From the NCBI GenBank assembly GCA_950295325.1, contig OX485808.1, positions 39,266,527 through 39,330,526 of the forward strand: a DNA stretch of 64,000 nucleotides, in the 5' to 3' direction. Shown in pieces: positions 1-64,000 of this stretch. Position 1 is the first letter of the stretch. Each line of letters starts with the position of its first letter. A model generated the notes under the pieces. That model saw only the letters and a program-made list of their open reading frames with translations. It was not told the DNA's origin and made no database searches. The position numbers and the translations under genes are program-made. This stretch comes from Polytrichum commune (Eukaryota; Streptophyta; Polytrichopsida; Polytrichales; Polytrichaceae).

Positions 1-109
1 TACATTAAGATTAGGGACGATTGTATAATGATGTGACTAATGTGACTAATACCATGCCGAGGTATTAGTCACATTAGGCACAACATTATAAAATCTTACA
101 GAACTCTCA
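1..109. repeat. Foldback repeat, copy 1 (pair with 347-455)
   Basis: A ~109-bp sequence that recurs nearly identically at 347-455, offset 346 bp. It contains a perfect 13-bp stem (41-53 with 61-73) around a 7-nt loop, and weaker outer pairing between a GATTGTATAATG-type start and a CATTATACAATC-type end. The compact shape and near-identity of the two copies suggest a small non-autonomous foldback element or a recent local duplication. No target duplication can be judged because copy 1 begins at the window edge. Confidence 0.75.
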
Positions 110-346
110 CACCTTCAGGCCTAAGTTTTTGATATTTTTTTCCATAGTTAGTATATCAAGGAAGTTTGAATTTTGCAAGTTTCTACGGTCATTTGATATT
201 TTGTTTTATTTTGTTTTATTTTGTTTTATTTGCTTTAAATTCAATTTCAAATTGAGAAATCGTTAAAATGGTGCACTACGTGTTGGAGTGTGTTGGTTTT
301 GGTCATGGTAATGATAGGAATGTTTCACATGCAAATTCATATACAA

Positions 347-455
347 TACATTAAGATTAGGGATGATTGTATAATGATGTGACTAATGTGACTAATACCA
401 TGCCGAGGTATTAGTCACATTAGGCACAACATTATACAATCTTACAGAACTCTCA
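347..455. repeat. Foldback repeat, copy 2
   Basis: Second copy of the 1-109 sequence, with a handful of substitutions. The 13-bp stem (387-399 with 407-419) is preserved, and the outer pairing is better than in copy 1 (CATTATACAATC against GATTGTATAATG). The unique DNA between the copies (110-346) includes a TTTTATTTTG-type run at about 193-230. Confidence 0.75.
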
Positions 456-814
456 ATTGTCTTCATAGTGTTAGAACACTAAATGTCAACTCTAACACTA
501 TTTGTACCAATTAGTAACTTTGAATATTTACAAAAGCGCATTGAGTGTTAGATGACATTTTTTGTAGATCTTCAAATGAAGAATTGGAGGTAGAATATGA
601 GAGCCTCATAGAAAATGTAAAGGGTTATGATAAAATAGAATTACAAATATGACGAAAATAGAAGGTATAAGGAAAGAAATTGCAGGTAAACAAATACATT
701 ACGATAAACAACCTACGAGGATGGCAAGACAGAGCGTACTTGTCGGAGGGGGACATGAAGAGTGTAAATGGAATCAACCAGCACAATAAACCGTATGGCC
801 TGGCTCAAATTCTG

Positions 815-823
815 TATATATAG
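815..823 (+). promoter_or_regulatory. Putative TATA box of the MULE protease gene
   Basis: TATATATAG stands in GC-richer sequence upstream of the protease gene, and no other good TATA box is near. It would place a start of transcription at about 845-850. The first coding exon and true ATG of that gene lie between here and 1,479 and were not resolved. A double telomere-like motif (AGGGTTTAGGGTT, 1,268-1,280), which resembles plant telo-boxes of 5' regions, lies in between. Confidence 0.4.
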
Positions 824-1478
824 CGAAGTGTCCTCACGAGCCAGGTTTGTGCTGCACCGTCGTTGTTCTGCAGGAGGGCGGATCGTTTATGGGGGGAAAA
901 TCGTACTGCTACTCAGTGTCTCGTTTGTGTGGCCCTGCTCTTCGAGCCTTGAATTTCGGGGTGGTGGTGATCGTGAAAACGTCCTCGCAATCCTCCGGTT
1001 AGGTTTCTGGTGCAGGCCCTACTGCGTCGCCTGGCGAGGACAGCCGCGGCAATGCGCAATGGAACCAGGTGAGGGGCGGCTAAACCTTCCTCCGGGGGGG
1101 TGTTTAGAGAGTGGAAATCTTCATTTCGCCAGTCGTGCTCGCAGTGTTTCCGCGTGTTCTCGTGTGGGGCTTGGAGGAGCGTGAACTAATTTCCCTTTCA
1201 CATGTTGGGTTTTCTTTTTAGCAAATTAGTTCAGGTCTTCGCGTGCTCCTGGATTACGCTGCGTTTGAGGGTTTAGGGTTACGGTGGATTTGGTGGAGGT
1301 ATGGGCGCTGGTGCCAAGCATGTCAAGATTATGTTTAGAGAGCTCGCGGTGTAGGTGTAATGAATAAACGTTATACTTGGGTTCTAGGCACGAGGGAAAT
1401 TCTGTAGGAATTAGGCATCGTATTAAATTCTGAACCCATATTTCCACATCGTTTTTTGATTCCCTTGTGGTCTTGTAG

Positions 1479-4400
1479 ATCCGCGGCGGAGAGTGACCAG
1501 AGCAAGGTCTAACAAACTATTGGAGGAGGACGTTAGTATCGACGTTGCCATCGAACCTCTACTGGGTCTGCAGAGGGGAGTAATTGAGGAGAGTGATGCC
1601 AAAACTGACACTGATATTGAATTCGGCGTCCCTCCAATATCTCTGTCGAACCGATCTGGAAACCGCAGTGCCTCCCGAGGGGAAAGCAAGACAACGTTGG
1701 CGCCCGCTATAGCTTCGGGTTCTATTTCTTTTCTCGGCGTTGGAGTAACAGGCCCACGAATTCAGTTTCCTCATGACGACAAACTTATCGTAAACGAAGA
1801 CAAACGACTTATTGAGGGGTTGGGGCTGGAGACATGGACAAGACTAGTGTCAAAGGGGCGATCGGGTGTGCAGGAGGTAAGGTTCGGACATAGGTCTGAG
1901 ACGTCTGAGTCGTCTGAGTCGTCGATATGGAACGTCGGTTTAGGGTTCTTGGAGTGTTGTCGCCCATTTAAACTCTGTTATTCCGTCCATGTTGCAAGGA
2001 TTCACGGTCGGAGGGGAGAGGGTGTACAGGGCCGAGTTGAAGTAGGGTAGAGCTCCATGTGCGTGTCTATACACCGAGGAAGAGTACAAGGCTTTTGTGA
2101 TAGAAGCGCACTACACGTGCCGATATCACTTCTGGGAGGACCCTAGGTCAGAGAAGCAATACCATTACTGGTGCAAATACTATCACATGGACTTCTCGGA
2201 TAAGAATGCTCTATCTTATCATCGCTACAAGGACCAATGCAAAAAGTGGAGGGAGGTTGGAACATGAATTATGAAAATGTACCCAACATTTTCACAGAGT
2301 GAGCAACACCTCTCGAAGGACATCCTTGTGGGAGTGGGTTTGTCGTTTCCTGAGAAGGAGGGACGGTGCCTGTGGAACCCGAGAGAGATTGCAGCTCACG
2401 TAGCCCACGTAGCCCATACAAACCCTGTAGTGCAGCCGAAGACTAGGAAGAGCAGGACCACAAAGACTACCTCTAAAGAAACATCGGTCGGTGTAGGTAT
2501 AGAGGATGTTAGGGTCAAAGAGAAGACGCTAAAACAGGCTCCGGCTCCACCTACCTCTTCCGAGCTTCACACCACGACCGAAAGGATAGAAAGGTCGGTA
2601 CAAAACGCAATCCAGAGAGGTAGTGCTACTGTAGTGCAGGAAAAGGGTAGCGACAATCCTACTGGTGTTGTGCCGGTCGTTCGTAAACCGTCAGCGAAAA
2701 ATGAGCCTTCAATACGGGGCGCATCGTCGAAGCGGGGACGCGAATGGTATGGTCCAAGTTCCGGGCGCAATAAACAGGATCGCGAAGGCAGCAACAAGAA
2801 GAAGACTACCTCGCTCGCGGAAGCAATGAAGAAGAAGGACAGAGTTGGAGACGACGAAGTGCTATCGCTGGTGAGAGAGGACCGCGATTGCAGCCATCAG
2901 ATCTCCGAGGATTTCGGCAATGTGGAGGGATTCTTCACCTTGATACATGTCGACGCCGGAAAGGGAAGCAGTACGGCCGGCATAGTGCAGGTAGAGGCGA
3001 ATACATCAGTGTATAGTTTCACGCCGGATTCCACTAGAGAACAGGTTCTAGATGAAGCTCGGTGTTATGCATCGTCGTTAACAGTGGAAAACACATACCC
3101 GAACATTGGCCCTCCTCCTCCATAACAAGGCATCGCGGGCTTGTATCACCTGATTCAAGAGTCGCCGCAATGCGTCATAATTGACCGACAATTGCTACAC
3201 AATGCTGAACAATGCATGGCTGAGCTTCGTAGCTTGGAGAAGCGTGACCAACTTGGTGCAAGGATTCTTGCAGCAATTGGACCCTGGGTGGCGTGGAAAG
3301 AAGCACAGGTATTCTCAGACAGGTCCTTTCTTGTAGTGCATATTTTGTTGCTCTGGCTCCAAGTCAGGGAGTGGGTAGTGCGGGCAGACCCAGGCTAAAA
3401 CCATGTCGCATGTCTCGCAGGCGGGGGGCGTGATCGATGCCAAACACGCGGACAAATTGAACTTTGTCATGATATCGGTGAAGCCCTGGAATCCGTACAT
3501 CGAGTTGACAAACAACGAGGGGAGAAATGTCGAATTGGCCAAATTGGAACAATACTTAATTTATATCCGGGAGAAAGCACAGTACATGTCTAAATGCCTC
3601 AACGCCGAAGTGGCTCTGGAGGATCGACGAAGGTCTCATATTGTAGGGCAACTCCAGCTTTTCGATCGTGAGAGGGCAATGCGAGTGGAGGATACGGACT
3701 GGGGTTGGTCTCCCCTTTTCAGGATTCTTAGCAAGGAAATAGCTCCAGGGGTACCGACACGACCGTGGAAGCATACGCAGGAGGAACTCCACGACATTTT
3801 ATCCGCGTTGCAGGCAGACGTGAAGGGGGAACCCATGTCCTTAGAGCTGGACTGCCCTCACATCGTCCGCGCTCTGAAGCTATACGGACGCATTTCCTTC
3901 GGACGATGTTCGCCAATTTCACATCCTATCACGGGGATGACCAGGCGGAACATGTTGGCAATAGCAAAAGACGATGTAGAATCCAAACGACTGTCGGCGT
4001 GTGCACAGGACGTCGTAGATATTGGATGGGCTCTTTTCCCCTGCATTTTTGGCGGAATTTGTGCTCACATCCGTCGATGTTGGGGAGACATGCTTGGGCT
4101 GATGGGGTTCGAGGGCTGGAACCAAGACGACGTCCTGGAGACCATTGAAACTTTTTTGAACCGCGTTGCCCGCCGCGCCATAGTAGACTTGCATCGGAGC
4201 GGGAAATACTCGGCAGAACTAGCGGCAATGTGGTGGAGGACTGGTTCAGATGATCCCGCTGCACTACGCGCCCACTGTAACGAGGTAAGTGTTAATGAAT
4301 GAGGGGGTGTCTTCTCCTATGTGCGGTCGGTGACGATTTGGATATACCTAGGTCGGGCAGACATCCTTACATTGTCGTTCATTTGTTGTTTTTTAGGTTT

Positions 4401-6298
4401 TGTCGAAGATGTTATGTATTCGTGAAAACGTGGACATTGGATGGTCAATGCTGGGACTGGACAACGAAGTACCTGTTCCCGATGAACTGAAGGAGGCCGT
4501 TGGATGCGTAGTACAATTATTGCTGGAGCTACGCGAGAAAAAGCTACAGCGGACCTTTGCTGAACTCGGGTTCGCACCACAGGGATGCGCATCCGACTCG
4601 GCACCCGTAGTGCCGCCCAACGTAGTGCCGTTGGGGGTGTTAGATCCCACCAAACAGAACAAGGCAACCGTGGACGGCACAGAGAATGAGGCGGCATTGC
4701 AAATGATTTCAGCAGTAACGACCGAATCCCATATATGCTTAGACAGTACGTTACCCCCCATGGTCGACGACAGCGAGAACGAGAGGCAACTTCTCTTTCA
4801 ACATATGATGAACCCCTTGCCTCCAATTATGCGGGCTGGATCCAGGTGGTTCAGGCGGACTCCGAGTCGGGTAGCGTTCAGGTTACAGTCTGGGAGTTCA
4901 CAACTTCTGGATTCCCTGGTTCGCGCAATGGACCTTGCCGCCGCGAACAAAGTCGTAGAAGACCATCTAAGACTGACCTTGGGGGACAGGAAACCCCCCG
5001 AAGACAATGCGGTGGCGATGTCGGTCTCCCCCCTGGATTCTGCAATCATAAGTTGTAGGTAGTATGGGGAAAAACCTTCCCTGTGTACATTTTGAGGTGC
5101 CTAATTGATGCTCTATTGAAAAAACGCCTCGCTGATGGATCTCAAGTAGGTGTAATACTGAAAGACGTATGTGTTGCCGTTGCAGTATACCGCCGTGCTT
5201 GTGCTACCTCCACTGTCCTGCAACCAGTCGTTGTGCTGCCTAGAGTTTGACGCCGTGTTGTCTTGCAGTGCCTACAACCTCATGAGAGACTGCATTAAGT
5301 CGGAGTGTGGTGATCTTGCAAGGGGCCACATGCAGTTCATATTTGACTCAGGCAGTACAGTTCTTCATCTGACTCCAGACATAGAAGTCCTCGATTCGAA
5401 GGACGGATTACTCACTACACCGCTCATGGATTTCTTTACGATATGGTTCCAGACTATAATCCCAGATGATGTCCTGCTATGCAATTCCCTAGTTGGATGT
5501 AGTCTTCGTGCCCTAGTCGAGAAACCCTTTTCAACCTCTGCACTACACAGGTTTTATACTAAGAAATCAGGGTTTAAGCGCATGAAAGGGAGGACCGTCA
5601 TGGTTCCCGTCGTTGACTGCAATCACTGGAGTTTAGCTGTGCTCTCCGACCACGCCTTCTTAAAGTTCGACTCCAGACCGTCTGTGTCAGTAAGTTTTAA
5701 CGGTTCTGCAAAATTGCATGAATGCCTCGGACAAGTATGGTGCATGGCCATAGGGCAGTCGGAAGGAACAACAATGTGGGAGAAGAGTAGTGATATTAGG
5801 ACCTGGATACACGTTCGATGCCCAAAACAGGAGGATGGATGGTCGTGTGGATACCACGTTATGTGCTTCGTCACCATGTACCTGGCGTTCCAAATGGGAG
5901 ACGATGTCATGGACTGGACATGCGAGGTCTATACCTTTCCCACAGTGTTCTACCGTTGTAGTCGGCCTCTAGGTCACTCTACCGCCACATGCTCGTTGGA
6001 ACTAACATTGATTTTTTACCGGTGTTTGACTATGTTGCAGATGTCCGACGTTTTTGACATGGGAGAGGTGATGGACATGAAACAAAATCTGAAACGAGTT
6101 GTTGTCTCCGCAATGCTCACATGGTCGGTAGATAGGACGTTGTGCCAATCGTCGGTTGGGTTTGACAGAGGATCGTATCAGGATAAGGACGATGGATGTG
6201 TAGTGAAAGACAACAGTGACGTTCGATGCAGCGAAGGAAACCATTGCAACGTGGAGGTAGATGACGGTCCACAGGGTATTGTTCTCATAGATGAGTGA
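1479..6298 (+). CDS. MULE-borne Ulp1/C48-type cysteine protease
   Basis: Exons read from splice sites and phases are 1479-1876, 2046-3308, 3421-4284, 4397-5058, 5269-5926 and 6041-6298. All phases join, giving about 1,370 codons plus an unresolved first exon. The C-terminus carries the full Ulp1 (peptidase C48) signature: His in the DCNHWSL motif (codon 5624), Asp in KFDSR (5669), Gln (5828) and Cys in GWSCGYH (5846). This family cleaves SUMO/ubiquitin-like proteins. The long N-terminal two-thirds is unfamiliar. It includes a Cys/His/Tyr/Trp-rich stretch (about 2067-2260) and a basic Ser/Lys-rich linker (2400-2850). Two in-frame stops break the second exon, TGA at 2265-2267 and TAA at 3123-3125. 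Each is one C-to-T change from a sense codon, and coding character continues in the same frame past both. The gene is probably inactive in this copy, though the protease domain itself is unbroken. Confidence 0.75.
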
Positions 6299-6447
6299 AT
6301 GTAAATCTCCTACAGTGTGGGTACTGATAATCATTCAATGTCAACCCTGCATTCTTTGTACTTCTCCAACGCGCATTACCAATCAGAATAGTATCGCTCT
6401 GCACTACATGAACCATAGAATGCATCAGAGGATTATATTTATTTTGG

Positions 6448-6495
6448 AAACCCTAAACCCAAAATCCTAAACCCCAAAACCCTAAGCCCTACACC
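6448..6495. repeat. Degenerate telomere-like repeat
   Basis: About 48 bp of imperfect AAACCCTAA-type units (plant telomere repeat, CCCTAAA strand), 150 bp after the protease stop and 50 bp before the TATA box of the next gene. It may serve as a telo-box-like promoter element or be a relic of telomere-repeat capture. It is too short and degenerate to be an interstitial telomere block. Confidence 0.6.
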
Positions 6496-6540
6496 AAGCC
6501 GGCAATGTGTCACTCTTTGGATTTACAGACAATAAATATT

Positions 6541-6548
6541 TATATAAA
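6541..6548 (+). promoter_or_regulatory. TATA box of the small MULE gene
   Basis: TATATAAA lies 60 bp upstream of the ATG at 6608, implying a transcription start near 6575 and a short leader. This gives the small gene its own promoter, separate from that of the protease gene upstream. Confidence 0.5.
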
Positions 6549-6607
6549 GACCCTGCCCATACGATAACGTCTCATTTTTCCCATCCATGATGGTCTAGGA
6601 CAACTCT

Positions 6608-7049
6608 ATGGATTCCCCTTCAATTCAAGTGTTGGAGGACGAAGTCGTCACCATCCTAGCCTCACTCGCACAAGATTCAGCGGTGTCATTACCGATGGCA
6701 CACGTGAGCATTCCAACTTCGTACGTGCTATCTAAACCGAAGCGCAAGTCTTCCGAGTCAGATCCGGTAGTGTGTCCAGAGGCCTGGGTGGAACTCAGGG
6801 AATCTGAAGGTCCTCTAAGTCAAGGCGTACATTCAGTACGCCGTCTTCACGGAGGGGGGGGAGTCAAGGAAGATAATTCGGTTCCCGCTGTCTGGTTGGC
6901 CTGAGGAGGTTCACGGAAGCAGTTCGTATCGTTCGCTTGTGAAGGGTCTGATTCGTGGTCAAAAGGTCAACCGTGATACACCTTCAACGACGTCTGCTAG
7001 TAGTACCGATGTTTCTTGTCATCACAACGTCCTTGACAGTTCCCTCTAG
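6608..7049 (+). pseudogene. Small MULE gene of unknown function, frame-broken
   Basis: An ATG at 6608 follows a good TATA box. The first ~75 codons have coding character (hydrophobic and acidic start, then a KPKRK basic patch). From about 6820 the coding character moves to a neighbouring frame, which stays open to a TAG at 7047-7049. That frame reads YIQYAVFTEGGE, then an FPLSGWPEEV motif and a Ser/Thr-rich tail. The switch near 6,800-6,825 needs either a one-base indel or an unrecognised intron. Product length would be about 145 aa. I recognise no domain. It lies between the two convergent large genes of the MULE and could be a third element-encoded helper, like the extra genes of VANDAL elements. 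That comparison is by position only. Confidence 0.45.
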
Positions 7050-7248
7050 GCAGCATGGTTAGCGTTGGACATGAAATCGTAGTGGGACTTTCATAAGAAA
7101 TATTCTCGGATAGAAATTGATATTCATTTGATGAATAAAATATATGTAGTACACATTGTTACTCCTGTCTTCTACGCACTACATTCCGACTGTGAACAGT
7201 GTTAGATCTAGAAAGTATTAAGGTAGTGCACTTAACAGTTCGATTCGT

Positions 7249-10200
7249 CTATGCTCTACAGCGCTTACTTGCCCTAGGAACTTCCAATCGACCTAGTTTT
7301 CTTTTAAGCGACCAGTCCCCTTCCCTGAGAGGGAACGTGGGGGTCGTCTCCTTGACCTCCTTGCATGCAATGCCACGAGCAATCATCTTTCTGTATCTCC
7401 CGCAAATACTCTTCAAGTCTGCCACCAAGTGATTCTGCAATTCCCTATATTTCCCTGCAGTGCTCAAGATATCCCGAATCAACTCAGCAAGGTCGTCTTG
7501 TTTCGATCTGTTCTGCGAGGGTAGTGCAGACTCGATAATTATCGAATTCCCTTCAGTTCCACATGTTTTAAACTGATGCTCCTCAGACTGGCTTTTAACC
7601 GGCTCTGTGTTGTCACTTAAGACAATCGGATTCGAGTTCGTTCCAAGGCTCGACTTCTTGTTGGACTCTGCACTACATGAGGTCGACGCTTTGCTCCCAC
7701 CTGGAGGATAGAAAGTTGACACGAACTTCACTTCGTCTTCGCCGTCGTTGTCCTGCTCGGTGGACCCAAAAGCATCCGCTATTGGGATCGTTCGCTCCAT
7801 CCCACACCAAGTGCCAGCCTCGCGTATAATTAAGCCCTCGTCAATAGCCGGATGCTTCATCATAAAAACCTTCATAACATGCTTGCACATTGTGTTCTGC
7901 TGTCCAACAAAACAATCACGCTGCGCCCACTCCGTGTCAGTCCCATACACTGTCCAAATCTTGGGGTAGTTGTTAACTGAAACCACCAGTGCAATGTCGT
8001 CCCCCTCTGGGTTCAGGTAGACGTAGGAGCCCGGAATTTTGTGGGCTAGGAGAATAGCGCTTGCAATGAGAAACTCCTGCTTGATATTTCGGACAAATCC
8101 GAACTCTTTCAAAGCCCGAGCATACCAGTAATGACCGGTAATCTTGTTCTTTAGATCGTCAGCCAACCAATCCAACCGACGTCCTGCAAACCGCTGCTTC
8201 TCAAGCAAGAGGATCCTCTTCAAATTAGCATGAAACGACTTGATCCCAGCATTTGTGTTTTGTCCTGCGTGAGGCACGTTTCGATTTGCTGCACACCACA
8301 TTCCAATCTTCTTCCGCCAATGCTTATCAATATATTTCATGAATTTGGCAGTTGAAGGCCTCCGATCGCGAATCTTGTCGAGCTCTTTGTTAGCCCATGC
8401 TACCGGGTCTGTCCCAACGACATACCTCTTGCCATAGAGTACATCTCCTACCTTCTTCAATAAGTTCGCTCTATCCTCGATCCGACTTATCTTTGTTGCC
8501 GCGTTCTCAGCCCACGCCTTCTTAACATGCCAGAAACAAAGAAATATCTTCGATGTCGGCCAGAGTTCCCTGTAGTGCAAAGTGGTCACAACCGATCCTC
8601 AAATCAATATAATGCCCTATGCAATACTGTCAAGAAATTTTTTCTGGAACTCGTATAATGTATATGAACTTACTGTAGAACGTTCAATTCCGCCTGCGCG
8701 TTGTCCACTATGATGGAAGAGGGTTTCCAGTCTGCATTCATAGAGACGGCCTTGTCCTTCAGCGCCTGCAGCACATGTTTTAAGGCGTTCTCTGTGGAGC
8801 TGGAAATGATGAAATAGGCAATAGGTATACGGTTCCGCCATTCGTCAAACACCATTACAGTGTAAAGAGGGTACTGCCACAAAGAGTTGACAAATAGTCG
8901 GATGTTGGGTTACCTATACCAATATAATCAACGTCATGCTCTAAGAAATCCAGTGATACAATCATGAGGATTTGGTAGTGAACTTACCCTCGAGTGACTT
9001 GTGCCGAACGTGGCATCAATCGAGATTGCACTACGGTGACCAAACTTCAAGAGCATTGTCATCTGCCAGTCTGTGTGGAATCCAAGAGTGAACGGGGCGT
9101 CGTCTTGTTCTACCTTGTTCATGTCCAACAAACCATGCTCTTGGTAAAAAAACACTTGCTTAATGTTTTCGTCTTTCCAGAGTCGGATGCTTAATGTCTC
9201 CTTCTTGTGCTTCATCCAGGTCTCCTCCGCACGCTTGTTTGCTATGTTTCGAACGTCATGAGCCATCACGAACATGTCCTTGCTCACCGGGGCATTCGAT
9301 AAAGCCATCTCCATCACAAAAGCCTTGTGTTGGATCATCACCTAAGTGGAGGTTAGTCCCATGTCCAACATACTTCCCAACTTCTTCTTCATGTTCTCGG
9401 ACAACGAACTTCCCATGGAATGTTTGAACCCAACCACCATGAGTCCGTGGCATTGTTCGCCATGACAATTAACGTGCTCCGTAACCTTGTACACCAAGTG
9501 GCACAATGTAGTGTCCATGTAATTCTGCTTAGCCAGGAAATGCCGCGGACATCCTCATTTCATCGACATGCCTGCTGCCTTCTACCCAATCCTCGGCTTC
9601 TTCTGTCCTGTGATCCTGTTTGTAGACATGGCATTGAAATCCGGTGTAACCTTTTTACCTTTGCGTTTCTTCTCTAACGATGTCTTTACTCTCTTTCGCC
9701 TCCTTTGCTGTTCTGCTTGGAGAAGCCCCTTCAGGTCTTTGATGTAAATATGCGAGTTGTCCTCAGGTCCAAAGTTACAAGTGAACCTAAGAGAGTGGAG
9801 ATGGAGAAAGCACGTTAAATCTGAATGTAGTGCAATACCTACCAGAAACTATTTAGCTCGCTACGTCTGTACATGAAGTGCACTACGTAATGAAAACATA
9901 ACAAATAAACTGTAAAGTGAGTCTTTTAGGATGCACTACAACTGTAAACAATCAAATGAATATGGAAATTATAGTTCTTAACTTACTTGATAACCTTTGC
10001 GGCACTATTTGCTCTCGGGAATACCAGACTTCCAGGTTTATTCTTTTTCACCGTCTCCTTGTTGAAGCAACAGGGGTACGATTTGTCCTGACCCTCCCCC
10101 TCTCTAAAATCTTGAAGTCTCCTCCAGGGGATTACTGCGACGTCGTGAATATAGTGACGTCCTCCGCCTTGTGTACGAATCGGGAGCCACGTTAAATCTT

Positions 10201-10963
10201 CTTTGAAGAAAGGACCCGGTGGAGGAGTTTGTTTCATGTCCCTTAGGCCCCTTACCAGCTCCTCTTCACGCTCAGGTCCCTCGTAAGGAGTGTCCTCCTC
10301 CTCCCAGTCCTCGGAGAGAATGTGGCGGCTAGGTTTTCTCTCCTTGCCTGCCTTCTTCGATTCCGCTGGCTTCGAGTCTGGTGCACATCTTCCGGCCTTG
10401 GTCCCCTTAACCTCAGGCTTGGACTTGCTCTGAACTGATGAAACATCACTCTCACGACTGGAATCACGATTGGAATCACTGTTTTGCGAAATAGAGGAAG
10501 TTCCCTCTCCAGAGCTCTGCCCTTGGGATCCATTAACTGCATCAGTGAAGGAAGAGGAGGCATACTGATTACATGTTGCGCTGTCTGATGTTTGATCCGT
10601 GACTGAAGAAGAATTTGATGTCCAGTCGTCAGAGGTAAGGTCGACATACGCAGTGACGTCTACGTAAGTTGGATTTTTACTGACAGTCTGTTCTGCACGG
10701 TCTAGAAGAGGACAATCGCTAGCGTCCCCAAGGTCGATGTAATTAAGAGCAGATGTTGGTACAGATTTAAGATGACCACCTGTGCCCTTCTTCGGTAGAC
10801 AATCATCAGAGACTGTTAAATCAATATAGGATGGATGCGTGTGTTGCAATACAGATTGGACCCTGCAATCCCCGAGATCCTCCTTCGAGTAGTCGCAGTG
10901 TGCATCGTTCCTAACTAAACTGCTACTATCCAGATCGAAAGTGGCAGACCTGTCTAACGCCAT
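7249..10963 (-). pseudogene. MULE transposase, four exons, three in-frame stops
   Basis: Exons are 10963-9987, 9786-8988, 8873-8674 and 8569-7249. They join in phase with consensus GT-AG sites to 1,099 codons. Exon 1 is acidic and Ser-rich and carries the SIM-like motifs described separately. Exon 2 starts with a basic Lys/Arg patch, then a Cys/His-rich module like the FAR1/WRKY-GCM DNA-binding fold, then the first catalytic Asp (ISIDATFG). Exon 3 gives the second Asp (IIVDNAQAE). Exon 4 has the LCFWHVKKAW motif and a SWIM-type zinc finger (C, then CKH near codon 7890), ending in a basic tail. Exon 2 has three stops in the same frame: 9584-9582, 9557-9555 and 9344-9342. In the NTNAGIKSFH motif a Lys sits where relatives usually have the third catalytic acidic residue (Glu). 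This copy should therefore not make active transposase. Confidence 0.8.
10625..10828 (-). other. SUMO-interaction-like motif cluster in transposase exon 1
   Basis: Within about 68 codons the encoded protein has four similar short motifs: YIDLTVSDD, YIDLGDASD, YVDVT and YVDLTSDD. The I/V-D-L-T core followed by acidic and Ser residues matches the general form of SUMO-interacting motifs (as in RNF4-type proteins). The surrounding sequence is Ser/Asp-rich and probably disordered. The function is inferred from motif form only. Confidence 0.5.
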
Positions 10964-11619
10964 ACTGTCGTTCGAGCAATACCATGACAACTTTCACATC
11001 TGGTGAAACTCTTCGAAGGACTACGCCTAAGTCAAACTGAAAGTGATTCTAAGCTTCACATCGATCTCAATATTCAAGCACACATGCAATGCAACGAGAT
11101 AAGAATGCATTGGATTAGGCATCAATTTAACCGTTTGCAGGGCGACAATGTAGTGCAGAACACAACAAACCAGATCATATATTTCCGGCAGTACATAGGA
11201 CGTTCTACCAGACACGTCTCACCAGTCGAGAACGGTTGTGTTACCCGGCATAGTTTGATTTCCCGGGCGGATTGAGTAGTGCAGATTTGAAATATCCAGA
11301 TCCGCACATATAGGATCTTAGTGCACTACGGTGCCGTCTTCACTACACTCGCTCTCAATATCCCTATGGAGCTCATATTTTGAATTCGTAGTGCAGAGTA
11401 CTCCGTCCGTTAAGAAAGTTCTTTTTTTTTCCGTCCATCGTTGATGATAACTGCAACTCTTCATTAGCGGGACCGAAATCGGGCCCGCTCTGACGCCGTG
11501 GTCAAATATCGGGTGTACCTTCCGGGGCCCGTTCCACGAACCGGGTCCAGTATCCACGGCTCGAGACCCAGCGCCGGGCTGCAAAAAACCCTAATGATAG
11601 AAGTTCGATGGGGGGATAT

Positions 11620-11950
11620 TAACGCGACGCGGTGAGAGAGACGAAATCGTAGCCGTCAATCAGCGAATCTCAGCCGTTGCGATGAGGACAGCTGGCCCAT
11701 GCTCGAGAAACCAGGTCTGTGCAGACTCATCAGTCCCGACTTCGAATCCGACTAAGCAATTAAATTACTTCGTAAATGAAAAGTTAAAAATAAATGATGA
11801 CGGCCCTTGCACGCAAACGCAAAAGGGACCCGGACAATGCGACTACAGTCAGGCTAACTCCAAACCTTGACAATTTAATAGCACATTTTGGGAATGGCAA
11901 AAAGTCATATTATTGGAAACCTACAACAATATGTGCAATTAAGTTGCCTT
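11620..11950. repeat. Diverged duplicated block, copy A1
   Basis: About 330 bp that aligns with 14,845-15,180 in the same orientation. Shared landmarks include a GAGACAAAATC-like start, CAGCCGTTGC/CAGCCGCTGC, GGCCCATGCT, GTGCAGACTCA, a GGGACCCGGACAA segment, CTACAGTCAGGCTAACTCC and CCTTGACAATT. Divergence is substantial, with small indels. No coding capacity is seen. The homology continues discontinuously (12,250-12,690 with 16,960-17,370), so the whole 11.6-13 kb stretch seems related to 14.8-17.5 kb. Confidence 0.75.
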
Positions 11951-12249
11951 TGTGACTACGTTGCCTCTTCACTCATGCAAAATAAATGTGGGTCAAAATC
12001 ATATTATAAAAATTTATAATTATGTTGATTGATACGTTTAGAAATATTTTTTAAATACATGTTATGCAATTTTTGTGGTGATTATACTCAAAATAGTGTG
12101 GAAATATGATATATTCGTGTTGGGCGACCTTACTATTGCACATACTGGTGTGCAACATAAAGGTATGTGATGTGAGTGTGGGGCCCATGACAATGAAGAA
12201 AGTGTCATAGGTCACATTATTTCTGTAGTATACATCTAATCCCATGGAA

Positions 12250-12690
12250 GTTTATTATCAAGTTACTATCTTGGGGCACAAGGTCTATCATGAATGGGCT
12301 GGTATTCTTAGAATGTATAAAACAAATAGCTCGTATTATTACAAAAGCTTTAATAAATTGTAACTAGACAATACATCAATTTGAAAGAGTTATAATATTA
12401 ATTTGGTCCATGATTTTTTTTAATTATTTTCAAAACTACACTATATATATATATATATATAATGTAGTTGTGAATTGTATTAATATGATATTTGGGACCA
12501 AATCATTGCAAAATTCCATACTACTTGAAATGCAAAATTTCTCACATAATATCACGCATTTTATCACCAACTATAAAATGAGGCTCAAAGGTTAGAGAAT
12601 AAAAACTATGTAAAGTGTAGATGTTGAGATTGCTCTAAAAATCACATCCATATGGTTGGTGGCTTATAATGACTTGATGAACTCCTTTTC
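12250..12690. repeat. Diverged duplicated block, copy B1
   Basis: Resembles 16,960-17,370. Shared stretches include TGTAAC.AGACAA.A..TCAA.TTGAAAGAG, the following GTCCATGAT-like part, and TATGGTTGGTG.C..ATGA.GACTTGATGAACTCC. A (TA)n run at about 12,441-12,462 lies inside. Together with A1/A2 it defines an old segmental or element duplication, with later insertions in the second copy. Nothing coding is seen. Confidence 0.65.
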
Positions 12691-12839
12691 CATATCACCA
12701 CAACACTTAATAGACGCTTGAGAATGCATTATGCTTGCCAACTAGGTTAGTCACCTATAACATGCAAATAGTTGATGAAATGAGGGTAGATGTGTGCGCA
12801 CATATATGAAAGCCACATTCTTCAAGAGGATTTTTTTTC

Positions 12840-14290
12840 TTTACATTAAGTGTAAATACAAGTTTGCACTTGACCCATCATGTGGTCAAGAATACAACCC
12901 TTTTCTTTTCCCATGCTAAATGATCTTGGCATGGGGGGGGGGGGGGATCATAGTGGCAAGTGCTATTGACCCAACTTTCAATATGATTAAACGGACAATA
13001 GGACTCATTTGAGAAACAAAAAATATGTCGTATTATTGAAAATTCACAATCTTATCAATCCAAACTTTGGAAGTACTTCTCCCTTACTGCTTGAGGCTTC
13101 ACAAACTCTTGAGCGAATCAATAAAATTTCATAAATGAAACTTTATTCTTTACCGATTTTCATGGGTCTTACATAATCTGACTTGGTAATATGACAGATT
13201 GGATCTCAAATTGTTATACTACAAAAGTTGCAAATAAATTGGAATCAAAAAGTTTGGTTGACAAAAAAATATATTGTATTGGATGAGATAGGACATCAAT
13301 TCACATAGTTTAACCTTTTAAAAACTAACCAACCCAAAGTGGATTGCATGTGTTTTTTAAGGCCACTTGTAAGTTAGTGAAAATGATTTTTTTTGGTTGA
13401 GTTTTTTTCCACTTGAGTTCCATTATCATCACCTCTATCTAATGGTTTGTAAGAATCTATTACCAACATTCTCATATAGACTTTGAAGCGCTTAGACATC
13501 AACTTGATTTTCAAAAATAATCATCAAAGGAATTGTGTAAGTCTCCAATTACCATCACACTAGACTATTTCAATATATGCATGAGCTATTCCCCATTGTC
13601 CATGAACCAATCACCTAGAAGAAACTTCACTTACTTGAAGACTTTGCTTCACTCGGTATTCCCCGCACAACATGTGAGGAGCATTCTCAAAGCCATCCTC
13701 GATGTGTTTTTATCAATGCCATGTTTCATTTGCCTAGATTGGTTCAAATACACGTGCCTTGTTTATAATTGATACAAGTTTCTTAGACATGGCTTCATCA
13801 AAGCTCTGGATTTTATTTTTGGTTGCTTTTACAATTACATATGACATCATCGAGATTATGAAACTCATAATGAAATTGAGGGTACCCACTAAGCTCCATT
13901 TTTTTTCACATGGTCTAGTATTGAGGTCTAGTGCATGTTTGGCCCATGTTTGAACACCTATAATATGCTATCGGCGTACACTAAAGTTATGATGAAGACT
14001 AAACACGTAGTTCATACTAAAGTTACTTCCCACGTCACTTTGGTTCCCATGTTCCCATCTATCCAAGTTGAATGAAAGTAAATTTATTATCTCAACTTTA
14101 GTTCATTCAAGGCATACTAGATCTCGAGCTCCAACCCCAAGTCCAAGAGAGAGTTGAAAACCATGCCTATATTGAAATCTAATATATGGTATTCATCTTA
14201 CGCCAAGCATCCTATTTCAAGCCACATAAAATAACACCATTGTCAGAATATGTTTGCTATTTCGTAAGTGAAGTGACAATTCACTAAGGA
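12840..14290. other. AT-rich stretch without recognisable gene
   Basis: No supported coding region, RNA gene or TE domain. It contains a poly-G run at about 12,934-12,947. Short open frames around 13,533-13,950 have low-complexity, AT-driven composition and no homologous motif that I recognise. Confidence 0.6.
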
Positions 14291-14291
14291 C

Positions 14292-14435
14292 TGGTTCACA
14301 TGGGGTCCCAAGTCCCAACTTTTGAGCTCAACCCAACTCTCAACACAAGTCCCGAGCCTCACCTCCAAAAGGCGTTGTCATGTGAGCATCCATGTCATAC
14401 TTGGGACCTAGGACTTGGACCCCGTGTGAAGTGGT
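14292..14435. repeat. Small foldback (MITE-like) sequence
   Basis: The left end reads TTCACATGGGGTCCCAAGTC and the right end reads GGACTTGGACCCCGTGTGAA, which are inverted repeats of each other with few mismatches and enclose about 100 bp. A second set of TTGGGACTTAGGACTTGGGA-like words follows at about 14,490-14,525. The target duplication is not clear. Confidence 0.55.
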
Positions 14436-14844
14436 AAGTCCCAACTTCCATGCTCTCAACGGTTAAGATTGCACGGATTGACCTCAAGTGACTTGGGACT
14501 TAGGACTTGGGACCAGACTTGGGACCAATTTACTTGCCTCTTTGCAAAAATGTAACTAATTATTTACAAGGTATAAAATCACAAAATAACTTGCATTCCT
14601 CATCATTTCGTCTACTCCATCTCTGGAAAAATATCGCACAAAATTCCAAACCACTAGTTTTGACCGAATCGACTCAATTTCACCACTTTTCCGTATAATA
14701 TCTACCTTAGATCTCATTCATATCAGCATAACATGACCCTAGTGAGCGGTTGAATGGACGTGATCGACTTATGGATGCCTCGACCCTAAAAGGCCCAAGT
14801 TCAAATGCGATGTTGGAAGGCTAACTTAGACAAGCGTTGAAGGA

Positions 14845-15180
14845 GCAAGGTGATAGAGACAAAATCTGGGCCGTCGGATCACTTCAATCTCAGCCGCTGC
14901 AAATTCAGACAGCCGGCCCATGCTTCCCAGATTCCAGGCCCTGTGCAGACTCAGCAAGTCCCCAATTCAAAATCCCGACTACGGAAACAAATTGATTATA
15001 CATGAAAATTTTAACTATGGTGACCGGCCTATTAAGCAACCAGGAATTACAGGGACCCGGACAACATCACTACAGTCAGGCTAACTCCGAACCTTGACAA
15101 TTCAATGGCACATTTGGGCACCAGCAAAAACATTGTATTCTCCGAAACCTACAATGATATGTGCAATCAGCTTGCCCAAC
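14845..15180. repeat. Diverged duplicated block, copy A2
   Basis: Counterpart of 11,620-11,950 in the same orientation, at an offset of about 3.2 kb. Ends are gradual. After 15,200 the two copies lose similarity until the B blocks, which here are pushed further downstream by extra DNA that includes the MITE at 16,227. Confidence 0.75.
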
Positions 15181-16226
15181 GCTAATTTATCGCCATTCCA
15201 CACTATTTTGGAACTGTGTTAGGAAATTGTATAACCACAATATCAACATACTTGAATTGAATGTGAATTACATATTTCCTCTGATTACTATACGGACGAT
15301 TAAACAAACTTGTGTAATTTTGTGATCTAATTTTCACCCAAGGTAATATGCATGGGTAAATAGGCAACCTGATTACATGTATGATTGTACACGATATAAG
15401 TTAGGTATATGATTTAGTGTGGGTCACATTAAATTAACATGCACCCACGACAATGAACTACACTAGATGATTCTATTCACGTGGGTGGACAATAAGCATG
15501 GAGGTAAATAATGTGGGCCATCCTAATTGCATGGTCATGGTGAAAATAATGTAGGTCCAAGGCTCCGGGTCTTCACCTCAATCTTCCTTGAGACTGTTGA
15601 CCAACACCTTCCATTAGATGATAGTCACGTACATCGAAAATAGCGTAATATATAATACACACCCACATCAATCTCGTAGAAAAATAATCAGTGCAACTCA
15701 TGCTAATGTTAGACTAGAGATTTGGAATGGGTCGAAAAATAACGTGGCCCATACCAATTCTCATTATGAGAATTATTGTGGGCTTTAGAGAATTATTTGG
15801 ACCCACACTAATAAATCTATTTAGTGTAAACCATTTAAGGTATTTAGTGTCACGTACACTATTTGCAAAGGGCCTAAACTAGATGCCTAGAGGTCTCAAA
15901 GTGTCACACCTTCTAATTGCCAATATGATTCTATTTGTCAACATAAGTAACTTCTTCAAGTGAAAACAACTACATTGTGACATTTAGAGTAGCACATCAA
16001 GATACTTTAGATGATAGTCTTGCGTTTTAGTTTGCAAAAGGGAGGTCTTTTTGAGCGTACTAATGGTAAATGTCATGTGTTTGCATTGTAGTATGTAAGA
16101 GGAAGATATTCTTGAACATACTAATGGCCAATGTCATTTGTGTACACTTTAGTCAACTTGTAGACCATTGTGTAGCAAAAGCATGCACCTCATAAAACTA
16201 TTGCACATACTCATGCCAACATATTA

Positions 16227-16763
16227 GGGCCGCTTTACACCTAGAGGCCGGGCCAATTCCCCTTGAGGCCGATTACATGAAATTTTAGCCCCTTTTGGGT
16301 TGGAGGCCGGCGTCAACTACACATTATAATAAGATTATAATGGGGGCCAATTTTCCCATATGTAAAGGCCTTAGGGCCAAGAAGCTAGGCCGATTCAATA
16401 AATCTAGCATAATCCAACGGATCTAGCATAATCTAGCATAGAGGCGTTCATATTTCCACATAATCCAATGAATATGGTTCTCTAAAAGAATCATTTTTTA
16501 TTTTTATTTTTAAATTCTTTTTTGAAATTTGACATTGGCCCCGAGGCCAAGAATTGGCCTTCGATTTTGGGTGCACCCAATTCAATGAGCTCGGGTTGTG
16601 TCATACCATGCATTTTTTGATTAAAAAATTCATACCACCAAATCGGCCCGGCCTCTAGGTGTAAAGGGGTTGGGACCGATTTCAGCCTTTTGACCAATCA
16701 CAAGTGAGGATTTCAAGCCTCTTACACAACAAATTGACCCAGCCTCTAGGTAAAAAGCGGCCC
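16227..16763. mobile_element. Tourist-like MITE (PIF/Harbinger-type), 537 bp
   Basis: The ends are inverted repeats of about 31 bp. The left starts GGGCCGCTTTACACCTAGAG, and the right ends in the complement of GGGCCGCTTTTTACCTAGAG. Direct TTA copies flank the element (16,224-16,226 and 16,764-16,766), which is the 3-bp target duplication of PIF/Harbinger elements. An additional inverted copy of the left end lies inside at about 16,645-16,672, so the right side looks duplicated or nested. No transposase is encoded, so an autonomous Harbinger would have to mobilise it. Confidence 0.85.
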
Positions 16764-16959
16764 TTAGTAATCGCAGTTGAACACAAAGTGTCATGAGGTG
16801 ACACTTATGACAAAGTTATTAATCATCAATGTAACCTAGTATACACCTCGAAATAGGGTAAGTGACACTATTATGCATGTGACACTAGATACCATAAATG
16901 GTGTTGTTATTGTAGGTCACATAATCTTTTTAGTAACACCTATTCTCATGAATGTGTAC

Positions 16960-17370
16960 TATCGTGGAAGAATATGCCATATTATGAAGGGGTTAGTACT
17001 TATTAGAACATGAAAGTAGTACACATTATGTTAAGAGCTTCATTGAGTTGTAACAAGACAACATGTCAACTTGAAAGAGCTTGAATATTGATGTGTCCCA
17101 TGATAAATGTTTGACATGCTGATTCCTAATGCCACATTTAAAAATAAATAAAAAATGGTGTAGCCAAAATTCTATTGTTGCAAAATTTAGGACTGAGTTG
17201 TAGGAATATCCCGGTTCCCGTGCTACTTGAGTTGCAATCCTTGCTTACATTTACATCTCACAATGTTCACTTATTATGAAAGGAAGCCTAGAAAATGAAA
17301 ACTTGTGAAGTGAAGTTGTTGATCATATCATATTTCTATGGTTGGTGTCCTATGATGACTTGATGAACTC
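16960..17370. repeat. Diverged duplicated block, copy B2
   Basis: Counterpart of 12,250-12,690. See that entry for shared landmarks. It ends near the shared GACTTGATGAACTCC segment. No coding content. Confidence 0.6.
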
Positions 17371-17399
17371 CATGTAAGCATTTTGAGCAAATTTAAATT

Positions 17400-20000
17400 G
17401 AATCGATTCATTGTAATTCTTTATTCTTAGGTTTGAGTTGTTTTTATGTATGTATGATAGGAGATCCCAATACAAGACATGTTTTTTTTCAGATGATAGA
17501 GGCATCAGAAGCGGAGCAAAAAAATCACTATCCTATTGGTTGTCACTTCATTTAGCCATGTCCATTTGAAAATATTTTCAACAAGATAAATAAAATTTTC
17601 AAATCGGAATTGTATTCATTTTCTCCATAGTTTTTGAAGGTCAAACACAAAATGCTCGTAATGAAAGAAACACAAAACCCAACCATGCCGACCTTTTACA
17701 ACCATATATTCGAAAGGGTGATGCAAGGGTGGTTCAAACCCGAGGGCCTTAAGCCACATCCCACATGAACTTTGAGGTTAAACTCCATAAGGACTGAAGA
17801 ACACTTGGATGGATGACTCTTCCTTCCGGTGCACCCTACCACCTATAGTCCACTCAATCATAGCGGGGTATCTGGGTGTACCATATATTTTCAACTATCC
17901 GTGTAAAAACTAGGGACCCACCCACCGTGTAGGTGCGGGTTGACTTCTTTGTGCCTACATATTTAACGTGCTCAACTTTGAAAGTGGCATGATAGTCGGG
18001 TCCCAACATGATTATTAATTCGAGCACCAAGAAATAGGCGTTATTATGTAGAGAAGTTTGCTAAGGGAAAATACGGGAGTTTCTAGCTGCAACTAGCATA
18101 AGCCAATTATAGGAGGAATCTAAACTTTGAAAGGAAACATGAGAGTGTGAAAATGTGAGAGAAAATACGTTGGGAGAGGAAGACTTCTCCCTTTTCCTTT
18201 ATATATCCATTCGCACTCTAAACAACCAAATAGCTAACTTTAGACAACTCACTATCTTTAGACAATTCCTAGCTTTAAACAACTAACTTTTTAACTTTAA
18301 ATAATCAACTCTAGACAACTCACTATCTTTAGACAACTATCAAACTTTAAACAAATAACTTTCTACTTTTAGGTGAGTTATCTACATGGAAACTAAGCCT
18401 AGGGTAGATGTGTCTCAAGTGGACACTTTTTTGAGGGCCACTTCACCCATGAGACAAGATCATGACCATGTAATTGTGAAGGTCCTTGAATTTTATCGAA
18501 AGGTTGTACCACTAACATGGTCTGTCGACTTTGTGTTAGGTCTATCTCTTGCAGGTGGGCCTAACTCAAATTCCATTCGACCATGAAACAATATGTACAG
18601 TTTGCCATGGAAAAATCCATGTAGATTTTTCATCCATGATAAATAATAATAATAATAATGTTGGATCCTTAGTAAGCCTTGAGCTTCTAATGTGAAGTGA
18701 ACTTGGACAATCTTTGCCTTTTTGACCAATGAGAGATCTTAGATTGCAATGGACATGGGCCTTCAGTCTCGCATGTGCAGTGGCCCTCGGGTTGAAGCCT
18801 TCTTGTGGGAGATCTTCAACACTCATATTTTTTTCCAATACTTGCAAATGTTTGTGGAGGAGATAGCAAAAATCAAATATCAATTCGGGGTTTGTAAAAA
18901 TCTAAATTTATGAATTTTTAAATAAAATATGTTTTTATCTAGAAATAGCTCATGTAGTCTCCCCCAATGGACGATTGCCTAGGACTCATATGTTGGTAGT
19001 GAATCGTTCATAAGTTGAACGATAATCTTTTGAAATTGATTTGATAACTCATAATAACTTTGAATGACCCTAAAATACCAAAGAGCGCTCTCTATTTCAA
19101 TTTTGGGTGAAAACGTTTGGATGCAAACTAAAGAGCTCTCTTTATTGCAATGTATGCAAACTAAAAAAAAAAAGATGAAATGGAGAGCCCTCTATGGTAG
19201 TCGAGTGCAACCACACTAAATTCAAATAATGAACCACAACCTTGTGTGGGGCAAGTTTCAACTTCATTGGATGAGAGATACGATTGTATGTTACATGCAT
19301 ATTGACCTAAACTTATTCACCTTGAGGATGAAATCGTATGAATCAATTGATGCAAGAGACTTGTTATATTTTGTAAACAAGAAATTTGCATGTGTCTATT
19401 TTGGAATAAATTTAGCTTACGTTTTGGAGTATGTACTAATTCTATTGTAAACTTCTTAACAAATAGTATAAATAGGTGGCTTTTGAATCTAACTGTGCAT
19501 AACATTATACATTTGACTCTATGCGTTGGGTGGGGCCTGGAATAGGATTCTATTCACAATTGAACTCTATTTATTATGCTAGCACAACACTACACTAGCA
19601 TATCTAGGCTAAAAAACTTGGGTGAAACAATGCACTTATATTATTATAATGAAATGGCTAATAATAACTAAATAATGTTATGTAAATTGATGTCCAATTG
19701 TATTAAAGTTATTCCACATGAGTGTGCCTTCACAACCTCGAGACTAAGCAATATAGTAAAGTTCATTATGTAAGGTAAATAATTGTAACTACATATTGCA
19801 GGGCCACCTTTTACCACGGTCCATTTCCAAAGGCACACTATTTGCAAGCAATGTGATGGAGGAGACCACAACCCCACTCAAAATATAATAAAGAAGGGAG
19901 GTGGTGGTGGGGTCGTTGGTGAAGCCGTTACCTTGCCATTTCAAAAGCAGTCAGTTGTAAACAATGGCATATTGAGTGGATGGTTCAGGATGGTATGGGA
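17400..20000. other. Gene-free stretch with a short tandem repeat
   Basis: I see no gene here. At 18,225-18,375 there are irregular tandem copies of a CTTTAGACAACTCAC/CTTTAAACAACTAAC-type unit (about 15-20 bp), and at 18,645-18,660 a short TAA microsatellite. Open frames in the stretch are short and unconvincing. Confidence 0.6.
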
Positions 20001-20004
20001 TCAA

Positions 20005-20215
20005 TGTCCGGGGATATTTTTGAACATAATCAGTCGGGATTCCAGTGTTTCCAAGTCCAACCGATTACAACCTGACATCTTTTGATTTTTCTTTATTAAT
20101 TTAAAAGTACATTTGCTAAATTACTCTAAAATGATCGATAATTTTTCTGAAGTCGTGAATTTCAATCGGTTATTTTTCAAACTCAATCGGTTCATCCCCG
20201 TTCATTGCCTGGGTG
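20005..20215 (+). repeat. ~210-bp dispersed repeat, copy 1
   Basis: First of four same-strand copies of a repeat. It opens with GTCCGGGGATATTTTTG, then has AGTGTTTCCAAGTCCAACCG and TGACATCTTTTGAT, and ends with paired AATCGGTTATTTTTCAAACTC and AATCGGTTCATC words. It contains AACCGGTT-related palindromes. A poly-G run follows at about 20,240-20,258. No terminal repeats or Pol III boxes are evident, so its class is unknown. Confidence 0.75.
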
Positions 20216-21896
20216 CAACATGCTGGGGTGGTATGGGCCCTCGGGGGGGGGGGGGGGGTAGTGTGTTAAAAAGTTAAGGATATAGGTGCGAACAACCATT
20301 ATTTTAGAGGGGGGTATTACTTTCAATTCTCTTCTTTTTTTCAAATGCTATCATTATGTAAATTTCTACTTTGGGTTAATGGAAAAATGGCTTGCATTAC
20401 TTATAATTCCAAATTACCTATTATTCCATACCCTATAGTACTTTAAAGATGTCCAGTGCCATTTTTGATACCCTATATTATTCTTAAGTTCATTTATAAT
20501 TTTTTGCCCCCATGTTTTTAAAATACCCTATCATTTGTTCGCACGTATATTGCTACTCCAACCAATGACTACCCCCCGAGTATGGGCCCATACTAGTAGA
20601 AGTACATTAGGTCCCAGTTCTTAAGGTTTGATATCCTACGTGGTAATAAGTGCCAAGGAGTTGGGACTTTGTAAACAGTTGGAATATTCAAAGGCACAGA
20701 CCCAGCCCAATGTTAAGGCATTAAAAGTTTAGTCATAATAAACTAATTAAGCACTTCATCTTAAAGTATCAATGTGTATATTTTTCATACATCTGAGAAT
20801 TGAAGTTGTCTATTGTGTTCAAAAGATCGATTCCAAAACTTCATTGATTATCAATGTTTCATGAAGTGATCACATGTAAGGATATATATATTTTGTGACA
20901 ATTTTACCATTCAGAGAACATTGAGTGTGATTTCCATTCACTCTTTGGTAATTATGCTCCTTATGACTGTGGCCATGCTCATATCAAGCTATTCATCGAA
21001 GTAATGAGATGTGTGTTTATGAAAAAATTGTCAAGTAATTGTTTCTTATCATGATATGGGATGATCAAAATATTTGTCTGATTTATAAACATATGGTTGT
21101 GATCCTAAGATGCTAGGTGCATTATAGATCTTAATATGTGCAATATCCCCTCATCCTCATTTAAGGTTAGATGTTAATGGACTCACTCTCCATGCATTTC
21201 AAAAATATCCTTCATAATTGAACCCAAAAGCAACCGCTTCACAAATCCACTACTAGTTCTTAAAATATTTCCATCTCATTCTTGTTTTTTATGATTCTAC
21301 AACACATGCCAACAATAAAAACAACATCATCAATTCAACATCTTGTTGAAAAATAAGCACTTATTGCAATGACAAAATGCCAACAATTATATGCCACTGC
21401 AACCACTTCACAACCATGAGGATAGAGAACAAAAAAGATTGGATTTTCTTCTTGTAACCATGCCTAAGAAATTAAGTAAGAGTGAAATTTTGGAATCCAA
21501 GTTGCTAAGTGGATAAGGCAAGGCTTGAGACTTTGTAACATGTATAAATCTTGGGCCTTGCAACTAAGACTTTGCCCTTCGCATGATGACACCCCAAGTC
21601 TTATTAAATGTGTTTTTGGTTTTCCCGGTTCTTATTCACTTCAATGACCCCATGAAGTTGGACATTTCACCTTAGAGTGGACTATAGAACTTGGGACAAT
21701 GCAAACAAAATTGCAATAATTGCACAACGGAATGCATAAGCCTACGACATAATCAAGTGTAAACTAATCGCCACTAGTGGTATAGACCTTGTAGACCTAA
21801 ATGTGAATCGAAAGGCTACACTAGACGTTTGTATTTAGTGAGCTTGCTGGGAAATTTGGTTTGCCTGCTTAATATTGTATACTTACACTAAACATC

Positions 21897-22105
21897 AGTG
21901 TTCGGGGAGATTTTTGGGCATAATTGGTCAAGGTTGTAGTGTTTCCAAGTCCGACCGGTTACATGTTGTCATTCTTGTGGTTCTTCTCTAAAAATGTGAG
22001 AGGTATATTCCATGGATTCTTCTAAAGTCTTGAACTTCAACCAATTGCTTTAAAAACTCAATCAATTCATTTGTAACTAGCGGTTAGTTTTCCACGTTCA
22101 TTGTT
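21897..22105 (+). repeat. ~210-bp dispersed repeat, copy 2
   Basis: Same order of landmarks as at 20,005: GTGTTCGGGGAGATTTTTGG, GTGTTTCCAAGTCCGACCGG, GTCTTGAACTTCAACC, ACTCAATCAATTCAT and CCACGTTCATTG. It has mutated CCGGTT words relative to the 24.4-kb copy. Confidence 0.75.
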
Positions 22106-22299
22106 AATCATATGACCTAGTGTTTTCCACACTTTTCATCATTGACACAATTCAATTGTCTTGCACTCACTAAGCCACAATTGGATGATGCTATATGACG
22201 TGTCATTGAACATTGCTTTAATCAATATGCAATATCAAATTTAATGCCACATTAAATGGTCTTGAATGTAGTGACCAAAGGGCATGTGGGTGGGGGTGG

Positions 22300-24260
22300 G
22301 GTACAAGCAATGCCTTGAAACTATAATTATTATATGATTATTATATGAATATGAATATTATGGATATTTTAGGAATATTATTTCATATGCTTTTCAGAGA
22401 CCTTCTATTACGTAGAAAAGTTTAGTTTTTTTGGCCAACAATAAACAACACCCTATCTTTGGACTCACTTTTGTGTCTAATACTAGTGTCAGTGTTCATC
22501 TCCCCCCAAGGCTTTGACCACCATTTTCTCTCATTAGTTGAAAATTGTTAGCGGTCCCACTTTGCTTCCATTCAAAGTCACTAGATAGATAGATAGATAG
22601 AAACTCCGGTCCCTTTTAGGGGCAAAGTCACCAAAATAAGTTTGACTGTGTCAAAGAATGAACGCAAAAGTGACATGGAATCCTACATGTCTAGAAACAG
22701 AGAATGTTCGAAGGTCACCAAATTTTATGGAGAGACCACCAAAATAGGTTGTCCCAACAAAAATTAAGGATGATTGTCAAGAAAAATAATTGGAAACAAC
22801 CTAAGGTTTATTTATTTATTTTTAATAATATGTCATAGTGATCATTCATATGGTGGCTACTTTTTCTCGATAATGAAAACGGTCAAAATTTGATTAGCCA
22901 TTTAGATTGGATTATGTCCTCCTTTAAAAATACCTCATATTTTTTCTTACAAGATACGCATGTGTTGGTGCATGTCCTAGATGCATTTAAGACAATAGGG
23001 GGACAATAGTGATAGCAATGAACACTCAAGGAAAAAATCCGGTGACGTAGTGGTACCCACAAAACCCTTTGGGATAAATCATAGTGAGTGGAGTTCAATC
23101 CCTCTCGCAAAGAAAATCGATCTTTGATATAGAAGCAAGTTAGCGACATTGTCTTGTGTGTGTGTGTGTTGGAGGAGGGGGGGGAGAATAGAGGCCTTCA
23201 AATGGCCCCAATGGAATAATAGCAAAATGCCAAGATGGTGAGATTGGAATTTTGCTAAAACCATGGCAAATGAAATTTCATGAACTCACTTGAAGCATGT
23301 AGCTAGCTCCAAAACCCATCTAGATTAAAACATTTGTAGTATTTGAATTACATTTGGTTTCATGATCTTGTCCAAAATTTGAAATCTCAAACCAAGAGTT
23401 TCGATCTTGGGCAACATTGAAAATTTTCATGTGATGAGATGATTGTTCCTTTTGTTTTCTCTATCATTTGTGTTGGTATATTATAATATACACACATGTG
23501 GGTTGTAAATTCCTAAAATTGGACTTTGTTTGTGGTTTTTGTTGGCAAACTTGTGTGTTAACTTGAGGGTGGGGTGATTCAAGTGCTAAAATATTTGCCC
23601 AAATAAAACATGAAGTTGTGAACCTTTATCTTTCAAACATTGCAAGATCACTTGGATAACCTTGAAAGAGATCCATTAGGCCAAAATTAAAGGTGATGTA
23701 GGTAACAGATAACGATCCAATTACAATTGGGGAACAAGTTACCCTCCAAAAAAATTGAAGTGAGGCTTTGCGAGTTAGATTCATCACCTCCAATACATGC
23801 GAGAACGCCTTTTAGGAAAGTTAAGCCAGTGATGGCCTTACCTAAGTGCATTGGGGAGTTTCCACCACGAAATGACCTCTTGGGCTGTGGGCCATAATGA
23901 AAATATTTAGAAACACTTACTTGCAAACTTGGGAGGGTGTTTCTTTTGAGGTATGACATCTCATGTACCCCCTTTAAAACCCTTTGTTGTCTTTGCGATG
24001 GTTTAAGGTGCGATAAAAAGTTGCCCCGATATCACTATTATATGTATTATGGATTGTCTTGATAGAAAAATGAGGATGACCATCCACCTCACATCATATC
24101 GTGTGACCAATGCGTTTGAAATTTGATGTGAGTTTCTATTCTACCTAGCTCCGGACCAAGAACTGTGACCATGAGAGAACCTAAATCATTTTTCTTTCCC
24201 ATGGCCATTGGTCAATAGTGTAAGTAGGCCGGCCTTACGCTTGTATGCAACACTTTCTCT
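22300..24260. other. Gene-free AT-rich stretch
   Basis: No gene or TE domain recognised. A TAGA microsatellite lies at about 22,583-22,602 and a TG-rich run at about 23,153-23,170. Open frames in this part are short and lack any protein-family motif. Confidence 0.6.
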
Positions 24261-24264
24261 TGGC

Positions 24265-24412
24265 CTAGTGTCCAGGAAGATATTTTGGACATAATTGGTC
24301 AACATCCTAGTGTTTTCCACCAAGTGTACCTGGTTACATGTTGACATCTTTCGGTTGTCCTATAAATTCCTCTAAAACAATTGGCAAGTTTCTCGAAGTC
24401 TTGGGACCAGTG
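24265..24412 (+). repeat. ~210-bp dispersed repeat, truncated copy 3
   Basis: Partial copy cut off after the GTTTCTCGAAGTCTTG segment and directly followed by a full copy, so copies 3 and 4 are in tandem. Confidence 0.7.
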
Positions 24413-24710
24413 GTCCGGGAGATTTTTGGGCATAATCAGTTGAGATCCTAGTGTTTGCAAGTCCAACCGGTCACATGTTGACATCTCCAGTTTCCCTTTA
24501 TTAAATTGGGGTATATTCTACAGATTCCTCCAAAATGATTGGTAATTTGCCTGAAGTCTTGAACTTCAACCGGTTATTTCTCTCACTCAACCGGTTCATC
24601 TGTAACTAACCGCCGGTTCTCTCCGATCATGGCTTGGGACTTCCACAGGCTATTTCTCAAACTCCACCGGTTCATCTGCAACATTCCGTCAGTCCTCCGC
24701 GTTCATGGTC
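24413..24710 (+). repeat. ~210-bp dispersed repeat, copy 4 with repeated tail
   Basis: The best-preserved copy, with CAACCGGTTATTTCTC, ACTCAACCGGTTCATC and TAACTAACCGCCGG. The final third is repeated once more at 24,640-24,710 (GGCTATTTCTCAAACTC, CACCGGTTCATCTGC, CGCGTTCATGG). Confidence 0.75.
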
Positions 24711-25714
24711 GGGGGCCGTCTTTGTGCCCAAGGCTCAACTTCAAAGGCTCGGAGTGAATGCAAGACTCAGGGGGAAGTACCAAGAATCGTGATCATACTA
24801 GTAGTCTTAACCGAGACATCGTATGATATTCCTCGAAGCTAGATTCGCCTCCATCCATGCGCCGCCCACCAGCTTCCCTAACATCGCAGATGCACAAGGC
24901 CTAGCTACAGTATATATGAGGCTCTAATTGCTGGAGCAACTTAGAAGGCCCGGGTACGGGAGGCCATTGTTATGGCGCCTTGGGATTGAGAAACGGCAAC
25001 TGCCTTTAAGAGCGGTGGGCAAGGGGCTGGGCCTTCAATCTAGGCTGGCAATTATAACTAATTCCTCAGCATCCGCAGCAGCAGCAACGGCAACGGCAGC
25101 ACAAGCCACACCACATACAGCCAACAATGATCGAGGAGCCGTGTGCATGCAGATCTTCACCACTTCCGTGAACCAGCATGCAGGAGGAGATCATCCTCCG
25201 AAAGATGCGGAAAGCCTGTTCAGCTACCCTTAATTGTCATCAAGTGAGTGCTCCAAATCGCCACCATGATATAAAGTACCTGCTATGTGCATATATGGGC
25301 TTAATTAACTCCCGTTATTAAGCATGTTTCTATGTAGTGGTAATTTAATCGGCAACATCATCATCAACAACGCATGTGCTCCTGGCCAGGCTTGTTTAAC
25401 TTGTAGTGATGCGGTGCTGGTGGAAAAGTTGCATCAGCATGCAAGTCAGAATTCGGAGCTAATTAGCTTAACTTTATAAGCTCGCCAACTTGAAACCCCA
25501 ACAAAAATCTGGTGAAAAAACTCTCAGCTTCGCCTGCAGGTCTCACACCCCTCCAGGTTAGATTCTAACTACAGTAATGTCACACTGTGGCTAAAAGCAC
25601 TAGCAGGATTTAGACCAGGCCTCCTAAAAAGTGGCAGGCGCGTGTCATAGTGTCATCTTGTGCCACTTTTAACTTTATCGCACTTCGTGTGCCTTGACCT
25701 TCTAGTGGGTGCGA

Positions 25715-25722
25715 TATAAATA
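25715..25722 (+). promoter_or_regulatory. TATA box of the fucosyltransferase-like gene
   Basis: TATAAATA lies in a GC-moderate context. A start of transcription near 25,747 would give a leader exon ending at 25,867 before a textbook donor (CAG|GTGAGT). A leader intron 25,868-26,190 then ends in TGTCTGGCAG, eight bases before the ATG. An alternative upstream TATATAT at about 24,911 leads into a GC-rich, CAG-repeat-containing stretch (24,930-25,235) that has no ATG-initiated frame of note. Confidence 0.55.
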
Positions 25723-26198
25723 GGTTTTGTTGAAGATAAGATTTGTGAAGCCAGGAGGCTTTTACAGATTATATATTTGGGGCACTCGCAGATATTGGCG
25801 GATTCAACCAAACTTGGGTCTTGTTGCATCTTCAAGAGAGCTTATGATGAGATGAAAGAAACCTCAGGTGAGTCTGAGTCCTAGCTCCACCGTTGTGCTT
25901 TTAATTTTCCTACTCTACCTAAATTGAATCACTAACAATTTTCTCTAGAAATCACTAGATTTTTCACTAGAATTCACTTGAAATTTCTCTAGCAATCACT
26001 AGGTTTCTGCCCTGCGCAGCCATGTATGGAGCTGGTTGTATTTTGCGTTTTGTTTTTCCCACTTTGGTTATGCATTTGCAGTAGATTGGCACACCGACTC
26101 TAGTGGTGTCACCGAAACCGTCTTCCCAGCTTGCAATTTTTCAAAGCGAATTTTTTGTAAGCGTGATCAAATGTGAATTGTGTCTGGCAGGGAAAAAA

Positions 26199-29100
26199 AT
26201 GAGATTCAGAAATCCTCTCATCTTTGCAGTGGCAACATCAATTGGTGCTCTTGTTTTCATATCCCTACTTCTGTGGTGAGTTTGCAAGTTGAATTGAATG
26301 CTAGTCTATTGATGTCGGACTCCAGTTTCGAAATTGCGCAAGTCTCTGCTTACAGTAATTTTGCATCTTGAGCGATCTAGCACAGTCCTTCACATGAGTG
26401 GTTTAGATGTCAAATGATACAGAAATCTGGGAAACCTAGTATAATCCTTCAGAGCAACTGAATCTTACTTAGGGTGTGCAAATTTGAGGTTTTTGAGAAA
26501 TTTAGGTCACTGGTAGGAGCTAGCTAGATTAGGTGGGTTTTAAACTTTAAGCCCATTTTCTACTCACTTTTTGGTTTAAAAACCTAGTAGCAGCCCTTAA
26601 ACCCCGATTTCTGCTCAATTTCCGGTTTTAAATGAACAGGGCCTGTGAGAATCAATTCTGAAGCTTAACTTTTTATTTTAATTTTTTATTGAAAAAAAGT
26701 GTGTGGAGCTGCAGGACGCCCTCTAGCCCTAATAATTTAAGTTGGAAGATTTACATCAACTTTGAACCTATGACCACCCAAGTGAAATTTGGGAGGGCAA
26801 GTTCATTTTACAACGCATTTCTTGGATATCCAAGGACCTCTCCTTTATGAAAGTTGGAATGAAAGAGAGATCTTTGGATATCCTTGATTTGCATTCTAAA
26901 ATGAAGCCCTCCTGTTCTTCTGGGTGGTCTTCGGTTTTCCTGTTGGTGTTGGTTTGGCCTACCTTTAATAGGTAAAAGATCGATTTGTTCAAACTAAACT
27001 ACCTCAGCATATCTGAAACTATTTCTAGAGTCAAGTCAGCGTACAATCAAGAATTTCAATGAAATCGTGTTAGTAGTCCTTACTTAGATATCAGAGATGG
27101 AATTCTCTGTGAAAAAATCTCTGAATTTTTTCTCGCGATAGCTACTGATATTGATCAAAACTCCCAAAATCCAATAGTCCAAGTGTACTCATGTGACAAT
27201 CGCCAACTTGGCTCTCCCAGTTTGGATCATAGCATAAGGTAGATCTAGGATATGAACATGCTATTAACTTAGTACATGATAGTCAACAAATCCAAATCGA
27301 GGCCGTAGACACACACTTTCTCCATAATTTTTGAAACTCATATGAATATCTTATTCGTTTGTGAAAGTGAAGATTCTTGTGCTTATTAAATGATCATATA
27401 GCTTTATAAGTCCCCCCAATTGTGTTGTCTATATTGAATCTGGGATGGTTATCATATTTTCAGCATACAATCCAATCTCTTCTAAACACCCATCATCCTA
27501 GTATCCGTTCTTGAAGCCCCACATAACCACATACCACTCAAATGTAGGTGTCCGATTGAGATCAACTACCTGAATTAGGCATCTCTACCTTGTGTCACTG
27601 TCTTGAAGCTTCGGTGTCGACTCGTGAGTGGGAGTCCTTGTACAAATTATTGTGTAACGTGTCAGTCCTGCAAGTCTGCCAGGCCACGTGCTCACTTAAG
27701 ACCAACATTATGGTGGGGTACTGTCACTGGCATGTTGCAGACAAGGATTGCATTTTTGGTCCACCTTAGTGTATTATACGTAGACATGGTTAAATTAGAT
27801 GCTTAACCAAAAAATTGAGCTTGACCCTTAAACTCTAAACCCTATCTCTGATATGCACAGTAGTAAATATTATGACCTTATCGAATGCAATTACAAGTAC
27901 CACTTGGTGTGCTTACCAATGTTGGTCTGGTGTTGTCTCTTTTGCAAACCATTCAGGTATTTGTAATGAGGACATCACATTTTTTGATACCAATAGGTTA
28001 TGGGTAGTTGATGATATTTTTGTTTTTGATATCATTCAGGTCTATATACTATGCAAGAACCTTCATACTTAGGGGAAATTGTCCTAGTATCAATATGATT
28101 TAGAACGGTGTTGACACAAATAATAATTTGAGTGAACGACGATTCTCTCACCTTGACATATCCACCAAATATTGATATTTAACTAGTATTACAATCTTAT
28201 ACCCGCAGGTGGGTTCTTGATACCGTTACTGATGTTGATTATCGATACCATGCATTGAGGTTGACAATTATTGATCCGGTTTCTGGACATTTTAGGCTAC
28301 TTTGTCGGAACCTGGAGATTTCTGAGTTTGACAATTTTGACATCCTGCAGCCATGGCCAAGAAAGTAGAGAGCCACCTTGATATGCACTGTCCTCATGAC
28401 CTATTGTAATTACGATTACTACTAGGCGTGCTTAAAATGGAGAAACCAAGGGTGACAATAGTTGATCCAATTTCTGGGCATTGTCGGCTCTCATTTTTGG
28501 AACTTGGTGATTTCTGAGCTTGACAATCTTGACAAATTGAGAGAATTATTAAAATATTGGCATCCTGCAGCTTTGGCCAAGAAAATAATAGAGCCACCTC
28601 CATGTGCATAGTAGCTCACATTATGACCTCACCAATCACCTTTTGCAATCACAAGTACTACTTGGGCATGATGCTCAGACTGGAAAAATTGAGGTAACTT
28701 GACAATTATTGATCCAGTTTTCTGGCCATTGCAGGCTCCCGTACTGGAACTTGGATGTACTCCAACGAGGTCCACGAAATTACGATTGCAGTGCCGTGCC
28801 ACAACGCAACGATAGCCCCTCGAGGGTGTCCACGTACCCCACTGAGGTTTGTGAGCCACACCTATTTCCTCCGAGGTATTGGACCCGACGAGCAAATGAA
28901 CCTGCACTAAGCATGAAGCGCGCGGGGAAGCAAATGTATGGAAGCACGGCCGTGGCACACGCAGTGTGGAAACACCAACATCCCGATAGTTGCCACGACA
29001 AGAAATTTATTGTGTATAGGTCAACAGGAGGCGGCCATGGGATCGGCTCAGTTTTGCACATGACGACGGTCATCTTGCAAGCTGCACTTAACCTCAACCG

Positions 29101-29974
29101 AATCCTCGTTTTGTACCCACAACCCGGAGGCGAGTGGGTGAATGGGAGTTATTGCGACGGGTATGACACCTGGGATAGTTGCTACTTTGAGCCGATTTCG
29201 TCGTGCACGATTGCTGATGCACTCGGCCACCGTACGGTTTCCGAGGCAACGTGGGAGAAAATCCCATGGCTCGACGCAAAAAATTACAAGACGAACAAGG
29301 ACCGTGTTTTGAAGGAGTATCTCGACCATTGTGGCTCGTGCTACATTACCCGGGAGACAAACCCTGACATGTTTCACGACTTGTTGAGGGCAGGGAACAT
29401 CCCATTGAGTTTCTACTATTGGTGGCGTGCTCAAGGGACCGCATACGTGGTGCGGCCGAATGAGCGGACTCTCCGGGAGCTCGAGCGTCGGAGGACGCTT
29501 ATTTTCAATGGCGAGGATATTAAGGAAGGCACTATTTCTGTGCATGTGCGGCATGGGGACAAGTGGATCGAGAGCCAGCTCGCAAGTGATGAAACGTTCT
29601 TTAAGAACGCGGAGAAACTGTTACATAACAACCAGGGGCTCAAGCGCCGGATTTTTTTGAGCACTGAAGATGCAGAGACAGTCAAGTATTTCTCAAAGCT
29701 CCAGTGGTGGAATGTGCGGTGGACAGACGTGAAGAGAATTCATGACAACTCAACTGGGCCCGCAAAATTTGCGTCGCAAATCGGGTGGACCGAGGAATTT
29801 CTCAATAGTCTCCTTAGCTTGCAACTTGCACTTGAATGTGATGGGTGGGTCGGTATGATCACGTCCAACTGGAATCGGCTCATTGATGAACTCCGGTCTA
29901 CAATTCGGTGCAAGTATGACCACCCCTATCTGGATGTTTTTCAAGGAACGAATATTACAGACTATGTCTGGTGA
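26199..29974 (+). CDS. GT23-like fucosyltransferase, type II membrane protein
   Basis: Two coding exons, 26199-26275 and 28735-29974, are separated by a 2.46-kb intron and join in phase to 438 aa. Exon 1 encodes only a short basic start (MRFRN) and a ~20-residue hydrophobic segment: a signal anchor for a Golgi type II protein. Exon 2 is the lumenal catalytic part. It has a GGGHGIGSVLHMT nucleotide-sugar-loop-like motif, paired cysteines (YWCDGYD-like, SCYFE, SCTIAD, CGSCY), HVRHGDKWIES (the HxR...DK pattern of the alpha-1,6/NodZ/O-fucosyltransferase superfamily), IFLSTED, and a C-terminal ECDGWVGMITSNWNRLIDELR block. Expected role: transfer of fucose from GDP-fucose to a glycan or protein in the Golgi. 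The acceptor cannot be read from sequence. No frame damage is seen. An AATAAA at 30,396-30,401 could serve polyadenylation. Confidence 0.8.
28250..28760 (+). repeat. Tandem repeat in the intron reaching into exon 2
   Basis: A ~220-bp unit occurs about three times. Each copy has TTGACAAT..TTGATCC, TTCTGG.CATT, GG..TC.C and GGAAC.TGG, then CATCCTGCAG..TTGGCCAAGAAA, CATGTGCA and CACAAGTACTACTTGG-like parts. The last copy's GGCCATTGCAG is the splice acceptor of exon 2, and its GGAACTTGG is coding. An older fragment lies at about 27,852-27,930. The intron was thus extended by tandem duplication of its own 3' end, including the exon border. Confidence 0.75.
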
Positions 29975-30591
29975 TGTATATATGTAGTTCCCACTGTGCA
30001 AAAGATTTTATGGTAAGGTAGGTTTTAAGTGAAATGCTGTTGCATTGAACAGCAACAACAATTGGACACAGTTTTCTCTGAATTGACCAGATAGAGGACA
30101 CTAGTTTGAACTTTTTATTGATTTGTCACTACTGTAGAGAGATCTCAACCCAAAAGAGGTGAGGTCTAATTATTTAACACTTGAAAGCCAAAGCAAGTTT
30201 GGAACAACCAGATCAGTAAAAAGTGACCAATGAACACAATGTTCATCACATTTCAATATCACAACACTTGCATGTTGTTGTGTACTCCACATTCTGTTGA
30301 GCCTTCATCCCGACTCCTGCAAGATAGACTTGTTTGGATAGGGCCATTCATTGAACAATCATCAAAATTGTACAATTGAGAACCCCATACCAGGCAATAA
30401 ACTTAGAAGTTGCTTTGTAACCTGATCCATCCAAAGTATGTCAATGTTAGGGCCTACCCAGAAGCTCCCAACCGGGTAGGGAGGCTGGCCAGCCCCTAGT
30501 GGCGGGTCCGGGTCGGAGTCCGCACCGGCTGGTTATGTGCCGGAGAACCTCCCACATTCATCCACGGTTTCTTGCATCGAACCCACATTCA

Positions 30592-32034
30592 ATGGCCACA
30601 CCCGACATTACCACCACCATTCGCATTGTACTGGCATGCATTGATATATGCGTGGTTATGATTTCAATGTACATAACATCAACGGAGGCAAGTGAGGATC
30701 ATTTTGCACATAGAAATAAATTGAGGAGGAGGAGGAATGAAGACGATGTGTATATGTTATTGCACAACCAATTGGGGCATGACCACGAGGACGATGTGTT
30801 AGAACACCCACATGTGAAGCAAGTTTTTGACCTCCTTGCTTGGCAAAATGGGGTTGTAGATGCAAAATGATATGTGAAGCCTAGATCGACATGTTGGTTC
30901 AAAGAATATATTTTCAACATCTATACGCCCGACATGTTCTACGATATCTTGCGAATGCGAAGGAGGACTTTCGACAGGCTGGTCCGCGACCTACGATCTT
31001 TCATACAAGGCCAACATACCCACTGGAGACAACCTATCGGAGTGAAGAAGAAAATAGTGATTACACTATTCAAGCTCATACATGGTGTATGTATACCTTT
31101 GGTCGCCGACAAGGCCGCAATCGGCAAATCCACTGTACATGGTATATTACGGCAAGTTTGTTCGGCCATAAGTAACCACTTTGGACACTTGATTGCATGT
31201 CCGGCTGGCCGTAGACTGATGCGAATCGCGTCTACCTTCCAGTCCAAGCAATGGTTTCCAAATTGTATTGGTGCTATAGATGGTTCGCATATTTATGTTG
31301 CGGCGCCATCAAATACTATTGTGGCGGCTGACCATCGCAACCGAAATAAATCATTTTTTATCCTACTCCAAGGTGTTGTGGATAGCAAGTGTTATTTCAC
31401 CTCCATCAACACCGGCCCGCCAGGATCCCTACACGACAGTGCGCACTTTAAGAGCACGGAGCTTTACCGCAAAGTGGAAGAAGGAATAATGAGTGGGTTT
31501 CACGATGATCCATTCACTTGGAAAACTAGATTTCCATTTTTTCCCTATATTGTGGTAGACCGGGGGTACCCGCTCTTGAGTTCGTGCATTACACCATTCA
31601 AGATGGACCCCATGGGGCGGCTTCTTTCAAAAGAAGAAGTTTGGTTCAATCGAAAACATTCCTCCATGCGAATGAGCGTTGAGAGAGGATTTGACATATT
31701 GAAGGCAAGGTTTAAAGAGATTGGAACTAAATCATCACTGAAACTTGATTTTTTACCTACGGTTGTGCATTGTTGTTGTGTCTTGCACAACATATTGCTT
31801 GCCAGCAAAGACCGGACGTTGGATCAAATTCTAATGGATTGCCATCTTCCACCAATGCACAATAACGACTTCCTACGTAGAGACGAAGAAGAGTGTTTTC
31901 AACCTCCAAGACCAATGAGTTTTGTGAACGAAGAAAGAGCTTTACTAGAAGGACAAATGGCGAGGGAGGACATTTTGGACTATCTAGTACGTGTTCAAAA
32001 TTCCAACCATATAGCAAACCACCCGAGTACATAA
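30592..32034 (+). pseudogene. PIF/Harbinger DDE nuclease (HARBI1-like), one stop
   Basis: 480 codons from ATG 30592 to TAA 32034, interrupted by a single in-frame TGA at 30868-30870. Upstream is a conserved Harbinger N-terminus (HxxHxLLAWQNG-like region). Downstream are PRSTCWF, an HTH-like part (SKSTVHGILRQV-type), and the DDE nuclease with GAIDGSHI (Asp codon 31279), a GSLHDSAHF block, VDRGYP (Asp codon 31558) and SVERGFDILKARF (Glu codon 31681). Family role: cuts and joins the element ends, working with the element's Myb-like protein. The rest of the frame is clean over 1.4 kb, so the stop looks recent. If read through, or if translation started further downstream, the DDE domain would be intact. 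The partner gene converges from the right with only 16 bp between the stops. Confidence 0.85.
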
Positions 32035-32050
32035 AGAACTTGAAGAGAAG

Positions 32051-33163
32051 TCACAATTCCAGAAAAGAAGACAGAGCACAAAACCTTGTGAGAGCATCTA
32101 TGGATGATGCCAACATCAACAAGGCGGTAGTCATGTTGCCCAAATTTCTGGTTCTCTCCACTTCCAATTCGTATAATTTTTTGTCCATGTTTGTGACTTC
32201 CGTCTTTTTTTGTGCAATTCTTATCTCCCTCGCAATATCAAATGCCAACACTTCACTCCTCCAAGCCCGTTTGTCCTTGTCTTGGACCTCCACACGTGCA
32301 AGATACTCGAAATTAAAATCCTTCACAAAGTCGACCAAATTGTCAGTGCCCACGGCTTTCCTCTCGCGGTCCGTCGATCCAGGTGTGTCGTCTCCGGGTG
32401 TTCCATGGGTGGGAGACTCGGATGCGGTCGTGGCGTTAGTAATGGGGCTCTCCACCCCAACAACAGAACGAGGACGTGGAGTTGGAGGGGAGCGGACAAA
32501 ATCTCTTGCCACTGGCGGAGCCACGCGGTCGGAATCCACCACATCCGTGGCACGGCCAAAAATTTGTCTCTTTCCAACGAACCCTTCCATCTCGATGTAC
32601 ATGGATTCATTAAATTCCAACGACATTTTCCTGGTTTTGGACAGCAGTTTCTTCTCCTCCCTATTCATTCCCCACCAATTAGCTGAACCCGAGCCCTCTA
32701 TGTATTGTTTAAGTTTCTTGTAATCCTTAATCAAGCCATCCCACTTGTTGGTGATTTGGTCCGTATCCCTGGCCTGGAAACCCACCACACCCATGCAACC
32801 TGCCAACACCAACTTCCATGCCATGGTTTCATACAAGAACTTGGCAAGAGACGGTTGATTACAATTATGCCTCCCGTCCCATTCAATTTGTTTTTGTCCG
32901 ATGAGGACAAGCATTTCCGACTCGGTCCAGTTCAGCCCACGAACCTTGTAAGGATGTGCAGGTTGCGATTGCGAAGGAACCGATGATGATCTTGCAGAGT
33001 TTGGTCCACCCGTAGCATGCACACCACCTCTTGCAGTCGGCGGCACAAAAGAAAGAGGAGGTTGATCGTCCACATACTCCGACACAAAGTCACCATCCAC
33101 GTCGACGGGCACTTGGGTGGATGGACATTGTGAGCTCTCTCCCAAATGTACAATGTCATCCAT
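32051..33163 (-). CDS. Harbinger Myb/trihelix-like DNA-binding protein
   Basis: An uninterrupted 370-aa frame. Residues ~75-165 form a trihelix/SANT-like domain: GLNWTESEMLVLIG, a KFLYETMAWKLV part, ITNKWDGLIKDYKKLKQY and a WWGMNREEKKLL element. A Pro/Ser-rich middle follows, then a C-terminal region with helical, charged residues (VEVQDKDKRAWRSEVLAFD). In PIF/Harbinger elements such a protein binds subterminal motifs and brings the nuclease to the nucleus. Unlike the nuclease it has no stop or frameshift here. Confidence 0.85.
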   Translation of the reverse strand: MDDIVHLGESSQCPSTQVPVDVDGDFVSEYVDDQPPLSFVPPTARGGVHATGGPNSARSSSVPSQSQPAHPYKVRGLNWTESEMLVLIGQKQIEWDGRHNCNQPSLAKFLYETMAWKLVLAGCMGVVGFQARDTDQITNKWDGLIKDYKKLKQYIEGSGSANWWGMNREEKKLLSKTRKMSLEFNESMYIEMEGFVGKRQIFGRATDVVDSDRVAPPVARDFVRSPPTPRPRSVVGVESPITNATTASESPTHGTPGDDTPGSTDRERKAVGTDNLVDFVKDFNFEYLARVEVQDKDKRAWRSEVLAFDIAREIRIAQKKTEVTNMDKKLYELEVERTRNLGNMTTALLMLASSIDALTRFCALSSFLEL

Positions 33164-33696
33164 AATTCGTCACACAACCCAATCCGCACATATGGGAGAT
33201 GAATAATCCAAATTTCTGCAGTAGTAGAGGCACAAAGATGCAGACAATTATTGAATGCGTATTGAAAGGGACTTGCCCTCATGAGTAGAAGCATAGTCTC
33301 CAAAAAATTGTGCAGAACATGGACTCACATGGACTCGTGCAAACACACAGTTTACAGTAATCCAAGTTTATTGAAGCCACAAACAACAACAAATAACAAA
33401 GAGCCTCGCAATGTGCTATTATCCCCCTAATTATCTTTTTTTTACTATTGTTACTTTCCTTATTTGCAACTTGGGCATCAAGGCTGAATGTGGCAATGAG
33501 ATCACATTGTTCTTCTCATGTTAGGCATGATATTCAACCCAAAAGAACAGCAATTCCCCCTAGCAATTTTTGTCCGGTTCCGAGTGGCTAGTTGTGATTA
33601 TGAACCCAGAAGACGAATATGAAAATTTGGAAATGAGGACAAGCCATTATCTATGTAAGTAATGCAGGGCCTTGTTGACATAGTTCATTGTTTTAC

Positions 33697-33837
33697 CAAC
33701 CCATTAGGATTTTCAACCACAGTCGCAAATGTTCGACGTACCACTGTTGCATCTGCTGTTGGGAACCGTATAGCCCATCCACCAGCACTCTCTTCCCAAT
33801 GGATTAACCCAAGCTTCTTTGTAGTGCCTCTAGGTAC
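33697..33837 (-). pseudogene. Saccharopine-dehydrogenase-like oxidoreductase, 3' exon fragment
   Basis: The exon has acceptor TTTTTTCAG and encodes VPRGTTKKLGL, then GWAIRFPTADATVVRRT, then VENPNGL. The PxADAxVVRRTLTTL-type block is characteristic of plant saccharopine dehydrogenase-like oxidoreductases. It joins in phase to the exon at 34,931-35,175. A donor (TTG|GTAAAA) would end it at 33,697; otherwise the frame stops at 33,685. The C-terminal ~200 residues expected of the family are not found before the Harbinger element at 33.3 kb. Confidence 0.6.
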
Positions 33838-34930
33838 CTGAAAAAATTCCAAGTGTCAATATGATTATTCTGGGATTAAGGTTCAAAGTTGTGGCTTGCT
33901 CCAAAATTTCATGAGTTTCAAGAGGATAGTCCAATTGAAAATGTTACCTGAGGAAGTGCATCAATATCTAACTCACACTGGGAATTATTTTCAGAAGAAT
34001 TGAATTAACAATGATAATAATGAAATACATGCTCAAACATCTAGTGCACAAAATCCTATATAGCAGTCAAGAATCCAAAAGTCTACATTTTTTATAATTA
34101 ATATTGTGGGCATACTTTTAGTGTGACTTACCCTTTGATGTACTAGAGTGTGGCCCACAGTATGTGCAATACCGCATTCAACTAGTGTGGAACCTTATAC
34201 TTCAGGGAATGGTTTTTGCATCAATCTCTCCACATAACCAAAATTCACAGAAATTCTATTACCAACTAACAAGGAAAATTTGGGATAATGATTATTTTCA
34301 ATTGGTTGAAATACATTTTTGTACATAGATAGCTTATTCTAATTTAAATTTGAAACCATCCAGGTATGATGGGTATGAATTGAATCTCAATTTGTTGGAA
34401 GTCTCCCAAATGCACACTATTTTCCATCCAATTGAAAAATTGTGACTTGCAATGTAGGCCTCCGATGGTATATACTATGGGTAGGAATACAATGTGCACC
34501 TTAATTTTATCTTGAAGTATCCTTGACCTATATGTTTGCACCAATGTTGGACCAGTATATAAGTGAATGCATGGTATCAATACACAATATCAATAATAGT
34601 ATCCAAGAACCTACCCAACTGGTATCGGAATTGTGATAATAGGTAGTAAGATACTGATACTTGGTGGGTATCACAAGATGACAAATCCTTGTATACCCAG
34701 GTTTCTATTTGGGTCAATACCATATTAATACTAGGGTAACTTTACGTAGGTATGAAGGTTTTTGCATGGTATGTAGACCCGAAAGGTATCAAAATCAAAA
34801 GTACCCTCAAATACCCATACCCTCACAACATTAAAAAATATTTTTTAAACTGTAAAATCTTCATTACATGTGCTCTAGTTTCAAGAAAGGTTGAGTGAAA
34901 TGATGTACAGGCATTGATGGAAATACAAAC

Positions 34931-35175
34931 CTGAGCACGCGCCCGGCGAGGCCTTGATTTGCGCAATTTCTGAAGGTCCGCCTGGTTCGCAACACCAAGA
35001 ACTGCAGATTCCCAAGTCCCTAAATTGCCTTTGATGCTCTTACCAGAAGTTTCAAGGACAAGGTAAGAGTCTACACTGTTAGAGACAGAGGGAGGATCCC
35101 ATTGCTGGGTGTTGTGAATGACACCAAATTCCGCTGGGATCGAGTCGTATCCGCACGCACTAACCACCAGAGACC
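34931..35175 (-). pseudogene. Saccharopine-dehydrogenase-like oxidoreductase, middle exon
   Basis: Encodes SACGYDSIPAEFGVI, an LVLETSGKSIKGNLGTWESAVLGVAN block and LRKSRPRRARAQ, clear hallmarks of the SCCPDH-like family. It has a good acceptor (TTTCCATACAG) and donor (CAG|GTTTGT). The N-terminal NAD-binding exon(s) with the GASGFTG motif are absent between here and the MnmE 3' end, so only two internal exons survive. Most likely a gene relic or captured fragment. Confidence 0.65.
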
Positions 35176-35299
35176 CTGTATGGAAAAACATGTCATCATT
35201 TTTACTCAAATCTAATCTAAAATAGTCCAAGAGAACAAGTGATTGATGATATAGTCCCACTAGAGAGGATTAAAATCGAGGCTATATGTGCACAGGGCT

Positions 35300-38100
35300 A
35301 TATATATTGTTCTTGTTCACAACCGTTCACGGGGAGGTCACTTCATTGTCAAGTTGACACCACGTGCGGACAAAGTTTGCTACCCCTATATTACATGCCA
35401 TATATAATTTTAAAATTTATGATATTTTTTCTACATATACATAACCATTGATAGTATCTTTTGTATACTTTTTTGAAATTTTTAGTCATCTTTATTTATT
35501 TTTAGTAATTGTTTTAGTTCAATTCTATGTCATTCTAGTTAGAAATGGTATGTTTTATGAAAAAAACAAATCATCAAATTTAGTTACCACTTTTGACTAT
35601 GTCATAGGTACTGTGTATATCTACTCATGAAAAAAAATTGATAAAATTTTAACCCATTTTGGTGGTGCAACTTACCAAAAGAAGATTTTTTTTGGTCGCA
35701 CGTGGTGTTCAACTTGACAATGGAGTGATCTACCCGTGCAACCGTTTGGAGTCTGGATTGAGTGAGAACATTGCAAACGAAAACAAGGGTGTTATGTTTT
35801 GTATCTGACGTTCACTTTAACCTGGAGAAGGCATCCACGTCTGCCATCTCTTGCTTAGTTGATGGTTCATTGAAATCTAGCTTCACTTATTGAGCATATA
35901 GGTTGTCTTGCTTCCATTAGCATAAATCTGCTCTTAAAAACATATAGGCTCATAAAAATCCAAGGCTATATCTGCACAAGGCTTTAAAATAACTTCATTT
36001 CACCCACTGACTGTTGATATCACAGCCGAGTCTGTGTGTGTGTGTAGGAGTAATGTAATTGCTTGCTGCCAAATAATTTCGACAATCTCCTCAATACTCA
36101 AGTTTGGGCAGAATAGACAATGTTCAGGACTGCTACCCAAAAACATTGGAGCTTAATAATACTGGACACTCATCAGTGAACAAAAAAACCCTTGTAAGTC
36201 TCAAGGTTCAAACCCACATCACTTGTGATATTTACAGATTATAAAGCACCAGCTTCAAATTCAAAAAACACGACACCACTTCTAACATCGGTGGTAATCA
36301 CCCAAACCCCAAAAAATTCCCATAAGTGCCTACCCCCACTTCACCCAACACATAAAGCATGTGCATCGCTCATGAAATTTGCAGATTATAAGGTGCCCGC
36401 GCCAAATTACAAGAAAACCCAGAAAATTTCACTCTAGACACTCAAGGACTGGACCCGGACAGAAAGGCATCTTCTTGGGCACATTGAGGATCGTGTGAAA
36501 GTTTTGTGGAATGAGTACTTATTCAACAAAAAATCTGTTACAGTCAGAGAAATCAACTCAGAGTATTTTATCAAGGAAAAAAACATCTTCAGAGATGATT
36601 CCAAAGTTTAATGCAGAGATTGTGTTATCTCTCGAATGAAAGTATCACAACGAGTAGGGAATGGGCTCTGAAGATCAAAAGGTACAAAGAGAGAAAACAC
36701 AACTTTGTATGATCATTTTATACATCTAACACTGCATTTTGTTTTTCCATTGCCCTGTCTCATTTGAAGCATTCAGCTGTGGTTGGAATTTTGAAGTTTC
36801 TCCTGTTTGTGTAGTGTTATCCATGGACCCTTTAATCGGCGCGATTTCTGGGGGCTGTGCAATTGTGCTTAAACCCTCTGAAGTGGCACCAGCCATGTCC
36901 GATGTATGCTTATGTCTGATGAAAGTGAGGTTATTGAGCGCCGTGAGCGAGAATCGTAACCCTGAGAATCGAAACGAGAGACTCTGATCCCACAATCACA
37001 CTGCAACTGAAGTGAAACAACCTGCAGGGAGCTTGGAACGAGCCAAAAGCATACCTCAAATTCAGATAAATTTGGAAGAAGGCAGGAGATTCGACGTACA
37101 TACACAGGCCATATATTGTGGTAGCCTTCAATGTTGTTCTGCTAGTAGAGGTGAATCGAAATTGTGCGAGCTAGACAGGTCTAAGTGAATGTGGCTCACA
37201 TGAAAAGCTCAGCTAAAAATAGTCCCACAAATATGTTCCACGAGGCTGTCCCTACTCACATGAATACTGCCGCTCAACCTCTTGCTGGTGTCGAAAAGGT
37301 TTTCCCTAGAATGAGGACGACAGCGTCCCTCCGCCACACCACTCTTCGGGAGAGAGTAGATCCTGAAACGAAATACAAACTCACAAACTCCAGCATACAA
37401 GTGCTACAATATCCATAACTGCGACCGCTCCGCACACCGCCCGGCAAACCTCGCACCCACCTCGCAAACCCCGGACACAGTTCGCGGACCGCGCACAAGG
37501 CTCCCGTACATTGTGAGGCATCTGCCGGAGCGGATGAACTTCATCGCTGGTTGCCGGGTTTTCATTCAGACCATCCAGGGACTCAAGCAAAACGTTGGTA
37601 TTTACCAATAGTGAGAAAGCAGGGGAAAGAGCAGCTCTGTGACTCTTTCCGGCAGGACACACAAGCCGACAAGCTCTGACAGCTACCTCACTCCTCCGTT
37701 CTGGCACCCGCATGTGCGGTGCCAGTTAAGCCCCAAACACCAATCCCGGCACCATAACCGGCATGAACACCCCGGGTGTGCCCCCCCCCCCCCCCTTAGT
37801 ATGGTAACATCATTTAAGCCATGATATGTATTATCAGTATAATTGATTCCTTCCACCATACCAATCCGTGTTAAATTGCACCACATTTGCTACCTAGGAG
37901 AAAGGGTTAAACAGGTCTGACAATCAGAAGTGACATAACGAAAACCCTTTTGTAGCAAATCAACTTCAATAAGAAACCACGGAAGCCTTATAAATCTACA
38001 TTTTGTGACTAAATTGATGCTAAACTGACTTGAGTTTAGTTGTATAAGTGAAATTATCTGTTAGAATGTAAAGTGAGAAAGAGGATGAGTAAACACCTAA
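35300..38100. other. Intergenic stretch with gene relics only
   Basis: Apart from the ALDH fragment I see no gene. The GC-rich part 37,420-37,800 has short frames on both strands without recognisable family motifs, and ends in a poly-C run at about 37,778-37,794. A short TG repeat lies at about 36,028-36,043. Confidence 0.55.
36775..36903 (+). pseudogene. Aldehyde dehydrogenase (ALDH3-like) exon fragment
   Basis: An open stretch of ~43 codons after an acceptor-like ...CATTCAG encodes WNF, then SMDPLIGAISGGCAIVLKPSEVAPAMSD. This matches the ALDH3-type WNFP...DPxIGAIxAGNAVVLKPSExAPA segment (cofactor-binding Lys in KPSE). The part between WNF and LSMDP is longer and off consensus, and the catalytic Asn/Cys regions are not found nearby. 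A GTATGC donor-like site follows. Probably a single surviving exon. Confidence 0.55.
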
Positions 38101-38114
38101 CAATGTGAATGTCT

Positions 38115-41100
38115 TTATTTGCCAATACAAAAACGATTGAAAATATTTGACAGAATCTCTTCTGAAACATCATCACCGCTAATTTGACCCAGTGCAATGG
38201 CAGCCTCCTTGAGATCTATAGTCCACATATCCATGGGGATGTCCTCTTGCACCGACTCCACTACCCTTTGGAGGGCTTCATTTGCTCGTACCAGCTGCTC
38301 AGCTTGTCGCTGAAAATCAAAAAATAACAGAGCATCAAAAAAAGTTACTTTGTCAAGGGCTATTTTTAAACTTTTGAATCTTTTCTCGCCAGTATGTTCA
38401 CCCTTCAAACCTTCAACTTTTTCTATAGTAAGTTACCAAGCACCAGGTTGTATAAGATGAAGATTGAAACAAACAATCTCGAACAACTGGAAATAGTAAG
38501 GTACTTACTTGATTGACAGCCCACTGCTGACCCTCACTTGAAACATGCCCAAGGCCAACAAGATCTAGTATAGCTACATCGAGCTCCTGCAAGCCCACAC
38601 CCTGTGTTGCACAGGTTGCCACCCGCTTGAAGAAAGTTTTTTGAACTTTGTCAGGCAGAATTACTGATCCAGCTGCAGCTTTATCCACCTTATTTACCAC
38701 TAAGATTGAAGGAGCTTGTGCACCTTGACTCTGCTACAAGACTCAATGGGAAACATATCAGAATGGGCTGAATATATACGATAGTTTACTGATGGATCCA
38801 AAAACATCTTCCTGAATAAATGAAAACAAAGCAGCCTGATTGAACTGGTGAGAAATTGTGAGAAAGTATCACATGATCTCCAAACTTTAATTTTTCCTGT
38901 AAAGTTAGGCAGTTCGATCTTCTGTGATCGTAAATACTCGACAAGGGATTTCATTACCCCTATCTAGTAGATTTGACATAAGAGGAAATCAATAAGATCA
39001 GTATGGCTGAGACTTACTTTAGATTCAGAGGCAAGCTCTGAAGTAGGGGCCATAGCTCCTGCCAGGACACCACCTGTTTGCTGTGGTGTATGCATCAGAG
39101 TTCCTTCTGTGCCCCAGAGCCTTCGAAAAATTGTAGCATCTTCTGGTGTCCATCCATCACTAGCACTTATAACCATCACAATCACATCCGCCCCCTTTGC
39201 AACAGCCTCTGACCGTTCCACTCCTGTGAAACATGGACTTCATTTCAAAAAACAAAAGAATGAAACTAGTATCACAACATTAATTGCTCTATGGACAATC
39301 ATAAAATGCAATTAATAAAGTCTCTCCTAATTTCCAGAATGGGTAGGACCAGCCATATGTTCTGAGATATTCTTGTATGCAGCCACCATATCATTTGAAA
39401 TACCATAATTTTTCTTTAGCAGCCTATACAGTAATGTGATTTGAAGACGAGGACATAACAATAAGAGGGCTGCTTACCAACCCTACTTCATGAGGCATGA
39501 GACAAGAACACTGTCCATGGATTTGGCCACAAGAAGCAACTCCTGATGACTTCAACAAAGAATACGTCAAACTTTTCAAGCAACCCTGTACACACTCTTG
39601 GAAAAAATAATTGCAATGCAATATTTGAGCATACCAATTCTCTCTACAATGTCAGGAGTATCACGAATGCCTGCAGTATCCAGCAGGTTGACAGCAATTC
39701 CACCCACAACCATTCGAGCTTCAATGATGTCACGTGTTGTGCCAGGGACATCGGTCACTATAGCCCTCTCACTCTGCAAATCAGACATAAAAATTTCTTA
39801 CTTTGTCAGCTCTTTCCACATGCATGACCACAAACTGCTCACTTACAATGAGACTTAACTGGCAAGAGGTGGCTGAACTGTACAATACCATATATACATA
39901 CAGACATTCATTGTACACAACAATCTGGAACAAGGTCTCACCTACTTGGCTCCAAGAATTCAAGAGGCTCGACTTGCCAACATTTGGCCTCCCAACTATA
40001 GCAATCTGAAAGAACAACCACGTTACTAACTTCTCAGAAAAAAGTTTATACCATACTCCTGAATATCTGAAGAAAGTACAGATTGAAAGTCACCAACTTT
40101 GTAGACTGTAATATGATGACAGAGACACTCAATTTGATCATCTTTGATTACTAGCTAGTAAGAGAAACATGGGCTCCACATCATCCCAATAGAAGTGCCT
40201 TCCAATGCAGATACAAAAGCTATGATGCTTCTACTCTAGGTTCATTCAATTGAATGAAGAGGGTGCAGAGAGAGTTGAGCACTTGACCATTTACGCATAT
40301 GATACTTATCAATCTTTTTGCCCATATGTTGATGTAGATTCAACATCATGCTATACATTTTGACAACCGAATGAGAACAATCAAACTTCCAACAGAGGGT
40401 TAAAAAATAGATGCATCAAACTAGAGATCACATCCTAAGAGTTGTATACAGATTGACAATGCTCTACTTGAATGCACACCTGACATCCAGATTGAAGCAA
40501 GCGGCCTCTGCTTGCTGTGGACAAAGCCTGTTGTAGGCGTTCACACATTGCACCAATTCTTGCAGTCAAAGAATTTGTGTCCAAGTCGGGCATTTCATCA
40601 TCAAAGTCTATACGTGCCTCCATCTCCACCAACAAATCTATGCACTCCATCCGCACAGATTGCACAAAGGAAGAAAGACCTCCCTGTACACCCCAATTTC
40701 ATGTAAGCATGAAATGCAAAAGAGACACTTAAAAAAAGATAAGAGAATCAATGCTGCACAATAGCAAATCAGTTTCCACATAAACATTCAGAATATGAGT
40801 ATGGGTATAGAAATATGACAGTAATAAGATGATTCGAACTTGATCCTGTACATGGAATAATTCTGTCATATCTCAACGGCTAGACAGTCCCTCCATTGTG
40901 GAATTGAACCCCAAAACACTTGAGTTCAATTAGTGGTTATGAATCCATTGAAAATGATTATTTACCAACTAGAAAGTTCACTATATCAAGTTTACTACCA
41001 CACCTGAATTCCTGCCAGTGCTGTTTGTGCAGCAAGAGGGGTTTTAGCAGCAACTAATTGCGCAACATTTTCTGCTTGTGCAAGGTCCAGACGTCCATTT

Positions 41101-43594
41101 AAGAAGGCACGCAAAGTGAATTCTCCTGCATAGAACAAAATATTAAGTTTAACCTCTTGAACTTTGACCTCCATAACCCAAATTCCTACCATTGACTATT
41201 AATTTTAGACTACCCTCCTGCACCCCAATCCAGGGTGCCAGTTCATGCTGTAAGAAACCTATATCCCAAACTGTGAGCAAAAGGTCTAACAGTAGAAAGA
41301 CGTTGCATGTTGGAGTCCCTGTGGTTCTCCTCATGCAGGCAAAGTCTGTAGACAGCCATAGGAACTCCAAAACCTCTGGACATTGCCAAGCATCGACATC
41401 TAGAAATTCATGAGAACAAGAGAGAGTATAAAGAGAAGGAAACAATTCCACGTAACCATCAAGTGTCTCAGACGCCCAGTCCAGGCCTCTGAAAGCATTA
41501 AATGATGTATGTGAGCTACATATTTCCATTTTTAACCAATTGTGTCAAAAGTGACCCTATCTAAAATTATCTTACCCTTCAAGTGCACTTTTCAAATTGG
41601 TTGAATAACTTGATTTGATAAAGCTTTGGATTCAAATACACAGCCTGAATGCCATTGGATGCATATAAATACTTAGTATATTGATCATCAATGTCACACA
41701 TGATTATGTTAAATTTTCTCCTTGACATAAGACAATATCTAAATAAATTTTTATATTCATATATATAGACTTTATGATTTTAGGACTTGGTGAGGCTCAT
41801 TGAAATTGTGGAAAGAATTAAAGACACACCAGGCTGTGCAAGCCTTGCACCAGCCTGGATGCAAAGCTGCAGCACTTGACGTACACATACATCCCCTCCA
41901 TGGCACTGTAGTTCAACAACGTCCTCCCTGGTGTACGATCTTGGAGCCAACATTGGCACTACCAAAACCTGCAAAAGAAAAGATACCTCAATGAGCCCCC
42001 CAATAGACATGAGATTTTCTTGAATCACAGCAGAATCTCAAAAGATCACAATATATTCTAAATTGTAGTCTTGACACTTGAGAGCATGGATGCACCAAAT
42101 CATCTTCAATTTCTGTACCTCATCCACAAGTGATTCTAACTCATCAACAAGAGTCCCATATTCCACCCGGTGGCTCTGAGGTTTCCACAGATTGGCACGT
42201 GAAATCTCATCCTTTGCTCTTCTTGCTGGACGAAAAAGACGACCTACAATTTCCACTGCTGAAGTCCCTGACAACCGTACAATTGCAACGGCTCCTTGCT
42301 GACTCCCCATAGCAGTAACGATTGCAGCTATTGTGTCAGAGTCTGTTGGTGTTTGGCATGGATCCTTGCCTTGTGTGGGCTCTGTTGTCTCGTTTTTTAG
42401 TCTCACATCTTTGGTATACACTGCTGTTCCAGCTGAAAAGCACATAACTTTCAGAACTTACCGAGTTCAGCAGCCCAAACCTTATAAAGCTGGATTTTTT
42501 TCACTCAAAATTAAATATCAAGTGTGGAGTAACTCACTGCATAATGGATATAAGCTGCAGTACTTACATTGTGAATCTAGATGAGGAAAGTGCAACGAGA
42601 AAATCTGATGTCTACTATGGCTTCTATAAAGTATCCGCATTCTCTAGCTACATCCTGCACAAATGGCAGAGAACTAAGGCTCACTAACAGACATTAATTG
42701 CATCCTTCTCTAGTAAGTATAAAGCAACAGCTCGACCTCAATTCCACTGGACAAAAAAGATGCACACTTCCAAGAAAGTCTGACCCATACCAGATGAGAG
42801 ATTCCTTTCCATGGAGGCCAAGGTTTTCCGGACCAAATTCGCTCTACCTCCATTTGCTTCATGGCGTTTTCTAAGGTACACCTGTGCCAAACTATTAATG
42901 GCCACAGAGCAACCAAAAAATCCAGATTAAGATTTTGCAAAACTGTAGCCAAATAACTAAACCCTAAACCCTGAACTCTGACCCACCAACAATGTGGAGG
43001 AGATGCAGGAGAACTCTCCCATTAGTTTTCTTATATATTATCAAGGTTTTGCGCGTAGACATGGACAGCATTATCATCTACAAAATGTGGAGCATCTTGC
43101 ACACTCCTTAGTTCGCAAATTCCAAATCTGAAATTTGCCAATTCAGAGCCAAAGACATAAATCTTAAATCCTGACCTACCAATAAGGTGGTGGCCCACAA
43201 GTTCGCCAGAAAATAAAACACTTCACAATCATGGACAGAAATTATAAAAAAAACAAGATCAAAATTCTTAAAAGACATAGATTGAGGTCTTACAGGAACC
43301 AGAGAGGATGTAAAATTTCCCACAGTATACTGTCCAATTAAGTGACAATCAACATGCAAAAACATCAAATTCGACAAAAAAGACTGCGACATCCATCAAC
43401 AAATGGACGAACATAGGATAAGAGTGAGAAATTAACATCAAAAAAAACAAAACAAAAAGTTCAAATGAGGATGGTACTGACTTGCATGGATTATACAGGG
43501 AGCAAAATGGAGAGGCAGCAGCTGAGGGGATGCGCCATAACTTGAAAGCGGACGAGAGAGGGTGCAGGAGCAATGGCGAGCGGCAGAGGGCCAT
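38115..43594 (-). CDS. mnmE: tRNA modification GTPase MnmE (organellar)
   Basis: Eleven exons join perfectly to 602 aa: 43594-43478, 42881-42791, 42432-42119, 41968-41830, 41125-41004, 40683-40480, 40005-39946, 39773-39635, 39223-39018, 38730-38509 and 38309-38115. MnmE, with MnmG, installs cm5/cmnm5 groups on wobble uridines of organellar tRNAs. The first ~90 residues are Ser/Arg/Leu-rich and lack acids at the start (transit peptide). Then come the N-terminal TrmE domain ([41 protein letters not shown]), helical domain, and GTPase motifs G1 GRPNVGKSS (334-342), G2 GTTRD (360-364), G3 DTAG (381-384), G4 NKVD (477-480). The strictly conserved C-terminal CIGK closes it. The G3-G4 interval is some 10-15 residues longer than in E. 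coli, due to a polar insert at the exon 9 end. ATG at 43594; an AAACCCTAA telo-box lies just upstream (43,602-43,610). AATAAA overlaps the stop. Confidence 0.93.
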
Positions 43595-43601
43595 TGGAAC
43601 C

Positions 43602-43610
43602 AAACCCTAA
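43602..43610 (-). promoter_or_regulatory. Telo-box in the MnmE leader
   Basis: AAACCCTAA (read on +) directly before the MnmE ATG. Telo-boxes near transcription starts are typical of plant genes for translation and ribosome or organelle biogenesis, which fits the tRNA-modification role. The link to regulation is inference. Confidence 0.5.
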
Positions 43611-43970
43611 TCTGCGAGTGGCTATGGCCATATAAGATTGTTGAGAGTGGCTATGGTGCTTACTGAGCTCTCAAACGTACGAAGATAAACGTATGAAATG
43701 TTCGGCAAAGGACACGAAAGGACGCCTGAAGCCTAGAGACCATACAAAACTAACAATTTAACGCTATTAGAGCTTGAGAGCCCGTGACCATTGAAATCAA
43801 AAATCTCTCATTGGTGGAAAATGTCAAGACCATCTCACTTCATTGTACACTAGATCATGACTTCAAATTCTATAGCATTCCTCTGCAATGTGTGTTGCGG
43901 GTTGTGGGCCATGGGAATAAAATTATGGGATGAGGATCTTGCCAGAAGTACACTCGCATCCCATGTTTAT

Positions 43971-45251
43971 GGGGGACGCTAAGTACCCCCCCACGAACTA
44001 ATAGGGATTCCATATTCGGGCGGGGGCAGCCCTCTCACGAAATTTCTGGCCCCGCCCGGAATTTTTCCAAACCCGCCCGAAAATAGCTGCCCGCCCCGCC
44101 CGAAAACGAAAAAAACATTGCTCTTCCATACTTGAAGGCCGCTTGACTACAAATCCCATATTGAGTGCACTTCACCTTCAAGGTCTCAAATCCAATATAT
44201 ATGTGCACTTCCACCTAGTAAATAAGGCATTAAATGGGATTTCATTCCGGAAGTGAAACCATCAACCAAGAATGTAATTAACTTGGAAGTCAAAAAATTA
44301 GAAAATCCTCATCAACATTGAGGTTATGATTTTTATGACTTACCGTTTGAAATTGTCTTCGTCATTCTTAAATGACACTTAAATTTAGTGTGCTGATGTG
44401 GTATGTATATTTTATAATATTTTAGATAATTCTGGCTACTTTCAAGAATATTCATACGCACTTATTCTAATTAAGTGTGATTTAATGTAATTATGTCTAA
44501 TTAATTCTGATTAATCCTAATTAATCCCAAATAAATCAGAAAGTATTCTTTCCAAATTAAGTAAGACTAATTAATCCTAAAATTTAATTACTGGAATTAA
44601 CTCCAATTATGTCCAATCAATTTCAGTAATTACAATACTCAATTTTTATATCCAGTAAGCCTAATTAACCCTAAAATTTAATTAATGGAATTAACTCCAA
44701 TTAAATCCGGTAATTAAAATAATTTATTAATTAGTTCCATTAAGTATATTTTATACATAAGTGCGTATGAATATTCTTGAAAGTAGCCAGAATTATCTAA
44801 AATATTATAAAATATACATACCACATCAGCACACTAAATTTAAGTGTCATTTAAGAATGACGAAGACAATTTCAAACGGTAAGTCATAAAAATTATAACC
44901 TCAATGTTGATGAGGATTTTCTAATTTTTTGACTTCCAAGTTAATTACATTCTTGGTTGATGGTTTCACTTCCGGAATGAAATCCCATTTAATGCCTCAT
45001 TTACTAGGTGGAAGTGCACATATATATTGGATTTGAGACCCTGAAGGTGAAGTGCACTCAATATGGGATTTGTAGTCAAGCGGCCTTCAAGAATGGAAGA
45101 GCAATGTTTTTTTCGTTTTCGGGCGGGGCGGGCAGCTATTTTCGGGCGGGTTTGGAAAAAATCCGGGCGGGGCCAAAAATTTTGTGGGAGGGCTGCCCCC
45201 GCCCGAATATGGAATCCCTATTAGTTCGTGGGGGGGTACTTAGCGTCCCCC
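43971..45251. mobile_element. Non-autonomous foldback MULE (long-TIR), 1,281 bp
   Basis: The two arms, 43971-44465 and 44757-45251, are each 495 bp and inverted copies of each other with only a few percent difference. The ends are GGGGGACGCTAAG...CTTAGCGTCCCCC. A 9-bp direct duplication CATGTTTAT flanks the element (43,962-43,970 and 45,252-45,260), which is the Mutator-type target duplication. No coding region. GC-rich GGGCGGG blocks lie near both ends. It sits 377 bp upstream of the MnmE ATG and transcripts could fold into a long hairpin. Confidence 0.9.
44466..44756. repeat. AT-rich loop with tandem subrepeats
   Basis: The loop between the arms contains two copies of a ~90-bp unit (about 44,560-44,650 and 44,655-44,725) that share CTAATTAA.CCTAAAATTTAA and TGGAATTAACTCCAATTA, plus further TAATTAATCC words. 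It is nearly all A/T. Confidence 0.75.
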
Positions 45252-46772
45252 CATGTTTATATTGTCCGGGTTCACAAAACAAACACACAAAGTTTAATTA
45301 TATTTTGTCTTCAAATTTCTTGATTTCTTCACTAGTAGGAATGCAGGGTCCTCACGACAGCCTGGCGTGACAGGCAGGGTCCACAGTGTAGAAATTTCCC
45401 ACACTGCCGCATCCTGCAGGCATAAAATGGTGAAAAGCATGCAGAATGTTAACCTCCCCGCATGCATGTCGTGGGCCTGTTGGGGTAGTGTCCATGTTTA
45501 GCCCCTGCTTTGGCATTAATTAAGTATATCTGTAAATTAAAGTGGGCCGTCCTTTAATGGCGGTCCTGGCATTTAACCGGTGCCACCGTCATTGGTTTAG
45601 GGTCCTGACGACCACCACCACAGATTTCCAAGCCTTTTTTTTTATTCCCTGACGTTGCTTGGTCTTATAAGTACGCGTGGCATTTTGCATCCGTTTTTGC
45701 ACTTGGCGTATTGGTGATTTGCACAAAGAATACATCTCAAAATGGTGGACCACCTTTATACGTATTTTGTGGTCTGTGTCATCCATTTTGTGCCCTGTAA
45801 AATATTACAGCTTATGAGGTGCGGGGCATACGTTCCGTTCGCACATGTATTGCGCATGGTGGCTGCCACGACTGGCAGTTCCAATGTTTGGTTCCCAAAG
45901 CATCAACGATGGCACGCACACAAAAACACATACATGTGCATTGCAAATCACACATCGGTGTTCATATTTATAATATGTGAAGGTCTTTGGGTCTTCCTGT
46001 TGTGGTGTGTGTGCCACATTGGGCGTGTATTTATCTATACTCTGAATGTTTCCCCCCGGATCCCAGCAATTTATCCTCCTCGTGTTCTACCACATCCACT
46101 GCACTATGCCTACACACTTGGCTCTGTAGCCCCAGTTGTCGTCCCTCCAAACATGTGGGAAGCATGGCGGAACGCCCATCGCACTGCTCCATGCCCACCC
46201 ATCCAACATGTACGCAAGATGTCACCAGCTCGTACACGCGGTGGCAGGTGCTGCCATCATTGGATCCAATCTGCATTGTGACCTTCCTTCACCTTCAATT
46301 CCTGGACAGCATGAATTTCTCTTGTTAGCATAATGTGCAAACTCTGCATTGTCCCATTCCACATGATAACGCACAAAACCGGATTGCCTCTACTCATGCA
46401 CTGACACAACTTCAATGCGTACTCTGTCCCTTCCAGACATGCTGGTGGTGGCACAAGCGTGGCACTCATCGCAGACCCGCACCCAAGTTTTCAGTAGAGG
46501 CGACTGCCATGCAACATGCAGTTCTCCTGCTAGGTGTCTATGAATTCGGGCATTGACAATAAATGCACAATATAACATACCATACCTGCACGTGATGCCC
46601 GTGCAGACAGCGCACCGCGGTGGGGGTGGATGGGTTGGTTTGGGGGTGTTGGTGAAGTGGTCCACAAACCACAGACCTGGCAGATGCTATCCACAAACAT
46701 GCATGGAAGACGCCTGTGCGTGCTGTCCTGTGCACACAGTCTGGAGCACCTGCTGTTGCATGCACAGGCCTC

Positions 46773-49700
46773 TCAGCGGTCTTCGTTCCGCCTCCGCCTC
46801 CTCCCAATGCTTTGTTGTGCGTTCGGCTCGTCCGCTGCAGTATTGTCTCTCAATGCCGTCATCTGCAATTCCATGTCCGTCAACACCTGAACGTCGTCGC
46901 TGGACCCCTCTTGCCCGAGGGCCAGCTCCACTTCCGTGGAGCTGATGCGTCTGCTCCGAGTCTCTTTCTTCATGACCACAGACCAACCTGGCATGGACTT
47001 GTCTTCCACAAAAAACACCTGCAAGAAACAATCTGGGAGGTGAGTCGGGTCGAGTGTTGTGTGCGGGATCGCAATACACACCTTCCACTGTCACCGTGGC
47101 AAAAGTGAGGATTATTTTACCTGTGACGCCAAAGCCGGGAGAAGGTACGGATTTGTCGTGTCGCGTGGCCTCGCCGCCATGTTCGCCAACCAAAACCCGT
47201 GCGAATCGCGGCGCAGTCTTGGACGGTCCTCCGTATGTTTCGCAACCCAGGAGACAACCATCAAGACGATGTTTAGATTTCCATAACTCAGAACCAAAAT
47301 TCTTTTCAGTACACCCACTCTCTTACCAATTGGACCTGCACAGTGCTGGATGCCAAACCGCCGCCGCATCTTCTGCTTTCAAGTTCCGCCACACCCGAAT
47401 CAAATGTTACATGTCGTGGCCCTCCCTCCTCCATGTCGACCCTGTAATGTGATCCGTACGATGTCATTCCACTGAATGCGCAGACTTTCCTCGATGGAGG
47501 CACTGAAAGGGCCATAAGTTCTGGCCGTTCATCCTGCTCTGCTGCGGTCATCGTTGTGCACCGACGCCTCAGCCACATTGCGAAACTTGTTGCACTATTG
47601 CTCCTTGTCGCCTCCTCCAGGTGGTCCCTGTGGCACGATTTGTGCGTACAAATGGGGGCACGAATTATTGGTTCGGTCTTCTACAACAAGGAACGACAAT
47701 TCAGATGTGCTCATGTTGTAGGTTTACCTCCGCATCTCCTCCGTGCAACCATGGTGCATAATGACGTACGTGTGTGCCCGTTCAAGCTCTGCCTCCGAAA
47801 TGTTGTAGACGCGCCCCCCCCCCCCTCCACTACCGATGCCCTCTGGGACTCCTCCTCCTCCGCTTCCCAGATGTGGCGTTTCGTGTACTGGTGCAGGTTG
47901 AGGTATTCCGTGCAGAAGCCCAGTGCTTCCTCCGCCACGTACCCTTTTGCCATTGAAGCCTCGGGTTGTGCTCTGTTTCTCACAAAGGATTTCAGCGTGC
48001 CGAGGTACCTTTCGCAAGGATACATCCACCTTCCTCCGACTGGCCCACATAGCTCGAGCTCATCAACCAAGTGCACCAGGGTGTGCTCCATTACATCAAA
48101 GAAGGAGGGAGGAAAGCATACCTCCATAAAACAAAGTGTCTCGGCTACATAGACTCTCAACGCCGCAATTTCTGTCCTCTCGACAACTCTTGAGCAGATG
48201 CGGTTCAAACTCTTCCCCAGCCTCACCAACGCCATCCTTTGCAACGGTTGCAGTAGCGTTCTACTAACGACTGGTATGATTTGTTGTATAAGGCAGTGGT
48301 AATCATGGGATTTGAGTCCCTGGAATTTGGCCTTTTTCAAGTGTTTCCCCAGAGCGGACCCGTACCCACTGGGAGTGTAGATGGCGCTTACCTCTTCAAT
48401 GAAGAGTTTCTTCTCGGCGTCCGTGAACACGTACGGAGCTTGGGGCTTCAGAAATGCCTGCCGGTTAGGCCTAGGGCGCAGCCACAGCTCGCGACGAACC
48501 CCTAGCTCCTCCATGTCCCTTCTTGACTCCACAGTATCTTTGTCCCCAAATAAATACTTCAACACGGATTCTGCAATGTTTTTTTCTACATGCATGACGT
48601 CCAGCACATGCCGGACGGGCAGTTCCTGCACAGATAGGCAGAAAAGCAATAAATAAGACAGCACCTAACAAAACTCCTAATTCAAGTTTGGGCAAGTATG
48701 TTGCCTTACCCTCCAGTACGGCAAGGAGAACAGCGCAGGTAGCCTCTTGACACCGCTACACAACATTGGGTCGCCCTCGGCAGCCAACCTTCCCCCATAT
48801 CGTGCGTACTCCGCACGCATGAATGCCCATCGTATGTGGCTGGAGGCGTCCATGCGTGCGGGCTCCTCTCCCAGCTCCTCAGTGGAAAATACAGACACAT
48901 CGCGGCGAAATGGATGGTTTGGCGGTAACCACCTTCGGTGACTGCCGCCATACACAACCTTGGATAGATGCTCTGAGTACCTGGAAGGAGTGTTGGGACC
49001 GCACACTGGGCAAGCACAGTACCCCTTGTTCGACGTGCCTGCCATCATGGCATAGGCGGGGAAGTCGTGTATGCACCACAGTAGAATAGCTCGCAGTGTG
49101 AAAGTAGCCTCCCCCCGCCATCGAGCCGCATCATTGCACATTACTCCCTCCGTCCACAATTCTCTTAGTTCCTCTAGCAATGGACCTAGGAAAACATCGA
49201 AGTGTGCAGTTGTCACTGCCTCCGGTCCAGGTATGAGAAGGCTAAGCATTATGAAGAATTTTTTGGTTGTCAACCAAGGTGGTATGTTGTAGTTCAATAA
49301 CAACACAGGGCACAAGGAGTGTGTTGACCTTTTTTGAGAGTAAGGGTTGACACCGTCTGCACACAAGCCCAAATGCATGTTCCTGCTATCGGCCGAAAAC
49401 TCCCCGTGTCTCTCTCTCACATGCTGCCACTGCGGTGAATCGTATGGCCCCCGCATCCTGCCGTCACTGGACATGTTGTCCCCGTGCCAAGTCATTAATG
49501 ACGCCAGCTGTGGCGTTGAAAACATCCTTTTTAAACGCGGCACCAATGGAAAGTGCCTCAATACCTTTATTGGCACTCTAGATAGCCCGACTCGTTTGTA
49601 TCTGCCCGCCTCACATATGGGGCAGGTTTCTAGTTCTGCGTATTCACGTCTAAATAGTACACATCCATTTCTACACGCGTCTATGGCGTCGTACCTCAAA

Positions 49701-51014
49701 CCCAGTCTGGAGACCATGGTTGTGGCTATCCCCTCGCTCGTCGGCAGTGAGTTCGGCAAGGGCAGAATGACCTTTGAAAATAAATGCAGCAATTCGGTGA
49801 TGCATGCATTGGTAACTTTGTGTGTACGGCAAACATTCATGAACAACAAAGTGCTGTCTAATCTAGATAAATCGGATCCACAAAAAAAGGGTGTTCTGCA
49901 CTCATCGTTAAGAGCCGATGCATCCTCAAAAGCCGTGCAACCATTCTCCCCTTCTTCGTCTGCTTCCCCCTCCATATCTGCCGCGAATGCATCGTCGTTC
50001 TCATCTGCCTCGAGGTCGCTCCCAGAGTCTGCGCTGCTACACGTTTCGCTGTCTGCACTTCAACCACGTTTGCCAGCAGTTCAGTGCATACATTCTAATG
50101 GAGCCACGCGTGTTGCGTCTGGGGCCAGCACAACCTATATCCACGTGGCGATTCTATGCCCTTTCACACAGGTGGTTATACAAGAGCATATGTAATACAC
50201 GCTGCCATCAATGGCGTGGGGACGCACCTTGCTGGTCAACCTCAACGCCTGCCGACGGGCTCCTGCTCTCGCCTCTATGTCGTGACATGGACGCACCGCT
50301 GCTGTCATCTGCAACAGGAATGCTTTCATTGTTCCTGTTCCTGCTGCCGGCCATGCCGGACATGGAGTTCGAGTGCACCACGTCGGCGGTCTCCATTATG
50401 TCCCTCATCAGCTCTTCGGCTGGCCCTTCAACCACGCAGCGCCGATTTCTCCAACCCAATTGAGACGCTGCGTCCATTGTCGCATATGCAGTTGCCCATT
50501 CCTCGTCCGAACTGTCCCGGTCTTCGCTCTGCACCAAACAATCACATATCATGTACATCCACCCATCTTTCTCCAAAGTGCAACACACCGCCTGCAACCA
50601 TTCACGCCTCCCTTGCTCCGTGTGATCTTGCCAAGTAATCTCGTCACCAAATTCTGCCATGAGTACATTTTTACATACCGGCTTCATGTGAGCACCTGCC
50701 AACAACCTTCTTGACTTTCTATTTAATGGAAATAGGCGAAGAATGAGACCCGGTCCAACTCCAATTTCGTAACTTACCTCTTCCTGCAACCTTTTCATCG
50801 GGTGTCTGCCATAGTCGCGGACATGCTTTGCTTGCGTCGTCCTCAACAATGGTCTGCCAAACAGACACAGCGTGCATGGGCATCTGCTGGTGGGGCTTCC
50901 GGTCCTCATCTGCCGTTCTGTTTCTCGGCGCCACATTTTGGCGTCCCTCATTTCAATTCTCCTTGCATTGGTGGTCGGAAGTCTTCCATGGGCATTCCTC
51001 TCCTCCATGTCCAT
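46773..51014 (-). pseudogene. CACTA Tnp2 transposase, frame-broken
   Basis: Exons: 51014-50228 (MDMEERN start; Transpos_assoc-like CPCTLC...KHVRDYGRHP), 50052-48710 (Transposase_21 core: CPICEAGRYKR, a PRLKRMF part, MTWHGDN, HLGLCADGVNP, LTTKKFFIMLSLLIPGP, CPVCGPNTPSRY), 48625-47728 (RHVLDVMHVEKN and the DUF4218 region ending YNISEAELERAHTYV), 47627 onwards (conserved PSRKVCAFSGM), one ending at 47121 (VVSWVAKHTE to NPYLLPALASQ) and 47018-46773 (FFVEDKSMPGWSVVMKKE). Family role: binds and cuts CACTA ends. Two breaks: in the 48625-47728 exon a 12-C run (47,814-47,825) shifts the frame by one, and near 47,305-47,335 another one-base shift is needed. Splice sites are otherwise consensus and no stops occur elsewhere, so decay is recent, or the run length is a sequencing error. 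Confidence 0.85.
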
Positions 51015-51099
51015 GTGTGGCCTTACCTCACCCTTGCCAAGTTCGCAAATTCCATTCTTTTGGGCACGTTGTTGTGTGCAAAATGACAAACCACTGCAA

Positions 51100-53500
51100 C
51101 ACAAAATATTCCACCCTGTGTGGCATATTGCGCATACGACACAACTGTCGCAGCCAACTAGGACAGTTGATACACGGCATGCACACTATCAATAATGTTT
51201 TACACTGGCGCCGCAAATTATTGTCCGCTTCTACCAATATACAGACGAGAACCCTTCGCATGGCCAGGAATTGCTTGTGCATCTGCGTTTATTGCTAGCA
51301 GGTTGGTGTCCATGGTTGGTGTTCAGGTTTTGTTCGCACAAAATTGGTTCACACATGAGGCAAACACAAGCGACAATGGCACACTTACCTACGTTCACCT
51401 ACACCTCGCTTCTGCAGCTGTCTCCGATTCGCCGGGGACGTCCGTCACCAACGCGGTCGCTGCCGGGAGCCAATCGTATGTCAATGCGATTGTCTTCGCT
51501 CAATTTCCAGAAATGCCGCTGCAACGCCCCCCACTTGCACAAAAAAATTATTTGCCTTTCAATATAGCATGATCTGCCCTTAATGGACACGCATTAAGTG
51601 TGCACCAAAGACTGCGGCCCCCCACATTATATGGGTCAAATATGGTCGTCCTCTGTCTCCACAATTAAAAGTGTCCCACTCAATTGTGCAAACATCCATA
51701 GCATTGTTTTTTATTTTATTTTTCTGGGTCCCGGCGCATCCCTGATTCACACTGACACTGTTTTCCATTCTCCGTTAAGACTCAGCGAACACATCTCAAC
51801 ATGCAGTAAACATGTGGACAAAAACTAATTGTTGCATCCCATCCACACACCAACAGCCTCACTTGAACGCCTGGTTGAACATCACTTGATTGAACAGCTA
51901 TATGCACTGAACTCGACTTTGCAAACCTCTGGCATCGTTGGGACAACAAACATACTTACATATAATCCAGCGGTTCGGGCGAGTGTTCGTATCCACGCTT
52001 CGATTCGCACATAAATGTCGGGACACATCTGTCCAAACTCCAGCAGTGACTATCGTCCAATCCTTCCTGCACAATCTTTTCATCCGGTTTAGACTGTTAC
52101 CGACATACATTCTTGAATAATCCTGCGAACTTATTGTCCCTCATCCATTTATGCTGTTTCAAATAAGATGTTCCAGTTGGCTGTTCTGGTTGTCCCTTAA
52201 AACTTCACGACTTTTAACACACTTTTGGTCGTTCAAATATTCCCAAAACCCAGGCTTCGGGTTTGAAACCATGTTGTCGGCAAGCTCGGAGTTCAAGGGC
52301 AATTGTTATGAACTCGACAACTATAGGGGGGCAATTGAGTTTTCTCAAAGCAACACGATCGAAATTGTGGCCTCACAGCTAGCACTAAAATTCTTGGTCC
52401 ACATTTTCTCTTCCTTCATTCTCCCCTTCCCTGGGCAGTATAATCACTTGGGGCCGGTGTTAAAAATGCCCTAGGCTTGCTGCCACGACCTATTCCCGTC
52501 TTGGATGAAACACATGATGTTGGAAGTTAGGGTACAGTTTAAAGAGGGAGATGATTTAATGTTGAGAACGATAGACTGCGGGGGATAGACCCTGTGAGAA
52601 TATAATGGGCTGTCAGTTATTTCAATCAATGTATACATTACACTACATCATTGTGCACGTGGTTTTCGTGTCGGAAAAACAGGGGGGAATTACTGAACGT
52701 ATACAAGTGTTACAACATACAATAGAAACACATTGGACCTGTCCCCCATGAAATACAGAACCGCCCCGGAAGCCGCCACTCAACCCAACGTTGTTGAAGT
52801 TGTGATTATGTGAGACTGGCACATCCGCTTTGGGTGGGGGGAGTAGCTGCAATTGCGCTAACACCCCACCTTTGCCCGCATAAAGGTTGCCGTCCCAGAT
52901 AGTGCCGCGCAAAATTCACGCGTATCGGGGTGGTTCCGCAAACAGATTTATCTACATACCGATGTTCAGCAATCTTACCCGCAATGCTCTTGTCTACTAT
53001 GCTCTTCTTTACCCTCATGCGCAACCATCAGCCCCAATAACATGCACACCTCACAACACAACGCTGTTGCATCCCATACGCCCCCCCAAGCTTTGGCGAT
53101 GTGAGCTTGGATAACATCTTCCTCGTCCTCCGCATTAACTCCTGCTCCAAAGCAAATCCCCCATTATTTACATTTCTCTTCCTCTTTGACCGTACTATAC
53201 ATCAACTTCAGCTACTAACAATAACCTATTGCACCACAACATAGTGCCGCATTAACATTGCAGTGCAATATTTGGACAGGTTGCCACACCTACAGCACGC
53301 TATGTACGTCCAAGTGCGTGTGCCTCTTGGGCACACATCAGTGTGCTATGAATTGGGGTTCCATGCGTCAGTCCATTTACGCCTCCGACATTCGTGCGCC
53401 GGGTAAATGCGCAAACAAGCGGTTTACACATGCTTTGCATGTAGATCTAAAAACATAGGTGTTCTTCGTACATGCATGTTTTGGGAGGGAATTCGGAAGG
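51100..53500. other. CACTA-internal region between Tnp2 and next gene
   Basis: Upstream of the Tnp2 start. I see no convincing coding region. Short frames exist on both strands without family motifs or splice support. Probably holds the Tnp2 promoter and spacer. Confidence 0.45.
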
Positions 53501-53799
53501 GAGTTCAGGATATGAAATCACAACAAGACATATTGAACAAGGAGATGTCCCAGAACCACATCATGTGAGCACAATCACCTGGGCACCAGGGAGCATTCCA
53601 TTTCGTCGAATCCCCACCCCTGCGGTGGGTGGGGGCGCGTTCACGCGTGCGCTGCCTCGTAGCGTCGGGGACTGTCAACTACGCAGTGACTCCGATGTCT
53701 CATTCCCAGCATATAGCCGTGGGGGGGGTTTAGGTTTGTAGCGCCGGGCATTGTGCAGTTGTCGTCCATACCATTGCAGTTGTCCTCCTTCCCCAAATG

Positions 53800-55411
53800 T
53801 GTCTGCAGGTTCGCTCAGAAGACGACACCAAACCGCAACGACACGCCCCTGCGCACCGCTCGGGTTGATCCCCTGCCCAGAAGCCCTCCGACGCTGGGCA
53901 CACGCACAAGCACACATGCGAACATTGGGGAAGCGCTCTTCGAGTTCCCGCAAAGCAATTGCAAGGGCTACGCTACCTTGATTAAGGACTGCAAAACTTT
54001 CGGCCGTGGATTGTTGCATCTACGCGAACTGCAGCAGGACAAAGGCAAAACCCTTGACGGGCGTCGACAACATTAGGTCGACGTTTGCGTCTCCCTCTGC
54101 AAGCGAGGTGTGGCCTGCATGTGCCCCGTTGACCACCATTGTGCTGTCCGTCTGGCGGGTTGACGTCCGCGGGTGGGCAGGCCCGTCAACATTGACGGGC
54201 TGCCCGCAGACCAAAATGTGTCTCAATTCATCCCAAACACAGCGGTCGGGCAGGGCATACTGCCCTGCCCAAACCCTGGAGATGGTACCGCTCCACCCCT
54301 CCCCCCCCTTCCAATTTGTGTAGATAGCCGTCTCCACGCTCAGTCTCCGCACCCTCCGTCGAGCTCTGTAGTCCTCCAGTCGGCGCTGCGGCCCGTCCAT
54401 GGATCGCTTTGCAATTTGAATTAAAACCGAGGCCCAATCCCTCCATCATGGTTGGGGTTCGATTTGACACCCCGATGGTCCTCTCATAGCTAGATGACGT
54501 TTCATTGAGTCCATTCACACAAAATCTCATGATTTGGTCCTTTACGGTTACGCACTGAATGCTCTCAATGTGAAAGCCGCGATGGACAATGAGTGTTGGC
54601 AAAGCAATCATTGGATGGGGTGATCGGGCACCCCATAATGGGCTGCCGCCCATGGCATGTCGCGATGTCATTTCAGGTGGGGCCACGTGGCTTGCTACCA
54701 GCGCCCTCTCCAGAGTTCTCCATTCACCTGCAATACTCCCGTTTCTCTGCTGTCGCGACGATTGCTTTCAACCAGCCCACTGCATCCATCGACTGGGGTG
54801 TACCGAGTTCTGCTCTGCACAGGGTGTTAAACCTGTGGCAGACTCTACTGGTTGATAGTCGAAGGAGTGAACCTCAGCATCGGTGTCGGTGGTTTTTTTT
54901 CGCCCAATTGTCGCCCTCGTCTGTGCATCACACAGTGCCCTGTCTGGCGTGGCTGGCGTGCCGGTTACCCGACTCCTGGGCGGCACTGTTCGGCGAGATC
55001 ATGTGACCATTGAATTGCAAGGTTCGACGGTAACGCACCGCGGCGCGCGGGTAGGGCTGCGGCAGCGGAGGGGCGTTCTGCATGGCGCGGTGAATTGGAG
55101 AGATTGCATGCGGGTCTCTGACAGCATCTGCCATTAACACACATTGGTGGTGAAACGGCATTGAGGCTTGTAACCGCAGTTTGAGGCAAGTATGGTGTAT
55201 GTACCACTGGTGGCGGTACAGTAGACTTTAGTGCTTCATGCACAAGCTCCTCGATGTGGCTGTCGAGGCCTGATCCTGCTTTTGCATTTCCCCCGAGGCT
55301 CACGCCGTCACCATATAAGGCTACGACTGTTTTGGCGAAAACAATGGTTTTTCTTTCCCAGGCGCCCCGACGCCTGTGCTCACTGCCGGGCAGCTTTGCA
55401 GGGTTATCCAC
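53800..55411 (-). pseudogene. Uncharacterised CACTA-internal gene (exon set incomplete)
   Basis: Several - strand stretches have coding character: about 55,411-55,090 (KTIVFAKTVVALYGDGV, HIEELVHEALKS), 54,700-54,420 (VASHVAPPEMTSRHAMGG, a HIESIQCVTVKDQIMRF part, MEGLGLGFNSN) and 54,400-53,920 (RRLEDYRARRRVRRLSVETA, a KGGEGWSGTIS part, AVLNQGSVALAIALRELEERF). In the last, an in-frame TAG (54,022-54,020) splits otherwise continuous sequence. I could not place all splice sites and recognise no domain. The order (basic N-terminal part, helical Gln/Leu-rich C-terminal part) would suit a DNA-binding accessory protein, but that is a guess. Confidence 0.35.
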
Positions 55412-56306
55412 CCATTTGTTTTTTTCTATTCCCTTTTAGTCCCCTCGTATGTGTCTCAGTCTTCACAGGTTGTCTCTTAGCTTATTTGCTGTCATACCAG
55501 TGCATGTTGCTGGTTTTTTTGGTGCTGCTGAATGTCATGCTTTGTAGGTTCCACGCCGCCTGTGTCTAACGCCAGGACGTCCACCAGCCTGTGCCTGCAT
55601 TGTTAGGAATGTCCCGCACACGGAGGTTAGTATGTTTCTCGTTCTCTACATTAATGTTCCCAGCTCATCGTTTTCCTTTGTTTATTGACAGTGATGTTCT
55701 AGTGGGTCTGTGTTGCATCCAGGGAATCCATAGACAGCAAATGGACGCTCATTTTTGGAAACAAACAGTGCCCTGCTCCACATCAGGACATGTCCACTGT
55801 CCGATCCCTTTGTGTTGTAAGATACTCGTAGTGTCGCGGAGAATAGATAGTTCGGTGTGTAGTGCCATTCATCAAATTCGCACTCAATCATCGACAATTG
55901 AATCGTGGGTTTCGTTTCGACATTGATATTTCAGCCCATTCGTGGAATGCAATGTGTTTATGTCAGTTTGCGTCATTGTTTTCTGAAATGGAGTGCGAGT
56001 CCACTTCTGAGATATGCGACATTCATTGTCGCCAAGCTACACGACAGTATGGGCCAAATGTTTGCTACGAGTATTTTAGCTGTCCATATGGAAAATGTCT
56101 GCTCCCAATCTCTTGGATGTGGCCATACCTAATTCTGCACTGTCATGGCGTACTGTCCACAGCGGTCAGAAACTGTGAGATAGCTTCTAGTGACCTGTAC
56201 ACGCTCTACGCCTGCCAGCCCAGTGGAATTTCGAACATGGCAGAGTGTGAGGCCAAACCCCCCACCCTTAAGCGTCCGTAGTCCGAGTAGTGGGTTTGGG
56301 CTCACA

Positions 56307-58410
56307 TTCCTCCGCGGTATTGGATTTGGACTTGGATGAGTCCATAGTGCAAGGTTCACCCTTCAAGTGGTCTTGGATTTAACTGGAATTTCACTTTTAA
56401 CAACTCAATGTACGATTTCAATACGTATGTGGAGAATGCACAAGTTAACTATGTTATTTTAACCTCCTTATGCTCGGGTGCTATTTTGTCTTTGTTTGCT
56501 TCTAACGTCCATCCGGCTGCTTTAGCTACACAAGCCCTTAAGGATATCCCTCTCCTAAATGGAGTCCGTGCCGTTGACTCTATACTACCACTTGAACTAT
56601 CACTTGTGTATTCCGTATCGCTACTATAAGAGGTCTCACTTGGTGTCTCCATACCGTACATAAGCCTTTAAGTATTAAGAAATACTTATGTGACTTATGT
56701 CAATCTCTCCCTCGCACCTTTGGTCTTTGCTTCCTTCGTCTTGCCATCGCGAGAGTGCTCCACATTCTCCATTAAATTGTGCACGTGATTTATTTTTAAA
56801 GAGAGGATGCAAGTGTTAAAAAAAATACTATTCTCTATAGTCAATCTCAAATACATTTACTTGTGAAAGCCACACATAACACTAACTAGCATAATGTAAC
56901 TAACTACTTGTCTATGAGCTAATTAGGTAGGCTATCTACTAAGCTCCTTCATGAACCCATCTCTTTACTTTCTAATTACATAAACCTAGCTCCTTCATAA
57001 ACCCAGCTCCTTCATAAACCCAGCTTCTTAGCTTCTAACTAAACAAACCCAGCTCCTTCATAAACCCAGCTCCTTCATGAACCCAGCTCCTTAGCTTCTA
57101 ACTAAACAAACCCAGGTCCTTCATAAACCCAGCTCTTTACTTTCTAACTAAACAAACCCAGCTCCTTTATAAACCCAGCTCCTTCATAAACCCACAACTG
57201 TGTAGTTGTAATCCCCAACTACCTCACTAATTATTCAAGCCATTAACTAATCTTCCTACCTAATTTCCCTAATTCTACTAACAACCCCTTTCTAATCACA
57301 CAATTCTTCTCTAATCCTAAAATCCTAAAATCCTAGAGAGGAGAGGGGGAGAGAGAATTTCCTAACTTCACTAAGACTAACTAATCCACACAAGTATATT
57401 TTTGCACTCATCACAACATCAAGTGCTCAACTCTTAAACATGGAACTTGCAACCACGTGTATTCAAAACATGAACTTTAAGTACCACAAATTGGAATCAT
57501 GAATTAACTTTAAAATCCTTCACGTCAACACTAATTCTACCAAGAGGTCAAACCCTCTTCAAGGCTAACAAGCCTTGGCTCTCAAACTAAAAACTAAGCA
57601 CACACATGTGCTCCAATATGGCTTCCCACACCCACACTTATAACTCGTGGGGTGCCTTGGAGCATAAAGGAAAGAAAGGATGAGTGAGGGAAGAATGAGG
57701 GATTATATAGTAAGCTTGAGGGGGTGAGCACCCTCAAGGCTCACGATAAGCCCTTGAGATTTCCTCCTACTTAGTAGGCGCCAATCCTATCTTCTAAGCC
57801 TTCCTCCCTCAAATGATCAACAAGGATCCTAATTCGAACATTTAACTAGCCTTGGCTTTCTACCTACCACACTTTACCAAACTTGGGATGCTTCAACCCA
57901 AACTTAGCCTCCTTCGCTTTCCGCCGCCATAACTTTCTCCCCTTACTTTCCCAAATCGTCGCTCACCACTTAATTCAAACCACGATGCTTAACTCGTGAT
58001 TTGATTGGTGCTTTGAGAATTTGCTTATCCTCCACCTTGCATTCTTCCTTGGGCCTTCCCCATTAAGTGGCCATGATGAGGTGGTCCACTTGTGCGCTCC
58101 ATGTGATCCTCCATTCATCCCAATTCGAATGCACTTGCCTCTTGAGTCACTTTGGTTGTCTCCATCCATTTGTACTAGCCTACTCACTAACTACTCAATC
58201 CAAGTTCTCCTTACCTATCCTCATTCACTCAAATCCTTCCGAAGGTAAAAACACAATAACAACTCACATCCTAGCCTCTTACAACATGGTACTTCTAAGA
58301 CTAACATTTCACTCTTTTTATATTTTTGTGAAGTAACATGCTACTTCAAAGTGCATCAACTAACGTTTCAAGGGTCTAAGACTAAATGTGGGCACCCTTT
58401 TGGGCTCACA
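56307..58410. mobile_element. AT-rich insertion within the CACTA element
   Basis: Composition changes abruptly from GC-rich CACTA sequence to AT-rich DNA, and back at about 58,410. The 12-mer TTTGGGCTCACA occurs at both borders (56,295-56,306 and 58,399-58,410), like a target duplication or repeat-mediated junction. On the - strand the segment has a TATATAAT box (about 57,700), a leader-like pyrimidine-rich part, and a 70-codon frame at 56,661-56,449 (Ser/Thr-rich acidic start). A truncated LTR retrotransposon in - orientation would fit, but no second LTR, primer site or pol domain is seen. Confidence 0.4.
56985..57200. repeat. Tandem repeat of a ~17-bp unit
   Basis: About a dozen copies of ACCCAGCTCCTTCATAA, some joined by TTAGCTTCTAACTAAACAA linkers, giving a higher-order period. 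Non-coding, inside the AT-rich insertion. Confidence 0.85.
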
Positions 58411-58693
58411 CAGAGCCCGATGGACATGTGATTAACAGCACTGCATCCGACACACCGATGGCAGGGCTGGAGGTGCGATAGGACGACCCATCCAGACACC
58501 GAGGCAACCGCGACCAACCTACTCGTCCAGACGGTTGTCGGCGTTCGAGAAAAAGACAGTGTCCCCCCGAGGAGGGTTTCAAACAACCTCCCCCCCCCCC
58601 CTTTCCCCCAACAATGTTCGGTGTTGGGTTGTTTGTTTTATCATGCCCTCGGCAGTGCATGTCTCTAATGTTGGTTCTGCTTTTTTCGTGCAG

Positions 58694-60728
58694 ATGGAAT
58701 TGCCCAGCGGCCATTACCCCTATTTCGGTGAGGGATACGTACCTTATCCCTACCCTCCCCCACCTGCATTTGGGTTTCACGGCGGGCACCCCCCACCAGC
58801 TTATGCTCCGGCACATGTAGGAGCGCCTGCATTCCCATTTGGCGGTTATGTGCACCCATACCACGCGTCGTCGAGCCGACCGCGGCGACCAAGGTCCCGT
58901 TCTCCTACTAGCGATCGCAGTCAACCTAGTCGAAGCTTGGATGACCAACACGAACGGCGCACGACGCATGGCGCAGTTGACATGGGATGCGACGGATCCC
59001 GCCCACCCTTACTGCTTCCTGGGTATGATACTGTGCCAGTGTCCACGGCTACTGCGGCGATGCAGGCTTCTACGACGACTTCGGTGATGGCAGCCTCGAC
59101 CGCGACTGTAACAGTGCCATTGTGTACGGTGACCATGGCAATGCCAGTGGCCTCGGTGTCTGCAACTCTGCCTGGGATTATAGTTACTGATACAGTGCCC
59201 GATCGGAGCGCAAATGCAGTGGTGACAAGGCTCGATGCTGCTGCGACTTCGGCGCCTGTTCTCGCAGATGATCCGCAGCCGATCCCACCCGAAGATGCCA
59301 AGTCTGCACAGGCCGAGGAGGAGGAGCCTCCCCTTTCACAACTGTTCCGGATTGCGCAATCACGCGCTCGAATCCACAGAGAGGTGCGTGTCCATCCTTT
59401 CAATGTTGTTGTTCTCTCCGCCAGTTCGTGCAGAAACCTGATGAATTGCATGGTTTTTTTGTTTTTTTGATTCACGACCAAGTTTGCACATGTGTTACAG
59501 ACTCCTCCATATTGTGTTGACGGCGTGGAAGCGACCGCACCCACAACGTGCCAACCCGAAGCGGGGTCTTCGCCAACGCTTACAGAAAATTGTGGTGCGT
59601 GCGGAGGAGAGCGTCGGCGTGCCTGGCGGAGCGATGTGGAACGATCACTTGGTATAATTCTAAAACGGGTCGCCAGCGTGGAGGAAGCAATTGGCAGTGT
59701 GGGGGAGGGCATTACAAACATTCTGAGGGAGTTGAATGGCATGGGACGCATGTTCCGCCTGAATGTTGGAGCAAAACCGCCTGGCGAGGCTCTCCACATG
59801 CAAGCACCACACACGAATGCAGCGACATCACTTCCCTCGGAATGGCAGCAAGGTCAGAGCCAGAGCAACGCCTGCGACATGGCGGGGGGTGTCACAACAC
59901 CCACTTGCCACGAAAGGGAAGCGCCTCCCACACAGGAGGACCCACCCGGCACAGAGGCGACAAGGCCAATTCTAGTGGACCTGGACAACAGCTCCAATGA
60001 CAGCGGAGATAACGATGAAACGATTGCATTGCGGAACCCACCACATGAGACGCTTGTCAAGCGCGTCCACAACCAGCCGCGGCAGAGAGTCGTCCCTTGC
60101 GCGAAGAAATTGCTATGTCCTGCAGCCACTTCCCCAATCGGAGAAACAAGTGCGCCCGATCCACCCACCCTAAATCCCCGCGCGACCAGGTACAAAGACC
60201 CTCCGGGTTACAGCGATCTTAGAGACTTCGGTTCGTCTGTGGAGCCCACTTCGAGGCCACCCTTGTTGCAGCCGAAGACCCATGGGGTTAGTCGTCACAC
60301 ACCTCCTACGTCGTTCAGCAAGAATTGCCCATGAAATCCAACGACGATCTCTGTGTTGCATGTGGCTGACAAATACAAAACGTTTTTATGCTGTGCAGAC
60401 TCCACTACGCCCGGGAACCAGATGTTGGGTGCTGCATCCGGGTTTCTATCACACGGTCGTGGGTGAGGCCAAGGCGGGTGTGAACAACAAATCCCGAAGC
60501 CAGCACCAGCACCTTGTTGAACGCTGCAAGGATGGCCAACAATACATACTCTTCAAAAAAATCCACCGCCACGATACGCCATTACTTTTCCCAAACGATC
60601 CACACATCGGGTCAAACACAATGTGCGACGGCGTGTTGTGGAGTTCTGGCAAGGCTGAGCATTGGGTGCGATGGTGGAGCCGATACTTGATCGACATGGC
60701 GACCGCAGAGCCCCTTGAAAGTGTGTAG
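58694..60728 (+). CDS. CACTA accessory protein (TnpA-like position), intact
   Basis: Exons 58694-59383, 59501-60286 and 60399-60728 all have GT-AG borders and phase 0, giving 601 aa without stop or frameshift. The N-terminus is Pro/Tyr/Gly/His-rich (PYPYPPPP and similar), then a basic RPRRPRSRS patch, a Thr/Ala/Val-rich low-complexity part, and an acidic EEEEPPLSQLF motif. Exon 2 has a predicted coiled coil (SDVERSLGIILKRVASVEEA...) and an acidic VDLDNSSNDSGDND stretch. Exon 3 has a compact folded-looking domain (GTRCWVLHPGFYHTVVGEA, then HWVRWW). The last part resembles the C-terminal domain of plant Tnp1/En-Spm-like accessory proteins, though I am not certain. In En/Spm, TnpA binds subterminal repeats and pairs the ends. 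Confidence 0.7.
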
Positions 60729-60799
60729 CGGTTTTCATTATCATGTTGCAATTGCTTCAGTGTAGTATGGACCTGCAGGGGTTGCATGCTGCAAGTTTT

Positions 60800-62580
60800 G
60801 TGTGTCATAGCCTCCTGTTTTCAAACATTGGAAATCTTCAAACATCCTCAACTTCACCATCACAGACGGTGGCACATGAAAGTGTTTTGCCATCTTTGTC
60901 GTGGTAGTTCCTTGTTTGTTCCCGCAGACAGTGTGACAGAACATAACAATGACGCATCGTTCCAGTGGCAATTTTAATGACCCAAACAATATAACAATAA
61001 TTCTGTGTCACTATCACTACGTCTATGCCCTTCTGTTTCTCAAATGCGCGATTCTGCCACACATGTGCATATATATGTGAAGAAAAGACAAGAGTGCGCA
61101 AAGACACCCTGTGAGGGTATCTGTTGCAAATCCAAATGTCGGTAATTGTCTAGTCTGTGTTTGGTGGGTTCATGAACCCTGTGTCTTAGGAAGCTCCTGC
61201 TAGACCACCATCCAATTTTGTATCATGTGCAGTGATTCACATGGGTGAAGCGATTGTTGTTCCAATGTTAACATTGCTTCCAATTTTCCTCTCTTAAACA
61301 ACGAGCCACCAAATGCAGATGTTGCACTATAAAATCCCTTTTACTAATACACCTTTTGTGACAGAAATGTGTGTCACAACAAACAAACATCCCGCGAATT
61401 ATTCGTTAATTCATGCATTTTTGTAAAATTGGAAAGTTCTATCGAACGATGTCTGGATGAATACTCACTTCACACCCAATATGCAAATTTGAGAGACTGC
61501 ACCACAGAGATTTTTTTCGAAGAAAGTGGAAACTATCACAGACTGTGGAACGGAATGCAAGGTGTGTCAAATTGGAACACCATGTACATTGAAGAACTAT
61601 GAATTGTTGATTAAAATAGCAACGTGGATGCTCGAAATCATTGTACGTCACCTCAAATTGTCATCTGCATAAACGAAAGGCATATGATCGAACCCTAAAC
61701 CCATGTCTTCGTTCCCATTCCAGTCGGAAGCAATTCCCGAGTCTGCATATACACCCTAATTCCACAAACGTTATCAATAACCATGCACGAAAAAATGAAC
61801 TCGTTGTTCTCAAAAAATACGGTCCAGGAGTTGTTGTGGTTGGATCCATCTTGGGACCCCACCCTCAACCTCGTGCACATTGGCCCGGTTCCAATCCCCG
61901 CACCCGAAAAGTGTTACGAGCTCAACAAGCTGTGGAAAATCCTTGGAAGTATACCAATGGTTTGAATATGGTGCAAAAGGTTCACAGCCATAGAGAATCG
62001 CAACTCCAGCAGTGGGGTTCTTTCCGCGGTTTTTGCTATTGGAACCCCATCCCCCCAGCTAATATTCACCTTTATAACTCTCTCATGTATGCTTTTCTAT
62101 GTTAGAAAAGTATTCAATTTGAATTTGCAATATACCTTAAATCTGAGCCGAAGTGCATTCACAGAGGGGTTAAATCTTTGGCATTGAGGCAGTAGGGATG
62201 AGGGTGAAGCGATTTATAAGATGTGTTTTAATCACTTTAATCGTCAATTTGAGACCCCCTCAATGAACCAACTCATAACAACATTCCAACTAGCAGAAAT
62301 GGACGCCATAAATACAATTGAAGCAATAAAAACGTCAGCCATCCAACATCCCGGATCATTCTTACTACACAAAAGGAGAATAGAAAATAACCAACCAACA
62401 CCTAATGATCAATGAGTACAAAGACACTCAAATTAATCCCAACAAAATAAAAGATGGGGTCATAATGGAGACCTTTATTTATAACAAACACCATTAGTTC
62501 AAGAAGATGGGTAGGTGCCGGTTGGTTGGCACAAATTTCCTACCTATTAACCACTAGTAGAACTATTCCATGTATCACAC
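60800..62580. other. Sparse region after the CACTA gene
   Basis: AT-richer DNA without a supported gene. Frames such as those at 61,641-62,105 have mixed composition and no recognisable domain. I see no TE termini or RNA gene. Confidence 0.5.
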
Positions 62581-62595
62581 ATTAAACGTTCAGAT

Positions 62596-62670
62596 GGACC
62601 CAACGGGAATCGAACCCGGAATGTCTCAATGCTAACCACTGTGACTTTATTGTAGCCAATTTGACCACGC
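62596..62670 (-). ncRNA. tRNA-related SINE head or tRNA pseudogene
   Basis: On - the 75-nt stretch has a box A-like TGGTCAAATTGGC (62,667-62,655) and a perfect box B, GGGTTCGATTCCC (62,617-62,605), at tRNA-like spacing. The acceptor stem does not pair and the D/anticodon arms are irregular, so it is not a functional tRNA. More likely a Pol III SINE head or a tRNA pseudogene. I could not define a tail or target duplication. Confidence 0.6.
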
Positions 62671-62699
62671 CTTTCAGTTATGGCCTAGAAGTTAAAATT

Positions 62700-63570
62700 C
62701 GGAAAATATAATGAGAATTGGGCATGATTTTCAAAGAATTTGCATAAATAAACTACAATAATTGTTATTTAGTTGCCGAAGATTACTACATGGACTTCCA
62801 AATGAAATACAAAATGGGACAAAACCGGATTCATTTAATACCCCAAAACTCGTCTTGCTTAGGTCTTTGTTTGTTTTGGAGGGCACAAAGTTCACATCCT
62901 CTGGTACACACTTGAGTATTAGCGTTGTTATCATATGGGGACATACATTACATGCAAAAAGCCACATCATATCACTCCAGACAATATTTTATGTGAATCA
63001 TAGATTTTCCACAAATTTTTTTTAGTTTAAGAAAATTGAAATGACCAATATATGGAGCATGTACAGGAATCAACGCACTAAATCTGGACATGTCCAACTT
63101 CAGGGCACATGTGATAAACAATGTGTTGACAAACTACAATCCATCGATCTTGAACTAGGAGTTGTCCCGCTACCACCATTCTCTGAATCCACAGCAACAC
63201 TTGCAATTAGATTATATCACTATATTTCTACCCGCATTGCAGGAATTCACACAGTACTCGTTTCTAAATAACAATCTCTTCGATAAATTGTTGCCAAAAC
63301 ATTGAATTGCACAATTATCCTTTAAAGGCTTGCCATATGTGACATGTGCATGTGGGCATTATTTCTATCAAACCACTACCACCCAGTAAAAACATGAATC
63401 TTGAAATACATACTAAACCTCCAAACTCCAACACATCAACCACAAAATTCAATCCCTTTTTGTCATCATGTAGAAGACATGCTGAGAAGCTATACTCACC
63501 AATTAAAAGAGAATTAGTATACATGAAATTGGACGAACATTCGAAAACAAACAACAACCCACCCTTCAGA
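62700..63570. other. AT-rich stretch without recognisable gene
   Basis: Only short frames on both strands. No domain, repeat or RNA gene recognised. Confidence 0.5.
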
Positions 63571-63579
63571 GGGTTGGAC

Positions 63580-63836
63580 GAATTCCCATCTCCTTGCTCA
63601 GACTCACCAACGCTCTGTGTGTGAACCGGTATACCAATTGTGGAGTCAGATATGCGGAGTCCGCGTGGCCCCACACAATGCCCACACTGGAGTATGAGTT
63701 AGGCATCGGAGTGGGGGGTGGTGACGTGTAGGCGTCCCGAAGCATAGGACACCTCAATGAAGACGATGGCGGCGACGCCGCCAGCTACGCATCGCGCTCA
63801 CAGGAATCCGACATTCCGCACCAGACCACAATCCCA
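63580..63836 (+). pseudogene. Possible exon at the right edge, one in-frame stop
   Basis: GC content rises again, and a frame reads from about 63,580 through an ATG at 63,678 to a strong donor (CCA|GTGAGT at 63,836/63,837). It carries MPTLEYELGIGVGGGDV, then an acidic HLNEDDGGDAASYASRS part. A TAG at 63,729-63,731 interrupts it. It could be part of another TE gene continuing beyond the window. No domain recognised. Confidence 0.25.
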
Positions 63837-64000
63837 GTGAGTCGACACATTGCGCAGTGCTGAAGCAAATTCAACCGCGACCGCAAAGTGAACCCTGAAC
63901 ATCGCGCCACCAACGGGTATGGAGCACCAGCGGCTCTGCAAGGCGTCGTTGCCAACGGCAGTGGGAGGCCCTACACAATTGCTGGGAGGGTTGACAACGT

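Follow-up and report, generated by a model that had tools for sequence, protein, structure and literature searches.

Family-specific 8-bp words dispersed through Mutator-like transposons of Polytrichum commune, putative sites for an element-encoded protein

Introduction

How a transposon might release itself from silencing without releasing all other transposons is an open question, and what is known of it so far rests on VANDAL elements. In Arabidopsis, VANC proteins are described, in passages of Hosaka et al. 2017 (PMC5735166), as exerting anti-silencing on their own VANDALs. A locus of Polytrichum commune raises the same question in another genome. The analysed stretch of 64,000 nt (GCA_950295325.1, OX485808.1:39,266,527-39,330,526, forward strand), referred to as the window, holds a transposon across which a single 8-bp word is scattered. 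An earlier note on this DNA had proposed either an independent motif-protein system of the VANDAL/VANC type or binding sites of the transposase. Does the word belong to the element as such, do relatives carry it too, and what might read it? We compared the window copy (W, whose extended coordinates are window coordinates plus 20,000) with near copies B, C, D, E and F, of which E is the most diverged, and with 17 distant related loci taken from the same genome. For the literature, we drew on excerpts of PMC5735166, PMC13317346, PMC10398659 and PMC6446971.

Results

A dispersed word and the extent of its element

All 19 sites reported earlier between 272 and 11395 are exact copies, nine reading TGCACTAC and ten GTAGTGCA, and the other 52 kb of the window contain no exact copy of either. 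The near-copies ascribed to the same span are likewise present (GCACTAC at 2108 and 7176; GTAGTGC at 2620, 3375, 4607 and 4622). The word is the top enriched 8-mer of the window element, with 18 copies in 11,030 bp against 0.38 expected under an order-2 Markov model. Genome-wide, it occurs 13,363 times in 407.8 Mb, compared with 8,448 for the reversed control word. Its density of 1.6 per kb in the element is about 50 times the genome-wide 0.033 per kb; an even frequency throughout the genome, which would have counted against the earlier proposal, is not seen.

The element is a Mutator-like transposon (MULE). Its part within the window, 600-11630, holds the 18 dispersed copies and ends at a right terminus (...ACGCGACGC, position 11630) that is common to W, B, D and E, while their flanks differ. 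The view that the word is element-specific within 272-11395 has to be revised at its left border. To the left of the window, similarity to other copies resumes and extends down to C6:39257781, and six further motif copies lie there outside an inserted segment; the left end of the window copy was not found. One sister copy measures 17,058 bp. Both ends could be read in two copies, B and D, each flanked by a 9-bp target-site duplication (CACAAAAAC and CAATTGCAC, respectively), a length within the 8-11 bp usual for MULEs. The element ends, GCGTTTCATTACAGACCCCCC and the inverted GCGTCGCGTTAATATCCCCCC, agree only partly and may form short imperfect inverted repeats. The inserted segment of ~6 kb, absent from copy E, includes a tandem repeat with a unit of ~330-350 bp. 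Its right end occupies window positions 1-455 (units of ~345 bp, with 98% identity between 1-109 and 347-455) and contains the motif copy at 272-279 (+), which has counterparts at W 14558 and W 14888, giving three copies in the segment. Since it sits in an inserted repeat unit, copy 272 is probably not a dispersed core copy, and we rejected it as a member of the array.

Gene content and placement of the word

Within the window, the element carries two genes. On the plus strand, the accessory gene begins with the remains of a zinc-finger exon (2088-2306), degenerate in that one Cys ligand is replaced by Tyr and a stop lies in frame; the window copy's own accessory gene therefore looks broken here. 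It is followed by an N-terminal variable region (N, 2268-3125), which in copy E is in frame with the zinc finger, a conserved X domain without a Pfam family (3379-4302), an M region also present in a paralogous gene left of the window (4397-5062) and a Ulp1-type (Peptidase_C48, hereafter C48) domain (5162-6298). The last scores below the Pfam cut-off in the window (14.4 vs 20.7 bits) and above it in relatives L019 (22.7 bits) and L031 (24.6 bits); His, Asp and Cys residues, which we take to be the Ulp1-type triad, are present in the window domain. Among the 17 distant loci, the X domain is matched in 14 (not in L023, L027 and L028) and C48 in 15 (not in L028 and L029). DUF1985 and DUF287 have no match in 11 X proteins or in the window N, M and C48 regions. 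A genome-wide search for the two domains also found no match here but equally none in any control genome, and therefore does not show absence. The predicted structure of X (mean pLDDT 47.9) was too poor for a structure search, and that of the zinc-finger region (pLDDT 68.9) matched nothing in the PDB significantly (best E 3.4).

The transposase gene lies on the minus strand, with N-terminal (9983-10993), middle (8934-9341) and C-terminal (7249-8598) exons. The C-terminal exon has no Pfam match of its own but is homologous to the transposase of L029, a protein that passes PF10551 MULE (27.9 bits; cut-off 27.6); the window and L029 transposases are 41% identical. In most relatives, the transposase is convergent with an accessory gene that combines a zinc finger, where readable, with the Ulp1-type domain.

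The word is found throughout this gene arrangement, and coding DNA holds 8 of the 18 core copies. Those at 2427-2434 (-) and 2631-2638 (-) lie in the zinc finger-N region, 4260-4267 (+) in X, 5539-5546 (+) in C48, and 7521-7528 (-), 7669-7676 (+), 8572-8579 (-) and 9027-9034 (+) in the transposase. One copy lies between coding blocks (3333-3340, -), two between the two genes (6400-6407, +; 7223-7230, -) and three in other non-coding DNA (9827-9834, -; 9879-9886, +; 9932-9939, +). The remaining four, at 11150-11157 (-; upstream of the transposase gene), 11276-11283 (-), 11322-11329 (+) and 11388-11395 (-), form a subterminal cluster that lies 240-480 bp inside the right end.

Simple causes of such an array can be set aside. 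Protein homology or codon use was rejected, as the eight coding sites fall in several phases and in both orientations relative to the gene. Neither does an extended repeat underlie the array in the window: after removal of look-alikes, all 18 core copies stand in dissimilar contexts outside recognisable repeats, and the surroundings of 26 sites share nothing beyond the word except a weak C before and A after it. A genome-wide pattern search for two close tandem copies found no match. Composition, finally, was rejected because simulations preserving trinucleotide content never attain the observed scores.

Different words in distant relatives

We scored 8-mers of the distant loci against six control segments and 190 simulations keeping trinucleotide composition. 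A motif of the same kind is the top-scoring dispersed 8-mer in 12 of the 17 relatives, where it exceeds 6/6 controls and 190/190 simulations and reads TGCAGAAC, TGAAGAAC, TGAAGGAC/TGAATGAC or CATGTTAC. Two of the remaining relatives are borderline, one is weak and two are without a motif; L016 and L028, the two nearest relatives, have no such motif. L023 contains only 8 TGCAGAAC, and its best 8-mer, AGCGGACG, is not of this kind and was left uncounted. The words mostly share one frame, TGNANNAC(A), in which three positions vary; TGNANNAC fits 5 of 6 words. They also keep apart. TGCACTAC occurs 18 times in W vs 0-1 in the 17 other loci, TGCAGAAC 26-27 times in L019/L020 and CATGTTAC 12 times in L029, while reversed words reach 0-3 in all loci and control segments 0-1. 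A further element outside the 17 (transposase at C1:939604), from a genome search that gave at least 105 matches with 94 of 460 candidates scored, has 13 TGAAGGACA in 12 kb and neither TGCACTAC nor TGCAGAACA. Because distant relatives carry other, related, subfamily-specific words, the idea of a motif system is strengthened; together with the genome-wide count and the one-way conservation described below, this lends partial support to the earlier proposal, though not to the confinement to 272-11395.

In the transposase tree, which has 13 rows and leaves out L028-L032, the grouping matches the motif classes (the X-domain tree omits these loci and also L023 and L027, which have no X match). This agrees with the first rival explanation, that the words are sites of the transposase itself, serving to find or pair element DNA with no anti-silencing, much like the internal or subterminal repeats of other DNA transposons. 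The transposase is also the one part present in all elements examined, even those lacking X or C48, and the subterminal cluster would suit such sites. Set against this, the copies spread across the whole element and its genes, the first one in copy D lies ~960 bp from the left end, and end recognition needs no sites in coding DNA. We regard this explanation as rather unlikely.

Placement differs in some relatives. In L031, 34 of 38 words lie outside homology-supported coding DNA, and in L020 21 of 27. This enrichment would fit a host factor (an activator, or one related to silencing or small RNAs) reading a word that the element gains or tolerates for its expression, as would the excess of every tested word over its own reversed control genome-wide (1.6 to 3.3 fold). 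Yet one factor hardly explains why related elements within a genome carry different words, which makes a host reader improbable.

Conservation and turnover of sites

All 17 alignable copy-E sites are intact in the window copy, compared with a fraction of 0.589 for control 8-mers (p=1e-4). Intact sites in other copies, which share ancestry, number 18/18 in B, 10/10 in C and 13/13 in D; copy F keeps 11/13 (p=0.055). In the reverse direction, 17 of 24 sites of the window copy are found in copy E (p=0.2), and none of the seven comparisons in which W, B, C, D or F sites were looked for in E is significant. The anticipated conservation beyond control 8-mers thus holds one way only. Among relatives of the same motif class with at least 1,500 aligned bases (74-83% identity), fewer than half of the alignable sites are co-located in 38 of 48 ordered pairs, and conservation reaches p<0.05 in just 17 of these 48 non-independent pairs. 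The number of sites stays high although their places differ; density is therefore kept while places turn over.

These data also bear on the possibility that the words have no function and owe their spread within each family to duplication inside the element, gene conversion or composition bias. Some copies do lie in tandem repeats: L026 has 24 raw copies vs 15-16 independent contexts, 4 of the 13 TGAAGGACA of the C1:939604 element fall in a 21-bp repeat (C1:938103-938174), and the inserted segment of the window copy adds its three. Duplication or bias nevertheless accords poorly with the dissimilar contexts of the core copies, with simulations falling short of the scores and with the above-control retention of copy-E sites, and we consider this the least probable explanation.

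Zinc-finger helices by motif class

The zinc finger is fully readable in 8 of the 17 relatives. Its helix (positions -1 to 6) is DKNALSY in the TGCACTAC class, DKNTISH in the TGCAGAAC class, DKNTLSY in the TGAAGAAC class, DKNTTSY in the class with TGAAGGAC together with TGAAGAAC and TGAATGAC, DKNMTSY/DKNMISY in the TGAAGGAC/TGAATGAC class and SKLRLTD in the CATGTTAC class. This match of helix and word is a lead only, because differences between clades would be expected of any part of a protein. Moreover, a single zinc finger reads 3-4 bp, which is shorter than an 8-9 bp word.

Discussion

Taken at face value, the sequence patterns suggest that each family marks itself for its own protein, perhaps escaping host silencing in this way. 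The scattered word would be the element's own address label, a set of putative sites for a sequence-specific protein encoded by the element. Such a protein may cover the element from end to end, whatever the orientation of the word and whether the DNA is coding or not, and would most likely keep or make its own family's chromatin accessible, as does VANC, which binds the word of its family and removes the family's methylation. The likelier candidate reader is the accessory protein, at the start of which stands one zinc finger with a helix that varies from motif class to motif class; the alternative candidate is the transposase. Since other elements use different words of mostly one frame, the divergence of the label appears to have been matched by that of its reader. 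We put the probability of VANDAL/VANC-like self-recognition by an element-encoded protein, probably anti-silencing and lacking a detectable VANC domain, at roughly 0.55.

A bolder and more tentative version, somewhat doubtful at present, is that self-addressing Mutator transposons have radiated a second time, independently, in these elements. Here an element-encoded zinc-finger protein in which no VANC domain was detected would read its word in coding and non-coding DNA. At least five words, of which the frame TGNANNAC accommodates all but one, would coexist in one genome; each would be paired with a finger helix of its own, leaving the families mutually insulated. Several labelled families do seem to coexist in one genome, their words varying at the three frame positions and the finger helix of the candidate reader varying too. 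If true, they would provide a natural table of reader-word pairs for studying specificity, evolution and family insulation, and possibly tools for targeting chromatin changes. Even with the transposase as reader, dispersed family-specific words within genes would be unusual; our searches of the open-licence literature yielded no report of such words in other MULEs.

Among known systems, En/Spm offers a parallel from another superfamily. Its TnpA is an element-encoded DNA-binding protein linked to demethylation, and its short word has many copies in both orientations, as have the words described here. The En/Spm words are subterminal, whereas ours extend across 17 kb or more.

Kaonashi/KIU, the Ulp1-carrying VANC genes of eudicot VANDALs, also recognise family-specific motifs in non-coding DNA, according to a review (PMC13317346). 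Compared by description, they resemble our elements in that a MULE accessory protein carries a Ulp1-type domain; the elements studied here differ in that no DUF1985 was detected and in having apparently short imperfect inverted ends and 9-bp duplications.

The remaining counterparts are VANDAL21/VANC21 and VANDAL6/VANC6. According to PMC5735166, their words lie mainly in non-coding tandem repeats, whereas the window element has 8 of 18 in coding DNA and none in recognisable repeats. The accessory protein here starts with a zinc finger and has no DUF1985 or DUF287 match. VANDALs lack terminal inverted repeats; in our elements, the two ends agree only in part when one is inverted. The VANC words YAGTATTAY (0-2 copies) and AGTTGTMC (0-3) are not enriched in 19 element segments. 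There are likenesses as well. Both systems consist of a MULE with an accessory gene and an 8-9 bp word in many copies throughout the element, dense, family-specific and different between related families. Even the placement in non-coding DNA and tandem repeats is partly reproduced in L031, L020 and L026, the words of L031 and L020 being more often non-coding than coding and some words standing in tandem repeats.

The window element and its word

The 8-mer that the earlier note had described in the window's MULE (TGCACTAC, or GTAGTGCA in the other orientation) is present exactly at all 19 positions listed there (window 272-11395) and, as also claimed, has no exact copy in the remaining 52 kb. 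The element part of the window (600-11630) holds 18 copies in 11,030 bp against 0.38 expected. Genome-wide the word occurs 13,363 times versus 8,448 for the reversed word (407.8 Mb, 64 contigs), and equal frequency throughout the genome is ruled out, the element being about 50 times denser than average. Copies lie in both orientations and several phases, 8 within coding sequence supported by homology (6,534 bp) and 10 in the 4,496 bp outside it; their surroundings are dissimilar over 26 sites, apart from a weak preceding C (12/26) and following A (17/26). Elsewhere, at C1:2252669-2256505 and C1:2078396-2078667, TGCACTAC forms apparent tandem arrays (spacings ~128 and ~132 bp) with no transposase match there to which they relate. 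Window 12001-64000 is strongly enriched in G/C runs of at least 8 (37 separate 8-mer matches vs 1.2 expected).

Among the matches listed, at least five close genomic copies of the window transposase show 90-95% identity, and alignment to four of them places the right terminus exactly at window 11630. Copies B and D display both ends and 9-bp duplications; D measures 17,058 bp and has 18 motif copies. The window copy (W; coordinates are window + 20,000) can be traced leftwards, outside the window, to C6:39257781 and is split by a ~6-kb segment (C6:39260847-39266982, W 14320-20455, including window 1-455), bordered on both sides by inverted arrays whose tandem units measure ~330-350 bp; the motif copy at window 272 lies in one such unit. 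Copies B, C, D and F have parts of this segment, and E lacks it; the segment may represent a further transposon that inserted before B, C, D and F spread.

Conservation and turnover of sites

Motif sites of one copy were sought at aligned positions in another and compared with control 8-mers. The alignable ones among E's 19 sites are intact in W (17/17; controls 0.589, p=1.2e-4), B (18/18), C (10/10), D (13/13) and, less strictly, F (11/13, p=0.055), but since these five share ancestry, this is essentially one test. The reverse direction gave no excess over controls in 7/7 comparisons (W sites kept in E: 17/24 vs 0.606, p=0.21). Thus, the conservation that the earlier note proposed to check holds for E's sites in W and not for W's sites in E: E's sites are kept, while the other lineage has sites absent in E, through gain or through loss in E.

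The picture broadens with 17 more distant transposases (36-57% identity), hand-picked to span the range of matches listed, with 10 kb fetched around each and the most enriched 8-mer taken after dropping look-alike contexts. In 12/17 loci, a motif of this kind beat both the worst score (log10) among six 10-kb control segments (-6.5) and that among 190 simulations (-5.8), although L019/L020 and L018/L024 are ~97.6% identical, leaving fewer than 12 independent cases. The best 8-mer is TGAAGGAC in L018, L021, L022, L024, L025 and L032 (shifted in L031), TGCAGAAC in L019 and L020, TGAATGAC in L026, TGAAGAAC in L030 and CATGTTAC in L029. The same words recur in L017 and L027, scoring -6.2; L023 carries TGCAGAAC eight times, yet a different 8-mer scores best. 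L016 and L028, the closest of the 17 to the window element, have no such motif. Counted over all loci, albeit in the same sequences from which they were derived, the words are class-specific, with reversed words at 0-3 per locus and the words themselves at 0-1 in control segments. Five of six words fit TGNANNAC, the exception being that of L029. As an independent check, the genome listing places 13 TGAAGGACA in 12 kb of an unfetched element at C1:939604 (four inside a 21-bp tandem repeat) and neither TGCACTAC nor TGCAGAACA. Genome-wide, TGCACTACA, TGCAGAACA and TGAAGGACA exceed their reversed words 2.4-, 2.4- and 3.3-fold; many non-autonomous or decayed family members may carry them. Telomere-like AACCCTAAA words are scattered, moderately enriched, in L018, L022, L025, L029 and L032.

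Between same-class loci (74-83% identity, 48 ordered pairs), site number is maintained and positions shift: in 17 pairs sites coincide in position more often than control 8-mers do (p<0.05), and in 38 the shared fraction of alignable sites is below one half. Shared descent accounts for only part of this pattern, and kept number with shifting places is as expected under selection on the density of putative binding sites. A host factor, or no function at all, is together the least probable reading of the words.

Candidate reader

An accessory gene (zinc finger, variable N, conserved X, M and Ulp1-type C48) is convergent with the transposase. X was matched in 14 and C48 in 15 of the 17 loci, always convergent with the transposase wherever both were found. 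Pfam supports C48 in L019 and L031 and MULE in L029; its C2H2 matches to the finger are sub-threshold (0.043 and 0.25). A second, diverged X-M-C48 gene of the same element family lies left of the window at C6:39259377, and also at C1:58356298, C6:28250980 and C2:593353; its C48 part is 35-37% identical to that of the first gene, and in B, C and E the two genes have identical finger helices. The single finger (C-x2-C-x12-H-x5-C) precedes X; it is fully readable in family copies and 8/17 relatives, and damaged in the window copy. Its helix residues vary with word class. The transposase tree (without L028-L032) is also concordant with the word classes, so covariation alone cannot choose between the accessory protein and the transposase; that the words are transposase sites is rated rather unlikely. 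We favour, at a little over even odds, element-encoded self-recognition with an anti-silencing effect, in which binding, binder and effect are all inferred.

Comparison with known systems

Known VANC words are not enriched in 19 element segments, and DUF1985 has no match in 11 X proteins or in the window's N, M and C48 regions. The nearest known system is nevertheless VANDAL/VANC. Hosaka et al. (PMC5735166) showed VANC21 binding to YAGTATTAY within the non-coding sequence of VANDAL21 and removing methylation there, and showed that VANC6 targets carry AGTTGTCC/AGTTGTAC. A review (PMC13317346) states that eudicot Ulp1-carrying VANC genes likewise recognise their own motifs, so the pairing of Ulp1 with motifs already has a precedent. 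The present elements differ in placing words in exons too; they share with VANDALs the family-specific words and the presence of some copies in tandem repeats, which generate part of them (L026, C1:938103-938174).
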